A DNA stretch of 64,000 nt from an uncultured Prevotellaceae bacterium (GTDB taxonomy: Bacteria > Bacteroidota > Bacteroidia > Bacteroidales > Bacteroidaceae): NCBI GenBank assembly GCA_945833925.1, contig CAMAFX010000005.1, positions 1 to 64,000 on the forward strand. The letters are read 5' to 3'. Made by a program: the position numbers and the translations under genes. Positions 1-64,000 of the stretch are shown in pieces. Positions within the stretch are counted from its first letter, which is position 1; each line of letters begins with the position of its first letter. The notes below the pieces were generated by a model. The model saw only the letters and a list, made by a program, of their open reading frames with translations, was not told the DNA's origin and ran no database searches.

Positions 1-593
1 AGAACCTTCTCGGCAAGGTTGACAAGCTCATCCTCTGCGGTGGTATGACATACACATTTGCAAAGGCACATGGTGGCGAGATTGGTCAGTCTATCGTTGA
101 GCTCGACAAGCTCGACGTAGCTCTCAACGTAGAGAAGACAGCTAAGGAGAACGGCGTTGAGTTGGTACTCGGTACAGACTCTGTATGCTGCACAGGCTAC
201 GACTTCAAGACCTTTACCGTTAAGGATGGTGCTAAGATCGAGGTATTCGATTCTAACGCAATCCCAGCTGAGTTCGAGGGTCTCGATGCAGGTCCTAAGA
301 GCCGTGAAAAATTCGCTAAGGCAATCGAAGGCGCAAAGACAATCCTCTGGAACGGTCCTGCTGGATGCTTCGAGTGCGACGACTTCACCGCAGGTAGCAA
401 GGCTATCGGCGACGCTATCGCTAAGGCAACTGCTGAGGGTGCATTCTCACTCATCGGTGGTGGTGACTCAGTTGCATGCTGCACCAAGTTCGGTTTGACA
501 GACAAGGTTAGCTACATCTCAACCGGTGGTGGTGCTTTGCTTGAGGCTATCGAGGGTAAGGTTCTCCCAGGCGTAGCTGCAATCAAGGGCTAA
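1..593 (+). CDS. pgk: Phosphoglycerate kinase, C-terminal part (5' truncated by window edge)
   Basis: In-frame from the window start; translated ...[23 protein letters not shown]...[11 protein letters not shown]...LIGGGDSVA...[22 protein letters not shown] is a classic PGK C-terminus. Confidence 0.96.
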
Positions 594-610
594 TCGTTAA
601 CATTCAATAC

Positions 611-651
611 TCCCCCGCCCTCAACACAGTTTGAAGGCGGGGGTAATTTTT
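611..651 (+). terminator. Intrinsic terminator downstream of pgk
   Basis: Inverted repeat cccccgccctcaa...ttgaaggcggggg followed by taattttt. Confidence 0.75.
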
Positions 652-743
652 GAGTTAATGCTTTCTACTTTTCAAGGTTTCTTCCTTACTTCTTCAGTAT
701 AATCTTATTACTCACAACTCTACACTCTAACTCCTCAGGACTA

Positions 744-1739
744 ATGAGAAACATCCTACTCATAACATTATTAAGCATAACTGCTTTGTTTTCATGCAAA
801 GGAGAAAGCGAGCACGTGGTCAGTCCCGAGGAACTTGCCAAACAGGATTCTGCAGCCTTGCACGTTGCCGTATTCCCATGCAAGGTCTGTTTGCCACTAT
901 ATTATGCAGAGGCAACAGGAATATTCCAATCGCTTGACGTAGACATAAGACTGATGCATCTCAGCACAATGGAGGACTGCGACACCGCTCTCCTGAACCA
1001 CCGTGCAGAGGTTGCAACAAGCGACCTGGCAAGACTGATATGCATGACAAAGGACGGAAACGACGTCACTGCCATTGCACAGATGCAAGGAAAGACATTC
1101 CTGATGACAAGACCCGAGAAGCCTATTCTAAACATCAAGAAACTAAAGGAAAGACTGATTGCACTTGACAGGCATAGCGAAACTGACTATTTCAGTGACA
1201 AGCTTGCAAAGGAAGTCGGTTTGGAGCAACTTGATTTCTTCAGGACACAGATTAACAATCATCAGTTAAGATACAGTATGCTAACCAATTGCCTATACGA
1301 AGCCGCCTTTCTGGACGAACCGTATGCTACGCTTGCAGAAGAAATGGGATGCCATACACTTTGGGAATCGTCGAAAAAGGACACGTGTACATGGAACGTG
1401 CTTGCAATGACGAACAAGACTCTCAAGGACAAGAGCCGTGCAAACCAGGCAAGCAAACTTATCGACGCCTACCAACTGGCTGTGGAAAGAATGAACGAGA
1501 ACATGGACACATTGTGTCTGGACAGCATAATAAAGAAGGTGTATCAGTTACCACATATACAGGTTGACACAATCATCTCCATTCATCCCAACTCTGAGAT
1601 ATACAGGGCAAGCAAACTGCTTGTTCCCAAAAAGACAGAGGTGGAAACAGCAAAGCAATGGTTGTTGGAACGCAAATGGATTCCCGCAACATTAAATACA
1701 GAGAAAATAACCAACGACATTCTCATGAAAAAGCAGTGA
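744..1739 (+). CDS. Lipoprotein related to ABC-type nitrate/sulfonate/taurine (NMT1/SsuA-like) substrate-binding proteins
   Basis: Lipobox-like ITALFSC signal; VAVFPCKVCLPLYYAEATGIFQSLDVDIRL...AEVATSDLARL resembles SsuA/NMT1-type binding folds. Confidence 0.65.
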   Translation: MRNILLITLLSITALFSCKGESEHVVSPEELAKQDSAALHVAVFPCKVCLPLYYAEATGIFQSLDVDIRLMHLSTMEDCDTALLNHRAEVATSDLARLICMTKDGNDVTAIAQMQGKTFLMTRPEKPILNIKKLKERLIALDRHSETDYFSDKLAKEVGLEQLDFFRTQINNHQLRYSMLTNCLYEAAFLDEPYATLAEEMGCHTLWESSKKDTCTWNVLAMTNKTLKDKSRANQASKLIDAYQLAVERMNENMDTLCLDSIIKKVYQLPHIQVDTIISIHPNSEIYRASKLLVPKKTEVETAKQWLLERKWIPATLNTEKITNDILMKKQ

Positions 1740-1789
1740 CCATCTACATAATTGTAGACGTCGTCAACAGAGACTGTTGTAACAGACAA

Positions 1790-3928
1790 ATGAGAAGTAA
1801 GTTGCAGATTATGAAAAGGGAAATAACAAAGGAATTATTCAAGGAATGTCTGGACGCATTGCATCAGCACCACCTCTTTGATGCAATCACCATTCTATAC
1901 TCTCTTGCCAAAGAAACAACCAACAACAGTTTTCTGATAGCAATTGAGAGTATAGAAAACGACTATAATGCAATGCTCGACTTTATCGCAAAGGGTGGAA
2001 AAGACGATGCTCGCACCATCATACAATTGAAACTCATTCAGAAAGCCCTTCTTCTACTAAATGCCATTGACGCATCGACAAGGCTTACGGAAGCCAACGA
2101 CTACTATACACACTGTATCGAGACTCTGGCAAATGGAACAAACCAGAACGAAACAACATTCTGTCATCTTGCCACAATAAACAATGTGGAAAGCAGTGAC
2201 ATAATAATCATCAACGAACTTATTGACAGTGCTAACCGAAATGAGTTGAAAGTCATAATATCTGCACTTGGACTCAATCTATGGAACTACCTGAATCCAT
2301 CATTGTTTAAGATAGTTGCGAGTCTTGCAACAAAGGATATCAGGGCAAGCATCGCTCTGTATATTACGGCAATCAAGCACAGCGACTCCTTGTCATTGTT
2401 TCCCGAACTGCAATCAATATACAAGGAACTGTCGGAAGATGAAGAATTCAGAAAGAATATAAGTCTCATCAATCGTGAATTCTACATTTGCAGCCAGACA
2501 AGCAAGGCAAAAGAACAGCTCGAAAAAACCATAATACCTGCATTCAAGGACTTGATGACTGACAGGAGACTTATGGACGAGATAGGCTCTGATGAAGGAC
2601 TGAACAACATAGACTCTATTCTAAGTTCAAGCGAAAAGAGCGAGGAATTCAGGAAGAAAAGAGACAAACTCAACGACAGTTTTGACATTGTCATGAAGAT
2701 GCAGGAGGAAGGACTGGACATCAACATCGACAATTTCAACATACTGAAGAACTCTGCTTTCTTCAACAATCTATACAACTGGTTGAAGCCATTTGACATA
2801 AAAGATGAAGTTCTGCGTGATTTCATCTACGACAAAAACGGAAAGACCAGACCAATAATCAACATCCTCTTGGAGGACCCAAACATCTGTGACATTGACC
2901 TTTATGGTACAATCCTGATCGTCAACAACAAGAACAAAACGGGTGTTGACAACGGCGAATATATAGAAAACATGCTGGATGGTGAGTTTGGCAATTCTCC
3001 GTTCATCAAATACAACGAATACGGCAACAGGGAAATTAGCGAAGAGCGTGACTGCAGAAGTTATATTCGCGCACTTTATCGCCTATTCTACAAATCGAAG
3101 TGGTCTCAATCATTTGACAACATATTCAACAACTCGACAAATATACTCGACAACGAGTACTTGTCAAAGGCAATAGCAACAGAGAACACTACACTGAAAG
3201 ACATCGCCGACCTTATGCAGAAGTACAAGGACATGGATGATGCCATCTGCTACTATAAGCAGATAATAAAGAATAGTGGCAGTGATTATGAAACACTGAT
3301 CTCAATTGCAAGATGCTACATCCAGAACAAGAAATACGGAATCGCACTGAACTATCTGCAGCAAGCTGAGGTTCTTTCAGAGCATACAGACATTGACCTT
3401 TACTGGATGATGCACAAGTGCTACGACAAACTTGGACAATATGACAACAGTCTGGATATCTTGTTGGAACTGGAGAAGGACGAACCTGACAATGAAAAGG
3501 TCATTGCAGAAACAGGCTTGACACTGATTAAGACTGGTAAATTCCAGGAAGCGTCACAGAGATTCTTCAAACTTGAGATTGAAGACAAGATGATTACTCC
3601 GTCACGAAGGGCTATAGCGTGGTGTTCATTCAATCTCAAGAAATACGAGCAGGCACTAAAGTATTACGAGAAGATAATGTCCACTCCCGGACTGGCTGTA
3701 TGGCAAGACTACATCAACAGCGGACACACAGCGTTGTGTATGGGAAATCTCTGCCTTTCAATTGAATACTACAAGCAGTACGTAAAGCACTATCTGACAG
3801 ACGACCCCAAGATAAAGGATGCTTTAGAGCCATTTGACAAAGACAGAGAAAGACTGCTAATGCATGGCATTGCCGAAAGTGACATTGACCTCATGCATGA
3901 GATGATACTTAAATACGCTGTCAAATAA
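1790..3928 (+). CDS. Tetratricopeptide-repeat protein, function unknown
   Basis: Long ORF; C-terminal half has TPR-like repeats (YETLISIARCYIQNKKYGIALNYLQQAE; YWMMHKCYDKLGQYDNSLDILLELEKDEPDNEKVIAETGLTLIKTGKFQEASQRFFKLE). Start reassigned to ATG 1790 (or 1811). Confidence 0.7.
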   Translation: MRSKLQIMKREITKELFKECLDALHQHHLFDAITILYSLAKETTNNSFLIAIESIENDYNAMLDFIAKGGKDDARTIIQLKLIQKALLLLNAIDASTRLTEANDYYTHCIETLANGTNQNETTFCHLATINNVESSDIIIINELIDSANRNELKVIISALGLNLWNYLNPSLFKIVASLATKDIRASIALYITAIKHSDSLSLFPELQSIYKELSEDEEFRKNISLINREFYICSQTSKAKEQLEKTIIPAFKDLMTDRRLMDEIGSDEGLNNIDSILSSSEKSEEFRKKRDKLNDSFDIVMKMQEEGLDINIDNFNILKNSAFFNNLYNWLKPFDIKDEVLRDFIYDKNGKTRPIINILLEDPNICDIDLYGTILIVNNKNKTGVDNGEYIENMLDGEFGNSPFIKYNEYGNREISEERDCRSYIRALYRLFYKSKWSQSFDNIFNNSTNILDNEYLSKAIATENTTLKDIADLMQKYKDMDDAICYYKQIIKNSGSDYETLISIARCYIQNKKYGIALNYLQQAEVLSEHTDIDLYWMMHKCYDKLGQYDNSLDILLELEKDEPDNEKVIAETGLTLIKTGKFQEASQRFFKLEIEDKMITPSRRAIAWCSFNLKKYEQALKYYEKIMSTPGLAVWQDYINSGHTALCMGNLCLSIEYYKQYVKHYLTDDPKIKDALEPFDKDRERLLMHGIAESDIDLMHEMILKYAVK

Positions 3929-5204
3929 ATCCTTTGAAAGCACCAAACAGTCTGCCGACAATACGATGCCAGATGTTGAAACGCTTCTTCCAGCCTTCTG
4001 GAGTCAAAAGGGTGCTTTTTGTCTTGTCTTGCTCAAACAATGTTGACAACTGACTTGCCGTACATGGCGAGAAAATGAAGGAATTCACTTCATAATCAAA
4101 AAGCATACTACGTGCGTCAAGATTAGCACTACCTATTGTGCAGAACTCACCATCAACAATCATATATTTACTGTGATGGAAACCATCATCATTATAATAA
4201 ACGTTACAGCCGTGTGACATGAAACGTTTCATTTGAATAGCAACAACATCAGGAGTGATGGGCACATCACACTTGGAAGAAACCATAAAATCAACCTTCA
4301 CACCACGCTTTAAGGCATTGTTAATGGCTCTTCTCACGCTACGCACACCTGTTGGATAGGGATTAACAATCTGGATGTAATGCTGTGCCGAATTGATGGC
4401 AGCAACGTACGACTTTCTCATCAACTTGCTGTCTTTTCCTGGTCTACGGTGTACAACAGCAAGCAGCTTGCGTCCTGCATCGTCAGTCGAGTCTACCTTA
4501 ATGCTTTGATAAGATTCATTCACAGGCCTGCTGTCGGGCAAATATTTCTCCTCGTCAAGGGCGATTCCCGTCTCAGACTTCCACATTTTTGCGAAAATCT
4601 TTTCATATTCAGCCACAACAGGACCTTCGAGACGCATATGCATATCATGCCACGGCCCAATATTTGGTTTGCCATGAATGTAATAATCTGCAACGTTCAT
4701 TCCTCCTGTATAAACCAACTTGCCATCAATAACCACAATCTTCATGTGGTCTCTGTGATAAAAATGATTAATATAAGGGAACTTTAGAGGGTCGAAAATG
4801 CAAATATCCAATCCCATTGACCGGAGGCTGTCAAGATGAGACTTCCTCAATGGATGATCATTGCTTCGGTTTCCGAAATCATCACAAAGGATACGCACCT
4901 CAACGCCCTGTTGTGCCTTCTCACTGAGCAATGTGAAAAGAGACCATCCAATAGAATCATTACGAAAATTGAAATATTCAAGATGGACATAGTGAGTTGC
5001 CTGACTGATTGCAGAAAATAAGTCTATGAATTTTTCCTTTCCTGAAGGCAAGAGCACAACGCTATTACCTTCGCAAAAAGGTACATCAAGACTTGCAAGG
5101 GACTTTTGCGTTTGTTCTGACGAAGAAGTATTCTGCGCCAATAATGATGTATCAGCTATGGCAATAGTCATAAATACGATAAGGAATTTTAAAACAAATT
5201 GCAT
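3921..5204 (-). CDS. Cardiolipin synthase / phospholipase D family protein
   Basis: Two HKD motifs: HRDHMKIVVIDGKLVYTGGMN and HHSKYMIVDGEFCTIGSANLDARS; N-terminal signal sequence. Confidence 0.88.
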   Translation of the reverse strand: MQFVLKFLIVFMTIAIADTSLLAQNTSSSEQTQKSLASLDVPFCEGNSVVLLPSGKEKFIDLFSAISQATHYVHLEYFNFRNDSIGWSLFTLLSEKAQQGVEVRILCDDFGNRSNDHPLRKSHLDSLRSMGLDICIFDPLKFPYINHFYHRDHMKIVVIDGKLVYTGGMNVADYYIHGKPNIGPWHDMHMRLEGPVVAEYEKIFAKMWKSETGIALDEEKYLPDSRPVNESYQSIKVDSTDDAGRKLLAVVHRRPGKDSKLMRKSYVAAINSAQHYIQIVNPYPTGVRSVRRAINNALKRGVKVDFMVSSKCDVPITPDVVAIQMKRFMSHGCNVYYNDDGFHHSKYMIVDGEFCTIGSANLDARSMLFDYEVNSFIFSPCTASQLSTLFEQDKTKSTLLTPEGWKKRFNIWHRIVGRLFGAFKGFI

Positions 5205-5325
5205 AACAACTCTAAAGCAATCAAATTACACTGAACAGAACCTATCAACAAATATTTAAAATATACAGAAGATCCTTGAAATCACTTAGAAAAGTCAACA
5301 AACCATCAATCGTACACTTGTATTT

Positions 5326-6282
5326 TTAGACGTAACAACTGAAACTGTCAACAATACCAAGTAAATGCTTGCTGTCATCTACAACAAGAACAGCATGAAT
5401 CTTTCTCTCGGAAAGGATGTTCACAATAGTCTCTATCTTTGTCTCCTGACTGATTGTTACTGGATGCTTTGTCATCACCTCTTTTACCGGAACATAGAAG
5501 AACTTCTCTCCCAGCGACTCAGTGGCACGACGTACGTCTCCATCAGTAATGATACCTGCAACCTCGTCATTATGAAGAATAACGCCCAATCCCAGCTTAC
5601 CTCTACTAATATGAATTATTGCTTCGCCCAATGGCAAATCTTCATTGATGACAGGTAAATCGTGGGAACGCATAACATCCTTCGCTCTGTTCAGCAGTCG
5701 TCTACCCAAAGAGCCACCCGGATGAAACTTTGCAAAATCCTGCTCTTTGAAGTTTCGGCGAACTACCAACGCACATGCGATGGCATCTACAAGAGCCAGT
5801 GTTGCCGTTGTGCTACAGGTTGGTGCAAGATTCAAAGGATAAGCTTCGTGCTTGACATGAACATTCAGATGATATGTACAGTTATGTGCAAGCAACGAAT
5901 CGGGATTTCCGCTAATACCGACAAGAGGAATGTTGCGTTCTTGCAGGCATGGGATAAAGCGCAGCAACTCGTCGGTCTGACCAGAATAACTTATTGCCAC
6001 AAAAACATCCTTGTTCGTGATAACACCAAGACTGCCATGAAATACGTCCAATGCATTAACGGCAAAAGCAGGGGTGCCAGTACTTGATAGTGTTGCAGCC
6101 ATCTTTGATGCGATATGACTATTCTTGCCAACACCACACACAATGACTTTGCCTGTACAGTTGTATATCACATCAACAACATTCTCGAAAGTATCATCAA
6201 GTCTTTCAATAAGATTCAATATGGCCTCTGCTTCGTCACGCAGACACTGCTCTGCAACCTTTATAATATTTTCTCCTATCAT
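5326..6282 (-). CDS. kdsD: Arabinose-5-phosphate isomerase (KpsF/GutQ family, SIS + CBS domains)
   Basis: VIVCGVGKNSHIASKMAATLSSTGTPAFAVNALDVFHGSLG; CBS pair; next to kdsA. Confidence 0.93.
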   Translation of the reverse strand: MIGENIIKVAEQCLRDEAEAILNLIERLDDTFENVVDVIYNCTGKVIVCGVGKNSHIASKMAATLSSTGTPAFAVNALDVFHGSLGVITNKDVFVAISYSGQTDELLRFIPCLQERNIPLVGISGNPDSLLAHNCTYHLNVHVKHEAYPLNLAPTCSTTATLALVDAIACALVVRRNFKEQDFAKFHPGGSLGRRLLNRAKDVMRSHDLPVINEDLPLGEAIIHISRGKLGLGVILHNDEVAGIITDGDVRRATESLGEKFFYVPVKEVMTKHPVTISQETKIETIVNILSERKIHAVLVVDDSKHLLGIVDSFSCYV

Positions 6283-6284
6283 AG

Positions 6285-7064
6285 TTACATCAATGACTTA
6301 AGAACATCCTCAAAATCCTTCAGATACAACATATTCGGACCGTCACTGAGAGCATTCTCTGGATCGGGATGAATCTCAAAGAAATAGCCTGTTGCTCCAA
6401 ATGCCTTTGCCGCCAGTGCCATAGCCGGCACGAATTCGCGGTTGCCACCTGTCTTACCACCTGCTGCGCCAGGACGCTGTACACTATGAGTACAATCCAT
6501 TATGACTCTTGACGTAAATCGCTTCATATCACTAATGTTGCGAAAATCTACAGCAAGATTGTTATAACCATATATATTGCCGCGTTCAGTAAGCCACACC
6601 TCGTCCTTTTCCTTCTGTTCGCTGCCTACCGCCAACCACGTCTCGCGTATCTTTTGAACAGGGTATTCCATGTCTAATCCACTCAGGAACTGCGCCTTCT
6701 TGATGTTGACAGGCTTGCCGGTCCTTGCAGCGGCAACAAGCAAGTCAGTCTGCCGACAAAGAAAAGCAGGGATTTGCAAAGCATCTACGACCTCGCCTGC
6801 AGGTGCTGCCTGATAACTCTCATGAATATCCGTAAGTAAAGGCAAGCCAAACTTAGACTTCACATCCGACATCATCTGAAGTCCTTTTTCCAAGCCAGGT
6901 CCACGGTAGGAATGTATGCTGGTTCTGTTTGCCTTGTCAAACGACGCCTTGAAATAGATGTCAACGTCGTACTGGTTCTTTAAACGCAACAATTCTGCAG
7001 CAACCTCATCAAGTACATCTTGCGTCTCGATAACACATGGACCTGCTATAAACAAAGGTTTCAT
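6285..7064 (-). CDS. kdsA: 2-dehydro-3-deoxyphosphooctonate aldolase (KDO-8-P synthase)
   Basis: FIAGPCVIETQDV...FKASFDKANRTSIHSYRGPG...DCTHSVQRPGAAGGKTGGNREFVPAMALAAKAFGATGYFFEIHPDPENALSDGPNML. Confidence 0.96.
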   Translation of the reverse strand: MKPLFIAGPCVIETQDVLDEVAAELLRLKNQYDVDIYFKASFDKANRTSIHSYRGPGLEKGLQMMSDVKSKFGLPLLTDIHESYQAAPAGEVVDALQIPAFLCRQTDLLVAAARTGKPVNIKKAQFLSGLDMEYPVQKIRETWLAVGSEQKEKDEVWLTERGNIYGYNNLAVDFRNISDMKRFTSRVIMDCTHSVQRPGAAGGKTGGNREFVPAMALAAKAFGATGYFFEIHPDPENALSDGPNMLYLKDFEDVLKSLM

Positions 7065-7214
7065 AATATATTATATTTGATAGTACAATTATTAAGGAGG
7101 ACAGTCTGTCATAATAATAATGTCCTCATATTGCAAAGATACAAAAAATACTACTATAATATTAATAAGGAGAGAAAAAATATTCAAACCTCTACCTTTT
7201 AAACATTTTTTTCG

Positions 7215-7222
7215 TAATTTTG
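7215..7222 (+). promoter_or_regulatory. Bacteroidota-type -7 box (TAnnTTTG) for the MaoC-family gene
   Basis: TAATTTTG 45 bp upstream of the ATG at 7267, preceded by a T-rich run. Confidence 0.55.
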
Positions 7223-7266
7223 CACAACGATAAGTAACACAATATAACAAACAACAATATTAAACA

Positions 7267-7734
7267 ATGGAAAAAGTCATTATTTCTTGTTACGAAGACT
7301 TCTTGCCATACCTTGGCAAAGAGATTGGCACGAGTGATTATATACAGATTGATCAGAACCGAATCAACCTGTTTGCAGATGCCACACTTGACCACCAGTG
7401 GATTCATGTAGACGTAGAGAAAGCCAAGGCAGAAAGTCCGTTCGGTCAGACTATTGCACACGGCTACCTGACAATGTCTTTGCTGCCAGCCATGTGGAAT
7501 CAAATCATCGAGGTACGCAACTTGGAGCGCCAGATGAACTATGGTATGGACAAGATGAAGTTTGCACAGCCTGTGCTCTCAGGACAGAGTGTACGCATGG
7601 TTACCCACTTGCACGAAATCGCGAATCTTCGCGGCGCAATAAAGACTACAATAAAGTTCTCTATCGAAGTCAAGGAAACAGGCAAGAAGACACTGGAAGG
7701 TCTTGCCACATTCATTTATTATTTCAAGAAATAA
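7267..7734 (+). CDS. MaoC-family (R)-specific enoyl-CoA hydratase-like protein
   Basis: NLFADATLDHQWIHVDVEKAKAESPFGQTIAHGYLTMSLLPAM is the MaoC hot-dog fold signature. Confidence 0.92.
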   Translation: MEKVIISCYEDFLPYLGKEIGTSDYIQIDQNRINLFADATLDHQWIHVDVEKAKAESPFGQTIAHGYLTMSLLPAMWNQIIEVRNLERQMNYGMDKMKFAQPVLSGQSVRMVTHLHEIANLRGAIKTTIKFSIEVKETGKKTLEGLATFIYYFKK

Positions 7735-7813
7735 TATATGAGTTAAAGTGAACTCTTGCTATAAGATAAACACACTCTCGTTGAGTTTTTTTATCAGACA
7801 AGCATAACTAACA

Positions 7814-7857
7814 ACAAAAACTCGCTGCAGGAACAATCTTGCAGCGAGTTTTTGTTA
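7814..7857. terminator. Strong (bidirectional-looking) terminator hairpin between convergent maoC-like gene and dapA
   Basis: aacaaaaactcgctgcagg aacaat cttgcagcgagtttttgtt: near-perfect inverted repeat, A-run and T-run on opposite sides. Confidence 0.85.
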
Positions 7858-7887
7858 TCTGTAAAATTTCAAATTTAGAATCTTCAG

Positions 7888-7973
7888 CCTCCCAAAGATT
7901 AACTTGAACCTCCACAGAGATTCACCTCAGCCTCCACAGAGATTCGCCTCAGCCTCCCAAGGATTATCTGAAG
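7888..7973. repeat. Four tandem 21-22 bp units (cctccacagagattcacctcag-like)
   Basis: Units at 7888-7908, 7909-7930, 7931-7952, 7953-7973; the middle two differ by one base. Confidence 0.9.
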
Positions 7974-7981
7974 AAAAGAAA

Positions 7982-8875
7982 TCAATACTTGATACCCAAT
8001 TCCCTTACAATGCTGGAAATTTTATCCATCGTATTAAGACTGGTTGGAATAAGAGGCAAACGGAGTTGGTTCTCAATTACTCCCATAGAATGAAGCATAG
8101 CCTTTACACCAGCAGGATTACCATCTACAAACAGAAGTTTGAAGAGTTCAGTAAACTTGTGATGAATTCTCAAAGCAGGTTCATACTCGCCTCGCAATGC
8201 GAGTCTTACCATTCTGCTGAATTCTGCAGGTAAAGCATTACCAATAACACTGATTACACCTACTGCGCCCAGAGTAATAAGAGGGAATGTTATGCCGTCA
8301 TCACCACTGATGACATCAAAGTCAAGCGGTTTATTCTTGATTATATCATCCATTTGGGTAATGTTACCGCTTGCCTCTTTGATAGCCACTACGTTCTCGC
8401 AATCGCGAGCAAGACGCAGTGTCGTCTCAGCAGTCATGTTTACGCCAGTTCTACCTGGCACATTATAAAGAACAACAGGTACAGGACTTGCTTCTGCAAT
8501 TGCCTTAAAATGCTGGTAAAGACCTTCCTGAGAAGGCTTGTTGTACATAGGACACACACTCAAAACTCCGTCTATACCAGTCCAATCTGTCGACTTCAAC
8601 TCAGAAATAACAGACGCCGTACAGTTACCACCACATCCCATCAACAAAGGAACACGACCAGCAACACGTTCAACGACTATTCTTCTTATCTCTTTCTTTT
8701 CTTCAAATGTCAATGTAGGGGTCTCGGCAGTTGTTCCAAGAATGCAGAGGAAATCAGCTCCATGAGTAAGTTGAAAATCAACGAGACGCATCAAAGCAGT
8801 ATAATCGACGCTTCCGTCTTTCTTGAAAGGAGTAACAAGGGCAATACCTAACCCGCGAAATTTATTTTGAGCCAT
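7982..8875 (-). CDS. dapA: 4-hydroxy-tetrahydrodipicolinate synthase
   Basis: FRGLGIALVTPFKKDGSVDYTAL...LGTTAETPTLTFEEK...YNVPGRTGVNM...AIKEASGNI; start reassigned to ATG 8875 (MAQNKFRG). Confidence 0.95.
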   Translation of the reverse strand: MAQNKFRGLGIALVTPFKKDGSVDYTALMRLVDFQLTHGADFLCILGTTAETPTLTFEEKKEIRRIVVERVAGRVPLLMGCGGNCTASVISELKSTDWTGIDGVLSVCPMYNKPSQEGLYQHFKAIAEASPVPVVLYNVPGRTGVNMTAETTLRLARDCENVVAIKEASGNITQMDDIIKNKPLDFDVISGDDGITFPLITLGAVGVISVIGNALPAEFSRMVRLALRGEYEPALRIHHKFTELFKLLFVDGNPAGVKAMLHSMGVIENQLRLPLIPTSLNTMDKISSIVRELGIKY

Positions 8876-8969
8876 AAAAAATGATAAATTCAAAATGTAT
8901 GCAAAGGTAGTAAAAGACATGCAAAATGCCAAACATTTCACAACTTTTCTATACAGATACAAACTTAAC

Positions 8970-12222
<3,253 letters not shown>

Positions 12223-12259
12223 CCTTGCACCAATTCAATATAAGTAATACAGAATACTG

Positions 12260-12619
12260 TCACACTTCCGGTTCAGCACCATTGTCTTCAACTTCGGGTT
12301 TGTCGAACTCCTCCAGTTCGCTTCCTCTTTCAATAATATAGAGGTCTTCGCCTTCACGAGTCATGTAATAGCGCTCACGAGCTATCTTCTCAACCTTTTC
12401 AGGATTAGAACGCAATTCATTCAGCTGACGGGTGTTCTCATCATAGCTTGCTTGCAATTCGCTGATTGTTTCCTTCAGTTCGCTGATGCGCTGCCAGCGG
12501 TAGTGACGTTCCCACACGCTGTTTCCATCAAGAAACAGCACGAACAAAGCTGTGAATATAATAGCAGTCGAAATCTTGTGCGACCTTAAAAAATCGAGAA
12601 AAGTGAATATTCTACTCAT
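12260..12619 (-). CDS. Septum formation initiator family protein (FtsB/DivIC-like)
   Basis: Single N-terminal TM, coiled coil ISELKETISELQASYDENTRQLNELRSNPEKVEKIARERYYMTREGEDLYII. Confidence 0.88.
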   Translation of the reverse strand: MSRIFTFLDFLRSHKISTAIIFTALFVLFLDGNSVWERHYRWQRISELKETISELQASYDENTRQLNELRSNPEKVEKIARERYYMTREGEDLYIIERGSELEEFDKPEVEDNGAEPEV

Positions 12620-12695
12620 GACCCCATTTACTGTTTGTGTTTACAAAGTTAGTATATTTTTTTGCTAAAAAAGCACATCAGACACTTTTTTTTTG

Positions 12696-12703
12696 TATTT
12701 TTG
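12696..12703 (+). promoter_or_regulatory. Bacteroidota-type -7 box upstream of dnaX
   Basis: TATTTTTG following T-run, 46 bp before ATG 12749. Confidence 0.5.
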
Positions 12704-12748
12704 CATTTAGTAACAATTCGCATCGCAAATCTATTACACTTTACATAT

Positions 12749-14596
12749 ATGGAAGAATATATCGTTTCAGCGAGAAAGTACCGACCAGCGTCATTCGACA
12801 CAGTAGTCGGGCAGCGTGCACTGACAACCACTCTGCTCAATGCAATCCGCACCAACAAGCTTGCTCACGCATATCTGTTCTGCGGTCCTCGAGGCGTCGG
12901 CAAGACAACATGTGCCCGAATATTTGCAAAAACAATAAACTGTACAAATCCCAACGAGAACGGCGAGGCATGCAACGAATGCGAATCCTGCCGTTCCTTC
13001 GACGAAGGACGCTCCATGAACATACACGAAATGGACGGTGCCTCGAACAATTCCGTTGAGGACATACGCGAACTTATCCAGCAAGTTCAGATACCACCCC
13101 AGACAGGAAGATACAAGGTATTCATAATAGACGAGGTCCACATGCTGTCGACCCAGGCGTTCAATGCCTTTCTCAAGACACTTGAGGAACCGCCATCTTA
13201 TGTCATTTTCGTGATGGCAACAACCGAGAAGCACAAGATTCTGCCAACAATTCTAAGCAGATGTCAGGTCTACGATTTTGCGAGAATGACACTGCAAAAC
13301 ACAGTAGACCATCTGAAATACGTTGCACAGAAGGAAGGCTACACCACCGATGACGAGGCACTTAATCTTATTGCCCAGAAGGCTGATGGAGGCATGCGCG
13401 ATGCCCTCTCCATCTTCGACCAGATGGTAAGTTTCACTGGTGGCAACATAACCTACCAGAAGACACTTGAGAATCTGAACATTCTCGATTCGGAATATTA
13501 TTTCCGTCTTGTAGACCATTTCCTTGCACACGAGGTGGAACCGTGTCTACTGATTCTTAACGAGATCATACAGAAAGGATTCGACCCCGGAATATTTATT
13601 GGCGGACTTGCAGCTCATCTGCGAGACCTTATGGTAAGCCGTGATCCACAGACCCTCGAACTTCTTGAGGTTACAGACAACATGCGCCAGCGCTATCAGG
13701 AGCAGGCTGTCAAGTGCCAGCCCAAATTCCTTTACCGCGCCATCAAACTCTGCAATGACTGCGACCAGAATTATCGCACGAGCAGAAACAAGCGACTGCA
13801 GGTAGAAATCTGCCTCATTCAGGCGGCGCAAGACGACGACGCCACTGCGGGGCGCAGCCCCAAGACACTGAAACCATTGTTCAATGCTCTGAAGGCTCAG
13901 CCTGAAGAGCAGCAGAATGCAGTCTCTGTGAACGCAAGCCAGACTGCAAACAGCCATGCAGAAGCAAGCACAGCAAGCCAGACTGCAAACAGTTATATGG
14001 AAGCAAGCACAGCAAGCCAAGATGCAGGCAATCAAGCAGGCACAAATGTAACAAGCCCAACAGCAAGCAGTTCCGGTTCTTCCCAAAAGAATGAACAAAA
14101 AACTAACGGAGCACTGAAACTGAAGACCGTGAGAATGGGTAGCTTTAGCAATATGATTCTGCACAAAAACGAAGCAGGAACGAAGCAGTCGCCACAATTA
14201 AACACGATTACCCAGGAAACGACAGCACCAAAACTGGAGCTTAATGAGCACGACCTGAACATGTATTGGCACCAGGCTGCCAACAAACTCCCCAAGGAAT
14301 ACGCGGCATATTCGCAGCGAATGCTTGACATGCTTCCCGAAATAGTCGATTCTACAAGATTCAAGGTTGTAGTCAACAACCAGCAGGTGAAAGATGACTT
14401 GCAGAGGATTATGCCAATGATTCTCAGCCATATTCGATCACAATTCAACAACACCGACATTGATGCTGTAGTCGACGTGGCAACATTCCAGTCAGTCAAC
14501 AAGATTTTCACAAAGCCGGAGATACTGAAAAGAATGATGGAACAATCGCCCAACTTCAAGAAGCTTGTTGAAGAGCTAAACCTGGAGCTGGATTAA
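12749..14596 (+). CDS. dnaX: DNA polymerase III subunit gamma/tau
   Basis: SARKYRPASFDTVVGQRALTTTLLNAIRTNKLAHAYLFCGPRGVGKTTCARIFAKTINC...IIDEVHMLSTQAFNAFLKTLEEPP; start reassigned to ATG 12749. Confidence 0.96.
   Translation: MEEYIVSARKYRPASFDTVVGQRALTTTLLNAIRTNKLAHAYLFCGPRGVGKTTCARIFAKTINCTNPNENGEACNECESCRSFDEGRSMNIHEMDGASNNSVEDIRELIQQVQIPPQTGRYKVFIIDEVHMLSTQAFNAFLKTLEEPPSYVIFVMATTEKHKILPTILSRCQVYDFARMTLQNTVDHLKYVAQKEGYTTDDEALNLIAQKADGGMRDALSIFDQMVSFTGGNITYQKTLENLNILDSEYYFRLVDHFLAHEVEPCLLILNEIIQKGFDPGIFIGGLAAHLRDLMVSRDPQTLELLEVTDNMRQRYQEQAVKCQPKFLYRAIKLCNDCDQNYRTSRNKRLQVEICLIQAAQDDDATAGRSPKTLKPLFNALKAQPEEQQNAVSVNASQTANSHAEASTASQTANSYMEASTASQDAGNQAGTNVTSPTASSSGSSQKNEQKTNGALKLKTVRMGSFSNMILHKNEAGTKQSPQLNTITQETTAPKLELNEHDLNMYWHQAANKLPKEYAAYSQRMLDMLPEIVDSTRFKVVVNNQQVKDDLQRIMPMILSHIRSQFNNTDIDAVVDVATFQSVNKIFTKPEILKRMMEQSPNFKKLVEELNLELD
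13934..14050 (+). repeat. In-frame 39-bp (13 aa) tandem repeats in the DnaX linker
   Basis: ASQTANSHAEAST / ASQTANSYMEAST / ASQDAGNQA. Confidence 0.85.
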
Positions 14597-14615
14597 CAAA
14601 AACAAACGAGATAAG

Positions 14616-15731
14616 ATGAAAAGACACCGACTTGCTGTACTAACTTTGTCAATGCTCCTAACAATAGGGGCAGACTCTCAATCAGTTTCATCTGACAAAG
14701 AACAAGTTAGCTACCCACCTCTAAAGGAGCAGTTCAAAGACCATTTCCTGGTTGGAGCTGCGATAGATTATGGCGAGATGTACTCGAAAGACAGTACGTT
14801 GCACAGGCTCATCAGACGAGAGTTCAATGCGCTTGTAGCAGGAAACTGCATGAAGGCAGATCACACCGAACCACGCGAGAATGTTTTCAACTTCAAGGAT
14901 GGCGATTTCCTTGTCGCCATGGCTGAAAAGAATCAGCAGGTACTGACCGGGCACTGTCTGGTGTGGCATTCTCAGGTGCCAAGGTGGATGTTTGTTGACA
15001 GCGTTGGAAACAAGGTGTCAAGGGAGGTCCTGATAGAGCGCATGAGGAACCATATATATAAGGTGGCTGGGCACTATCGCGGAAAAGTACGCGGATGGGA
15101 CGTTGTAAACGAAGCCATAGAGTGGAACGGTGATTACAGAAAATCAGAATACTACAAGATTATCGGAGAAGACTTCATTCGTCTGGCATTCCAATTTGCA
15201 CACGAGGCAGACCCCGACGCCGAACTATATTACAATGACTACGGCATGGATTCGCCGGGCAAGAGGGAAGGCGTCGTCAGATTAATTCGTGACCTCAAGG
15301 CACACGGCCTGCGTATTGACGCAATAGGAATGCAGTCGCACCTGTCACTCTGGACAAACCTCGAAGAATACGAGAAATCGCTGATTGCCTTTGCCAACGA
15401 GGGCGTTAAGGTAATGGCAACCGAACTGGACGTGAGTGTTCTGCCATGGCCCGGAGAGATGCCAAACGCCGACATCAGCACCAGTTTTGAATATCAGGAA
15501 AAGTACAATCCCTATCGCAACGGACTGCCAGCCGAGGTTGAAGCAAAACTGAAGGACTTCTACGAAAGGCTTTTTGCCATCTATCGCAAACATAGCGACG
15601 TAATAACAAGAGTGACCTTCTGGGGTGTACACGACGGAGGTTCGTGGCTCAATGGTTTTCCCATCAAGGGCAGAACAAACTACCCACTTCTTTTCGACAG
15701 ACAACTTAGAAGAAAAAATATAGCACTTTGA
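14616..15731 (+). CDS. Secreted GH10 endo-beta-1,4-xylanase
   Basis: GHCLVWHSQVPRWMF, GWDVVNEAIEW, YYNDYGMDSPGKR, GIGMQSHLSLW, VMATELDVSVLPW, FWGVHDGGSWLNGFP are GH10 motifs; signal peptide. Confidence 0.95.
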   Translation: MKRHRLAVLTLSMLLTIGADSQSVSSDKEQVSYPPLKEQFKDHFLVGAAIDYGEMYSKDSTLHRLIRREFNALVAGNCMKADHTEPRENVFNFKDGDFLVAMAEKNQQVLTGHCLVWHSQVPRWMFVDSVGNKVSREVLIERMRNHIYKVAGHYRGKVRGWDVVNEAIEWNGDYRKSEYYKIIGEDFIRLAFQFAHEADPDAELYYNDYGMDSPGKREGVVRLIRDLKAHGLRIDAIGMQSHLSLWTNLEEYEKSLIAFANEGVKVMATELDVSVLPWPGEMPNADISTSFEYQEKYNPYRNGLPAEVEAKLKDFYERLFAIYRKHSDVITRVTFWGVHDGGSWLNGFPIKGRTNYPLLFDRQLRRKNIAL

Positions 15732-15958
15732 GAAAACACATATTAGTCTTGCTGGCCATGCTCATTGCATATACGGCGCATGCGGCAAAGAAGAACGATG
15801 AACCGATAAGAGTAAGCTGCATAGGAAACAGTATAACTTATGGAACCGGACTGCAGAATCCGGAGGCAGACTCCTACCCTGCTGTATTGCAGCGTCTACT
15901 GGGTGATGCGTATAGCGTAGGAAGATTGCCCTGCCAGCACCTTCCGTATGACAATTGA
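15728..15958 (+). pseudogene. Truncated SGNH/GDSL-type esterase (N-terminal 76 aa only)
   Basis: Signal peptide + IRVSCIGNSITYGTGLQNPEADSYPAVLQRLLGDAY (block I of SGNH hydrolases), then diverges and stops; TTG start overlaps the GH10 stop. Confidence 0.7.
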
Positions 15959-16012
15959 GAACTGAATCAAGAACTGACAATCTTGCCACCCCAAACGACA
16001 AGTATACCGACT

Positions 16013-16101
16013 GAAAAAAATTTTTTCTCGCACCGGAGAAAATTTTTTCTCGCACCAGAAAAAAAATTTTTTCGCAGCGTAAAAAGAATTTTTCTGTAGC
16101 G
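16013..16101. repeat. About four tandem 22-23 bp A-tract/T-tract units (gaaaaaaattttttctcgcacc)
   Basis: Units 16013-16035, 16036-16057, 16058-16080, 16081-~16101. Confidence 0.85.
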
Positions 16102-16189
16102 AAAAACAATGAAGATATGTTGTTCGTTTCTCAGACGCCACCAAGTCGCTTTACAAATCACTACAATATAACTTGCAACTATACATCAA

Positions 16190-16226
16190 CAAAAAGTACC
16201 GACACAATAAATGACGGTACTTTTTG
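16190..16226 (+). terminator. Hairpin terminator upstream of the DinB-like gene
   Basis: caaaaagtaccg ... cggtactttttg inverted repeat with T-run. Confidence 0.75.
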
Positions 16227-16256
16227 TTTGACTATAACAAATTAAAATAAATTTTG

Positions 16257-16264
16257 TAACTTTG
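16257..16264 (+). promoter_or_regulatory. Bacteroidota-type -7 box immediately upstream of the DinB-like gene
   Basis: TAACTTTG only 9 nt before ATG 16274. Confidence 0.45.
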
Positions 16265-16273
16265 CAAGGAATA

Positions 16274-17794
16274 ATGGCTTCGAAGGAAAAGAACAGACAA
16301 TACATCGCCATAGACCTGAAGAGTTTCTATGCCAGCGTTGAATGTGTGGACAGGGGGTTGGACCCCTTGACCACCAATCTTGTCGTGGCAGACACAAGCC
16401 GAACGGAGAAGACCATCTGTCTTGCCGTATCGCCCTCACTGAAGGCATACGGCGTGGGAGGCAGAGCACGACTGTTTGAGGTCGTGCAGCGCGTGAGGGA
16501 GATAAACACCGAACGACAGTTGAAGGCAAAAGACTACAGGCTGACGGGCAAGTCGTGGAACGACATCGAACTGAAGCAGCACGACGACTGGGAACTGGAC
16601 TACATAGCCGCCCCACCCCGTATGGCACGCTATCTGGAAGTAAGTGCAAAGGTTTATGAAGTTTACCTGAAATACATCGCTCCCGAAGACATACACGTGT
16701 ACTCGTGCGACGAGGTATTTATGGACGTCACCGACTATCTAAAGGCTTACAAGAAGACCGCTCACGAACTGACCATAGAAATCATACACGACGTACTGAA
16801 GACAACAGGCATTACGGCAACTGCCGGCATCGGGACAAACCTGTACCTCTGCAAGGTGGCTATGGACATTGTGGCAAAGCACGTCGCTCCGGACAAGGAC
16901 GGCGTACGAATAGCCGAGCTCAACGAAATGACATACAGGGAGAAGTTGTGGGACCACAAACCGCTCACCAGTTTCTGGCGCATCGGCAAGGGCATTGCCA
17001 ACAGACTGTCCTTCTACGGCATTGACACTATGGGCAAGATAGCGCGTCTTTCGCTGGTGAACGAGAATCTGCTCTACAAACTCTTCGGAATAAACGCGGA
17101 ACTCATCATAGACCACGCATGGGGATGGGAGCCATGCACGATGGAATACATCAAGGCATACCGGCCAGTTACCAACTCGCTAAGTTCAGGACAAGTCCTC
17201 ACATGCCCGTACACCTTCGCCAAGGCAAGAGTAGTGGTGAGGGAGATGGCTGATGCCATAGCACTGGATTTAGTAGAGAAACATCTTGTTGCAGACCAAC
17301 TTGTACTGACTGTGGGGTACGACCGCGAATCGCTAACCGACGATACCATCAAGGCAAGTTATAATGGGGAAATTGTGATGGACTACTACGGAAGGGAAGT
17401 CCCGAAGCACGCTCACGGAACTGCCAACCTTGGCAGGCACAGTTCGTCGTCCAGACTCATCCAGGACGCCGTCATCAGTCTCTACGACAAGATCGTGAAC
17501 CGCAATCTGCTGATACGCCGCCTGAACATATCAACAAACCACGTCATTACAGAGCAGAAGATGCACGAACTGGCAAAAAGACCGGTACAACTTGACCTGT
17601 TTACCGACTACGAGGCTCTAAAGAAAGCCAAGGAAGAGGAAGAAAGACGCAACGCCACGGAGCGCAAGATGCAGGAGACGCTGATAAGCATCAAGAAGAA
17701 ATTTGGAAAAAATGCCATACTGAAGGGAACCAGTTTCGAAGATGGCGCCACAGCCAAGGAACGCAACCAGCAGATAGGCGGACACAAAGCATAA
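16274..17794 (+). CDS. Y-family DNA polymerase (DinB/UmuC-like)
   Basis: YIAIDLKSFYASVECVDRGLDPLTTNLVVAD...VYSCDEVFMDVT...TAGIGTNLYLCKVAMDIVAKH; start reassigned to ATG 16274. Confidence 0.9.
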   Translation: MASKEKNRQYIAIDLKSFYASVECVDRGLDPLTTNLVVADTSRTEKTICLAVSPSLKAYGVGGRARLFEVVQRVREINTERQLKAKDYRLTGKSWNDIELKQHDDWELDYIAAPPRMARYLEVSAKVYEVYLKYIAPEDIHVYSCDEVFMDVTDYLKAYKKTAHELTIEIIHDVLKTTGITATAGIGTNLYLCKVAMDIVAKHVAPDKDGVRIAELNEMTYREKLWDHKPLTSFWRIGKGIANRLSFYGIDTMGKIARLSLVNENLLYKLFGINAELIIDHAWGWEPCTMEYIKAYRPVTNSLSSGQVLTCPYTFAKARVVVREMADAIALDLVEKHLVADQLVLTVGYDRESLTDDTIKASYNGEIVMDYYGREVPKHAHGTANLGRHSSSSRLIQDAVISLYDKIVNRNLLIRRLNISTNHVITEQKMHELAKRPVQLDLFTDYEALKKAKEEEERRNATERKMQETLISIKKKFGKNAILKGTSFEDGATAKERNQQIGGHKA

Positions 17795-17798
17795 AACA

Positions 17799-17999
17799 AT
17801 GGAAGACTATTCAGACATAATAAACCTGCCTCACCATGTTTCGAAGAGGCACCAGAGGATGTCAATGTACGACAGGGCTGCACAGTTTGCTCCGTTTGCC
17901 GCACTCGTCGGACACGAAGAACTCATAAAGGAAACCGAACTGAACAATGTGTGCAGAATGGAGGAGCGTAACGTCGATTGGGAATTAACATCATTATGA
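17799..17999 (+). CDS. Small YolD-like protein adjacent to Y-family polymerase
   Basis: INLPHHVSKRHQRMSMYDRAAQFAPFAALVGHEELIKET resembles YolD-like proteins partnered with Y-family polymerases. Confidence 0.6.
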   Translation: MEDYSDIINLPHHVSKRHQRMSMYDRAAQFAPFAALVGHEELIKETELNNVCRMEERNVDWELTSL

Positions 18000-18769
18000 A
18001 GAAAATCAACATCTTACTTGCATTCTTATTATCATTTCCTTTATATGTCTCGGGATGGGGGCAGATGGGGCATGACACCACATGCAAGGTAGCAGAAAAC
18101 CATCTCACGAGGAAGGCAAGAAAACACATCAGTAAGGTGCTCGACGGACAGAGCATCGTGTATTGGGCTAACTGGCTTGACAACGCCAGCCACACACCGA
18201 AATACGAATATTCGCTGACATGGCACTATAAGAACATCGATGCAGGGGAGACGTTCGAGAACGCCCCGCTCAATCCCAAAGGAGACCTTGTCAAGGCACT
18301 TTACGAACTGACAGAGAAAATAAAGACAGGAAGACTGAGCAAGGAGGAGGAGGCGCTGACGCTGAAGATGATTGTCCACCTCGTGGGAGACCTTCACCAG
18401 CCAATGCACTTCGGGCATAAATCAGACCTCGGAGGCAACAAGGTTGATGTCGACTACTTCGGCACACATATGCCACTGCACACTGTCTGGGACACCAACC
18501 TCATAGAGAGCGGACACAGATGGAGCCATCACGAATGGGCAGAATATATAGATACGGTTTCACGCAGCGAAGCCAAGAAGATTGTCGATGGCGACTTCTC
18601 GTCATGGGGAAAGGAGACATTCGAAATATGCAAGAGGGTGTACGACGAGACTCCTGCCGACAAGCCCCTATCCTATGACTATGTGGCAAAGTGGACACCA
18701 ATAGTGGAAAAGCAATTCCTGAAGGGGGGACTGAGACTTGCGAAGGTACTTAACGACATATACAGATAG
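17996..18769 (+). CDS. Secreted S1/P1-type nuclease
   Basis: WGQMGHDTTCKVAENHL...VHLVGDLHQPMHFGHKSDLGGNKVDVDYFG...LHTVWDTNLIE motifs; start reassigned to ATG 17996. Confidence 0.93.
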   Translation: MKKINILLAFLLSFPLYVSGWGQMGHDTTCKVAENHLTRKARKHISKVLDGQSIVYWANWLDNASHTPKYEYSLTWHYKNIDAGETFENAPLNPKGDLVKALYELTEKIKTGRLSKEEEALTLKMIVHLVGDLHQPMHFGHKSDLGGNKVDVDYFGTHMPLHTVWDTNLIESGHRWSHHEWAEYIDTVSRSEAKKIVDGDFSSWGKETFEICKRVYDETPADKPLSYDYVAKWTPIVEKQFLKGGLRLAKVLNDIYR

Positions 18770-18845
18770 CCCGACAGCAAAGCGAAAACCGACCAGAAAT
18801 GTCACAGATAGATATTTGGTCTATACATTATTAATAATAATAAGC

Positions 18846-18891
18846 GAAACGTTGCAGAATAATACTTTTTGTATTATCTTTGCAACGTTTC
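18846..18891. promoter_or_regulatory. Long imperfect palindrome overlapping a -7 box (TATCTTTG, 18875-18882)
   Basis: gaaacgttgca-ga-ataatac ttttt gtattat-ctt-tgcaacgtttc. Confidence 0.7.
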
Positions 18892-18954
18892 ATCTTATCT
18901 GCGATGACAAACAATCTGAAAACAATGAATCGATAACTAATATTATACAAGGCG

Positions 18955-21900
18955 ATGAATAAAGGAAAACTACTATCTGTTGCTATTTGCATGGCATCAA
19001 TGTTCTTTGTTCTTCCCAACGACGCTTGTGGAAAAGGCAAGAACAGCGCACGCCGAATCAAGAAGATACAGCCAATCGAAGTTCGATGCGAACAGGGCAA
19101 AGCACCAAGTCTGCCTTTCCAGGTGCTGGTGACATACACCGACGGCACACAGGAATGGCGACAGACACGATGGACAAACACAACAAACAGCACAGAGCGT
19201 GCACAGGCTGACGCCCAGCAGAACCCAGCAGGAAAGAAATACAGCGTGACGGGATTCATCATCGGTGACAACACCACCGACCAGGGATACCCCATAGAGG
19301 CAAAGGTGAGCGTTGTGGAAACCATCGGCGTCCCATCTTCTACACCTGTAGCCACTCCATTGCCACTAAAGGACGTACTGCTCACAGGCACCAACCGTCT
19401 CACCAACAATCGAACACTCGACGTGAAGAATCTGCTCAGCATCAATCCAAAGCAGATGCTCTACAATTACCGCGACACCTACGGACTGCCAACTGACGGT
19501 TATCCCGTAGCCGACGGATGGGACTCGCCGACAACCAAACTGAAGGGACACGGCACCGGTCACTACCTCTCTGCACTGGCATTTGCCTATGCAACAGAGC
19601 AGGATGCCGACGTCAAGTCAAGACTTCTCGAAAACATCCGCCTGATGGTAAACGAGATGCGCGAGTGTCAGGAGCGCACATTCGTGTACGACGAGAAATT
19701 AGGCAGATACCGCGAGGCACGCGACTATGCACCCGAGGACACTCTGCGCAAGATGCCCGGTTCGTGGAAGGCGATGGACGAGTACAAGAAGGACTACCAG
19801 AACTATGGCTATGGATACATGAACGCCATACCAGCAGCCCACCCTGCCCTTATCGAGATGTACAGAGCATACAACAACGAAGACTGGGTATGGGCTCCCT
19901 ACTACACCATACACAAGCAGTTGGCAGGACTGATTGACATTGCCGAAAACGTCGACGACAAGGCGGTGGCAGACAAGGCTCTTGCCATAGCACGCGACAT
20001 GGGACTGTGGGTGTGGAACCGACTGCACTACCGCACATACGTGAAAACCGACGGCGACAAGCGCGAAAGACAGGCAAAGCCCGGCAACCGCTACGAGATG
20101 TGGAACATGTACATCGCCGGCGAGGTGGGTGGCATGGAGGAATCGCTCGCACGACTGAGCATGATGGTAAGCAACACCGAGCAGAAGGCTCACCTGCTTG
20201 AAGCGGCAAAGTGCTTCGACGCTCCCGCATTCTTCAATCCCTTGACTCACAACATCGACGACATCCGCACACGTCACGCCAACCAGCACATACCGATGAT
20301 TACCGGAGCACTGCGCACTTACATGGCAGGTGGCGAGAAGGACTACTACAATCTGGCAAGCAACTTCTGGAATATGATTCAGGGCAGATACGTCTACGCC
20401 ATGGGTGGTGTGGGCAATGGCGAGATGTGGCGCCAGCCATACAGCCAGATTCTTTCCATGAACACCAACGTCATGAGCGACTGGCACCGCAAGATGCATC
20501 CCAACCCAGACCTTAACGAGACCTGCTGCGCATACAACCTGGCAAAACTCACCAAGGACCTGAACTCGCTCAGTCCTAACGACGCACGCTACATGGACTA
20601 CTACGAGCGTGTACTGATGAACCAGTTGGTGGGCAGCGTCAACCCGAACGAGTTCGCCTGCACATACCAGTATGCCGTTGGAATGAATGCCATCAAGCCC
20701 TACGGCAACGAAACACCACAGAGCACATGCTGCGGCGGAACCGGTGCAGAAAACCACGTGAAATACCAGGAGGCGGCATACTTCGTAGGCGGAGACACGA
20801 TGTGGGTTGCCCTCTACATGCCAACACAGGCTTACTGGAGAGAGAAGGACGTAACCGTCAGCCAGGACTGCACATGGCCTTCAGAGCACACTACACTGAC
20901 TGTGCTTAACGGTGCTGCCACAAGAGGTCAGAACAGCACTGCCACGTCAGAATTTGCGATGAAACTGCGCATCCCATACTGGGCAACAAGTGGCGTAAGC
21001 ATCAAACTGAACGGTAAAGAGGTTGCAAAGACCTACAGTCCATGTTCGTACGTGGAGATACCTAAACGCACGTGGAAGAGCGGTGACGTAGTGGAGATTT
21101 ACATGCCATACCTGACACACGTCAACTTCGGTCCCGACAAGATGGAGGTTGCTGCCGTTGAGGGAAACACGTCAAAGCAGTTCAAGCCATCGTGGGTGGG
21201 AACTCTCATGTACGGTCCGTTGGTAATGGCAACAAGCGACGTCACCACCTGGGACGACGCTGACGTGACACTGGAGAGCAACCTCTCGAACATAAAGCCA
21301 GCCGTGATCGGCAGTGGAGCCACCATCAAGTCGCCAAACCCTGCAACTGGGCTTGCACACAAGGTGACCAAGGAAGGCACCGATGGAACCGGCGGTCCGC
21401 TCTACGCTCTGACACTGACCGACAAGAGCAAGAACATCCTGTTCACTCCCGACTATTTCCAGACCGGACACTCTACACACTATCTGCGTATGAACGTACT
21501 GGGCAGCGAACCAGGCAACACCAAGGAGCAACTGAAGATTAACCGCTCGATGTTGGACCAGGCACTGGAAACAGCACGACAGAGAAAGGCAGAACAGGAG
21601 GCGTGGATGGCACTTGCTGTCAAGGTTCCGGAGCATTCGCCATGGGCTCCTAACGGATATGCACGTCTGATGAAGGAGATGGAGAAGGCTGCCGGCGTCA
21701 GCACCAACACAAGTGCGACTGCAACGAACGTTGCCGACGCATTGTCAGCACTCAACGTAGCCATCAACACGATGCGTCCGGGCAATCTGGCAGAACCCGA
21801 GGACCTGAGCACACTCCTTCCACTCGTAACCAATGCCAAGAATATTGCCAACAAGACGACAGAACTTCGCGAAGCCATCAACTATGCTGACATGGTGGTA

Positions 21901-21987
21901 CAGTATGTCAACGACGGTAGCGGCACACACGACTTGATACGTAAGGCTACAGAACGTCTCAACAAGGAACTCGAATCGTTCAAGTAA
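18955..21987 (+). CDS. Secreted DUF1680-type glycoside hydrolase (GH127/GH146-like, putative beta-L-arabinofuranosidase)
   Basis: GHGTGHYLSALAFAYA, YYTIHKQLAGLID, HANQHIPMITGALRTYMAGGEKDYYNLASNFWNMI, STCCGGTGAENHVKYQEAAYF. Confidence 0.8.
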   Translation: MNKGKLLSVAICMASMFFVLPNDACGKGKNSARRIKKIQPIEVRCEQGKAPSLPFQVLVTYTDGTQEWRQTRWTNTTNSTERAQADAQQNPAGKKYSVTGFIIGDNTTDQGYPIEAKVSVVETIGVPSSTPVATPLPLKDVLLTGTNRLTNNRTLDVKNLLSINPKQMLYNYRDTYGLPTDGYPVADGWDSPTTKLKGHGTGHYLSALAFAYATEQDADVKSRLLENIRLMVNEMRECQERTFVYDEKLGRYREARDYAPEDTLRKMPGSWKAMDEYKKDYQNYGYGYMNAIPAAHPALIEMYRAYNNEDWVWAPYYTIHKQLAGLIDIAENVDDKAVADKALAIARDMGLWVWNRLHYRTYVKTDGDKRERQAKPGNRYEMWNMYIAGEVGGMEESLARLSMMVSNTEQKAHLLEAAKCFDAPAFFNPLTHNIDDIRTRHANQHIPMITGALRTYMAGGEKDYYNLASNFWNMIQGRYVYAMGGVGNGEMWRQPYSQILSMNTNVMSDWHRKMHPNPDLNETCCAYNLAKLTKDLNSLSPNDARYMDYYERVLMNQLVGSVNPNEFACTYQYAVGMNAIKPYGNETPQSTCCGGTGAENHVKYQEAAYFVGGDTMWVALYMPTQAYWREKDVTVSQDCTWPSEHTTLTVLNGAATRGQNSTATSEFAMKLRIPYWATSGVSIKLNGKEVAKTYSPCSYVEIPKRTWKSGDVVEIYMPYLTHVNFGPDKMEVAAVEGNTSKQFKPSWVGTLMYGPLVMATSDVTTWDDADVTLESNLSNIKPAVIGSGATIKSPNPATGLAHKVTKEGTDGTGGPLYALTLTDKSKNILFTPDYFQTGHSTHYLRMNVLGSEPGNTKEQLKINRSMLDQALETARQRKAEQEAWMALAVKVPEHSPWAPNGYARLMKEMEKAAGVSTNTSATATNVADALSALNVAINTMRPGNLAEPEDLSTLLPLVTNAKNIANKTTELREAINYADMVVQYVNDGSGTHDLIRKATERLNKELESFK

Positions 21988-22045
21988 CAGTCTGGTACAA
22001 TCAAAACCAACCATCAACCTAAATAACAAAAACTTTAATTACAAG

Positions 22046-23887
22046 ATGAAAAAGATAGCAACAATATTCGCCGCTGTTCTGATTTCGCTCGGCGCCAACG
22101 CACAAACACCAAAGGGAGAGTTCAAGCAATGGGCTCAGACACCACCAATGGGATGGAACTCATGGGACTGCTACGGACCTACCGTCACCGAGGATGAGGT
22201 GAAGGCTAACGCCGACTACATGGCAAAGCATCTCGCAAAATACGGATGGGAATACGTGGTTGTCGACATACGATGGTTCGTAAAGAACGACAAGGCGGGA
22301 GGATACAACCAGAAAGACCCTCAATACTGCATCGACAAATGGGGCCGCTACATTCCTGCTCCAAACCGTTTCCCAAGCAGTGCCGACGGAACTGGCTTCA
22401 AGCATCTGGCAGACTACATCCACAGCAAGGGGCTTAAGTTCGGTATTCACCTGATGCGCGGATTGCCCAAACTGGCTGCCAAGGAGAAGATGCCCATCAA
22501 GGGAATTGACGGACTGACATGCGACATGATAGCGAGCAACGACTCTGCCTGCACATGGCTGCGCGACAACTTCAAGGTTGTAAGCGGACGTCCGGGCAGC
22601 CAGGAGTACTACAACTCATGCTTCGAGATGTATGCTGAATGGGGAGTCGACTTCGTGAAGATTGACGACCTGTCGCGTCCTTATCACAAGGGCGAGATTG
22701 AAATGATAAGAAAGGCTATAGACCGTACCGGCCGTCCCATCGTGCTGAGCCTCTCGCCCGGCGAGACACCCGTTGGCGAGATGGCACACGTCAAGGAGCA
22801 TGCCAACATGTGGCGCACGGTCGACGACTTCTGGGACAACTGGAGTCAGTTGCAGTATCAGTTCAAGGTATGTGCCAAGTGGGCTCCATACATCGCACCG
22901 GGCACATGGCCAGACGCCGACATGCTGCCTCTTGGCAAACTGAGCATCCGCGGCGAGCGCGGCGAGGAGCGCATGACAAAGTTCACACGTGACGAGCAGT
23001 ATACCGTAATGAACCTGTGGACCATCTTCAAGAGTCCACTGTTCTTCGGCGGAGACCTTCCACAGAACGACGAGTTTACAAACTCGCTTCTCACCAACGA
23101 GGAGGTACTGAAGATGCACCACTACTCTACCAACAACCGCGAGTTGCAGAACGAGGACGGTCTTGTCATCTGGACTGCCGACGAACCGGGCACCAAAAAC
23201 AAGTACGTGGCATTCTTCGACATCCGAAGCAAGGAATATGCAAACACCAAGACTGCACTCTACCGCAGCGGCACCATCAGTTACCTCACAACTGGCTACC
23301 AGACACACGTCGACATACCTCTGCCAAAGAAGAGCAGACAGATAGCACTCGTAGTTACCGACAACGGTGACGGCATACAGAGCGACCATGCCGACTGGAT
23401 AGAGCCAACCATAACACTGAAGAACGGTAAGACCGTCAAACTCACAACACTGACTGCCATACGCAAGGATATGGGCTGGGGAACTCTTGGCATAAACAAG
23501 AACCTTCACGGACACAGCCTTAAGGTTGACGGAAAGAAATATGACAACGGTTTTGCCGTTCACTCGAACTCTATACTTCTGTTCGACATTCCTGAAGATG
23601 CAGTGCGCTTCACCTGTATTGCAGGTATCGACGACAGCGGTATCAGCGAGGGAAGCAACAGCAGTGTCGAATTCTTCGTATACAACTACGATGCCACAAA
23701 GGACGAATTTCAGGGCGGCAAGTCAAACATAGTCCTTGACATGACCAAACTCGGCATAGAGAAGGGCAAGAAATGCAAGGTTACAGAGATGTGGCACAAC
23801 AAGGACATGGGCAAGTACAAGAACAAGCAGTTCAAGGTACGACTTATGCCCCACGCCAGCGCTCTCTACAAGATAACAGAAGATTAA
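22046..23887 (+). CDS. GH27 alpha-galactosidase with C-terminal NPCBM-like domain
   Basis: TPPMGWNSWDCYGPTVTEDEVKANADYMAKHL, GVDFVKIDDLSRP, and DMGWGTLGINKNLHGHSLKVDGKKYDNGFAVHSNS NPCBM. Confidence 0.9.
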   Translation: MKKIATIFAAVLISLGANAQTPKGEFKQWAQTPPMGWNSWDCYGPTVTEDEVKANADYMAKHLAKYGWEYVVVDIRWFVKNDKAGGYNQKDPQYCIDKWGRYIPAPNRFPSSADGTGFKHLADYIHSKGLKFGIHLMRGLPKLAAKEKMPIKGIDGLTCDMIASNDSACTWLRDNFKVVSGRPGSQEYYNSCFEMYAEWGVDFVKIDDLSRPYHKGEIEMIRKAIDRTGRPIVLSLSPGETPVGEMAHVKEHANMWRTVDDFWDNWSQLQYQFKVCAKWAPYIAPGTWPDADMLPLGKLSIRGERGEERMTKFTRDEQYTVMNLWTIFKSPLFFGGDLPQNDEFTNSLLTNEEVLKMHHYSTNNRELQNEDGLVIWTADEPGTKNKYVAFFDIRSKEYANTKTALYRSGTISYLTTGYQTHVDIPLPKKSRQIALVVTDNGDGIQSDHADWIEPTITLKNGKTVKLTTLTAIRKDMGWGTLGINKNLHGHSLKVDGKKYDNGFAVHSNSILLFDIPEDAVRFTCIAGIDDSGISEGSNSSVEFFVYNYDATKDEFQGGKSNIVLDMTKLGIEKGKKCKVTEMWHNKDMGKYKNKQFKVRLMPHASALYKITED

Positions 23888-23907
23888 ATCATTTAAAACA
23901 ATCAATA

Positions 23908-25800
23908 GTGAAAGGTAAGAAGATTCTCGTCTGTGCCATGCTCGCAAACATGGCGCAGACTTCTTTTGCTAACATTGAGAGCGAGACAGTGCTCGACTCT
24001 ATGAGTATGAACGAGGTTGTCATAACCGGTTCGCGTCAGGCTACCGACAGCCGACATCTGCCAATGACCGTCAACGTAATTGACAGAAAGACACTTACAG
24101 AGAATGAAAGAACCAACATCCTGCCAACGGTAATGGAACAAGTGCCGGCATTGATGCTCACCTCGAGGGGGATGCTGGGTTACGGTGTCAGTACCGGTGC
24201 TGCCGGCGGTATCACAATGCGCGGTGTATCGTCAGGAGCCGGACAGTTTCTGGTTCTCATAGACGGGCATCCTCAGTATCAGGGAATCTTCGGACACAGC
24301 ATTGCCGACAGTTATCAGACAATGATAGCCGAGCGTGTCGAGGTTATGCGCGGCCCGGCATCCATTCTCTATGGCAGCAACGCCATGGGGGGTGTCATCA
24401 ACATCGTTACACGCCAGCAGCAAAAGGACGGAATACGAACAAGTCTTAATCTGGGTGGTGGAAGCTACGGCACAGCCATCTCCGAAGCCAGCGTACAGGT
24501 AAAGAAAGGAAAATTCAGCAGTATTGTTGCGGCACAGTACAACCGAAGTGACAACCAGCGTCCTGATATGGGTTTCGAACAGTTTGGCGGATTCGTCAAA
24601 CTGGGTTATCGCATCAACGAGCACTGGAACTCTTCTGCAAACCTTGACATCACGAAGTTCAATGCCAGCAACCCAGGCTCCATTCTCTCGCCGATGAACG
24701 AGAACGACCAGCACATCAGACGCGGTTCGGCAAACCTTGTCATAGAAAACCAATACAAGCACACCAGCGGTGCCATAAGCATCTACGACAACTTCGGTAA
24801 GCACGAGATAAACGACGGTTATGCCAACGGAGCAAAGCCACAGACCGAGTTCTTCAATTCGCGAGATGCGGTTGCCGGACTGTCGTGGTACCAGAGTGCA
24901 AGTCTCTACAAGGGCAACAACATAACCGCAGGCATCGACTATCAGCACATCTACGGCAGGGCATGGTACTCGGACCGTGAAACCGGAGTGACCGTAACAA
25001 GCGGAAAACGCAAGATGCAAAGCACACATGCTCACGAAAACGAAGTGGCTGCTTACGTTGACTTCCGACAGGACATTACAGGAATACTGACTCTTGACCT
25101 CGGCATCAGATACGACCACCACTCCACTGCCGGAGGCGAATGGGTTCCACAGGCAGGTGCTGTTGTGCGTCCCATCGAGTCAGGCGAACTGAAAGCGATG
25201 GTCAGCAAGGGTTTCCGCAATCCGACCAACAAGGAGATGTACCTCTACGGCACTGCAAACCACGAGACTCTGGAAGCCGAGAGCATGATGAACTATGAGT
25301 TGTCGTGGAAGCATCGCGTACTTACCAACCGTATTACTTATGGTGTCAACGTTTTCTACATAGACGGTGACAACATGATACAGACAATAGGAGGCAAGAA
25401 CATCAACAGCGGAGAATTCAAGAACTGCGGTGCAGAAATCGAACTGTCCTATCAAGTCAACAAGCATTGGAACGTCATCACCAACCATAGTTATCTGCAC
25501 ATGGAGACACCTATCGTGGCTGCACCTACTTACAAAGGATTCATCGGCACAAACTGCAAGTACGGCAAATGGAACGTCTCAGCCGGACTTCAGCAGGTTG
25601 GGGCTCTCTACACTGCAGCCGGCAACACTCCAAGCCGCGAGAACTTCACCTTGCTGAATGTTACAGTCGGATACAATCCTACAAGTTATCTGCATCTCTG
25701 GGTAAAGGGCGATAATCTTTTAGGTCAGAAATACGAAATCATTGCTGGCTACCCGATGCCAAAGGCTACCTTTATGGCAGGCGTCAGATTCAGCATTTAA
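23908..25800 (+). CDS. TonB-dependent outer membrane receptor
   Basis: MNEVVITGSRQATDSRHLPMTVNVIDR...MRGVSSGAGQFLVLIDGHPQYQGIFGH...EVMRGPASILYGSNAMGGVINIVT; GTG start at 23908 gives a signal peptide. Confidence 0.92.
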   Translation: MKGKKILVCAMLANMAQTSFANIESETVLDSMSMNEVVITGSRQATDSRHLPMTVNVIDRKTLTENERTNILPTVMEQVPALMLTSRGMLGYGVSTGAAGGITMRGVSSGAGQFLVLIDGHPQYQGIFGHSIADSYQTMIAERVEVMRGPASILYGSNAMGGVINIVTRQQQKDGIRTSLNLGGGSYGTAISEASVQVKKGKFSSIVAAQYNRSDNQRPDMGFEQFGGFVKLGYRINEHWNSSANLDITKFNASNPGSILSPMNENDQHIRRGSANLVIENQYKHTSGAISIYDNFGKHEINDGYANGAKPQTEFFNSRDAVAGLSWYQSASLYKGNNITAGIDYQHIYGRAWYSDRETGVTVTSGKRKMQSTHAHENEVAAYVDFRQDITGILTLDLGIRYDHHSTAGGEWVPQAGAVVRPIESGELKAMVSKGFRNPTNKEMYLYGTANHETLEAESMMNYELSWKHRVLTNRITYGVNVFYIDGDNMIQTIGGKNINSGEFKNCGAEIELSYQVNKHWNVITNHSYLHMETPIVAAPTYKGFIGTNCKYGKWNVSAGLQQVGALYTAAGNTPSRENFTLLNVTVGYNPTSYLHLWVKGDNLLGQKYEIIAGYPMPKATFMAGVRFSI

Positions 25801-25821
25801 TTCATACTTTATATTCTTAAC

Positions 25822-26802
25822 ATGTTATCAGGTATATCCAGAATACTAAGCCAGAAGGCAAGCATCTTCATCATACTCACGGCAATTGTCACGTTCTTCA
25901 TACCCAACCTGTTTGGATGGGTGCAGGGAGTGACACAAACCATCATACTGGGCATCATCATGCTCACCATGGGACTCACACTGACACCGAACGACCTGAA
26001 ATTGCTTGCACAACGACCCCTTGACATCTTCATTGGCAGCCTTGCACAGTTCACCATCATGCCATTGGTGGCATACACATTGACATCAGTCTTCTCCATG
26101 ATTCCGGCTTTCGCTCCCTACAGCACAGCTATGACGATAGGAATCATACTCGTAGGATGTTGTCCAGGAGGCGTCAGCAGCAACATCATGTCGTTCCTGT
26201 GCGGAGGCGACGTGGCATACAGTGTGGGCATGACATGTGCCAGTACTATCATGGCTCCCATTCTTACCCCACTGCTGGTGCTGCTTCTCGCAGGAGAAAA
26301 GGTTGACGTGGATGCTGTCAGCATGTTCCAACAGATACTCATTGTCACCATCATCCCAATTGCTATCGGTTTCCTGCTCAACATGAAGTTAGGTCACAAA
26401 CCGGTATTCAGCAAGATACAGTCATGTATGCCTGGCGTATCTGTCATTTCGCTTGCCTGCATTGTAGGTGGCGTAGTCTATACTGTTCACGACCCCCTCG
26501 TAGAGAACGGAATGTTCCTGTTCATCATAACATTCTGTATGGTATTCTGCCACAACACCATCGGCTACCTCTTAGGCTATACGGTGGGAACTATCTTCAA
26601 CTTCAACAAGGCTAAGAAGAGGACAATAAGCATTGAGGTTGGAATGCAGAATGCTGGTCTGGGAACAAATCTTGCTATGATATTCTTCGTAGCAAACAAT
26701 CCCATGAGCGTTGTACCATGTGCCATCTCGTGTGCATGGCACAGCATCAGCGGCACCATCCTTGCCAACATCTTCTCTGCCTACGACAACAGGAAGAAAT
26801 AA
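25822..26802 (+). CDS. Bile acid:sodium symporter (BASS/SBF) family transporter
   Basis: GLTLTPNDLKLLAQRPLDIFIGSLAQFTIMPLVAYTL...GCCPGGVSSNIMSFLCGGDVAYSVGMT. Confidence 0.93.
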   Translation: MLSGISRILSQKASIFIILTAIVTFFIPNLFGWVQGVTQTIILGIIMLTMGLTLTPNDLKLLAQRPLDIFIGSLAQFTIMPLVAYTLTSVFSMIPAFAPYSTAMTIGIILVGCCPGGVSSNIMSFLCGGDVAYSVGMTCASTIMAPILTPLLVLLLAGEKVDVDAVSMFQQILIVTIIPIAIGFLLNMKLGHKPVFSKIQSCMPGVSVISLACIVGGVVYTVHDPLVENGMFLFIITFCMVFCHNTIGYLLGYTVGTIFNFNKAKKRTISIEVGMQNAGLGTNLAMIFFVANNPMSVVPCAISCAWHSISGTILANIFSAYDNRKK

Positions 26803-26823
26803 GTTTACTTATGCTATTAAGAA

Positions 26824-26977
26824 GCTGCTACTGCTTCAAAGAAAAGCTGCTACTGCTTCAAAGAAAAGCTGCTACTGCTTCAAGGAAAAGCTGCTACTGC
26901 TTCAAGGAAAAGCTGCTACTGCTTCAAGGAAAAGCTGCTACTGCTTCAAAGAAAAGCTGCTACTGCTTTCAGATGAA
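26824..26977 (+). repeat. 22-bp tandem array GCTGCTACTGCTTCAA(A/G)GAAAA, six full copies plus a seventh entering a hairpin
   Basis: Unit starts at 26824, 26846, 26868, 26890, 26912, 26934, 26956. Confidence 0.97.
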
Positions 26978-26997
26978 GCAGTAGCAGCTTTTTTATA
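26956..26997 (+). terminator. Intrinsic terminator whose 5' arm is the last 22-bp repeat copy
   Basis: gctgctactgctttc agat gaagcagtagcagc tttttt. Confidence 0.85.
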
Positions 26998-27022
26998 AAA
27001 CAGAAATGATTGTACTTTAGTT

Positions 27023-27296
27023 TTATCTTTTATTAAATACCCAGGATTCGCCATTTGGCGCAATAAAAGCAACCTTTTTCTTGTCAATATTTTCTATTTT
27101 AAAAAGAAAACTACCATCTTCGTCAGAAAGGGTACACAGATCATCCACTATTTCCATTAACATGTTTTCTAATTGAGACAACATGTTCTGATAATCATCA
27201 TCACTTTCTATCTCATCATTTACCTGTGATTGCCTGAGCATTCATGTTACTGCAGCAAAATGAGATAAACAACAAGAACATTAAAAGCTTTTTCAT
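27023..27296 (-). pseudogene. Small secreted protein split by a one-base frame offset between signal peptide and body
   Basis: ATG 27296 frame gives MKKLLMFLLFISFCCSNMNAQAITGK*; the body (27023-27241) MLRQSQVNDEIESDDDYQNMLSQLENML...ESWVFNKR is in another frame. Confidence 0.55.
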
Positions 27297-27342
27297 ATTT
27301 TGTTAAATTATGACTTGAATATAAACAAAAGATAACGTATAA

Positions 27343-28143
27343 TTATAAAGACTGAACCCACACGCTATAGTTTGTGAGAATAGCCATGCCAAACTGTTGT
27401 GGATTACTAATGGCCTTTGTTATGCCATCAATCATTTTTGCATACTGTGGTTTGTCACATAGTTTCTTATAAAAGCGCAGGTCATCGTCAGTCATCACTC
27501 CTTCCGATGCATTCAGCATCAATATCGGCAATGATTCTGACATATAGTTTTCAACCTTATTAAGGATATCATCTGACACTTTACCAGCCAACTGTGCCTT
27601 TAGTAAAGGCGCAATCATTTTGTCAACACCGTTTAACTGATAGTATGCATCAAAAAGTGTACGACGCTCTGCAGAACATTTGGCTTCTGTCTTTTGGTAT
27701 TTTCCTGTAGTAACTATTGATAAAATGTCTTTCTGGATGATAGCCATCATATCAAGCATGTATTCTTCAGAAGAAAGAATCTGACTATGTTGGGTCGCAA
27801 GTTTACCTTCGGGCGTTTCAAGCATATCAGACAGTTCATTTATCTCATCTTCTGTTACATCCTGTTCGCTTATATAAGGTGATAATGCAAACGCCATATC
27901 TTTTGTAAGGCGTTCTTTGAGATATTTGTCTGCCATTGTTTCGGCAGTATATCCGCTTGGAATGCTCATTTGTGTCATTGAAGGTAACTGAACCAGTGTT
28001 TGTCTCATTTGCGAATTCATTGACTCTGCTTGTCCATTAGCTAAAATATAGCGTTCAATTGCACTTGTCACTGAAGTCTGTGCTGACACAGCTATGCTGC
28101 ACAGCATAAGTGCAACAGCAGTTAATATACTTTTAATCTTCAT
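27343..28143 (-). CDS. Secreted hypothetical protein (DUF2059-like)
   Basis: Signal peptide MKIKSILTAVALMLCSIAVSAQ and an all-helical body; weak family resemblance only. Confidence 0.55.
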   Translation of the reverse strand: MKIKSILTAVALMLCSIAVSAQTSVTSAIERYILANGQAESMNSQMRQTLVQLPSMTQMSIPSGYTAETMADKYLKERLTKDMAFALSPYISEQDVTEDEINELSDMLETPEGKLATQHSQILSSEEYMLDMMAIIQKDILSIVTTGKYQKTEAKCSAERRTLFDAYYQLNGVDKMIAPLLKAQLAGKVSDDILNKVENYMSESLPILMLNASEGVMTDDDLRFYKKLCDKPQYAKMIDGITKAISNPQQFGMAILTNYSVWVQSL

Positions 28144-28286
28144 AATGTATTTGTGTTACTGTTTATAAATAACCAGTTTTCCTTAACTATTTCAAATCCT
28201 TCAGGAGCTATCTTTCTAAGTTTTCGAAAGAAAAAAACCAAACCAATTTGAAATGCATCGTATTCTACACCATTAACATTTAAATT

Positions 28287-30920
28287 TTACTTTTGAAGTA
28301 TCTCAATCAGCTTAGCAAGGTCCTTGATACTGATTCTGCCGTCATCATCAATATCTGCAGAACCGTGAATGTCTCTTGCCGTTCCGAAGAGAATGTCAAT
28401 CAAAGCATATACATCATGCAAATCTACATTGCCGTCTCCATTAACATCTGGTGCAGCAGCAGGCTCAGCAGCACCGAGATACTGAATCTGGAAGTTATCG
28501 AAGACCTGCCAGCCTTTGGTACTGTTGTTTCCTGTCTTCTTAACACCGACAACAAGAACACCGTCGCTACCAACCTTAATGGGCTCTGCCAATTCCACAT
28601 TATACTTATTGTTGTTGAATGCGATGGCTGCATTTTTCTGATCGTCACCTGACGAAAAGTCTGCCCCATCGTATGCAGGCAATCGTTGCGTCTTCTCCAC
28701 ATAACTGCCTTCAGGTTTAGACCACGCGTAAAGAACAGTTTTCTGTGTTCCCTTTTCAAATCCCTGGCAACTAACCTTGTAGTATCCTGCTGGTACCTTA
28801 AGTTGCTGGTAACAATCCCACTGGTTGTCGCTGTTTGTAATCCCCATAAAACTTGACGTTTTTGTATTAACACTCCAGTTGAAATTACAGAATGGATCGT
28901 TGTCTGGACCTCCGATGACTTGACTTACTCTCTTTTCATTATCCTTGTAGGCGAATGTCCATCCTGCACCTCCCCAGTCAATGCGGTCCAAGTTTGCAGA
29001 CTTTATCAAGTGTGTTGCGTTGACAGGATTCTTGTGATTAGCGAGTGCCATCTCCTCATCGAGCATTGACTTGGTAACAATCTCCCACTGCTGCAATGCA
29101 TCATTGACGTTGAGAGGAGCGGTAGTTACATAACGATAGAGAGGATTGTTGTTGAAGTAGGTTGGATCATTGGCGGTAAGTGCCTTCATTGTACCATTCT
29201 GATTATATGCCAATACCTTATAACCGTTATGTTCAAGAATGGACCATTCCCTGATATACTCAGCCTCGTTATTGTTGTCTACATATGCAGCATCCGTTAT
29301 GTGTCCGTAAGTGGTCCTGATGTCATACTTGCCATTTGGCAATGACTTGATGTACACATCCTTGCCATAGTTACCGACAACAGCATGACTACCCCACCAG
29401 CCACCATTCATCAGGTAGCGTCCAGTCTCGCGATTGCGCAGATATACAGGTTCGTCTGTTGTTTCAACAACGGCAACATCATCAATTACAGGATTGTATT
29501 CGTGATAAGAGAATGTAACGACACATGGCTTGTGGTCGCAAAGAGGTGAACCCTGCTTCAGATTAGTACCTTCAACATTCTCGGCTGCAACAAAAGAAAG
29601 ATCCTGATGATAAGTCTCAGCGACGATACGAATATTACTCTCAGTATTATTGACGTACCAGATCTTATCAACAACCTCACCGCTCAGATAACCTTCATTA
29701 CTTGCCATGATGGCACTTGAACCATAAGCAGGATAAGTATTGTTACGTCCAAACTGAATCCAAGGGTCGCGAATGGTAAAGCGCTCATCTGCATTAAGTG
29801 CATCAATGAGATTTTTCTTGACCTTATCACGTGTGTAACGGCAGTTCGAGTCACCGATAATGACTATAGGACGTCCATTATGTGTAGCCTTGATAGCCGT
29901 TACGAGCTGTGTCAACTGACTTGCACGCGCATTGCAGTCAGCTTCACCACTATCAGCATCCATATGCATAGTGTAAAGATCAATCTCTGTGCCATCAGCA
30001 AGGGTAATAAGGTAATAGCGATAACCCTTCTTGATAAGACCATCTGCTCCCTGGTCTGTGTAACCGTTATGGGTGTTCCACTGTGTCCAAGCCTCCTGCG
30101 AAGGAGTGGCTACTGTTGTAGCGCCGTCTATACGGAAGAACAATTCGAGTCCGTCCATATCGAACAAAGGCTTCTTGATCAGGAAATTGCCAAGGTTAGC
30201 ACTTCCTACTGTAATTGAACCTCTGTGGGTCATTGCGTTATAATGGCTTCCAACGCCACCGTTCCATGCCACATCCCAGATATTACTGTGGAAGTTGAAG
30301 TCCTCGCTTACACCAACCACGTCAAAACCTGAATTGAGCAGACACTGACCAATAGCAGCAGCACCAGGACCTTCTGTCGCATCTGGGTTGAGGTTGATAT
30401 TTTGACCAGCAAGAGATACTGATTTCGGCATACCATCAACATTGAGCGAAGCCACAGTGAATTTCTTCTTTGCCTGCCATTCTGCAAACTCTTCTTCTGA
30501 AATCAGCTGCCAGTATGAACGGTCTGTATCATTAGTGGTTTTCTTACAAAGCACACCACCACCCATATACATTGCACGGTTCTCGTCACCTGGATTATCC
30601 GGATCATCCACCTTATCCTCGAAGGCGAAGAACTGGTTGTCACTCTTCAACTGATAATAACCAGCTGGAATCTTAATTGCAGTAAATGAACTGCCTGAAA
30701 TAGTAAAGCCCGTTGATGATGCAGTGAATGAAACTGGCACACCAATATTTGGAGACTGAAGCTTGTTGTCAGCACCAAGGAACTTACTCTGATAAATATT
30801 AAAAAGGTAGTAGCTCTTTCCACTAACAAGGTCGGAACCCTTGAAGGCTGATGCAAAAGTATGTACAAAGAACATGAGAGCAAAGCATATTCCTTTCAGC
30901 ACCATTAAACGTTTATTCAT
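28287..30920 (-). CDS. Secreted endonuclease/exonuclease/phosphatase (EEP) family protein with C-terminal dockerin-type EF-hand pair
   Basis: FTVASLNVDGMPKSV...DVVGVSEDFNFHSNIW...DLYTMHMDADSGEADCNARASQLTQLVTAI...RPIVIIGDSNCRYTRD...CDHKPCVVTF; C-terminus DVNGDGNVDLHDVYALIDIL...DIDDDGRISIKDLAKLIEILQK. Confidence 0.85.
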   Translation of the reverse strand: MNKRLMVLKGICFALMFFVHTFASAFKGSDLVSGKSYYLFNIYQSKFLGADNKLQSPNIGVPVSFTASSTGFTISGSSFTAIKIPAGYYQLKSDNQFFAFEDKVDDPDNPGDENRAMYMGGGVLCKKTTNDTDRSYWQLISEEEFAEWQAKKKFTVASLNVDGMPKSVSLAGQNINLNPDATEGPGAAAIGQCLLNSGFDVVGVSEDFNFHSNIWDVAWNGGVGSHYNAMTHRGSITVGSANLGNFLIKKPLFDMDGLELFFRIDGATTVATPSQEAWTQWNTHNGYTDQGADGLIKKGYRYYLITLADGTEIDLYTMHMDADSGEADCNARASQLTQLVTAIKATHNGRPIVIIGDSNCRYTRDKVKKNLIDALNADERFTIRDPWIQFGRNNTYPAYGSSAIMASNEGYLSGEVVDKIWYVNNTESNIRIVAETYHQDLSFVAAENVEGTNLKQGSPLCDHKPCVVTFSYHEYNPVIDDVAVVETTDEPVYLRNRETGRYLMNGGWWGSHAVVGNYGKDVYIKSLPNGKYDIRTTYGHITDAAYVDNNNEAEYIREWSILEHNGYKVLAYNQNGTMKALTANDPTYFNNNPLYRYVTTAPLNVNDALQQWEIVTKSMLDEEMALANHKNPVNATHLIKSANLDRIDWGGAGWTFAYKDNEKRVSQVIGGPDNDPFCNFNWSVNTKTSSFMGITNSDNQWDCYQQLKVPAGYYKVSCQGFEKGTQKTVLYAWSKPEGSYVEKTQRLPAYDGADFSSGDDQKNAAIAFNNNKYNVELAEPIKVGSDGVLVVGVKKTGNNSTKGWQVFDNFQIQYLGAAEPAAAPDVNGDGNVDLHDVYALIDILFGTARDIHGSADIDDDGRISIKDLAKLIEILQK

Positions 30921-30985
30921 AAATTATAGTGTTATAGTTAGTTTATATTTTGTGTTACAGTTAGAGTTATTATGCATTTTCGTTG

Positions 30986-30993
30986 CAAAGATA
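30986..30993 (-). promoter_or_regulatory. Bacteroidota-type -7 box (TATCTTTG) for the EEP-dockerin gene
   Basis: caaagata on + strand, about 65 bp upstream of the start at 30920. Confidence 0.5.
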
Positions 30994-31084
30994 GTATTTT
31001 TTTACAATAAAAATCACTTTTTATTCTTAATTGTAACAAAATTATACTCAAAAACACTAACGAAAAGACTTTACGCAGTTCTAA

Positions 31085-31276
31085 CATATTCAAAAGACTC
31101 TCGGAACTGACGGACAACCAGTTTACACAGGCTACCAGGTTTACTACAATGGTGAGACAGAGTCTTACTTCAACAAGTCTATCGGTAAACTTGCAGAGTT
31201 CATCCAGAAGGCAATGAACGGTGAAGCAACCATTGAGGACGTTGAAAACGAAGTAAACAGAATCCTCGGTAAATAA
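31085..31276 (+). pseudogene. Orphan C-terminal gene fragment without a start codon
   Basis: Stop-to-stop frame HIQKTLGTDGQPVYTGYQVYYNGETESYFNKSIGKLAEFIQKAMNGEATIEDVENEVNRILGK*; coding-like composition; followed by a terminator. Confidence 0.6.
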
Positions 31277-31331
31277 AACAGTTAGAGTTATTCTACTCAA
31301 TAGATTTAATTATTCAAACTCATATTATCAA

Positions 31332-31366
31332 CATCCCTTGTCTGCACAGGCAAGGGATGTTTTTTT
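31332..31366 (+). terminator. Intrinsic terminator after the orphan fragment
   Basis: catcccttg tctgcacagg caagggatg ttttttt. Confidence 0.88.
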
Positions 31367-31516
31367 GTACTAAAAAGGAACGGAATATTGCAATCGTATG
31401 AAGATTGCAATGAAAAACCATATATTCACGACCAATGCTTACGAAATTCTATACTTTTTTTGTAACGTTGCTCTTGACATACATAAATTAACAATAAAAC
31501 ATTTAACCTAACTAAA

Positions 31517-34174
31517 ATGAAACGAACAATTTCAGTTAAATTAATGTTACTCCTGTTATCACTCATGATAGGAGTCAATGCGGCCTGGGCGGAAACTGTT
31601 ACTTATACTGTTTCATCTATTTCTTCTGTCACAGCATCAGGAACCACACCAACAGATGCAAATGCTATTTATAGTTCTACTTATGGAACAATATATCAAT
31701 TGACTGCTGGTAAATCAATGACATTAACCCTAAATGGTTTTACCGGTTGCAAGATTACAGGATTAACTTTATCAATGAAATCCAATTCAAAAGCAGGTGC
31801 TGGCTCTTTGTCAATGAAGGCAGGAACCACAACACTTGCAGAAATTGCTGATTGTGCATTTAATAACAACAAATGGAATGGCAAATATAGCGACAGCTAT
31901 GTTAATGTGACTCCTACTGTAACAGAATATACAGTTAAGGACAACGAGGTCGTAACTATCACCATTGCAGCTTCGAAAAACTCACTTTATTGTCAGTCTT
32001 TCACCATCGAATACACACCAGCTGGCGGTGAATCTGATACAAGAACAGAGACAGAATTGGCTTGGAGTGCAGAAAATTGCACTGCAACTATCGGTGAAAC
32101 AAACACATTCCCCACCCTTTCTACGACCCCATCATCTCTTAGTGGTGTAACCTATAGCAGTAGCAATACAGAAGTTGCAAGTATAAACGAAACAACTGGT
32201 GAAATTACGCTTCTTAGCGCAGGAATAACAAAAATTTCAGCATCCTTTGCTGGTGATGACACTCATAAACCAGCAACTTCAGTAAGCTATAAACTTACTG
32301 TAAAAGCAGCACCTGTAGCAGATGAATTTGTGCACGACTTTATTACTGCAGATGATCTTGCAGCTGAAGGAACAACCTATACAAATTTCTCTAATGTAAC
32401 AAAGAATACTGCCAAATATGCGGGTAATTCTTCCAAGAATAAAGGAATTCAGTTACGTTCTGACAATCGCAACTCTGGTATTGTCTCTACTTACTCAGGT
32501 GGTAATATCAAGAAGGTTGTTGTTACATGGAATTCAAATTGTGTAGATGACAGAACATTATTGGTTTACGGAAGCAATACCGCATATACAAATGCTACAG
32601 ATTTATATAAGACCGACACTCAAGGCACACGTGTTGGAGAAATTGATAATGGAAAATCTACCACTCTTGAAGTTGAAGGTAGTTACAAATATGTTGGTGT
32701 TCGATCTTCAAGCGGTTCACTTAACATAGATGAAGTTGAATTTGTATGGGATGAATCAGCAATAGAAATAAAGGAACTATCATCAATTAGTGTAAACACT
32801 GATAATCTCGCTGATTACTGGTTGAATGATTCATTCACTCCAAATGGTGTTGTTATCACAGCAACATACTCTAACAACACTACAGAAAACGTTACTGTAA
32901 ACTGTACATTCTCTGGTTATGATTCAAGCAAAACTGGCAACCAGACAATAACTGTGAAGTATCAGGATAAGACTGCGACATATACCATCAATGTAAAGAC
33001 AATTGAAAACACCAAGGAAACTGCCTACACAGCAGACGAAGCAAAGGCACTTATTGATGCAGGCAAAGATCTGAAAACACCGGTATATGTCAAGGGTATC
33101 GTGAGTGGTATTGCAACAGCATTCAGCAAAACCTACGGCAATATATCTTTCTATGTGTCTGAAGATGGCACAACAACCAGCCCGCAGTTTGAGTTCTATA
33201 GGAACTATGCAGGAGCAGATAACACTAAATATGCATCAGAGTCAGAATGTCCACGAGTTGGTGACAATGTAATCGGATACGGTACTCTGACCAAGTACAA
33301 CGAAACTTATGAATTTGCTGAAGGCAACTACATCGTACAGCTTACCCGGTCTACACTGAAGGACGCTACCATTACTGCTACTTACAGCGATAGTCTTGGA
33401 ATAAACACAGATGAAGAATATACAGTAACATACAATGGTGACGGTGAACTCACAATAGAGTCGAGCAACGAGGACGTTGCAGAAGCAAGAATTGTGGACG
33501 GAAATGTAATGATCAGCACAAAGGCAGAAGGTACGACACAGATTACCATAAAGGCACCTGCTACCAGTCAGTACAGAGCCGCATCTCTTGTATACACTTT
33601 GACCGTTGTAGACAACAGCAAGAAAACTGCCACTATTGATATGACAGCAATCTCATATCAGCTTGCTAACAACCAGAACGTTGTATGGATAAGCGATGCT
33701 GCTGTCATCATTGCGGACAAGGCAGGAGCAACTACTAATGTCAACAACTATATTCCTACTAATAAAGAAAATCCATACAAAAGCAGTAGATTCTACACGA
33801 ACTCCACGCTGGAAATCTATCCTGTTTCAGGCGCCACAATCAAGAACATAACAGTTACCGCAACCTCAGATGGATATGCCTCAACACTTGCAAACAGCAC
33901 ATGGGTCAATGCAACAACAAATGTTGCAGGTAAAGTTGTAACAATCACACCAAAAGATGTAACCGACGGAATGATAGCAACACTTGAAAACACCGTTGGC
34001 ATTTCATCAATTGTCGTCTCTTACTACGGTGAGCCAAAGGCTGAAGGTCTGGTTAAAATTCTTAAAAACAAGGCGAAACAACTTGCAGAAAAGATTGTCA
34101 AGAACGAGAACAGTTATACTATCAAGAATGTTGTAGATTTCATCGACTTACTTCTCAGCAAAATACAGAAGTAA
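31517..34174 (+). CDS. Large secreted protein with BIG2/Ig-like and OB-fold-like domains, function unknown
   Basis: Signal peptide; LSGVTYSSSNTEVASINETTGEITLLSAGITKISASFAGDD (BIG2-like); TPVYVKGIVSGIATAFSKTYGNISFYVSEDG...RVGDNVIGYGTLTKYNETYEF (OB-fold-like). Confidence 0.75.
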   Translation: MKRTISVKLMLLLLSLMIGVNAAWAETVTYTVSSISSVTASGTTPTDANAIYSSTYGTIYQLTAGKSMTLTLNGFTGCKITGLTLSMKSNSKAGAGSLSMKAGTTTLAEIADCAFNNNKWNGKYSDSYVNVTPTVTEYTVKDNEVVTITIAASKNSLYCQSFTIEYTPAGGESDTRTETELAWSAENCTATIGETNTFPTLSTTPSSLSGVTYSSSNTEVASINETTGEITLLSAGITKISASFAGDDTHKPATSVSYKLTVKAAPVADEFVHDFITADDLAAEGTTYTNFSNVTKNTAKYAGNSSKNKGIQLRSDNRNSGIVSTYSGGNIKKVVVTWNSNCVDDRTLLVYGSNTAYTNATDLYKTDTQGTRVGEIDNGKSTTLEVEGSYKYVGVRSSSGSLNIDEVEFVWDESAIEIKELSSISVNTDNLADYWLNDSFTPNGVVITATYSNNTTENVTVNCTFSGYDSSKTGNQTITVKYQDKTATYTINVKTIENTKETAYTADEAKALIDAGKDLKTPVYVKGIVSGIATAFSKTYGNISFYVSEDGTTTSPQFEFYRNYAGADNTKYASESECPRVGDNVIGYGTLTKYNETYEFAEGNYIVQLTRSTLKDATITATYSDSLGINTDEEYTVTYNGDGELTIESSNEDVAEARIVDGNVMISTKAEGTTQITIKAPATSQYRAASLVYTLTVVDNSKKTATIDMTAISYQLANNQNVVWISDAAVIIADKAGATTNVNNYIPTNKENPYKSSRFYTNSTLEIYPVSGATIKNITVTATSDGYASTLANSTWVNATTNVAGKVVTITPKDVTDGMIATLENTVGISSIVVSYYGEPKAEGLVKILKNKAKQLAEKIVKNENSYTIKNVVDFIDLLLSKIQK

Positions 34175-34219
34175 TAGTTTATAAAAACACATCTCTTACA
34201 TAAACAAGAGTAGCATAAC

Positions 34220-34262
34220 GAACGAAGGACTATCACGCAACTGATAGTTCTTCGTTCTTTTT
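34220..34262 (+). terminator. Intrinsic terminator
   Basis: gaacgaaggactatca cgcaac tgatagttcttcgttc ttttt. Confidence 0.85.
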
Positions 34263-34318
34263 ATCTGTGAAAAATACAATCAAAGATACAAAACCTTTGT
34301 TATTATAAATAAATAAGG

Positions 34319-34326
34319 TATATTTG
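34319..34326 (+). promoter_or_regulatory. Bacteroidota-type -7 box upstream of the cotH-like gene
   Basis: TATATTTG 56 bp before ATG 34382. Confidence 0.5.
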
Positions 34327-34381
34327 CACACAATAAAAACCAGAAATTTATCTGCAACACTTAACAGCATATATACCAGTC

Positions 34382-36862
34382 ATGAAAAAGACACTTATCT
34401 TACTCTCTATAATTTACTCCTCACTTGCATTTGCCCAGAACATTGAGGAGGGTCAGTATTTCATACGAAATGTCTATACTGGAATGTATCTCGGTTCAGG
34501 AAACGACTGGGGAACTCACGCAATACAACAAAAGCATCCTCAAGAGTGGGGATTGGAGAATGTAGGAAGCGGAAAGTATGACCTAAACTCGTACACATAT
34601 AATGGCGGTGACCTGCACTATCTCGGTTCAAACAACTATGTTGATGCGTCAAGACAGGATTTTGAACTGGCAAAAAGCGACAAAGGATACATTCTGTGGT
34701 ATAGTAATGGTGCAGAAAAACTCTGCCTTACAGGAAGAGCCAGCAAGAATGATGTAGAATGGAACACATACAGAAGGATGAAGTCGACGAGTTGGCTGTT
34801 TCTTACCAGGTCAGACCTTCTCGAGGAACTTAGCAGTGCCACTCCGACAAAACCTGTAGACGCAACATTTCTTATAAGTTCGCCTAATTTCAACCGAAGC
34901 GATAGCAGAAACGTAAACAGTTGGAACTATCCACAAATATCAATTGGAGGAGACAACACAAATAATGTGGCAGCTGGCAGTGGTAAGTTTACTGCTTATC
35001 AGATACTAAGCGACCTACCATCGGGAACATATATATTACGTGCCCAGGCATATACTGTTGGTAAAGTGCAGAAAGGTGCAGTACTTTTTGCTAAGGATGC
35101 AGAAGGACAATATGAATGTGTTTTGCCTGTATATAGCGACCTTGACCGTTCTCGCACCACAGCATCTCATCGTTTTCTTGAAGGTCTTGACACTCAGGAG
35201 ATGGTGTTTTACACACAAGGCGGAGAACTAAACATCGGTATAAGCTACGAAGAAAATGACGATGTATGGACCGTAATGGACAACTTTGAACTCTATTATT
35301 TAGGTAGCACAAAGACCGACAAATACGAATTCCCCACTCAAGCTACCATTGAAGATGAGCCGCTGCCAGCTAAAGAGCCAACCGAACTGAAGCAACTCAG
35401 CGATGTTCCTACCCTATACATAAACACTGTGGATGGCAATAGCATAACGAGCAAGACAATATATAAGTATGCTACAATGTACGAAGTTACTGCCAACGAT
35501 ACCACGATGTACGACTCATTGCAAATCCGAGGTAGAGGAAACTCAACATGGGGACTTGCAAAGAAACCATACAGACTGAAATTCAACTCAAAAGAAAAAT
35601 TCCTTGGCAAGGGACATGCCAAAGCAAAGAGTTGGGTACTTATGGCCAATCATGCAGACAAGACCATGCTGCGAAACAGTGTTGCCGCATATATTGGGGA
35701 ACAACTTGGCATGCCATTCTGCCCTGGGTCACGCTTCGTAGATTTAGTTATAAACGACAAATACCTGGGCACATACCAGATTACCGACCACGTTGACATT
35801 AAGAAAAAGAGAGTAGACATAGTGGAGCAGGAAGAGGCAGCCACAGACACAAGCAACATAACAGGTGGTTACTTGCTCGAGGCTGACGGTTTCTACGATG
35901 AAGAATACAAATTTATGACAAACCATAATGTACCAATTATGGTAAAGTCCCCAGACAGCGACATAATAAACAGAACACAGAAAACATACATACGCAGCTA
36001 TATACAAGATATAGAGAATGCCCTGTTCTGCAAAGATTTTACAGATGCAGAAAAAGGATACCGTCCAATGGTTGACTCATTGACACTGGCAAGTTGGTAT
36101 ATTGGAACGGAATTTACTGGCAATGTTGATGGTCTGTATAGTGTATATTTGTACAAGGATGCTGACGATCCACTACTCTACTTCGGTCCCATGTGGGACT
36201 ATGACATTGCTTTTGACAATTGCAGCAGAACAGGTTCGGTTGCAGATAAACTTATGGTAAATGCCGGATATGGTACAAATGTCATAAAACCATGGATAGA
36301 ACAGATGTGGAAAGACCCATGGTTCGTGAATCTTATTAGCAAGAAATGGCAACAGGCTCGCAAGCATGGAATTGTGGAGAACACCAATGCATACATAGAC
36401 AGTATGGCAACAGTCATAGACCAGACACAGCAGTTGAACTACAACAAATATAGTCTTTACACCAGGTATTACAATGAACTCGTGCTATTCTCCACCTACC
36501 AGGAAGGAGTAGACTATCTGAAAGATTATATTGAAATACGTGCTGACTTTATGGACAGTATCTTCGGAATAGCACCAGACGACCCAGAGCCCGATGATGA
36601 TGGTCCAACCGACTATGTTGCAGACCTTAGCGAGAATGATTACAGGGTTGTTTATCGTTCAGACGCACAGATGATTGTCATACAACAACCAAAAGGACAG
36701 AATGTAGACGGAACAATCAGTCTCTACGACACAAACGGCAAACTCGTCGGAACCGGCTCCACGACAAAGGCAATCAGCACAGCATCACTTCCTGACGGAG
36801 TATACATTGTGACATGGAATGTAGAAGGGCACAAACGTAGCACGAAATTATACAAGAAATAA
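34382..36862 (+). CDS. CotH kinase-family secreted protein with Por/T9SS-like C-terminal sorting domain
   Basis: LQIRGRGNSTWGLAKKPYRLKFNSKEKFLGKGHAKAKSWVLMANHADKTMLRNSVA...LVINDKYLGTYQITDHVDIKKKRVDI; C-term TISLYDTNGKLVGTGSTTKAISTASLPDGVYIVTWNVEGHKRSTKLYKK. Confidence 0.88.
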   Translation: MKKTLILLSIIYSSLAFAQNIEEGQYFIRNVYTGMYLGSGNDWGTHAIQQKHPQEWGLENVGSGKYDLNSYTYNGGDLHYLGSNNYVDASRQDFELAKSDKGYILWYSNGAEKLCLTGRASKNDVEWNTYRRMKSTSWLFLTRSDLLEELSSATPTKPVDATFLISSPNFNRSDSRNVNSWNYPQISIGGDNTNNVAAGSGKFTAYQILSDLPSGTYILRAQAYTVGKVQKGAVLFAKDAEGQYECVLPVYSDLDRSRTTASHRFLEGLDTQEMVFYTQGGELNIGISYEENDDVWTVMDNFELYYLGSTKTDKYEFPTQATIEDEPLPAKEPTELKQLSDVPTLYINTVDGNSITSKTIYKYATMYEVTANDTTMYDSLQIRGRGNSTWGLAKKPYRLKFNSKEKFLGKGHAKAKSWVLMANHADKTMLRNSVAAYIGEQLGMPFCPGSRFVDLVINDKYLGTYQITDHVDIKKKRVDIVEQEEAATDTSNITGGYLLEADGFYDEEYKFMTNHNVPIMVKSPDSDIINRTQKTYIRSYIQDIENALFCKDFTDAEKGYRPMVDSLTLASWYIGTEFTGNVDGLYSVYLYKDADDPLLYFGPMWDYDIAFDNCSRTGSVADKLMVNAGYGTNVIKPWIEQMWKDPWFVNLISKKWQQARKHGIVENTNAYIDSMATVIDQTQQLNYNKYSLYTRYYNELVLFSTYQEGVDYLKDYIEIRADFMDSIFGIAPDDPEPDDDGPTDYVADLSENDYRVVYRSDAQMIVIQQPKGQNVDGTISLYDTNGKLVGTGSTTKAISTASLPDGVYIVTWNVEGHKRSTKLYKK

Positions 36863-36911
36863 ACAACTGTAGACGAAACTGAAAAAGTCGATATACTGTA
36901 TACCACATAGA

Positions 36912-36948
36912 AGACGGCACGGAAAAAGACAATGTTTCCGTGCCGTCT
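36912..36948. terminator. Hairpin between convergent cotH-like gene and queF
   Basis: agacggcacggaaa ... tttccgtgccgtct inverted repeat. Confidence 0.75.
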
Positions 36949-36973
36949 GGTTTATAGGATTACGATAAAAGAG

Positions 36974-37435
36974 TTATTCGTGTCGGAGCAGACGTTCTTC
37001 TGCCATCTTCTCGTACTTCGTGCCAGGACGACCATAGTTAGCATAAGGATAAATGCTTATACCACCTCTTGGAGTGAAGATACCTGTTACCTCAATATAC
37101 TTGGGGTCCATGAGTTTGATAAGGTCTTTCATAATCTTATTAACACAATCCTCGTGGAAGTCGCCATGATTGCGGAAACTGAAAAGGTAAAGTTTGAGAC
37201 TCTTGCTCTCAACCATTCGCTGGTCAGGAAGGTATGATATGCGTATCTCTGCAAAGTCGGGCTGACCAGTAATTGGGCAAAGACTGGTAAACTCAGGGCA
37301 GTTGAAACGTACCCAATAATCATTTTCCGGATGTTTGTTCATAAAACACTCGAGCACTTCCGGAGCATAGTCCTGACGGTATTCTGTTTTCTTTCCGAGG
37401 GCTTGCAATCCCTCATTCTCTCTATTTTCTGCCAT
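36974..37435 (-). CDS. queF: NADPH-dependent 7-cyano-7-deazaguanine reductase
   Basis: [60 protein letters not shown]. Confidence 0.96.
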
Positions 37436-37481
37436 ATTATTATAAATTCTTGATCTATTGACCTTATGGTCTCTTAATTTC

Positions 37482-38162
37482 TTAATCTCCTTGTTTCGAA
37501 CTCAGATACTTATCGAGTCCTTCTCTACGAAGTTTACATGCTGGACAATGCCCGCATCCATCACCTACAACACCGTTATAGCATGTCAAGGTACTGTTAC
37601 GAACAAGGTCAAGCACTCCCAATTCATCTGCCAAAGCCCAAGTCTGCGCCTTATCAATCCACATTAGAGGGGTATGCAGAACAAACTGTTCGTCCATTGC
37701 AAGGTTTAGAGTCACGTTGAGACTCTTGATAAATGAGTCGCGACAGTCAGGATACCCACTGAAATCCGTCTGGCTTACACCTGTAACAAGATGACGGATT
37801 CCATATTCGCGTGCTTTTACAGCAGCAATGCTCAAGAAGAAAAGGTTACGTCCTGGAACGAATGTAGATGGAAAGGTGTCTTCTGGATTCTTCTCCTTCT
37901 CAATCTCAAGCGAAGTGTCGGTTAGTGAGCATCCGGTACTCAGTTTGCTTATAAAAGAGACATCCATCATCTCCCACTCCACTCCTGCATCCTTGGCAAT
38001 CTTCTCTGCCAATTCTACCTCGAGCGAATGTTTCTGTCCGTAGAAGAAACTTATGGCACGAACAGTCTTGAAGTGTGCCTTTGCCCAGAACAGACAAGTT
38101 GTACTGTCCTGACCACCGCTGAATACGACCAAAGCGGCATCGTCGATTTTTGTTGATTTCAT
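37482..38162 (-). CDS. queC: 7-cyano-7-deazaguanine synthase
   Basis: [22 protein letters not shown]...[45 protein letters not shown]...[13 protein letters not shown]. Confidence 0.97.
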
Positions 38163-38204
38163 CTTTCTTGTTTTTTTTAGAGGTTAACAAGCACTCTTGT
38201 GTTT

Positions 38205-38314
38205 ATTGATTATTATTAAATTATTATTGAAATATCATTGAATCTTTATGGAACTACTATTGAAAGATTATAGAAATATTATAGAACTATGATGGAAACT
38301 ACTTGAAACTGACA
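38205..38314. repeat. About ten degenerate 11-bp tandem units (ATNGAAANATT-like)
   Basis: attgaaatatc/attgaatcttt/atggaactact/attgaaagatt/atagaaatatt/atagaactatg/atggaaactact etc. Confidence 0.75.
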
Positions 38315-38358
38315 AGGTAAAGTTTAAACTTGTTAATGTACATTTATCAAATAGAATA

Positions 38359-38853
38359 TCAGAAAGATTTCTGGTAGACATCTGCATCGTAAAACGTGCC
38401 ATCACCTACACATATCCAATCTTTGAGGATTGCCGTATGCTGATAACCAGAATTTTGAAATGCTTTCTTAGCGGATTGGTTTTCTGTTGCCACATAAGCA
38501 ATAAGTTGATGCAGATGTATATGACGAGAAACATATAGATTAAGAGCATCGAGCATCTTGCTACCCAACCCACGATTGCGGAACTTCCTAAGCAGGATAA
38601 TTCCAACTTCAGCACGCTGGTGTTTTGGATTGAAGGCAAATATGTCGACCAAGCCAACCACATCATCCCCTTCTTGAGCAACAAGGCGCAACTGTCTGTC
38701 CGCAAAGAAATCATTTGTATTTAAACCAATGAATTGATTCAAGGTATAACGACTATAAGGTGCTGAGGTGTCAGCGTATGCCCACGTCTCCTCGTCATTC
38801 TCCAACTCGTAGAGACATTCAAGGTCTTCCGGTTCCAATGCTCTTAACAACAT
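38359..38853 (-). CDS. GNAT-family N-acetyltransferase (RimJ/RimL-like)
   Basis: LRALEPEDLECLYELENDEETW...AEVGIILLRKFRNRGLGSKMLDALNLYVSRHIHLHQLIAYVATENQSAKKAFQNSGY. Confidence 0.9.
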   Translation of the reverse strand: MLLRALEPEDLECLYELENDEETWAYADTSAPYSRYTLNQFIGLNTNDFFADRQLRLVAQEGDDVVGLVDIFAFNPKHQRAEVGIILLRKFRNRGLGSKMLDALNLYVSRHIHLHQLIAYVATENQSAKKAFQNSGYQHTAILKDWICVGDGTFYDADVYQKSF

Positions 38854-38915
38854 CTGTATATTATATCTACTTTATTGGTTCAAGATACAAAATCATATTT
38901 CTAACGCGTCCCGGA

Positions 38916-39923
38916 CTATGGCAGAAGCGTTCCTATCAAAGGATACTTGATTGCCAGATACTTTTGCGCATCAGTATTATTCACCTCAATCAATTGTTTT
39001 ACAATATCATCGTATGTAGTCTCGGTTATGTCGAACTCAACGTATTCGGGAACAAAATTATTGGTTCTGAACTTTGATATGAGATGCAACATCAGAGTCG
39101 CAAATGCCTTGCCAATAACAGCCATACGTATGAGCATACTCGACAGGAAATACTTGCCTTTGAAATGCTTGTCATAGAAAACAATCATAGCCTTATGGAA
39201 GACATTGACATATCGAAAGGTGCTGGGGTGTTCGCTCTCACCCTTGTAATGGATAATGGGTTGAGGAATAAAATAATTCTTCCATCCTCCCTTCAAGAGT
39301 CTGTATGACAGGTCTATATCCTCGCCATACATAAAGAACGTCTCATCGAGCAAGCCAACCTCATCCATAGCCTTTCGTCGCAACATCATATAAGCCCCAC
39401 TCAGAATCTCAATCTGTGCAGGTTTGTTGCGGTCAAGGTACTGCATATAGTATCTGCCAATAATTCTGTGTTTGGGGAACAACTTTGCAAGACCACTCAT
39501 CTTGCAGAACGACACTAACGGAGTTGGGACACCACGTCTTGATTCTGGAGCAAACCTGCCACACGAATTGTACAGCGCGACACCTACACATCCTGCATCG
39601 TCGTGTTCATCAAGCCATTTCACACTGTCTTCTATGGCAGATGTTGTAGCGATGGTGTCTGGATTAAGCAGGAGAACATAGTCGCTTTCAGACTGTCGTA
39701 TAGCCTGGTTGTTAGCAACCGAGAACCCCACATTTGCATCATTACAAATGAAATGGACATCAGGAAAGAGTGGCATAAGAAAGTCCAAAGAGCCATCGGA
39801 TGAATTATTGTCAACAACCCATATATCAGCATCAAGATTGCGTATGGCAACCTTAAGAGAATTCAAACACTGATACAGGTAGTGTTTTACATTGTAATTT
39901 ACTATGATGACTGATAGTTTCAT
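38916..39923 (-). CDS. Glycosyltransferase family 2
   Basis: MKLSVIIVNYNVKHYLYQCLNSL...WVVDNNSSDGSLDFL...LLLNPDTIA...SGAYMMLRRKAMDEVGLLDETFFMYGEDIDLSYRL. Confidence 0.92.
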   Translation of the reverse strand: MKLSVIIVNYNVKHYLYQCLNSLKVAIRNLDADIWVVDNNSSDGSLDFLMPLFPDVHFICNDANVGFSVANNQAIRQSESDYVLLLNPDTIATTSAIEDSVKWLDEHDDAGCVGVALYNSCGRFAPESRRGVPTPLVSFCKMSGLAKLFPKHRIIGRYYMQYLDRNKPAQIEILSGAYMMLRRKAMDEVGLLDETFFMYGEDIDLSYRLLKGGWKNYFIPQPIIHYKGESEHPSTFRYVNVFHKAMIVFYDKHFKGKYFLSSMLIRMAVIGKAFATLMLHLISKFRTNNFVPEYVEFDITETTYDDIVKQLIEVNNTDAQKYLAIKYPLIGTLLP

Positions 39924-39952
39924 ACTCTTCACATTCAAAATAAGTGTGGGAA

Positions 39953-40390
39953 TTACTCCTTACACATGGCTATCTCACTCTCTCTTCTACCTCTACTTGG
40001 CCAGATGAAGATCATCATTATTACACCCACCAAACTACACCAAATAACAGACGGGCAACCAAATATAAAATGAAAAATTATAGGAAGTATAACCACAAGA
40101 TTAAGCATAGACCAACGCAACACTGCCCACTTCAGATAGTTATCTTCATTTTCCCGGATGCTTTTCTTTACAAAGTCAAAAGTCATCAGTTTAGGTGCTA
40201 AATAACAAAAAACGATGGTCATTAAATCCAGGATAACCTCTAACACATAGAGCACGTTATCTGTATAGGTTCCATTCTCAGAAATCTGATTGACATCCAT
40301 GCCAAGTTGTGACAAAGCGAAGTAAAGAACCAGTGCTGTGACGATGGTGAATATCATCGAAACACTCAATATTATGTCTGTTCTGTTCAC
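39953..40390 (-). CDS. Small integral membrane protein, unknown function
   Basis: 145 aa ORF with several hydrophobic segments between GT2 and recR. Confidence 0.6.
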   Translation of the reverse strand: MNRTDIILSVSMIFTIVTALVLYFALSQLGMDVNQISENGTYTDNVLYVLEVILDLMTIVFCYLAPKLMTFDFVKKSIRENEDNYLKWAVLRWSMLNLVVILPIIFHFIFGCPSVIWCSLVGVIMMIFIWPSRGRRESEIAMCKE

Positions 40391-40487
40391 GTTACTAATT
40401 AGATTTTAATAATACGAATTGTTTGTTGGTCAATAAAGAATCGTATTGCAAGTTAAGGTTCAATTACAATCACTTACAGTCACCACA

Positions 40488-41096
40488 TTACTGCTTGAAA
40501 GGAGTTCTGTTGATAATACTGCGTCCGAGAGTCACCTCGTCGGTATATTGCAATTCATCATTCTGTGCAATACCCCTTGCAATAACACTAATATTAATGT
40601 CAAATTCTGCGAGTTTTCGGAAGATGTAGAAGTTTGTCGTGTCACCCTCCATAGTTGGCGAGAGAGCCAGGATAACCTCACTTACACCACCTTCACGCAC
40701 ACGCTCTACAAGCGACGCTATCTGCAAGTCACTCGGACCGATGCCATCCATTGGTGAGATTACGCCACCCAGCACATGATACAACCCCCTGAACGACTGA
40801 GTATTCTCGACAGCCATGACGTCCTGTATGTTCTCGACAACACATATCACGCTGGCATCGCGCTTAGGGTTGGCGCATATGGAACAAGTATCAGAGTCAC
40901 TTATGTTATGACACACATGACAGTATTTTACCTCACGTCGCAACTGACTGATGGCATCGGCAAAACCCTGTACCTGTTCATTTTCCTGTCTAAGTATGTG
41001 CAGTACGAGCCTTAGAGCCGTTTTCGGCCCGATACCAGGCAGTTTGCTGAATTCGTCGACTGCCCTGCTGAGTAATATAGATGGATACTGTGTCAA
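40488..41096 (-). CDS. recR: Recombination mediator protein RecR
   Basis: [20 protein letters not shown]-type Hh[17 protein letters not shown] zinc finger; [36 protein letters not shown] Toprim. Confidence 0.96.
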
Positions 41097-41121
41097 CTCT
41101 TATATATATATAATGTATTCC

Positions 41122-42246
41122 CTACAATGTACCTTTGCTCGATGGCAATGTAAAATGTTCCACGTCACGACGAACAGCCATACGGATGGAACGTGCCAGA
41201 GCCTTGAAGATACCTTCTATCTTATGATGTTCGTTCTGTCCCTCAGCCTTTATGTTGAGATTCATCTTTGAAGCGTCGCTCAGACTCTTGAAGAAATGCA
41301 GAAACATCTCAGTAGGCATCTCGCCAACCTTTTCTCTATGAAATTCCACATCCCATACAAGCCATGGTCTGCCTCCGAAATCAAGAGCCACCTGGCACAG
41401 ACAGTCATCCATAGGCAGGCAATATCCGTATCTTTCGATGCCTCGCTTGTCGCCAAGCGCCTTGAGCAGACACTCGCCCAATGCAAGTGCAGTGTCCTCG
41501 ATGGTGTGATGCTCATCCACGTCAAGATCGCCATTACACTTAATGTCAAGGTCTATCTGCCCATGCTTGGCTATCTGTTCGAGCATATGGTCGAAGAATC
41601 CCAAGCCTGTATGTATGTTGCTTCTGCCATATCCGTCGAGATTGACAGAAATGCTGATGTCAGTCTCCTTCGTAGTACGCATAACCTCAGCCACACGTTC
41701 GCCAGCAAAAACAATCTCCTTAATCTTCTCCCAGGTACCACCGTTTCTGCCTTCAGAAGGTTCGCTTCCGTCGGTCAGTAGCAAAGCCTTGCATCCAAGA
41801 TTGTCTGCCAGCAAAGCATCTGTCACACGGTCGCCAATGACGTAACACTGCGACATGTCATAGGAACCATCCATATATGCTGTAAGCATGGCAGTCCCAG
41901 GCTTTCGTGTTGGCAGATTGTCCTCCAGAAAACTTCTGTCTATATGAATTGCATCAAAGACAACGCCCTCGCCTTTCAGAATGTCGAGCATCAGATTGTG
42001 CGTAGGCCAGAAATCCCTTTCCGGATATGAATCTGTACCAAGCCCATCCTGATTGCTTACCATAACCAGTTCGTAGTCAGTATGCTGTCGTATAAATTTC
42101 AGAGCACTGATGGCACCTGGCAGGAACTGGAATTTCTCGAACGAGTCAATCTGTTCGTCTGCCGGTTCAACAAGTATTGTTCCGTCTCTATCTATGAATA
42201 ATGCCTTCTTTAACATCTCTATATTCTCTATAACTGACGCAAGCAT
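41122..42246 (-). CDS. hisB: Bifunctional histidinol-phosphatase / imidazoleglycerol-phosphate dehydratase
   Basis: [14 protein letters not shown]...; [47 protein letters not shown]. Confidence 0.95.
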
Positions 42247-43265
42247 GCCAGCAGTTCGTTGTTCTCTTGAGGAGTTCCGATTGTTATTCGGAGACAGTTA
42301 TTGCAAAGCGTAACTTTAGTACGATTGCGCACCACCACTCCACGATCAATAAGGTAATTGTAAATCTCTGTTGCATTCTTCACCTTGGCAAGGAAGAAGT
42401 TGGAGTCAGTTGGATAGACCTTCTCGCATATCGGCAGATCCTGAAATGCAGGCAGCATGTGGTCTCTTTCACTCTTAACCGCAGCAAGCCACTTGTTAAC
42501 ACGTCCAAGGTCGCTCATAATGTCGATTGCCTTCTGCTGAGTCAGTTCATTCACATTGTATGGGTATTTAACCTTATTCATCAAACCGATAATGTCGGTT
42601 GAGGCAAAAGCCATACCAAGTCTGATGGCAGCGCATCCCCACGCCTTGCTGAAGGTGTTGAGCACAATGATATTCTGCCACTTGCTGATATCCACCCTGA
42701 ACGGACGCTGTGATGCAAAGTCACCATAAGCCTCATCCAACACCACAATACCGTCAAAGCGGTCAAGCACCTTCTCTATCTCGCCACGGTCCATAGAATT
42801 GCCGGTAGGATTGTTAGGCGAGCATATCCAGATGACCTTTGTCTTGTCATCGCACGCAGTAAGAAGTTTGTCTGCGTTCAACTGGAAACCTTCATCCAAC
42901 ACGACACGTCTGTACTCCACATCATTGATATCGGCACAAACGCCATACATGCCATAAGTAGGCTCTATGGCAACAACATTATCAACTCCCGGATTGCAGA
43001 AAATACGATAGACAAGGTCTATTGCCTCGTCGCTTCCATTGCCGAGAAAAATATTCTCAGCAGGCACACCCTTAATGTCGCTTAGCCTTGCCTTCACGGT
43101 CTCTTGAAGAGGGTCAGGGTATCGGTTGAAAGGGCTGTTGTAGGGACTCTCGTTAGCATCAAGAAAGACGTGAGCCGGGCGTCCCTTAAACTCGTCTCTT
43201 GCACAACTGTATGGTGCCAATCGTAATATGTTGGGGCGAACAAGTTTCGACAAATCAATATTCAT
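42228..43265 (-). CDS. hisC: Histidinol-phosphate aminotransferase
   Basis: [23 protein letters not shown]...[21 protein letters not shown]...[10 protein letters not shown]...[18 protein letters not shown]; start reassigned (MNIDLSKL). Confidence 0.94.
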
Positions 43266-43297
43266 ATCGTGATTATAATCAATATTTAATAATGAAA

Positions 43298-44581
43298 TCA
43301 CAGCGACTTAAGCCTCAATCTCATGGCATTTGCATGCGCCTCAAGGTATTCATTCTCTGCCATACAGACAACGGTATTTCCAATTCCCCTAACTCCATCA
43401 GGCGTGATGTGCTGGAAAGTGACCTTTCGCTGATAACTGTCGAGATTAACGCCATTGTAAGCCACAGCATATCCACTGGTTGGAAGTGTATGGTTCGTAC
43501 CACTTGCATAATCGCCGGCACTTTCCGGTGTCATATTGCCAAGGAACACGCTTCCTGCATTCACCACGCGCTCAGCCAGTTCCATATAGTTGGAGGTCTC
43601 TATGATGAGGTGTTCCGGAGCATAGGCATTTACCATCTCCATCATCTGTTCATCATCCTTAAGAAGAATAATCTTGCTGTGCTTGAGTGCCTGCTCTGCA
43701 ATTTCCATTCGCGGCAACTCGGCCAACTGTGCATCCAGTTCCTCCTCCACCCAACTGATAAACTTCTCGCTGGTGGTAAAGAGCAGTACCTGACTGTCCA
43801 CTCCGTGTTCGGCCTGAGAAAGAAGGTCTGCTGCAACAAACGAGGCATTGCTGCTTTCGTCTGCCAACACAGCCACCTCGCTCGGTCCTGCAGGCATGTC
43901 AATAGCAACGTCATGCAGCGAAACGTGCTGTTTTGCACACATCACGTACTGATTACCCGGACCGAATATCTTATACACTTTGGGAACTGTCTCTGTTCCG
44001 TATGCCATGGCACCAATAGCCTGAACTCCACCTATCTTGTAGATTTTGCTTACTCCTGCCACCTTGGCAGCAACAAGAATGGCAGGATTGACTCCACCAT
44101 CCTTGCTCGGAGGGGTGCAAAGCACGATTTCCTTGCATCCTGCTATCCTGGCAGGCGTTGCAAGCATCAGCACGGTACTGAACAATGGTGCGGTACCGCC
44201 TGGAATGTAAAGTCCCACCTTTTCAATGGCGATACTCTTCTGCCAGCAGCACACCCCAGGTTCAACCTCAACCCTCTCCCCTTCGAACTTCTGCGATGCA
44301 TGGAATGCTTCTATGTTTTTGTGAGCATGCACTATGGCTTGTCGCAGTTCCTCACCGACAAGACTCTCTGCCTTCTGCATCTCCTCGTCGCTTACCTGCA
44401 AGTCAGAAAGGCAGACATGGTCAAAACGCTCTTCGTATTCGCGCACAGCCTCATCGCCACGCTGACGGATGTCATTCAGCACACCTTCAACGACGGCATT
44501 CAGTTGCGAAGCCTCCTTTGCCGGGCGACGCAGCAGTTCTGGCCACTCCTCTTCTTTTGGATATCTGAATATATTCATCAA
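43298..44581 (-). CDS. hisD: Histidinol dehydrogenase
   Basis: [40 protein letters not shown]...[37 protein letters not shown]. Confidence 0.96.
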
Positions 44582-45429
44582 AGTATCATCTTTTCAATTG
44601 GAATAACAAGGATGCCCTGTGCTCCGAGTTCCTTCAGTTTAGAGATAATCTCCCAGAAACTCTTCTCGTCGATAACTGTGTGAACACTGTTCCATCCCTT
44701 TGTGGCAAGTGGCATTACAGTTGGACTCTTAGCACCTGGCAGTACTGAAATTATCTCGTCCAGTTTGTCAGAAGGCACGTTCATCAACACATACTTCTTG
44801 TCCTCGGCAGCCTTGACAGCCTCAATACGGAACAAAAGTTCGTTGAGAATCTCACGCTTGTCATCGGTCATCTTTGGGTCGCCGATAAGCAACGCCTCGC
44901 TCTTCATTACCACCTCAACCTCGCGAAGATTGTTGCTGACAAGTGTACTGCCCGAACCTACAATATCGAAAATGGCATCACTCAGTCCAATACCCGGACT
45001 AATCTCAACCGAACCGGTAATGACATGTATTTCTGCAGTAATGCCCTTCTCGTCAAGAAAATGCTGAAGAATAGCAGGATAACTTGTGGCAATCTTCTTG
45101 CCATTAAACCACTCCAGGCCTTCGTAATGCTCTGCTTTGGGTATTGCCAGTGACAAACGGCACTTGCTGAAACCCAAGCGGCGGACTACATCTGCTTCAT
45201 AGCCGCGCTCCTCGAACTCGTTCTCTCCAACGATACCAAGGTCTGCAACACCCGTTGCAACACTCTGAGGTATGTCATCATCGCGAAGGTAAAGCACTTC
45301 GATAGGGAAATTAGAACTCTGAACCAGCAATGTGCGCTTTGAGCTGCTTACCTTAATGCCAGCCTCCGCCAACAAAGCCATGGTGTCCTCGAAAAGCCTG
45401 CCTTTCGACTGAACTGCAATTCTTAACAT
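44578..45429 (-). CDS. hisG: ATP phosphoribosyltransferase
   Basis: LRIAVQSKGRLFEDTMALLAEAGI...DDDIPQSVATGVADLGIVGEN...SGSTLVSNNLREVEVV. Confidence 0.95.
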   Translation of the reverse strand: MLRIAVQSKGRLFEDTMALLAEAGIKVSSSKRTLLVQSSNFPIEVLYLRDDDIPQSVATGVADLGIVGENEFEERGYEADVVRRLGFSKCRLSLAIPKAEHYEGLEWFNGKKIATSYPAILQHFLDEKGITAEIHVITGSVEISPGIGLSDAIFDIVGSGSTLVSNNLREVEVVMKSEALLIGDPKMTDDKREILNELLFRIEAVKAAEDKKYVLMNVPSDKLDEIISVLPGAKSPTVMPLATKGWNSVHTVIDEKSFWEIISKLKELGAQGILVIPIEKMIL

Positions 45430-45609
45430 AATTCTTTCTACCTTTTATTACGGTTAAAACTAAAATGTTGGATATACCTTTCACTATAATCGAATACAAA
45501 TTTATAAAAAAAGTAAAGAAACACAAAACTTTAGCCCTATTTATGGCAAATAAACTTTCAAAACAACTGATTGTTACACCATATATATTTTAAATTGAAA
45601 GTAAATTGC

Positions 45610-45617
45610 TAACTTTG
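45610..45617 (+). promoter_or_regulatory. Bacteroidota-type -7 box upstream of udk
   Basis: TAACTTTG 44 bp upstream of ATG 45661. Confidence 0.5.
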
Positions 45618-45660
45618 CACTTATCATATACCATAAACCATAAAAACATTATTTGCAAAA

Positions 45661-46305
45661 ATGTACATCATAGGCATAGCAGGCGGAACAGGTTCGGGCA
45701 AAACAACCGTAGTAAGAAAAATTTTCGAGAGTCTCCCTCACAACCGAGTATCTCTCATTCCTCAGGACTCATATTACAACGACACTACTCCGCTCACGAT
45801 GGAAGAGCGTCACAAAATAAACTTCGACCATCCAAATGCCTTCGACTGGAAGTTGCTGACCGAGCACATTCAGAAACTGCGCAACGGAGAGGCTATAGAG
45901 CAGCCCACCTACAGTTATCTGGAATGCAACAGACAAAAGGAGACTATCCACGTCGAGCCCTGCGAGGTTATCATCATCGAAGGAATTATGGCTCTGTGGA
46001 ACGAGGAACTGCGCAAGTTGATGGACCTGAAGATATTTGTTGACGCTGATTCTGACGAGCGTTTGATACGCGTCATCAAGCGCGACACCATAGAGCGCGG
46101 ACGCACCACACAGATGGTCATAGACCGATATCTTGAGGTTCTGAAGCCTATGCACGAAGAGTTTATCGAGCCTACAAAGAGATTTGCAGACCTCATCATC
46201 CCCCAGGGCGGCAAGAACAAGCAAGCCATCGAGATTATGAGTACACACATCATCCATCGCCTTCACGCAGACACACAAACGAACGACACACAAACGAACG
46301 AATAA
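45661..46305 (+). CDS. udk: Uridine kinase
   Basis: IIGIAGGTGSGKTTVVRKIFESL...QDSYYND...NFDHPNAFDWKLL...IIIEGIMALWNEELRKLMDLKIFVDADSDERLIRVIKRD. Confidence 0.95.
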   Translation: MYIIGIAGGTGSGKTTVVRKIFESLPHNRVSLIPQDSYYNDTTPLTMEERHKINFDHPNAFDWKLLTEHIQKLRNGEAIEQPTYSYLECNRQKETIHVEPCEVIIIEGIMALWNEELRKLMDLKIFVDADSDERLIRVIKRDTIERGRTTQMVIDRYLEVLKPMHEEFIEPTKRFADLIIPQGGKNKQAIEIMSTHIIHRLHADTQTNDTQTNE

Positions 46306-49050
46306 TTGTACACGCACATCTTGAACACCAAAAACGATACTCTCTCAGCCTGTCGGCAGAGATTGTTTCTGATTCTGCTTTGCCTACCAATGTTCTGCAG
46401 ACCAGCCATTGCACAAAGCGTGACAGACTATGTAGACCCGCGCATAGGCAGCGAAGGATTGGGGAGAGTATACATTGGCCCGTGCATGCCCTTCGGTATG
46501 ATAAAGCCGTCGCCCGACTGCGGAACCTCCAACAATGCGGGATGGGCGAAAATGCCAGCCGCAGTAAGCGGTTTCAGCCAGACACACGTCAGCGGAACCG
46601 GTGGCGGCCCGAAATACGGCAACATACTCATCCTTCCCTATTCGTCGTCGCCTCGTCCCCAGCACAGGAAATACGAGAAGATAAAATTGGGGTTCTACGA
46701 AACATGCTTTGAGGAATCGAACATAAAGACAGAAATCGTGTCAAGCCGCAGAGCAAGCCTGTACAGGTTTACTTTTCCAAAAGACTCAGCCAGAAACTTT
46801 CATATCGACCTGACGCACTTCCTTGGCAGAAACCCTGTACCCAAAGCAAGGGAGGCACAGCAGTTTGAAGATGCGGGAATGAGCCGCATCTCAGAAACTG
46901 AAACAACGGGATTCCAGACCGTCAGCGGCGGATGGAACAACGGCAAGCCATACACCGTCTTTTTCTATCTGTGCACGAACAAGGACGAGGAGGGCGTGAT
47001 GCTTGCCAAGATAGGCATCTCTTTCGTAAGCGAAGAACAGGCACGCAAAAACTGCGAAGAAGACATCCCCGACTGGAATCTTGAAGCACTATACGGAAAG
47101 TGCATATCAGAATGGGAGAATCTGCTCGGCAGGCTGCCCATACAGTCCGATGCCACAGAACAAGTAAAGCGGATGTACTACACAGCCCTCTACCACACTT
47201 GCCTGATGCCAACCGAAAGAACAGAGGCAGGAAAGACCATCTATGATGATTACTATGCCATCTGGGACACATACAGAACATCCACCCCATTACTAAGCCT
47301 CCTTGCCCCCGAGAGAGCGACAGGGATGGCACAGTCGTTGCTCGACATCTACCAAAGTGACGGGTATCTGCCCGATGCAAGAAGCGGCAACTCGAATGGC
47401 AGGACCCAGGGCGGAAGCAACGCTGAGATAGTGCTTTGCGACGCTCTGGCACGCGGACTAAACATAGATGGCGACCTTGCTCTCGAGGCAATGTTGAAAG
47501 ACGCCACCGTCCCTCCTGTTGACGATGAAGCGGAAGGCAGAGGAGGGCTGGCGGAATATAACAGTCTTGGGTATATTCCATACATATCTTTCTCAGGAGC
47601 CAGGGAAAAATCTTTAGTGGGATCGGGTGACGTTTTTACCAAGGACAACAAAGACAGAGAACACCAGTACACTTCCTACACCAGGATAGCACGTGCCGGC
47701 AACCGTACCGTGGAATATGCATTCTGCGACTGGGCTATCGCACAGGTTGCCAAGCAACTGGCAGAGAAGGAAATAAACAGAGGCTTGACAGACGGCAATG
47801 CTACAGACATGCATCGCGTCGATTCTCTCAAAGCCATTGCAAGCAGATACACCGAACAGAGCCAGAGATGGAAGAACCTCTGGCGAAGCGATTACGAGCA
47901 CGACGGATTCAGAGGTTTCATAATGCCAAAGGACGACTGTGGCAGATGGATAGACCGCCTGCCCTTCGGCCACAGCAGCAGACAACGCCTTGACTTCGCA
48001 TACACGCCCGACGTATCGTATGAAGGTCCGTGGTACTGCAAGTGGTGGGATTGTTTCATGTACGAGGCAAGCAGTTGGGAGTACTCGTTTGCCATCCCCC
48101 ACGACATACCCGGACTGATTGAGGCTTGCGGAGGAAAAGAGATATTCGAGGCACGCCTTGACACTTTTTTCGCGCACGGCTACTACAACGTCGCCAACGA
48201 ACCATCCTTCCTTACTCCCTGCCTTTATCACTTCATCGGCAAACCAGAGAAAAGCATTGCAAGAGTCAGGGACATCATCGAAACACACTTCAGCGACCAG
48301 CCCGACGGCCTACCTGGCAACGACGATGGAGGAGCCATGAGTTCGTGGCTGGCATGCCATCTCCTTGGAAAGTACCCATTGGCTGGAACCACCGAATGGT
48401 TGGAACTCGAACCTATCCTGTCAATTGCCGGTAACACCAAGGCTTGCCACACAGAGACCAACAACAATGTGACAACACGCCACAAGAAAGATTACAATGA
48501 GAAAACACGTCACAATAAAGATAACAATGTGACAAGACGTGACAAGACAACCAGCAAGATAACAACTGAAGAAAATCAGAATGGTGAAGTGTTGGCAAAA
48601 GTGGAGACAAAATACTCACTTCACGGACAGACGCGACGCTTCAACATCTGCATCATCGAAGTGGATGACTCACTACGTTTCGACTGGACAATAGAAAGGA
48701 ATCTGAGATTGTGGCACGGCAGTTACTCAATATCTCCGAAAGCAAGGAAAAATGCGAAATCCATCAATTACGTACAACCCATCGACGGACAGCACATTGC
48801 GCTATGCAAAGGCGAGACATATGGATGCATCTCGCAAAAAGCCCTCAGAGATCTGTTGAAAAAGGGGACGTGCAAATATAGTGGAACAAAATGGGTGGTA
48901 ATGGATGATGACGGGAAAACTATACATGCCCGGGACATATATGAGGGGGCTGAGATGTGGATAATGCAAGACGAAAGGCTACCACTCATTTTGAAGATGC
49001 AGAACAATCCGGTTGAGATAGACTGGGAAACGAGAATAATCGCAGAGTAA
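46306..49050 (+). CDS. GH92-family alpha-mannosidase-like protein with atypical C-terminus
   Basis: TDYVDPRIGSEGLGRVYIGPCMPFGMIKPSPD; AIWDTYRTSTPLLSLLAPE; YEASSWEYSFAIPHDIPGLIEACGG; GLPGNDDGGAMSSW. Probable TTG start abutting the udk stop. Confidence 0.85.
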   Translation: MYTHILNTKNDTLSACRQRLFLILLCLPMFCRPAIAQSVTDYVDPRIGSEGLGRVYIGPCMPFGMIKPSPDCGTSNNAGWAKMPAAVSGFSQTHVSGTGGGPKYGNILILPYSSSPRPQHRKYEKIKLGFYETCFEESNIKTEIVSSRRASLYRFTFPKDSARNFHIDLTHFLGRNPVPKAREAQQFEDAGMSRISETETTGFQTVSGGWNNGKPYTVFFYLCTNKDEEGVMLAKIGISFVSEEQARKNCEEDIPDWNLEALYGKCISEWENLLGRLPIQSDATEQVKRMYYTALYHTCLMPTERTEAGKTIYDDYYAIWDTYRTSTPLLSLLAPERATGMAQSLLDIYQSDGYLPDARSGNSNGRTQGGSNAEIVLCDALARGLNIDGDLALEAMLKDATVPPVDDEAEGRGGLAEYNSLGYIPYISFSGAREKSLVGSGDVFTKDNKDREHQYTSYTRIARAGNRTVEYAFCDWAIAQVAKQLAEKEINRGLTDGNATDMHRVDSLKAIASRYTEQSQRWKNLWRSDYEHDGFRGFIMPKDDCGRWIDRLPFGHSSRQRLDFAYTPDVSYEGPWYCKWWDCFMYEASSWEYSFAIPHDIPGLIEACGGKEIFEARLDTFFAHGYYNVANEPSFLTPCLYHFIGKPEKSIARVRDIIETHFSDQPDGLPGNDDGGAMSSWLACHLLGKYPLAGTTEWLELEPILSIAGNTKACHTETNNNVTTRHKKDYNEKTRHNKDNNVTRRDKTTSKITTEENQNGEVLAKVETKYSLHGQTRRFNICIIEVDDSLRFDWTIERNLRLWHGSYSISPKARKNAKSINYVQPIDGQHIALCKGETYGCISQKALRDLLKKGTCKYSGTKWVVMDDDGKTIHARDIYEGAEMWIMQDERLPLILKMQNNPVEIDWETRIIAE
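48474..48563 (+). repeat. Three in-frame 30-bp tandem units within the GH92 ORF
   Basis: acaatgtgacaacacgccacaagaaagatt / acaatgagaaaacacgtcacaataaagata / acaatgtgacaagacgtgacaagacaacca. Confidence 0.88.
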
Positions 49051-49054
49051 AACC

Positions 49055-51490
49055 ATGTCATCACACATTGGGAAACACGAAAACAACAAACAAATGAATA
49101 TAAAACAAAAACTTAGTACGAGTGTAAGGCTTGCTGTTTCGTCTGCAAGAAGAGCAGTATTCTCTGCAAGAAGAGTTGCGACGACTCTGTTCGTGACAAT
49201 GATAGCGATACAGTCGGTAGTTGCCCATCCATTGACCGGACTTTTGGAGCGTATCGACAAAGGAGCGAGCAGGAAGATAGTGTTCGAGATAAAGCACAGC
49301 GAGTCTGCCTCCACAAGTTGTGCGGACTATTTCGAGTTGGACCAGAAAGGCACCAGACCTGTTGTGAGAGCCAACAACTACGTCAACGCGGCGGTTGGAC
49401 TGAACTGGTACCTGAAATACTATTGCGGGGTACAGTTGACCTGGAACTGCATGACAGCCCGACTCCCCCAAGTACTGCCGAGAGTAGAAAAGAAGGAAAG
49501 GCACGAGACGAATCTCACTCTCCGCTATGATTTCAACTATTGCACATTCAGTTACTCGATGGCTTTCTGGGACTGGGAGCGCTGGCAGACGGAGATAGAC
49601 TGGATGGCCCTTCACGGCATAAATATGCCTCTCTGTGCCGTTGGTCACGAATGTGTGTGGCGAAACACGCTTTTGCGACTGGGATATTCAGAAGAAGAGA
49701 TAGGGCGTTTCATTGCCGGACCAGCCTTTCTGGCGTGGTGGGAGATGAACAACCTCGAAGGATGGGGAGGTCCATTGCCTGCATCATGGTATGCACAGCA
49801 GGAAACCTTGCAAAAGCGTATCTTGAAGCGTATGCACGAATATGGAATGAAGCCTGTACTGCCGGGATACAGTGGTATGTGTCCCAGTTTCACGTCACAG
49901 AGCAAGAAAACGGATGCCGAGCGCGGAGCCTCAGAAACCACATCCCTGTCAAGCGAAGAATCAGCGCAGAGTTCGTTACAGTTGTGGAACGGTTTCACAC
50001 GACCAGGCGTCATCTTTCCTGGCGACCCCAAGTTTGACGAGTATGCACGCTTGTTCTACGAAGAGACTGAGAAGTTATACGGAAAGGCTGAATACTACTC
50101 GATAGACCCGTTTCACGAAGCCAAACATCTGCCATCAGACCTTAATATAGGCAAGGCCGGCAAGGAAATAATGAAGGCAATGAAGACATACGGCAACAAG
50201 GATGCCAAATGGGTGTTGCAGGGATGGAGCGAGAATCCTCGCGACGAGATGCTCGACGCGCTTCCCATTGAGGACGTAATCGTACTGGATCTGTTCAGCG
50301 AGTGCCGTCCTCAATATGGCGACCCCAACAGCGTTTGGTATCGCGAGAAGGGTTACAGAGGTCACGCCTGGATGTTCTGCCTTCTGGAAAACTTCGGGGC
50401 AAACATAGGCATGCACGGACGCATGGACCAGTTGCTTGACAACTACACCACTGCCTTGCGCCAATATTCAAGCAAGTTGAAAGGCATCGGACTGACCATG
50501 GAAGGCAGCGAGACGAACCCAGTAATGTACGAGTTGATGTGCGAATTGCCATGGCGAAACACGACACCCAAGAAGGAGGAATGGATAAAGGAATACATCA
50601 AGGCAAGATACGGACTGAAGGGCGATTCGCCGCTGAACATTGCTATTGCCGAGTGCTGGAACCACCTCATCCACGGCATCTACAACTGTCCGATGGGCAA
50701 CAACCAGCAGGGACCAAGCGAGAGCATCTTCTGCAGCAGACCGTCCCTCAACAGTTATCAGGCATCAAGTTGGAGCAAGATGGTTCCCTACTACAATGCT
50801 GAGTCTACAATCAAGGCAGCAGAGAGTATGGCGTCGGTAGCCGAGCAGATGAGCAAGGCACGCCTATCTGGAGAGTTGAGCGAGACAGCCTGGAACAATT
50901 TTGAATACGACCTTACCGATGTTTGCCGACAAGCCATTGCCGACCACGCAAGAAGCACATATCACCTATGCATCGCTGATTTTAAGAACTTTGACTCGAA
51001 AGGGTTCAAGCAACACTCAACGAGATTTCTTGACCTTCTGCTCATGCAAGACCAACTGCTGGCAGCAAGAAGCGAGTTCAGGGTTGGCAGATGGATTGAG
51101 CAAGCCCGAAGTCTGGGAACAACGCCCACAGAACAAGACCAGTACGAATGGAACGCAAGGGTGCAGATAACAACCTGGGGAGACCGCTACTGCGCCGACA
51201 CAGGCAAACTTCGCGACTATGCCCACAAAGAGTGGAACGGCATCCTGAAAGACTTCTACTACAAGCGTTGGAAGCACTTCTTCGGAATCTTGCAGGACGA
51301 GTTGGACGGCAAACTGCCTATGTGCCCCATCGGCAACTCAAGTACCAAGACCGACGGCAACCCGGCAGCCGGCATTGACTGGTATGCAATGGAGGAGCCA
51401 TGGACAAAGGACCATTCCACATACAGCGCTGAGCCGGAAGGCAACATCGTGCAACTTGCAAATAAGGTGCTCCGAGTTCTCAACAATTAG
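49055..51490 (+). CDS. GH89 alpha-N-acetylglucosaminidase (NAGLU-like)
   Basis: LRYDFNYCTFSYSMAFWDWERWQTEIDWMALHGINMPLCAVGHECVWRNTLLRLGYSEEEIGRFIAGPAFLAWWEMNNLEGWGGPLPASWY; true start may be ATG 49094. Confidence 0.94.
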   Translation: MSSHIGKHENNKQMNIKQKLSTSVRLAVSSARRAVFSARRVATTLFVTMIAIQSVVAHPLTGLLERIDKGASRKIVFEIKHSESASTSCADYFELDQKGTRPVVRANNYVNAAVGLNWYLKYYCGVQLTWNCMTARLPQVLPRVEKKERHETNLTLRYDFNYCTFSYSMAFWDWERWQTEIDWMALHGINMPLCAVGHECVWRNTLLRLGYSEEEIGRFIAGPAFLAWWEMNNLEGWGGPLPASWYAQQETLQKRILKRMHEYGMKPVLPGYSGMCPSFTSQSKKTDAERGASETTSLSSEESAQSSLQLWNGFTRPGVIFPGDPKFDEYARLFYEETEKLYGKAEYYSIDPFHEAKHLPSDLNIGKAGKEIMKAMKTYGNKDAKWVLQGWSENPRDEMLDALPIEDVIVLDLFSECRPQYGDPNSVWYREKGYRGHAWMFCLLENFGANIGMHGRMDQLLDNYTTALRQYSSKLKGIGLTMEGSETNPVMYELMCELPWRNTTPKKEEWIKEYIKARYGLKGDSPLNIAIAECWNHLIHGIYNCPMGNNQQGPSESIFCSRPSLNSYQASSWSKMVPYYNAESTIKAAESMASVAEQMSKARLSGELSETAWNNFEYDLTDVCRQAIADHARSTYHLCIADFKNFDSKGFKQHSTRFLDLLLMQDQLLAARSEFRVGRWIEQARSLGTTPTEQDQYEWNARVQITTWGDRYCADTGKLRDYAHKEWNGILKDFYYKRWKHFFGILQDELDGKLPMCPIGNSSTKTDGNPAAGIDWYAMEEPWTKDHSTYSAEPEGNIVQLANKVLRVLNN

Positions 51491-51503
51491 TTTATGTTGA
51501 ATT

Positions 51504-51600
51504 GATGACTCGATATCACGAAAATTCGATGTCTCAATATCACGAAAAATCGATATCTCAAAATCACGATAAAATCGATGACTCGATAAATTTTAATTTT
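51504..51600. repeat. About four tandem 24-25 bp degenerate units between GH89 and the acyltransferase
   Basis: gatgactcgatatcacgaaaattc / gatgtctcaatatcacgaaaaatc / gatatctcaaaatcacgataaaatc / gatgactcgataaatttta...; followed by aactttt x3. Confidence 0.85.
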
Positions 51601-51622
51601 TAACTTTTAACTTTTAACTTAC

Positions 51623-52735
51623 ATGAATGCCCGTTTGCAGTCGCTCGACATAATGCGCGGAATGACCGTTGCTTTGATGATTTTGGTGAACAATGGTGTG
51701 GGTCACGACCATTTCGCCCAACTTGTTCACAGCAAATGGAATGGACTGACGTGTTGTGACCTTGTCTTTCCGTTCTTCCTCTTCATGGTGGGCGTCAGTA
51801 TACATCTGTCACTGGGCAGGCGTTTCAGCCAGCCGACAGACCGGAAGCAAAAGTACGATGCCACACGAAAGATTGTTGTCAGGACGGCAAAGTTGATAGT
51901 TATCGGCATACTGCTCCACGCCTGGGATATGTGGATTGGCGGCAAGGAGAACATACTGTCGACGATAAGAGTGTGGGGCGTCTTGCAGCGCATCGCACTC
52001 TCCTATTGCATAGCCTCGCTGATAGTGGTGTGGGTAAGGAACACAAGGATTCAGTGGTATGTCGCTGCCGGTTCGCTCATGGTCTACAGTTACTTGTTGT
52101 TGCATTTCAACGGCTATGCCGAAGACCCGACAAACATAGCAGCCGTCATCGACCGCTCGCTCTTTGGCGAAGCCCATCTTTACCATAAGAGCCCCATCGA
52201 CCCCGAAGGTCTGCTCGGCACACTGCCTTCCATAGCCCACGTCCTGATAGGAGTTGCAGCAGGCAAAATCGTCACCGTTCCCATATCCATCGACAGAAGA
52301 ATCCGCCTGCTGACCCTCTTCGGTGCAGTACTGGTTGTATGCGGCATCATGATGTCGGCAGCACTGCCACTCAACAAGCGAATATGGTCGCCTAGTTACG
52401 TGACACTGACTTGCGGACTTGCATCGCTTCTTCTCTCCCTGCTCCTGTACGTTGTCGACACCAGGAAATGGACACGCTGGAGCACTCCGTTCCGATGGTT
52501 TGGCATGAATGCCATAGTTCTGTATGTGGGGAGCGAGATGCTGTCACCAATGCTCAAGTCAGCCGGAATAACAGATAGTCTTTATAGCATTATGATGGAT
52601 TCCATTACGGCTTGCGGAATGGACAGCGGAGTCAATGCACAGATTGTCTCGCTGATGTGCGCCCTGCTTATGGTGCTGCTCGTCACAATACCTGCCTGGC
52701 TTCTCTACAAGAGCAAAATATTCATCAAGATTTAA
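51623..52735 (+). CDS. Integral membrane acyltransferase, heparan-alpha-glucosaminide N-acetyltransferase/NagX-like (DUF5009)
   Basis: RLQSLDIMRGMTVALMILVNN...HSKWNGLTCCDLVFPFFLFMVGVSIHLSLGRR is the COG4299/HGSNAT signature; multiple TM segments. Confidence 0.85.
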   Translation: MNARLQSLDIMRGMTVALMILVNNGVGHDHFAQLVHSKWNGLTCCDLVFPFFLFMVGVSIHLSLGRRFSQPTDRKQKYDATRKIVVRTAKLIVIGILLHAWDMWIGGKENILSTIRVWGVLQRIALSYCIASLIVVWVRNTRIQWYVAAGSLMVYSYLLLHFNGYAEDPTNIAAVIDRSLFGEAHLYHKSPIDPEGLLGTLPSIAHVLIGVAAGKIVTVPISIDRRIRLLTLFGAVLVVCGIMMSAALPLNKRIWSPSYVTLTCGLASLLLSLLLYVVDTRKWTRWSTPFRWFGMNAIVLYVGSEMLSPMLKSAGITDSLYSIMMDSITACGMDSGVNAQIVSLMCALLMVLLVTIPAWLLYKSKIFIKI

Positions 52736-52748
52736 AATTGAAAATACA

Positions 52749-55184
52749 ATGAGAAATAAAAGGATATGCATATTTCTGGCATCCTTATGTATGATGATTG
52801 CTGCAGAAGGACAAGGTCTGATAAAATACATTGACACAAGAGTCGGTACGGCACAATCCACGACCAACAGTGCTGGAATGTTTGGTAAAGGAAGCGAAGA
52901 GATGGGTCAGACGCTGCCTGCTGTCCTCGTTCCCAACGGCACCAATTTCTGGACACCACAGACCCAGGACACCGAGCAGAAATGCCGTGCACCTTATTAT
53001 TACAGTGACACCAGAATACAGGGGTTCCGTGCCAGCCACTGGATAGTTGGAGGGTGCACTCAGGACTACGGCTCATTCACCATAATGCCAATAACGTGGA
53101 TAGGCAGTGAGAGCCACAAGAATGGTGCGAACAAGACATATCTGACACCTGTCGAGCGTTCGTCTGTGTATAGCCACACCGACGAGACAGCCACCCCCTC
53201 ATACTACAGCACCCTGCTAAAGGAGTACGGCATAAAGGCAGAGATGACCGGTTTGTCTCACTCAGCCATATTCCGATTCACCTACCCCGATGGCAGCGCC
53301 CCATGCATAGTGATAAACCCCAACAGCGACGAGGGAGAGGGTTATATCGAGATTTTGCCCGAGAAGAAGCAGATAAGGGGGTATAACCCAGCTCACAGGA
53401 TATATCAGGGAAAGGGCGAGCCCTGCGGATTTGCCGGATGGTTTATTGTTCAATTACCCGACAATGCCGTCATAGAGTCTTATGGCACATACCATGTCGA
53501 CACCATCTTCGAAGGCAGAACCAAGCAGCATGATCAGATACTGATGGGTGCATACGTCAAATGCCGTCCCGGCAGCGGAACGTCGCGCACCAACGACCTA
53601 TGCGTAAAGGTTGCCACATCATTTGTCGACTGGGAAGGATGCCAGAAGAATCTTGATGCCGAGATACCGCATTGGGACTTCGAGCGCACAAGAAAGGAAT
53701 GTACCGACATCTGGGAGAAGCACCTCTCGCGCGTCGAGGTGGAGGGCGAAGGCAAGGAGATGTTCTACACCAGCCTGTACCACACCCTGTTCCTGCCACG
53801 CGAGTTCAGCGACGTTGACGGCAGATATCCGTCGTTCGGCGGCGGGAAAACCATAGAGACCATGGCTGACGGCCGCATCTACTACGACGACTACAGCATG
53901 TGGGACACCTACCGCGCCCTGCATCCCCTCTACTGTCTGCTGTGGCCCGAGAAGGTTTCAGACATGATGCAGTCGCTTGTACTTAAATACGAGCAGGGAG
54001 GCTGGATGCCTATCTTCCCGTGCTGGAACAGTTACACAGCCGCTATGATTGGCGACCATTGCAATTCCGTCTTTGCCGACGCCCTTGAAAAGGGAATCAA
54101 GAACTTTGACATAGAAAAGGCTTACGAAGGACTCAGGAAGAACGCCTTTGAAAGCCCTTCAACCTACGAGGAATATGCCAACGGTAAGGGGCGCCGCGCC
54201 TTGCAATCCTACCTCAAATATGGTTATATTCCTTTAGAAGACAGTGTGCCGGAGGCGTACCACAAGAAGGAGCAAGTCAGCAGAACTATGGAATATGCAT
54301 ACGATGACTTTGCGCTGAGTCAGATTGCAAAATATCTGAACAGGAAAACCGACTACGACAAACTTTGCCAGCGTGCGGCAAACTACAAGAAGGTGATAAA
54401 CAGAAAGACCGGTTACGCACAAGGCAGATATGCCGACGGCAAATTCCTCGACGAGGCGAACCAGGTCCGTTTCAAGGACTTTATCACTGAAGGAGCACCG
54501 TGTCACTACACCTTCTACGCCCCTCACGACGTCATCGGACTGGCTAATGCCATGAGAGGCAAGAAACAACTCATCCTACGTTTAGACTCGCTCTTCGACG
54601 AGAACCGCTACTGGCACGGCAACGAACCCTGCCACCAGATAGCCTACACCTACGACTATATCGGCGAAGAGTGGAAGACACAGTTGCTTGTTCGCAACAT
54701 AATGTCAAGAGAATACGCTTTCGCCCCTGGCGGATTGTCGGGTAACGACGATGCCGGGCAGATGTCGGCATGGTACGTCTTCTCTTCCATGGGCTTCTAC
54801 CCCTTCTGCCCCGGCAAGACGGATTATGCCCTGGGCTCGCCGCTTTTCAAGCGTGCCAGCATCCGCCTTTCCAACGGAAATATCTTTACCATCAAGGCTG
54901 AGAACAACAGTAACGAGAACATCTACATTTACAAAATGAAAATGAACGGCAGCAAACACTCCATACCGTTCATCACCCACAAACACATCCTCGACGGTGG
55001 AGTGCTGGAACTGCAGATGACCGACAAGCACAAGAAGATGAAGAAAAACCACACTCAGAAAATCCACAAAAGCCCAGCCCAGAAAAAATATAAAGAAATC
55101 GCTCCCCTTATACCATTCGTCCCCAATCAGAAGGCAGCAAAGCAAGAAGCAGGCAGTCAGGGAGCAGGAGGAGACAAGCAATGA
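52749..55184 (+). CDS. GH92-family alpha-mannosidase with Lys-rich C-terminal tail
   Basis: IKYIDTRVGTAQSTT; SMWDTYRALHPLYCLLWPEKVSDMMQSLV; FITEGAPCHYTFYAPHDVIGLANAMRG; GLSGNDDAGQMSAWYVFSSMGFYPFCPG. Confidence 0.95.
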   Translation: MRNKRICIFLASLCMMIAAEGQGLIKYIDTRVGTAQSTTNSAGMFGKGSEEMGQTLPAVLVPNGTNFWTPQTQDTEQKCRAPYYYSDTRIQGFRASHWIVGGCTQDYGSFTIMPITWIGSESHKNGANKTYLTPVERSSVYSHTDETATPSYYSTLLKEYGIKAEMTGLSHSAIFRFTYPDGSAPCIVINPNSDEGEGYIEILPEKKQIRGYNPAHRIYQGKGEPCGFAGWFIVQLPDNAVIESYGTYHVDTIFEGRTKQHDQILMGAYVKCRPGSGTSRTNDLCVKVATSFVDWEGCQKNLDAEIPHWDFERTRKECTDIWEKHLSRVEVEGEGKEMFYTSLYHTLFLPREFSDVDGRYPSFGGGKTIETMADGRIYYDDYSMWDTYRALHPLYCLLWPEKVSDMMQSLVLKYEQGGWMPIFPCWNSYTAAMIGDHCNSVFADALEKGIKNFDIEKAYEGLRKNAFESPSTYEEYANGKGRRALQSYLKYGYIPLEDSVPEAYHKKEQVSRTMEYAYDDFALSQIAKYLNRKTDYDKLCQRAANYKKVINRKTGYAQGRYADGKFLDEANQVRFKDFITEGAPCHYTFYAPHDVIGLANAMRGKKQLILRLDSLFDENRYWHGNEPCHQIAYTYDYIGEEWKTQLLVRNIMSREYAFAPGGLSGNDDAGQMSAWYVFSSMGFYPFCPGKTDYALGSPLFKRASIRLSNGNIFTIKAENNSNENIYIYKMKMNGSKHSIPFITHKHILDGGVLELQMTDKHKKMKKNHTQKIHKSPAQKKYKEIAPLIPFVPNQKAAKQEAGSQGAGGDKQ

Positions 55185-55316
55185 ACAAGTGCCTGTTATG
55201 TAGAACTGTCCGTCCGATCGACACGAAAACACAAAATACAGATGCTAAAACTAAAATTTAGCCTTTAGGGAGTTAAAAGTTAATAGCCAAAATTAAATTT
55301 CATACATATTTTTTTG

Positions 55317-55324
55317 TAATTTTG
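55317..55324 (+). promoter_or_regulatory. Bacteroidota-type -7 box upstream of the GH28/uronate operon
   Basis: TAATTTTG after a T-run (tttttttgtaattttgcac). Confidence 0.55.
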
Positions 55325-55366
55325 CACGTAATAGAGCGAGAAACAACGTGATGAACAGCAAAAATC

Positions 55367-55430
55367 GCTCATGAAACACGTGGTAAAAGACAAAAAATGC
55401 TCATGAAACACGTGGTAAAAGACAAAAAAA
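55367..55430 (+). repeat. Tandem 32-bp direct repeat (gctcatgaaacacgtggtaaaagacaaaaaat)
   Basis: Copies at 55367-55398 and 55399-55430; identical except at the last position. Confidence 0.95.
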
Positions 55431-55454
55431 ACATTGAAAACAGATAGAACAAGG

Positions 55455-56807
55455 ATGAAAAAACTATATTCAGCCATACTACTCACACTACTTCTTCTGT
55501 GCCCTGCAACAACGACGGCAGACGTGTTCAACGTACTGCACTACGGAGCCAAGGGAGACGGCAAGACCGACGACGCCAAAGCCATACAGAAGGCAATAGA
55601 CGCATGTACCGAGGCTGGCGGCGGACAGGTTCTCTTCCCAACCCGCCACACCTTCATGTCGGGACCTATTGAACTGAAGAGCAACATTGATATGCACATT
55701 GAAGTGGGAGCCACGCTCTTGGCTAATCCTGACGAGAGCATCTACCAACTGAGCGCCTTCAAGGAGAACAGAGGCGAGGGTATGATGTGGATATGGTGCA
55801 AGGACATAGAGAACCTCGCCATCAGCGGACGCGGCACGATAGACGGCAACGGCGTTGCCTTTATGGGCAGGGAACTCGAGGACTCGTACGAACTGAAGCC
55901 CCTGGCAGACCCCAAGTTCGACCCTCGTCCACACGTGCTGACCCTCATCGGCGTAAAGCATCTGTCAATACGCGACGTGACCATCAGGCAGGGCGCCTAC
56001 TGGACCGTGCATCTTGTAGGCTGCTACGACGCCCTTATCGAAGGCATCTCGCTCATCAACAACCTCAAGATACGCAACGGCGACGGCATCGACCTTGACC
56101 ACAGCAAGAAGGTGCGCATAGCCAACTGCTTCATCGAAAGCGGCGACGACTGCATCTGCCTGAAGAACCGACGCGAGTACGAGGAATACGGTTCGTGCCG
56201 CGACATAGTGGTTACGAACTGCGTTATGACTGGTCGTTCGTGTGCCATAAAGATTGGCAGCGAAAACATGGACAGCATAGCCAACGTGATTATAGACAAC
56301 TGCGTCATAACGGCAAGCAACCGCGGACTGGGCATTCAGAACCGCGACGAGGGAACGGTGACCGACGTCATCTTCTCGAACATAGTCCTCGACTGCCACT
56401 ATTTCAGCGACGTGTGGTGGGGCAAGTCCGAACCGATTTACGTGACGAGTTATCCCAGAGCCATAGGCAACCACAAGGATGCCGGATGGCGATTCCCGAA
56501 AGGTGCCACGGAGGGCAGGTGCGGCGAGGTGTCGCACATCACATTCAGCAACATCCGAGGCATCAGCGAGAACGGCTGCTTCATAGGTGGTGACACGCCC
56601 GACAAGGTCAACAACATCTTTATGAGGGACATCGACCTGACTCTGCGTCGATGCACCGAATACGAAGGTGGAAGGTACGACCGCCGTCCATGCGTCGGAG
56701 AGGGATTCGTCAAGGCAGGCGAGAACGAGCACATCTTTGTCGAGAAGGCAAGTTGCGTCTTCTACAACAATGAAGCCATAAAGGGTGGCATGGGCAGTAT
56801 GAAATAA
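55455..56807 (+). CDS. GH28 polygalacturonase
   Basis: FNVLHYGAKGDGKTDDAKAIQKAIDACTEAGGGQVLFP; NGDGIDLDHSKKVRIANCFIESGDDCICLKN; GRSCAIKIGSE; start reassigned to ATG 55455. Confidence 0.95.
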   Translation: MKKLYSAILLTLLLLCPATTTADVFNVLHYGAKGDGKTDDAKAIQKAIDACTEAGGGQVLFPTRHTFMSGPIELKSNIDMHIEVGATLLANPDESIYQLSAFKENRGEGMMWIWCKDIENLAISGRGTIDGNGVAFMGRELEDSYELKPLADPKFDPRPHVLTLIGVKHLSIRDVTIRQGAYWTVHLVGCYDALIEGISLINNLKIRNGDGIDLDHSKKVRIANCFIESGDDCICLKNRREYEEYGSCRDIVVTNCVMTGRSCAIKIGSENMDSIANVIIDNCVITASNRGLGIQNRDEGTVTDVIFSNIVLDCHYFSDVWWGKSEPIYVTSYPRAIGNHKDAGWRFPKGATEGRCGEVSHITFSNIRGISENGCFIGGDTPDKVNNIFMRDIDLTLRRCTEYEGGRYDRRPCVGEGFVKAGENEHIFVEKASCVFYNNEAIKGGMGSMK

Positions 56808-56828
56808 ACAACAAATAAACGGAATGAA

Positions 56829-58193
56829 ATGATGCGGAGGACAGTTCTTTGTCTTATATTATCGACGATGCCGTTCCTGGCGGGAGCAGGCAGTTCCCGA
56901 CTGTCGGCACAAGGCATAAAGACCACCTTCGAGGCGCTGAGGCAGTTGGCAGCCAGCAGTCCCGAGACCATCAGTTGCGTGTATCGCGCCTACCCCGCTC
57001 CGTCCCCCCTCAACAAACAGCACAGAAAGTCGGCAAACGGCAACGTGCGCCACTCCGCCCCCAAAGGCTACCAGCCAGTGTTTCTGAGCCATTACGGCAG
57101 ACACGGCTCAAGGTTCCTCACCGACGACGAAAGGTACATCAGCCTGATAGAACTTTTCGAGAGCCATCCCCTCACCCCTGCCGGCATGGAGGTTCTGAGA
57201 CGCCTTGCCATCTGCTACGAGCAGGCACGAGGCAGAGGTGGCGACCTCACCCCGCTCGGCGAGGAGCAGCACAGAGGCATAGCCGAGCGTATGTTCCGCC
57301 TCCACCCCCAACTCTTCGGCAGCACCACCACCCTCAACGTGTACGCCAGCACCAGCCGCCGCTGCATGATGAGCATGATGGCATTTTGCGAAAGACTCAA
57401 GGAACTCAACCCTCGACTCACCCTGACAAGAGACGTTTGCGAAGGCAACATGGACATGATAACGTGCTCGATGCCCCAGCAGAAGACACTGTTGAAAGAC
57501 ACGACTCTGGCATCCTGCAAGGCATTCAAGGCATTCTGCCAAAAACACGAACACACATCTGCCTTCTTCGCAAGACTTTTCCAGCAGCCTGACTCCGTCA
57601 CGCGCCAGTACTACTGGATGGAGCAGTTCTACCTGCTGGCACAGGACATGCAGGACTGCGGCAGACCCACCGAACTGCTCTCCTTCATGACCGCCGACGA
57701 AATCTACTCGGTTTGGAACATCAAGAACTGCGGAATGTACCTTGCAAACGGCGACTCGCCCCTCAGCGGAGATATTCCGGCAAGATGCGCCGACTCCCTG
57801 CTCGACCACATCATCGGCGACGCCGACAAGGCAATACATGAAGGCAGAGGCGGAGCCACCCTTCGTTTCGGTCACGACACGGCACTCCTGCGCCTGCTCT
57901 CGCGAATGGGCGTCACCGAATGTTGCCCGTCCTCGTCCGACATGGACACCCTCCCCCTCGTCTGGCAGGACTACAACATCAGTCCGATGGCAGCCAATCT
58001 GCAGATCATCTTCTACCAGAACAAGCAGGGCGACGTGCTGGCACAGTTCCTGCTCAACGAGAACGAGGTGCATCTGCCCCTCCCAGCCGTCAACAACTCT
58101 TTCTACCGTTGGAAAGAAATAAAAGAATTATGGAAAACAAGAAAACAAACTTCCGTTGGACAATATGTTCCATGCTCTTCGCGGCAACAATGA
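56829..58193 (+). CDS. Histidine acid phosphatase family protein (MINPP/phytase-like)
   Basis: VFLSHYGRHGSRFLTDDERY (RHGxR); GGDLTPLGEEQHRGIAERMFRLHPQLF; LRFGHDTALLRLLSRMG. Confidence 0.88.
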   Translation: MMRRTVLCLILSTMPFLAGAGSSRLSAQGIKTTFEALRQLAASSPETISCVYRAYPAPSPLNKQHRKSANGNVRHSAPKGYQPVFLSHYGRHGSRFLTDDERYISLIELFESHPLTPAGMEVLRRLAICYEQARGRGGDLTPLGEEQHRGIAERMFRLHPQLFGSTTTLNVYASTSRRCMMSMMAFCERLKELNPRLTLTRDVCEGNMDMITCSMPQQKTLLKDTTLASCKAFKAFCQKHEHTSAFFARLFQQPDSVTRQYYWMEQFYLLAQDMQDCGRPTELLSFMTADEIYSVWNIKNCGMYLANGDSPLSGDIPARCADSLLDHIIGDADKAIHEGRGGATLRFGHDTALLRLLSRMGVTECCPSSSDMDTLPLVWQDYNISPMAANLQIIFYQNKQGDVLAQFLLNENEVHLPLPAVNNSFYRWKEIKELWKTRKQTSVGQYVPCSSRQQ

Positions 58194-59650
58194 TCAACTA
58201 CATGGACCGGCAGGTTCTGTCGTTGACATGGAAAGACTTCATCGCCCCCGACTTCCACTGGTCGGACACCGACTTCGGTGACATTGCCGCAATCTTCTCG
58301 CTCGTCTACGCAGCCGGCAATCTTGTTGCAGGACGCTTCATCGACTGGATAGGAACCAAGCGAGGCTACCTCATCGCCATCGGCGTGTGGTCGGTCGGAG
58401 CCTGCATGCACGCCCTTTGCGGCATAGCCACAATGGGATGGCTCGACCTTGGCAGCACCGAGGAGATGATCAGCGCCACCGGCACCACAGCCACCATGAT
58501 AGCCACGGTCAGCGTGTGGTTCTTCCTGGCTTCGCGCGTTGTCCTTGCCATTGGCGAGAGCGGTAACTTCCCTGCCGCCATCAAGACTACAGCCGAATAC
58601 TTCCCCAAGCGCGACCGTGCATTTGCCACCAGCATCTTCAACGCAGGCAGCACGGTAGGAGCATGCGCCGCACCATTCTGCATACCCTCTCTGGCACGCT
58701 ATTTCAAGAACATCGGATGGGGAGGAGGATGGGAGATGGCATTCGTCATCATCGGTGCGCTCGGCTTCGTGTGGATGGCTCTTTGGATGTGGATATACGA
58801 CAAGCCGGAGGCATCGAAGTATGTCAACCAGGCTGAACTTGACTACATCCACCAAGAAGACGAACTGCTCGCAAACACCGGCAAAGCAGAGGACGTCGAG
58901 GAATCAGCCAGAGCAGAGGAAGTCGGAACGGATACTCAGAAGCAAGACTCCATCGTCGCAAGAACGGCAAGAATCATCGTCAGCAGCCTCTCCATTTTCC
59001 GCCACGCCCAGACATGGGCAATCCTGCTTGCACGCCTCTTCACCGACGGCGTCTGGTGGTTTCTCCTGTTCTGGACACCGGCATACCTGAAGGACGTCTT
59101 CCAGTTGGAGAGCGACAACCCCATCACCATGACACTCATTGCCGTGCTCTACCTGCTCACCATGCTCAGCATCTACGGCGGCAAACTGCCCACAATAATT
59201 ATGGAGCGGACAGGCATGAACGCCTACGAGTCGCGTCTCAGGGCACTCTTCTTCGTTGCCGTGATACCCCTCATAGTGATCTTTGCTCAGCCTCTCGGCA
59301 ACTACAGTTACTGGTTTCCCGTCATCCTCATCGGTCTGGCAGCAGCCGCCCACCAGTCGTGGAGTGCCAACATCTACTCCGTCATCAGCGACCTCTATCC
59401 CCAGAACAGCATCGGAACGATGACCGGCATATGCGGACTTGCAGCCGGAATAGGCAGTTTCTCCATCAACTACGTCAGCGGACGCCTGTTCGACTATGCC
59501 GACCAGACCGGTATGCAGTTCCTCGGCTTCGAGGGTAAGCCGGCAGGCTACTTCATCATATTCTGCTATTGCGCCGTTGCCTACATCCTCGGATGGTGCA
59601 TACTCAAAATCCTCGTTCCCAAGTACAACCCTGTAACCCGAAACGTATGA
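58130..59650 (+). CDS. MFS transporter of the hexuronate (ExuT) type
   Basis: TICSMLFAATMINYMDRQVLSLTWKDFIAPDFHWSDTDFGDIAAIFSLVYAAGNLVAGRFIDWIGTKRGY; ATG 58130. Confidence 0.9.
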   Translation: MENKKTNFRWTICSMLFAATMINYMDRQVLSLTWKDFIAPDFHWSDTDFGDIAAIFSLVYAAGNLVAGRFIDWIGTKRGYLIAIGVWSVGACMHALCGIATMGWLDLGSTEEMISATGTTATMIATVSVWFFLASRVVLAIGESGNFPAAIKTTAEYFPKRDRAFATSIFNAGSTVGACAAPFCIPSLARYFKNIGWGGGWEMAFVIIGALGFVWMALWMWIYDKPEASKYVNQAELDYIHQEDELLANTGKAEDVEESARAEEVGTDTQKQDSIVARTARIIVSSLSIFRHAQTWAILLARLFTDGVWWFLLFWTPAYLKDVFQLESDNPITMTLIAVLYLLTMLSIYGGKLPTIIMERTGMNAYESRLRALFFVAVIPLIVIFAQPLGNYSYWFPVILIGLAAAAHQSWSANIYSVISDLYPQNSIGTMTGICGLAAGIGSFSINYVSGRLFDYADQTGMQFLGFEGKPAGYFIIFCYCAVAYILGWCILKILVPKYNPVTRNV

Positions 59651-61077
59651 AAACCTTCCTTGACAAAGACTTCCTGCTGAATACCAAGACGGCAGAGCGG
59701 CTTTATCACGAGCACGCCTCCAAGATGCCAATCATTGACTACCACTGCCACCTTGACCCCAAGATGGTGGCAGACGACTACAGGTTCAAGAGCATAACCG
59801 AACTGTGGCTCGGCGGCGACCACTACAAGTGGCGTGCACTGCGCAGCAACGGCATCGACGAGCACTACATCACCGGCAATGCCAGCGACTGGGAGAAGTT
59901 CGAGAAATGGGCTGAGACGATGCCATACTGCATGCGCAACCCACTCTACCACTGGACCCACCTCGAACTGCGCACCGCCTTCGGCATCGACAAGATACTG
60001 AAACCCGAGACGGCACGCGCCATCTACGACGAGTGCAACGAGAAACTGCAACAGCCCGGTTTCACGGCACGCGGCTTCATGCGCCGATACAACGTCGAAC
60101 TGGTATGTACCACCGACGACCCTGCCGACACTCTCGAGCACCATCTGCACTATGCCAGCGAGGCTGAAGGCGGTGCTGCACGCATGCTACCCACTTGGCG
60201 TCCCGACAAGGCTATGGCAATAGAGAACCCGAAGGCATATGCCGATTATCTCGGCCGTCTCTCCAAGGCTGCCGACACATCCATCAGCGACTACAAGGGT
60301 CTCGTCGACGCCTTGCAGAAGCGCCACGACTATTTTGCCACTCTCGGTTGCCGCCTTAGCGACCACGGCCTGAGCGAGTTCTATGCCGAGGACTACACCG
60401 ACTCTGAAATAGAGAGAATCTTCGGCACGGTGCTCGCAGCCGGAGCCAGGGGCGAGACAGCCATGCCAGTCAGCCTCGACGACATGAAGAAGTTCAAGAC
60501 AGCCATCCTGCTCGACCTGGCACGTATGGATGCACGCGACGGATGGACCCAGCAGTTCCACTACGGCGTGATACGCAATTCCAACACACGAATGATGCAG
60601 AGCATCGGACCAGACACCGGTTTCGACAGCATTGGCGAGTGGAACTGTGCCGAGGCAATGGCACGCTTCTTCGACCGTCTCGAGATGGAGGACATGCTGC
60701 CACGCACCATCCTCTACCCCATCAATCCCAACGCCTTCTACATGATTGGCACCATGATAGGCAACTTCCAGAAGGGTCCCGTCAAGGGCAAGATACAGTT
60801 CGGCAGCGGATGGTGGTTCAACGACCAGAAGTACGGCATCGAGGAGCAACTCAATGCCCTCTCCATGCTGGGCTTGCTGAGCCGCTTTGTCGGAATGCTC
60901 ACCGACAGCCGCTCCTTCCTCTCCTATCCTCGCCACGAGTACTTCCGCCGCCTGCTCTGCGACATGCTTGGCAAGGACATCGAGCGCGGCGAACTGCCAG
61001 AAAGCGAACTGCCCTTCATCGGTCAGATGGTCGAGGACATCTGCTACAACAATGCCAAGAACTACTTCCAGTTCTGA
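59647..61077 (+). CDS. uxaC: Glucuronate isomerase
   Basis: MKTFLDKDFLLNTKTAERLYHEHASKMPIIDYHCHLDPKMVADDYRFKSITELWLGGDHYKWRALRSNGI; ATGA overlap with the MFS gene. Confidence 0.96.
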   Translation: MKTFLDKDFLLNTKTAERLYHEHASKMPIIDYHCHLDPKMVADDYRFKSITELWLGGDHYKWRALRSNGIDEHYITGNASDWEKFEKWAETMPYCMRNPLYHWTHLELRTAFGIDKILKPETARAIYDECNEKLQQPGFTARGFMRRYNVELVCTTDDPADTLEHHLHYASEAEGGAARMLPTWRPDKAMAIENPKAYADYLGRLSKAADTSISDYKGLVDALQKRHDYFATLGCRLSDHGLSEFYAEDYTDSEIERIFGTVLAAGARGETAMPVSLDDMKKFKTAILLDLARMDARDGWTQQFHYGVIRNSNTRMMQSIGPDTGFDSIGEWNCAEAMARFFDRLEMEDMLPRTILYPINPNAFYMIGTMIGNFQKGPVKGKIQFGSGWWFNDQKYGIEEQLNALSMLGLLSRFVGMLTDSRSFLSYPRHEYFRRLLCDMLGKDIERGELPESELPFIGQMVEDICYNNAKNYFQF

Positions 61078-61154
61078 TTGTCCCCTCAAAAAAAAGGATT
61101 AAGATTGAGTATAAATATTTTAGTTGAAGATTTTACGTTGAAAATAAAAGACAA

Positions 61155-62372
61155 ATGGAAAAGACCTGGAGATGGTTCGGACCGAACGACAAGATAACAC
61201 TCGACATGCTGCGCCAGATTGGCGTTGAAGGCATCGTCACCGCCCTTCACCACATCAAGGGAGGCGAGGTGTGGTCGTACGACGAAGTGATGAAGATGAA
61301 GACCTACATCGAGAGTCACGGACTGAGATGGAGCGTTGTTGAGAGCCTGCCTGTAAGCGAGAGCATCAAGTATGGCGGTCCCGACCGCGACGAACTGATA
61401 GAGAAGTACAAGGAGAGCCTCGCCAACTTGGGCAGAGCAGGCGTACACACCATCTGTTACAACTTCATGCCCGTGCTCGACTGGGCACGCACCGACCTCG
61501 AGAACCCCAATCCCGACGGCACCAGCAGCCTCTACTTCAACCATGCCGAGTTTGCATACTTCGACATTCACATCCTCAAGCGCCAAGGTGCCGAGAGCGA
61601 CTACACCGACGAGACACTCGCCGAGGTGAGCGAGATGAAGAAGACAATGACCCCGGCAGACGAGCACCGACTTGTAGACAACATCATTGTCCGCACACAA
61701 GGCTTCGTCAACGGCAACATTACCGAGGACGACGAGCATCCTGTCGAACTCTTCCGCTCGCTGCTCCACCTCTACGACGGCATCACGCCCGACCAGTTGC
61801 GCCAGAACATGAAGTACTTCCTCGAGGCTATAATGCCGGTCTGCGACGAGTGGGACATGAATATGTGCGTCCACCCCGACGACCCACCACTGCAGATTCT
61901 CGGCCTGCCACGCATCGTTTGCTGCGACAAGGACATCGAGTGGTTCCTCAACGCTGTGCCCAACAAGCACAACGGACTGACCTTCTGTGCCGGAAGCCTC
62001 AGTGCCGGCATACACAACGACGTACCGGCACTGGCACGCAAATATGCCGACCGCACCTGGTTTGTACACTTGCGCTCCACCAACGTCTTCCCCAACGGCG
62101 ACTTCAAGGAGGCAAGCCACCTTGGCGGCAGGGCACACATCATAGAACTGGTGCAGATATTCGAGAAGGAGATGCAGAGACGACGCGCAGCCAATCCCGA
62201 CGCCACCGTCGCCGAACTGCCAATGCGCGTCGACCACGCCCCGCTAATGCTTGGCGACGAGAAGATGGGCTACAATGCAGGCTACTCCTTCCACGGACGT
62301 ATGCTCGCTCTCGGACAGGTCGAAGGCGTAATGGCAGCGGTCAATCATCAACTTTCGCAGGCTCAAGTTTAA
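61155..62372 (+). CDS. uxuA: Mannonate dehydratase
   Basis: MEKTWRWFGPNDKITLDMLRQIGVEGIVTALHHIKGGEVW...MRVDHAPLMLGDEKMGYNAGYSFHGRMLALGQVEGVM. Confidence 0.96.
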   Translation: MEKTWRWFGPNDKITLDMLRQIGVEGIVTALHHIKGGEVWSYDEVMKMKTYIESHGLRWSVVESLPVSESIKYGGPDRDELIEKYKESLANLGRAGVHTICYNFMPVLDWARTDLENPNPDGTSSLYFNHAEFAYFDIHILKRQGAESDYTDETLAEVSEMKKTMTPADEHRLVDNIIVRTQGFVNGNITEDDEHPVELFRSLLHLYDGITPDQLRQNMKYFLEAIMPVCDEWDMNMCVHPDDPPLQILGLPRIVCCDKDIEWFLNAVPNKHNGLTFCAGSLSAGIHNDVPALARKYADRTWFVHLRSTNVFPNGDFKEASHLGGRAHIIELVQIFEKEMQRRRAANPDATVAELPMRVDHAPLMLGDEKMGYNAGYSFHGRMLALGQVEGVMAAVNHQLSQAQV

Positions 62373-62491
62373 TAGGATTTAACAAGAGTTTGCGGACGAT
62401 AGAAATTTTCTCGAAAGGCTAATGCATTTGTCCGATAACTCCTGTTAACTCCCAACAACTCCTTAAAATAAATTATAAACAAAAAATTAAT

Positions 62492-63331
62492 ATGAATCTT
62501 TTTAACATAGAAGAATACGTCGTTGCCATTACCGGTGGCACAGGCGTACTTGGCAGAGAGATAGGCAAGTACCTCGCCCTCAACGGAGCGCATGTAGTGC
62601 TATTGGGACGTAAGGCAGATGTCGGCGCACAGATTGTTGCAGAAATAGAGGCAGAACTTGCCGACACTGAGAAGAACGCATCGGGCAAGGGGTCGGTTGT
62701 CTTCATGAAGACCGACGTGATGAACCAGACTGTTGTCGAGCAGAACTGCCAGGAGATACTCCGCCTCTACGGTCGTGTCGACGCCCTGCTCAACGCTGCC
62801 GGCGGCAACATGCCAGGCGCAACCATCAGCCCTACAGGCACCATCTTCGACGTCAAGGTTGAGGAGTTCGAGAAGGTGCTCAACGTCAACCTAACAGGCA
62901 CGGTCATACCCACACAGGTCTTCCTGCGCCCAATGATCGAGGCTGGCAAGGGAGCCATCGTCAACTTCAGCAGTATGGCGGCATTCCGTCCAATGACACG
63001 CGTCATGGGCTATGCCGCAGCCAAGGCTGGCATCAGCAACTTCACTGCATTCATGGCACAGGAGGTTGCCAAGAAATTCACGCCGGGCATCCGTGTAAAC
63101 GCCATTGCACCAGGCTTTTTCCTCACCAACCAAAACCGTGCCCTCCTCACCAATCCCGACGGCTCGCTCACCGAACGAGGTACTGACGTAATACGCCAGA
63201 CACCCTTCGGCCGCTTCGGCAAACCCGAGGAACTGTGCGGTACAATCCACTACCTCATCAGCGATGCCTCGTCGTTCGTCACTGGCACCGTGGCTGTCGT
63301 GGATGGCGGTTTCAACATCTTCGCCATGTAA
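62492..63331 (+). CDS. SDR-family D-mannonate oxidoreductase (fructuronate reductase)
   Basis: VVAITGGTGVLGREIGKYLALNGAHVVLLGR; NAAGGNMPGATI; MGYAAAKAGISNFTAFMAQEVAKKF; placed after uxaC-uxuA. Confidence 0.9.
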   Translation: MNLFNIEEYVVAITGGTGVLGREIGKYLALNGAHVVLLGRKADVGAQIVAEIEAELADTEKNASGKGSVVFMKTDVMNQTVVEQNCQEILRLYGRVDALLNAAGGNMPGATISPTGTIFDVKVEEFEKVLNVNLTGTVIPTQVFLRPMIEAGKGAIVNFSSMAAFRPMTRVMGYAAAKAGISNFTAFMAQEVAKKFTPGIRVNAIAPGFFLTNQNRALLTNPDGSLTERGTDVIRQTPFGRFGKPEELCGTIHYLISDASSFVTGTVAVVDGGFNIFAM

Positions 63332-63398
63332 TCCCTCTCAAACAAAATTTTAGATTCTTCAAAATCAAAACTTAAAACAATTTTAACAAACAAGATAT

Positions 63399-64000
63399 AT
63401 GAAACAAGGAACAATTTGCGTACAAGCCGGATGGGAGCCGACAAAAGGTGAACCACGCGCTCTGCCCATCTACCAGTCAACAACATTCAAATACAACAAC
63501 TCCGAGCAGATGGCACGTCTGTTCGACCTCAAGGACAACGGCTACTTCTACACCCGACTTGCCAATCCTACCAACGATGCCGTGGCAAGCAAGATAGCCA
63601 AGATGGAGGGCGGCGTGGCAGCTATGCTCACATCGAGCGGTCAGGCAGCCACCTTCTATGCAGCCTTCAACATCTGCGAAAATGGCGGTCATATACTGAG
63701 TGCCAGCAACATCTACGGCGGCACCTTCAACCTCTTCGGCGTAACAATGAAAAAGATGGGCATCGACTGCACCTTCTTCGACCCCGACAAACTCAGCGAC
63801 GACGAGGTGAAGGCACTCATCCGCCCAAACACGAAATTCATCTTCGGTGAAACCATCTCCAACCCTGGAGGCGCTGTCTTCGACATCGAGCGCTTCGCAA
63901 ACATTGCGCACGAGGCTGGTCTGCCTCTCATCGTCGACAACACCTTCGCCACACCGGTCAATTGCCAGCCCATCAAGTGGGGTGCCGACATCGTGACCCA
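63399..64000 (+). CDS. O-acetylhomoserine aminocarboxypropyltransferase-like PLP enzyme (Cys/Met metabolism), 3' truncated by window edge
   Basis: Translated by eye: MKQGTICVQAGWEPTKGEPRALPIYQSTTFKYNNSEQMARLFDLKDNGYFYTRLANPTNDAV...MLTSSGQAATFYA...ASNIYGGTFNLFG...ETISNPGGAVFDIERFANIAHEAGLPLIVDNTFATP. Confidence 0.92.
   Translation, partial: MKQGTICVQAGWEPTKGEPRALPIYQSTTFKYNNSEQMARLFDLKDNGYFYTRLANPTNDAVASKIAKMEGGVAAMLTSSGQAATFYAAFNICENGGHILSASNIYGGTFNLFGVTMKKMGIDCTFFDPDKLSDDEVKALIRPNTKFIFGETISNPGGAVFDIERFANIAHEAGLPLIVDNTFATPVNCQPIKWGADIVT

Follow-up and report, generated by a model that had tools for sequence, protein, structure and literature searches.

The seven-unit array that lies behind a transporter gene in the window (the whole 64,000-nucleotide stretch analysed, from an uncultured Prevotellaceae bacterium) is a member of a family of 22-bp repeats that is specific to the species and scattered between its genes. 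Our preferred reading, which we hold to be fairly probable, is that the hairpin in which this array ends is an ordinary intrinsic terminator made from the last units of a repeat family that operates at the DNA level, and that the additional arms provided by the other units are probably incidental.

The array and hairpin at the window locus

The features of the locus, in window positions, are:

25822-26802, + strand: upstream gene for a transporter of the sodium/bile-acid symporter family (BASS/SBF; Pfam PF01758, E 1.8e-38)
26822-26975, + strand: seven direct 22-bp units, each a 15-bp core (AAGCTGCTACTGCTT) with a 7-bp spacer, by direct reading
26947-26955, - strand: A-rich stretch before the hairpin, forming a T-rich tail (GCTTTTCTTTG) on the - strand
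26954-26968, + strand: core of unit 7, the 5' arm of the putative terminator hairpin (folding gives a 15-bp stem, a 7-nt loop and -25.3 kcal/mol)
26969-26975, + strand: hairpin loop TCAGATG, which is the spacer of unit 7
26976-26990, + strand: eighth, inverted core (AAGCAGTAGCAGCTT), the 3' arm, in 22-bp register
26989-26994, + strand: T6 run, the putative terminator tail, consisting of the inverted core's last two bases and TTTT at 26991-26994
27023-27241, - strand: small convergent ORF of 72 aa, an uncertain gene, no Pfam match
27343-28143, - strand: convergent ORF of 266 aa, no Pfam match

Direct reading of the window places the starts of the AAGCTGCTACTGCTT cores at 26822, 26844, 26866, 26888, 26910, 26932 and 26954, with spacers that read CAAAGAA in units 1, 2 and 6, CAAGGAA in units 3 to 5, and TCAGATG in unit 7. 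TRF likewise reports a period of 22 (6.7 copies, 98% matches, score 273), and the original prediction of a seven-copy, 22-bp array is thereby upheld, albeit with a start at 26822, two bases before the 26824 first given. Two points missing from that prediction are that the inverted core stays in register, beginning exactly 22 bp after the seventh direct core, and that the family extends genome-wide.

The claim that the last tandem copy serves as the 5' arm of a terminator-like hairpin is supported by the folding result listed above. Like a canonical rho-independent terminator, the structure has a GC-rich stem, a short loop and a T-run, and lies 3' of a stop codon; it differs in that its 5' arm comes from the seventh and last tandem copy, and in that its arms recur at other loci. 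The stable stem-loop stands directly before T6, with a co-oriented stop codon upstream: that of the BASS gene lies 19 bp from the array start and about 150 bp from the hairpin. Counting against the terminator reading, the hairpin is missing from the output of a simple terminator scan. A search of Rfam 15 gave sub-threshold matches only, with no family's gathering threshold reached, and the stability of the 201-nt region is not unusual relative to dinucleotide shuffles (z = -1.35). On the - strand, the tail of the hairpin reads TTCTTTGAAG, and TTCTTT follows the hairpin on that strand. Because an A-run precedes it, the hairpin probably also terminates transcripts arriving from the convergent side, where the 72-aa ORF may be a real small gene.

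As originally claimed, the single 3' arm is complementary to every copy: all seven upstream cores pair with it fully over 15 nt, and most over about 18 nt. Folding the RNA with each arm in turn had been suggested as a check, and in constrained folds that pair the 3' arm with each of units 1-7, the total energies for the whole array are between -57.3 and -62.3 kcal/mol, a spread of about 5 kcal/mol. Mutually exclusive pairings, as first proposed, are therefore possible, yet kinetics would favour the closest arm, given that unit 7 encloses a loop of 7 nt versus 29-139 nt for the other units. We accordingly envisage that, as RNA polymerase leaves, unit 7 would engage the 3' arm, and that the six earlier copies would form transcribed 3' UTR, probably incidental to termination; against this nearest-arm reading, the 3' arm pairs thermodynamically as well with the other units as with unit 7.

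A repeat family dispersed through the source genome

The window's own genome (G000) is a draft of 2.5 Mb in 117 contigs, and copy numbers within its arrays may be affected by draft assembly. Using a 16-base core as query together with a pattern search, we found clustered matches on many contigs; genome-wide counts given here combine pattern searches with about 630 kb of sampled stretches. Arrays of the window core occur at about 28 places, two of which, at the ends of contigs C56 and C96, may be one, and comprise of the order of a hundred core units, almost all clustered in tandem. The exact two-unit pattern occurs 93 times, versus 0 for the reversed control. Amplification at a single locus, or a slippage scar, as first offered among the explanations, is not supported, since arrays of the same core stand at about 28 places.

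When loci of the source genome are compared, identity is 81% in the inner 7 bp of the core and 36% in the 7-bp spacer. Among the units collected G6 and C10 of the core are invariant, while the AAGC and GCTT ends are conserved by construction, because collection required units to start with AAGC and end with GCTT. Core relatives (AAGCAGGTACTGCTT and AAGCTGCAGCAGCTT) exist beside the main core, and the common form is therefore AAGCWG-NNN-CWGCTT. Both core orientations are found in the arrays with register kept, and at one locus (L151) a single array shifts from AAGCTGCTACTGCTT units to AAGCCGTAGCGGAACTTT units with the register intact.

Recurrence of the hairpin and gene context

Six arrays of the source genome consist of a direct array, an inverted last unit and a T-rich tail: the window array and its counterparts on contigs C1, C3, C51, C65 and C97 (the five non-window loci being L135, L138, L341, L343 and L345). 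The distances from the co-oriented stop codon to the array start in these six are 13, 17, 19, 26, 31 and 34 bp, and a bare hairpin without an array stands 62 bp past a stop codon on contig C55 (L348). Direct copies before the hairpin range from 1 to 7 between loci. An array followed by an inverted unit and a T-run thus amounts to a natural series of putative terminators with 0 to 6 spare arms, well suited to asking whether competing arms affect termination. Many other arrays of the family have no hairpin or T-run, and consequently termination cannot account for the family as a whole.

Core arrays of the source genome lie preferentially between convergent genes (14 of 19 classifiable arrays, versus 27% expected from gap lengths; binomial P about 3e-5, arrays with common flanks not being independent) and none of the 19 lies in a divergent gap (21% expected); the nearest stop codon is a median of 26 bp away. 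The same tendency, in weaker form, is present in a related species (G138), where 9 of 20 arrays are in convergent and 2 of 20 in divergent gaps, with a median of 15 bp; the convergent tendency was not seen in the few core arrays sampled from a third species (G079). Gene context was assigned with a home-made codon-score gene caller. The context statistics draw on about 630 kb of the source genome, in stretches picked partly for known arrays, and array density is overestimated as a result; this choice has less effect on the comparisons of context and of period.

Conservation and a possible origin of the arrays

Selection on an RNA hairpin should favour G-U over A-C pairs on the transcribed strand. 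However, on the sense strand of the related species (G138) the variable pair is G-T in 12 cases and A-C in 24, with no G-U bias, which speaks for conservation at the DNA level rather than the RNA level; in the source genome T-T and A-A, neither of which can pair, predominate at the corresponding pair. We saw no sign of RNA-level selection outside the end hairpins, and apart from these the conservation looks like that expected of DNA-level recognition or copying.

We suggest the following origin. The unit consists of an A/T-rich spacer of 7 bp and a 15-bp core whose ends are dyad-like (AAGCWG-NNN-CWGCTT), and copies would be gained as whole units at the DNA level. Because the AAGC and GCTT ends are mutual inverted repeats, template switching at core ends could reverse the inner bases without displacing them, and slippage from one core end to another would lengthen an array by exactly 22 bp; both the in-register flips and the hybrid cores fit such an origin. 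Inversion of the outermost unit, seen here and at at least five other loci, gives a core-spacer-inverted core hairpin with a 15-bp stem, a 7-nt loop and a T-run, which behind a stop codon would act as an intrinsic terminator for the upstream gene. Slippage alone does not explain the 22-bp step of unrelated sequences. Two turns of underwound DNA, at about 11 bp per turn, span 22 bp, and our guess is that two such turns together with a bound, putative protein offer a natural reason for the step.

The 22-bp step across sequences and species

The 22-bp step is common to unrelated sequence families in the source genome and in several species of the genus. Across 464 kb sampled from the source genome there are 22 intergenic arrays of period 22, and at most 2 at every other period between 15 and 43; in 391 kb of the related species (G138) there are 35, the runner-up being period 21 with 8. 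Together with the absence of reversed-control matches, this excess indicates that the window array is not a product of chance. Unrelated arrays that share the period in the source genome include AAATCACGCTACGTGATTTTTG-like, AAAAATTTTTTTTCCGCTACGG-like and GAAAAAAAATTTTTTCCGCTGC-like sequences, and two more lie in the window:

7886-7968, no strand assigned: intergenic 22-bp-period array of unrelated sequence (TCAACCTCCACAGAGATTAACC), placed in the same class by period only
16002-16107, no strand assigned: intergenic array of 22-bp period and unrelated sequence, each unit containing a 16-bp A/T palindrome (AGAAAAAATTTTTTCT); placed in the same class by period only

The palindromicity of 22-bp consensus units is modestly above that of shuffles (means of 13.0 in the source genome and 11.8 in the related species, versus 11.1). 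Sequence is the usual basis on which tandem repeats are described. In this one genus many different sequences keep to a single period, an indication of a testable constraint, physical or enzymatic in nature. A wider proposal, to which we give somewhat less than even credence, is that the genus carries a hitherto undescribed class of DNA arrays between genes, conserved in their 22-bp step (two turns of underwound DNA) and not in their sequence, that these are made or maintained by a dedicated machinery for binding or copying, which works in 22-bp increments and is able to flip a unit in register, and that terminators arise from flipped end units.

The generic exact pattern AAGC-N7-GCTT-N7-AAGC-N7-GCTT was matched in 8 of the 139 genomes of the genus, and its control had no match. 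Outside the genus it was found in 3 of 366 sampled genomes of the family, once in each; the reversed control also gave three, and the only telling match is consequently that in a sister-genus genome (G349), whose core is the same as in G138. Sister genera yielded two period-22 arrays in 353 kb, one of them fetched because of its pattern match, and none turned up in 258 kb sampled across nine other families of the order. Among the matches listed from public genomes, nearly all of those to the three-unit AAGC form come from Bacteroidales assemblies, many of rumen or colon origin, and viral contigs gave 0 matches to this three-unit pattern.

Several further arrays were observed in the course of these comparisons. 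The sister-genus array (L319, contig C89 of G349, about 7299-7441) is a single array with the AAGCGCGAGGCGCTT core of the related species, possibly owing to horizontal transfer or misbinning, and a 22-bp array of AAGCCGCGGGCGCTTTGACGAG occurs outside Bacteroidales in a Gammaproteobacteria MAG (L245, 1964-2073). The window itself holds an A/T-rich array of period 11 at 38203-38303 (also read as 22 or 33), 11 being half of the 22-bp step, as well as, at 51500-51620, a 24-bp array with a TAACTTT heptamer array after it; 7-bp arrays are also common in two other genomes (G138 and G001). A palindromic array of GAAATATATTTC with a 21-bp step and AAGCCTT-like spacers occurs at ten places in the 391 kb of G138 (L112-L130, e.g. 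L118, 11090-11143), and several of these arrays adjoin 22-bp arrays of differing sequence, forming a composite intergenic element.

Alternative explanations and known repeat systems

Among the alternatives, the most probable is that the arrays are mainly helically phased sites for a putative DNA-binding protein of nucleoid-associated, insulator or domain-boundary type, with one dyad core per 22 bp, or two underwound turns, and the terminator as a by-product. The constancy of the step across unrelated families in several species, retention of the AAGCWG and CWGCTT arms around a variable centre and spacer, the register held where sequence changes (L151) and the lack of maintained sense-strand pairing are all consistent with this explanation; however, we identified no protein for the arrays, the presence of several distinct cores in one genome is not easily reconciled with a single protein, and the strong tendency to lie just past stop codons, like the convergent bias, suggests a role at transcript ends or promoter avoidance, leaving it possible but rather doubtful. 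The original prediction also raised a tunable or decoy role for the RNA, in which seven 5' arms vie for one 3' arm, with the number of copies determining how efficiently transcripts are terminated or titrating a partner. While all arms are indeed complementary, with alternative folds within about 5 kcal/mol and a natural series of 1 to 7 direct copies in the genome, such a role is not borne out by the unremarkable folding z-score, the kinetic advantage expected of the nearest arm, the lack of sense-strand covariation or G-U bias in a relative (G138) or the many arrays without hairpin or T-run. Moreover, no comparable array stands behind the BASS gene in the seven related species with enough flank (L002-L008), and we regard a multi-arm device as distinctly unlikely.

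In the literature on 22-bp intergenic tandem repeats in Prevotella and Bacteroidales we found no close parallel except BrickBuilt, a minisatellite/MITE of Porphyromonas gingivalis with intergenic 23-nt tandem repeats at 19 dispersed loci in 1 to 22.8 copies (PMC4596501). Its units are partly conserved and partly variable, at most loci it has a leader and tail with small inverted-repeat ends, and it shows promoter activity (PMC4596501). BrickBuilt is the closest system overall, being from the same order, intergenic, of nearly equal step and likewise divided into conserved and variable unit parts. It is distinguished by its 23-nt unit, the step being exactly 22 in arrays of the source genome; here, furthermore, some arrays end in an inverted unit and T-run, and unrelated sequences have the same step. 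A minisatellite-bearing, non-autonomous element of this kind, spread by a transposase acting in trans, could explain tandem repeats dispersed between genes and the flanks common within two subgroups of arrays, yet in 300-bp flank BLAST the other arrays, that of the window included, share no flanks, and we saw neither leader and tail nor terminal inverted repeats outside the array at the window locus; we therefore consider it unlikely. For a terminator built from a dispersed repeat, the closest parallel is instead Neisseria, in which inverted pairs of DNA uptake sequences double as rho-independent terminators (PMC2397512). An uptake-type signal would fit a conserved, species-specific core whose inverted pairs give terminators, but is very unlikely here, as uptake sequences are single, scattered and far more numerous (hundreds to thousands), whereas these cores are almost all clustered in fixed-step tandem arrays of the order of a hundred units. 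REP/BIME elements are short palindromic repeats outside genes, with a transcript-end role among those proposed (PMC3733652). Mobilisation of such repeats by RAYT (Y1 transposase) would suit short, palindromic, intergenic units that are often in 3' regions. REPs, though, are palindromes of 20-40 bp, as opposed to a fixed 22-bp tandem step, and we found no RAYT link and no RAYT gene flanked by cores: the only two Y1_Tnp matches are borderline (22-23 bits), and contig C2, which carries both, has no core array listed. We have accordingly rejected this extremely improbable candidate. Least credible of all is an assembly artefact, which the draft state of the genome (117 contigs) and arrays at the ends of contigs C42, C56, C66 and C96 might suggest; spacers differ between loci, and the same 22-bp architecture occurs in independent assemblies of other species. 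The arrays do matter for genome assembly, because some sit at or near contig ends.

In the first of the two subgroups with common flanks, three loci (L042, L044 and L046, on contigs C42, C54 and C66) differ in unit number and core orientation, providing a natural series of copy-number changes and flips. The second subgroup, comprising L051, L054, L055, L059, L060 and L062 (contigs C10, C32, C32, C57, C68 and C107) and in part L052 (C23), is a dispersed, noncoding, MITE-like element, in which behind a four-unit core array comes a conserved stretch that has a hairpin (ATGGCGTGCC...GGCACGCCAT-like), as well as a second inverted repeat.
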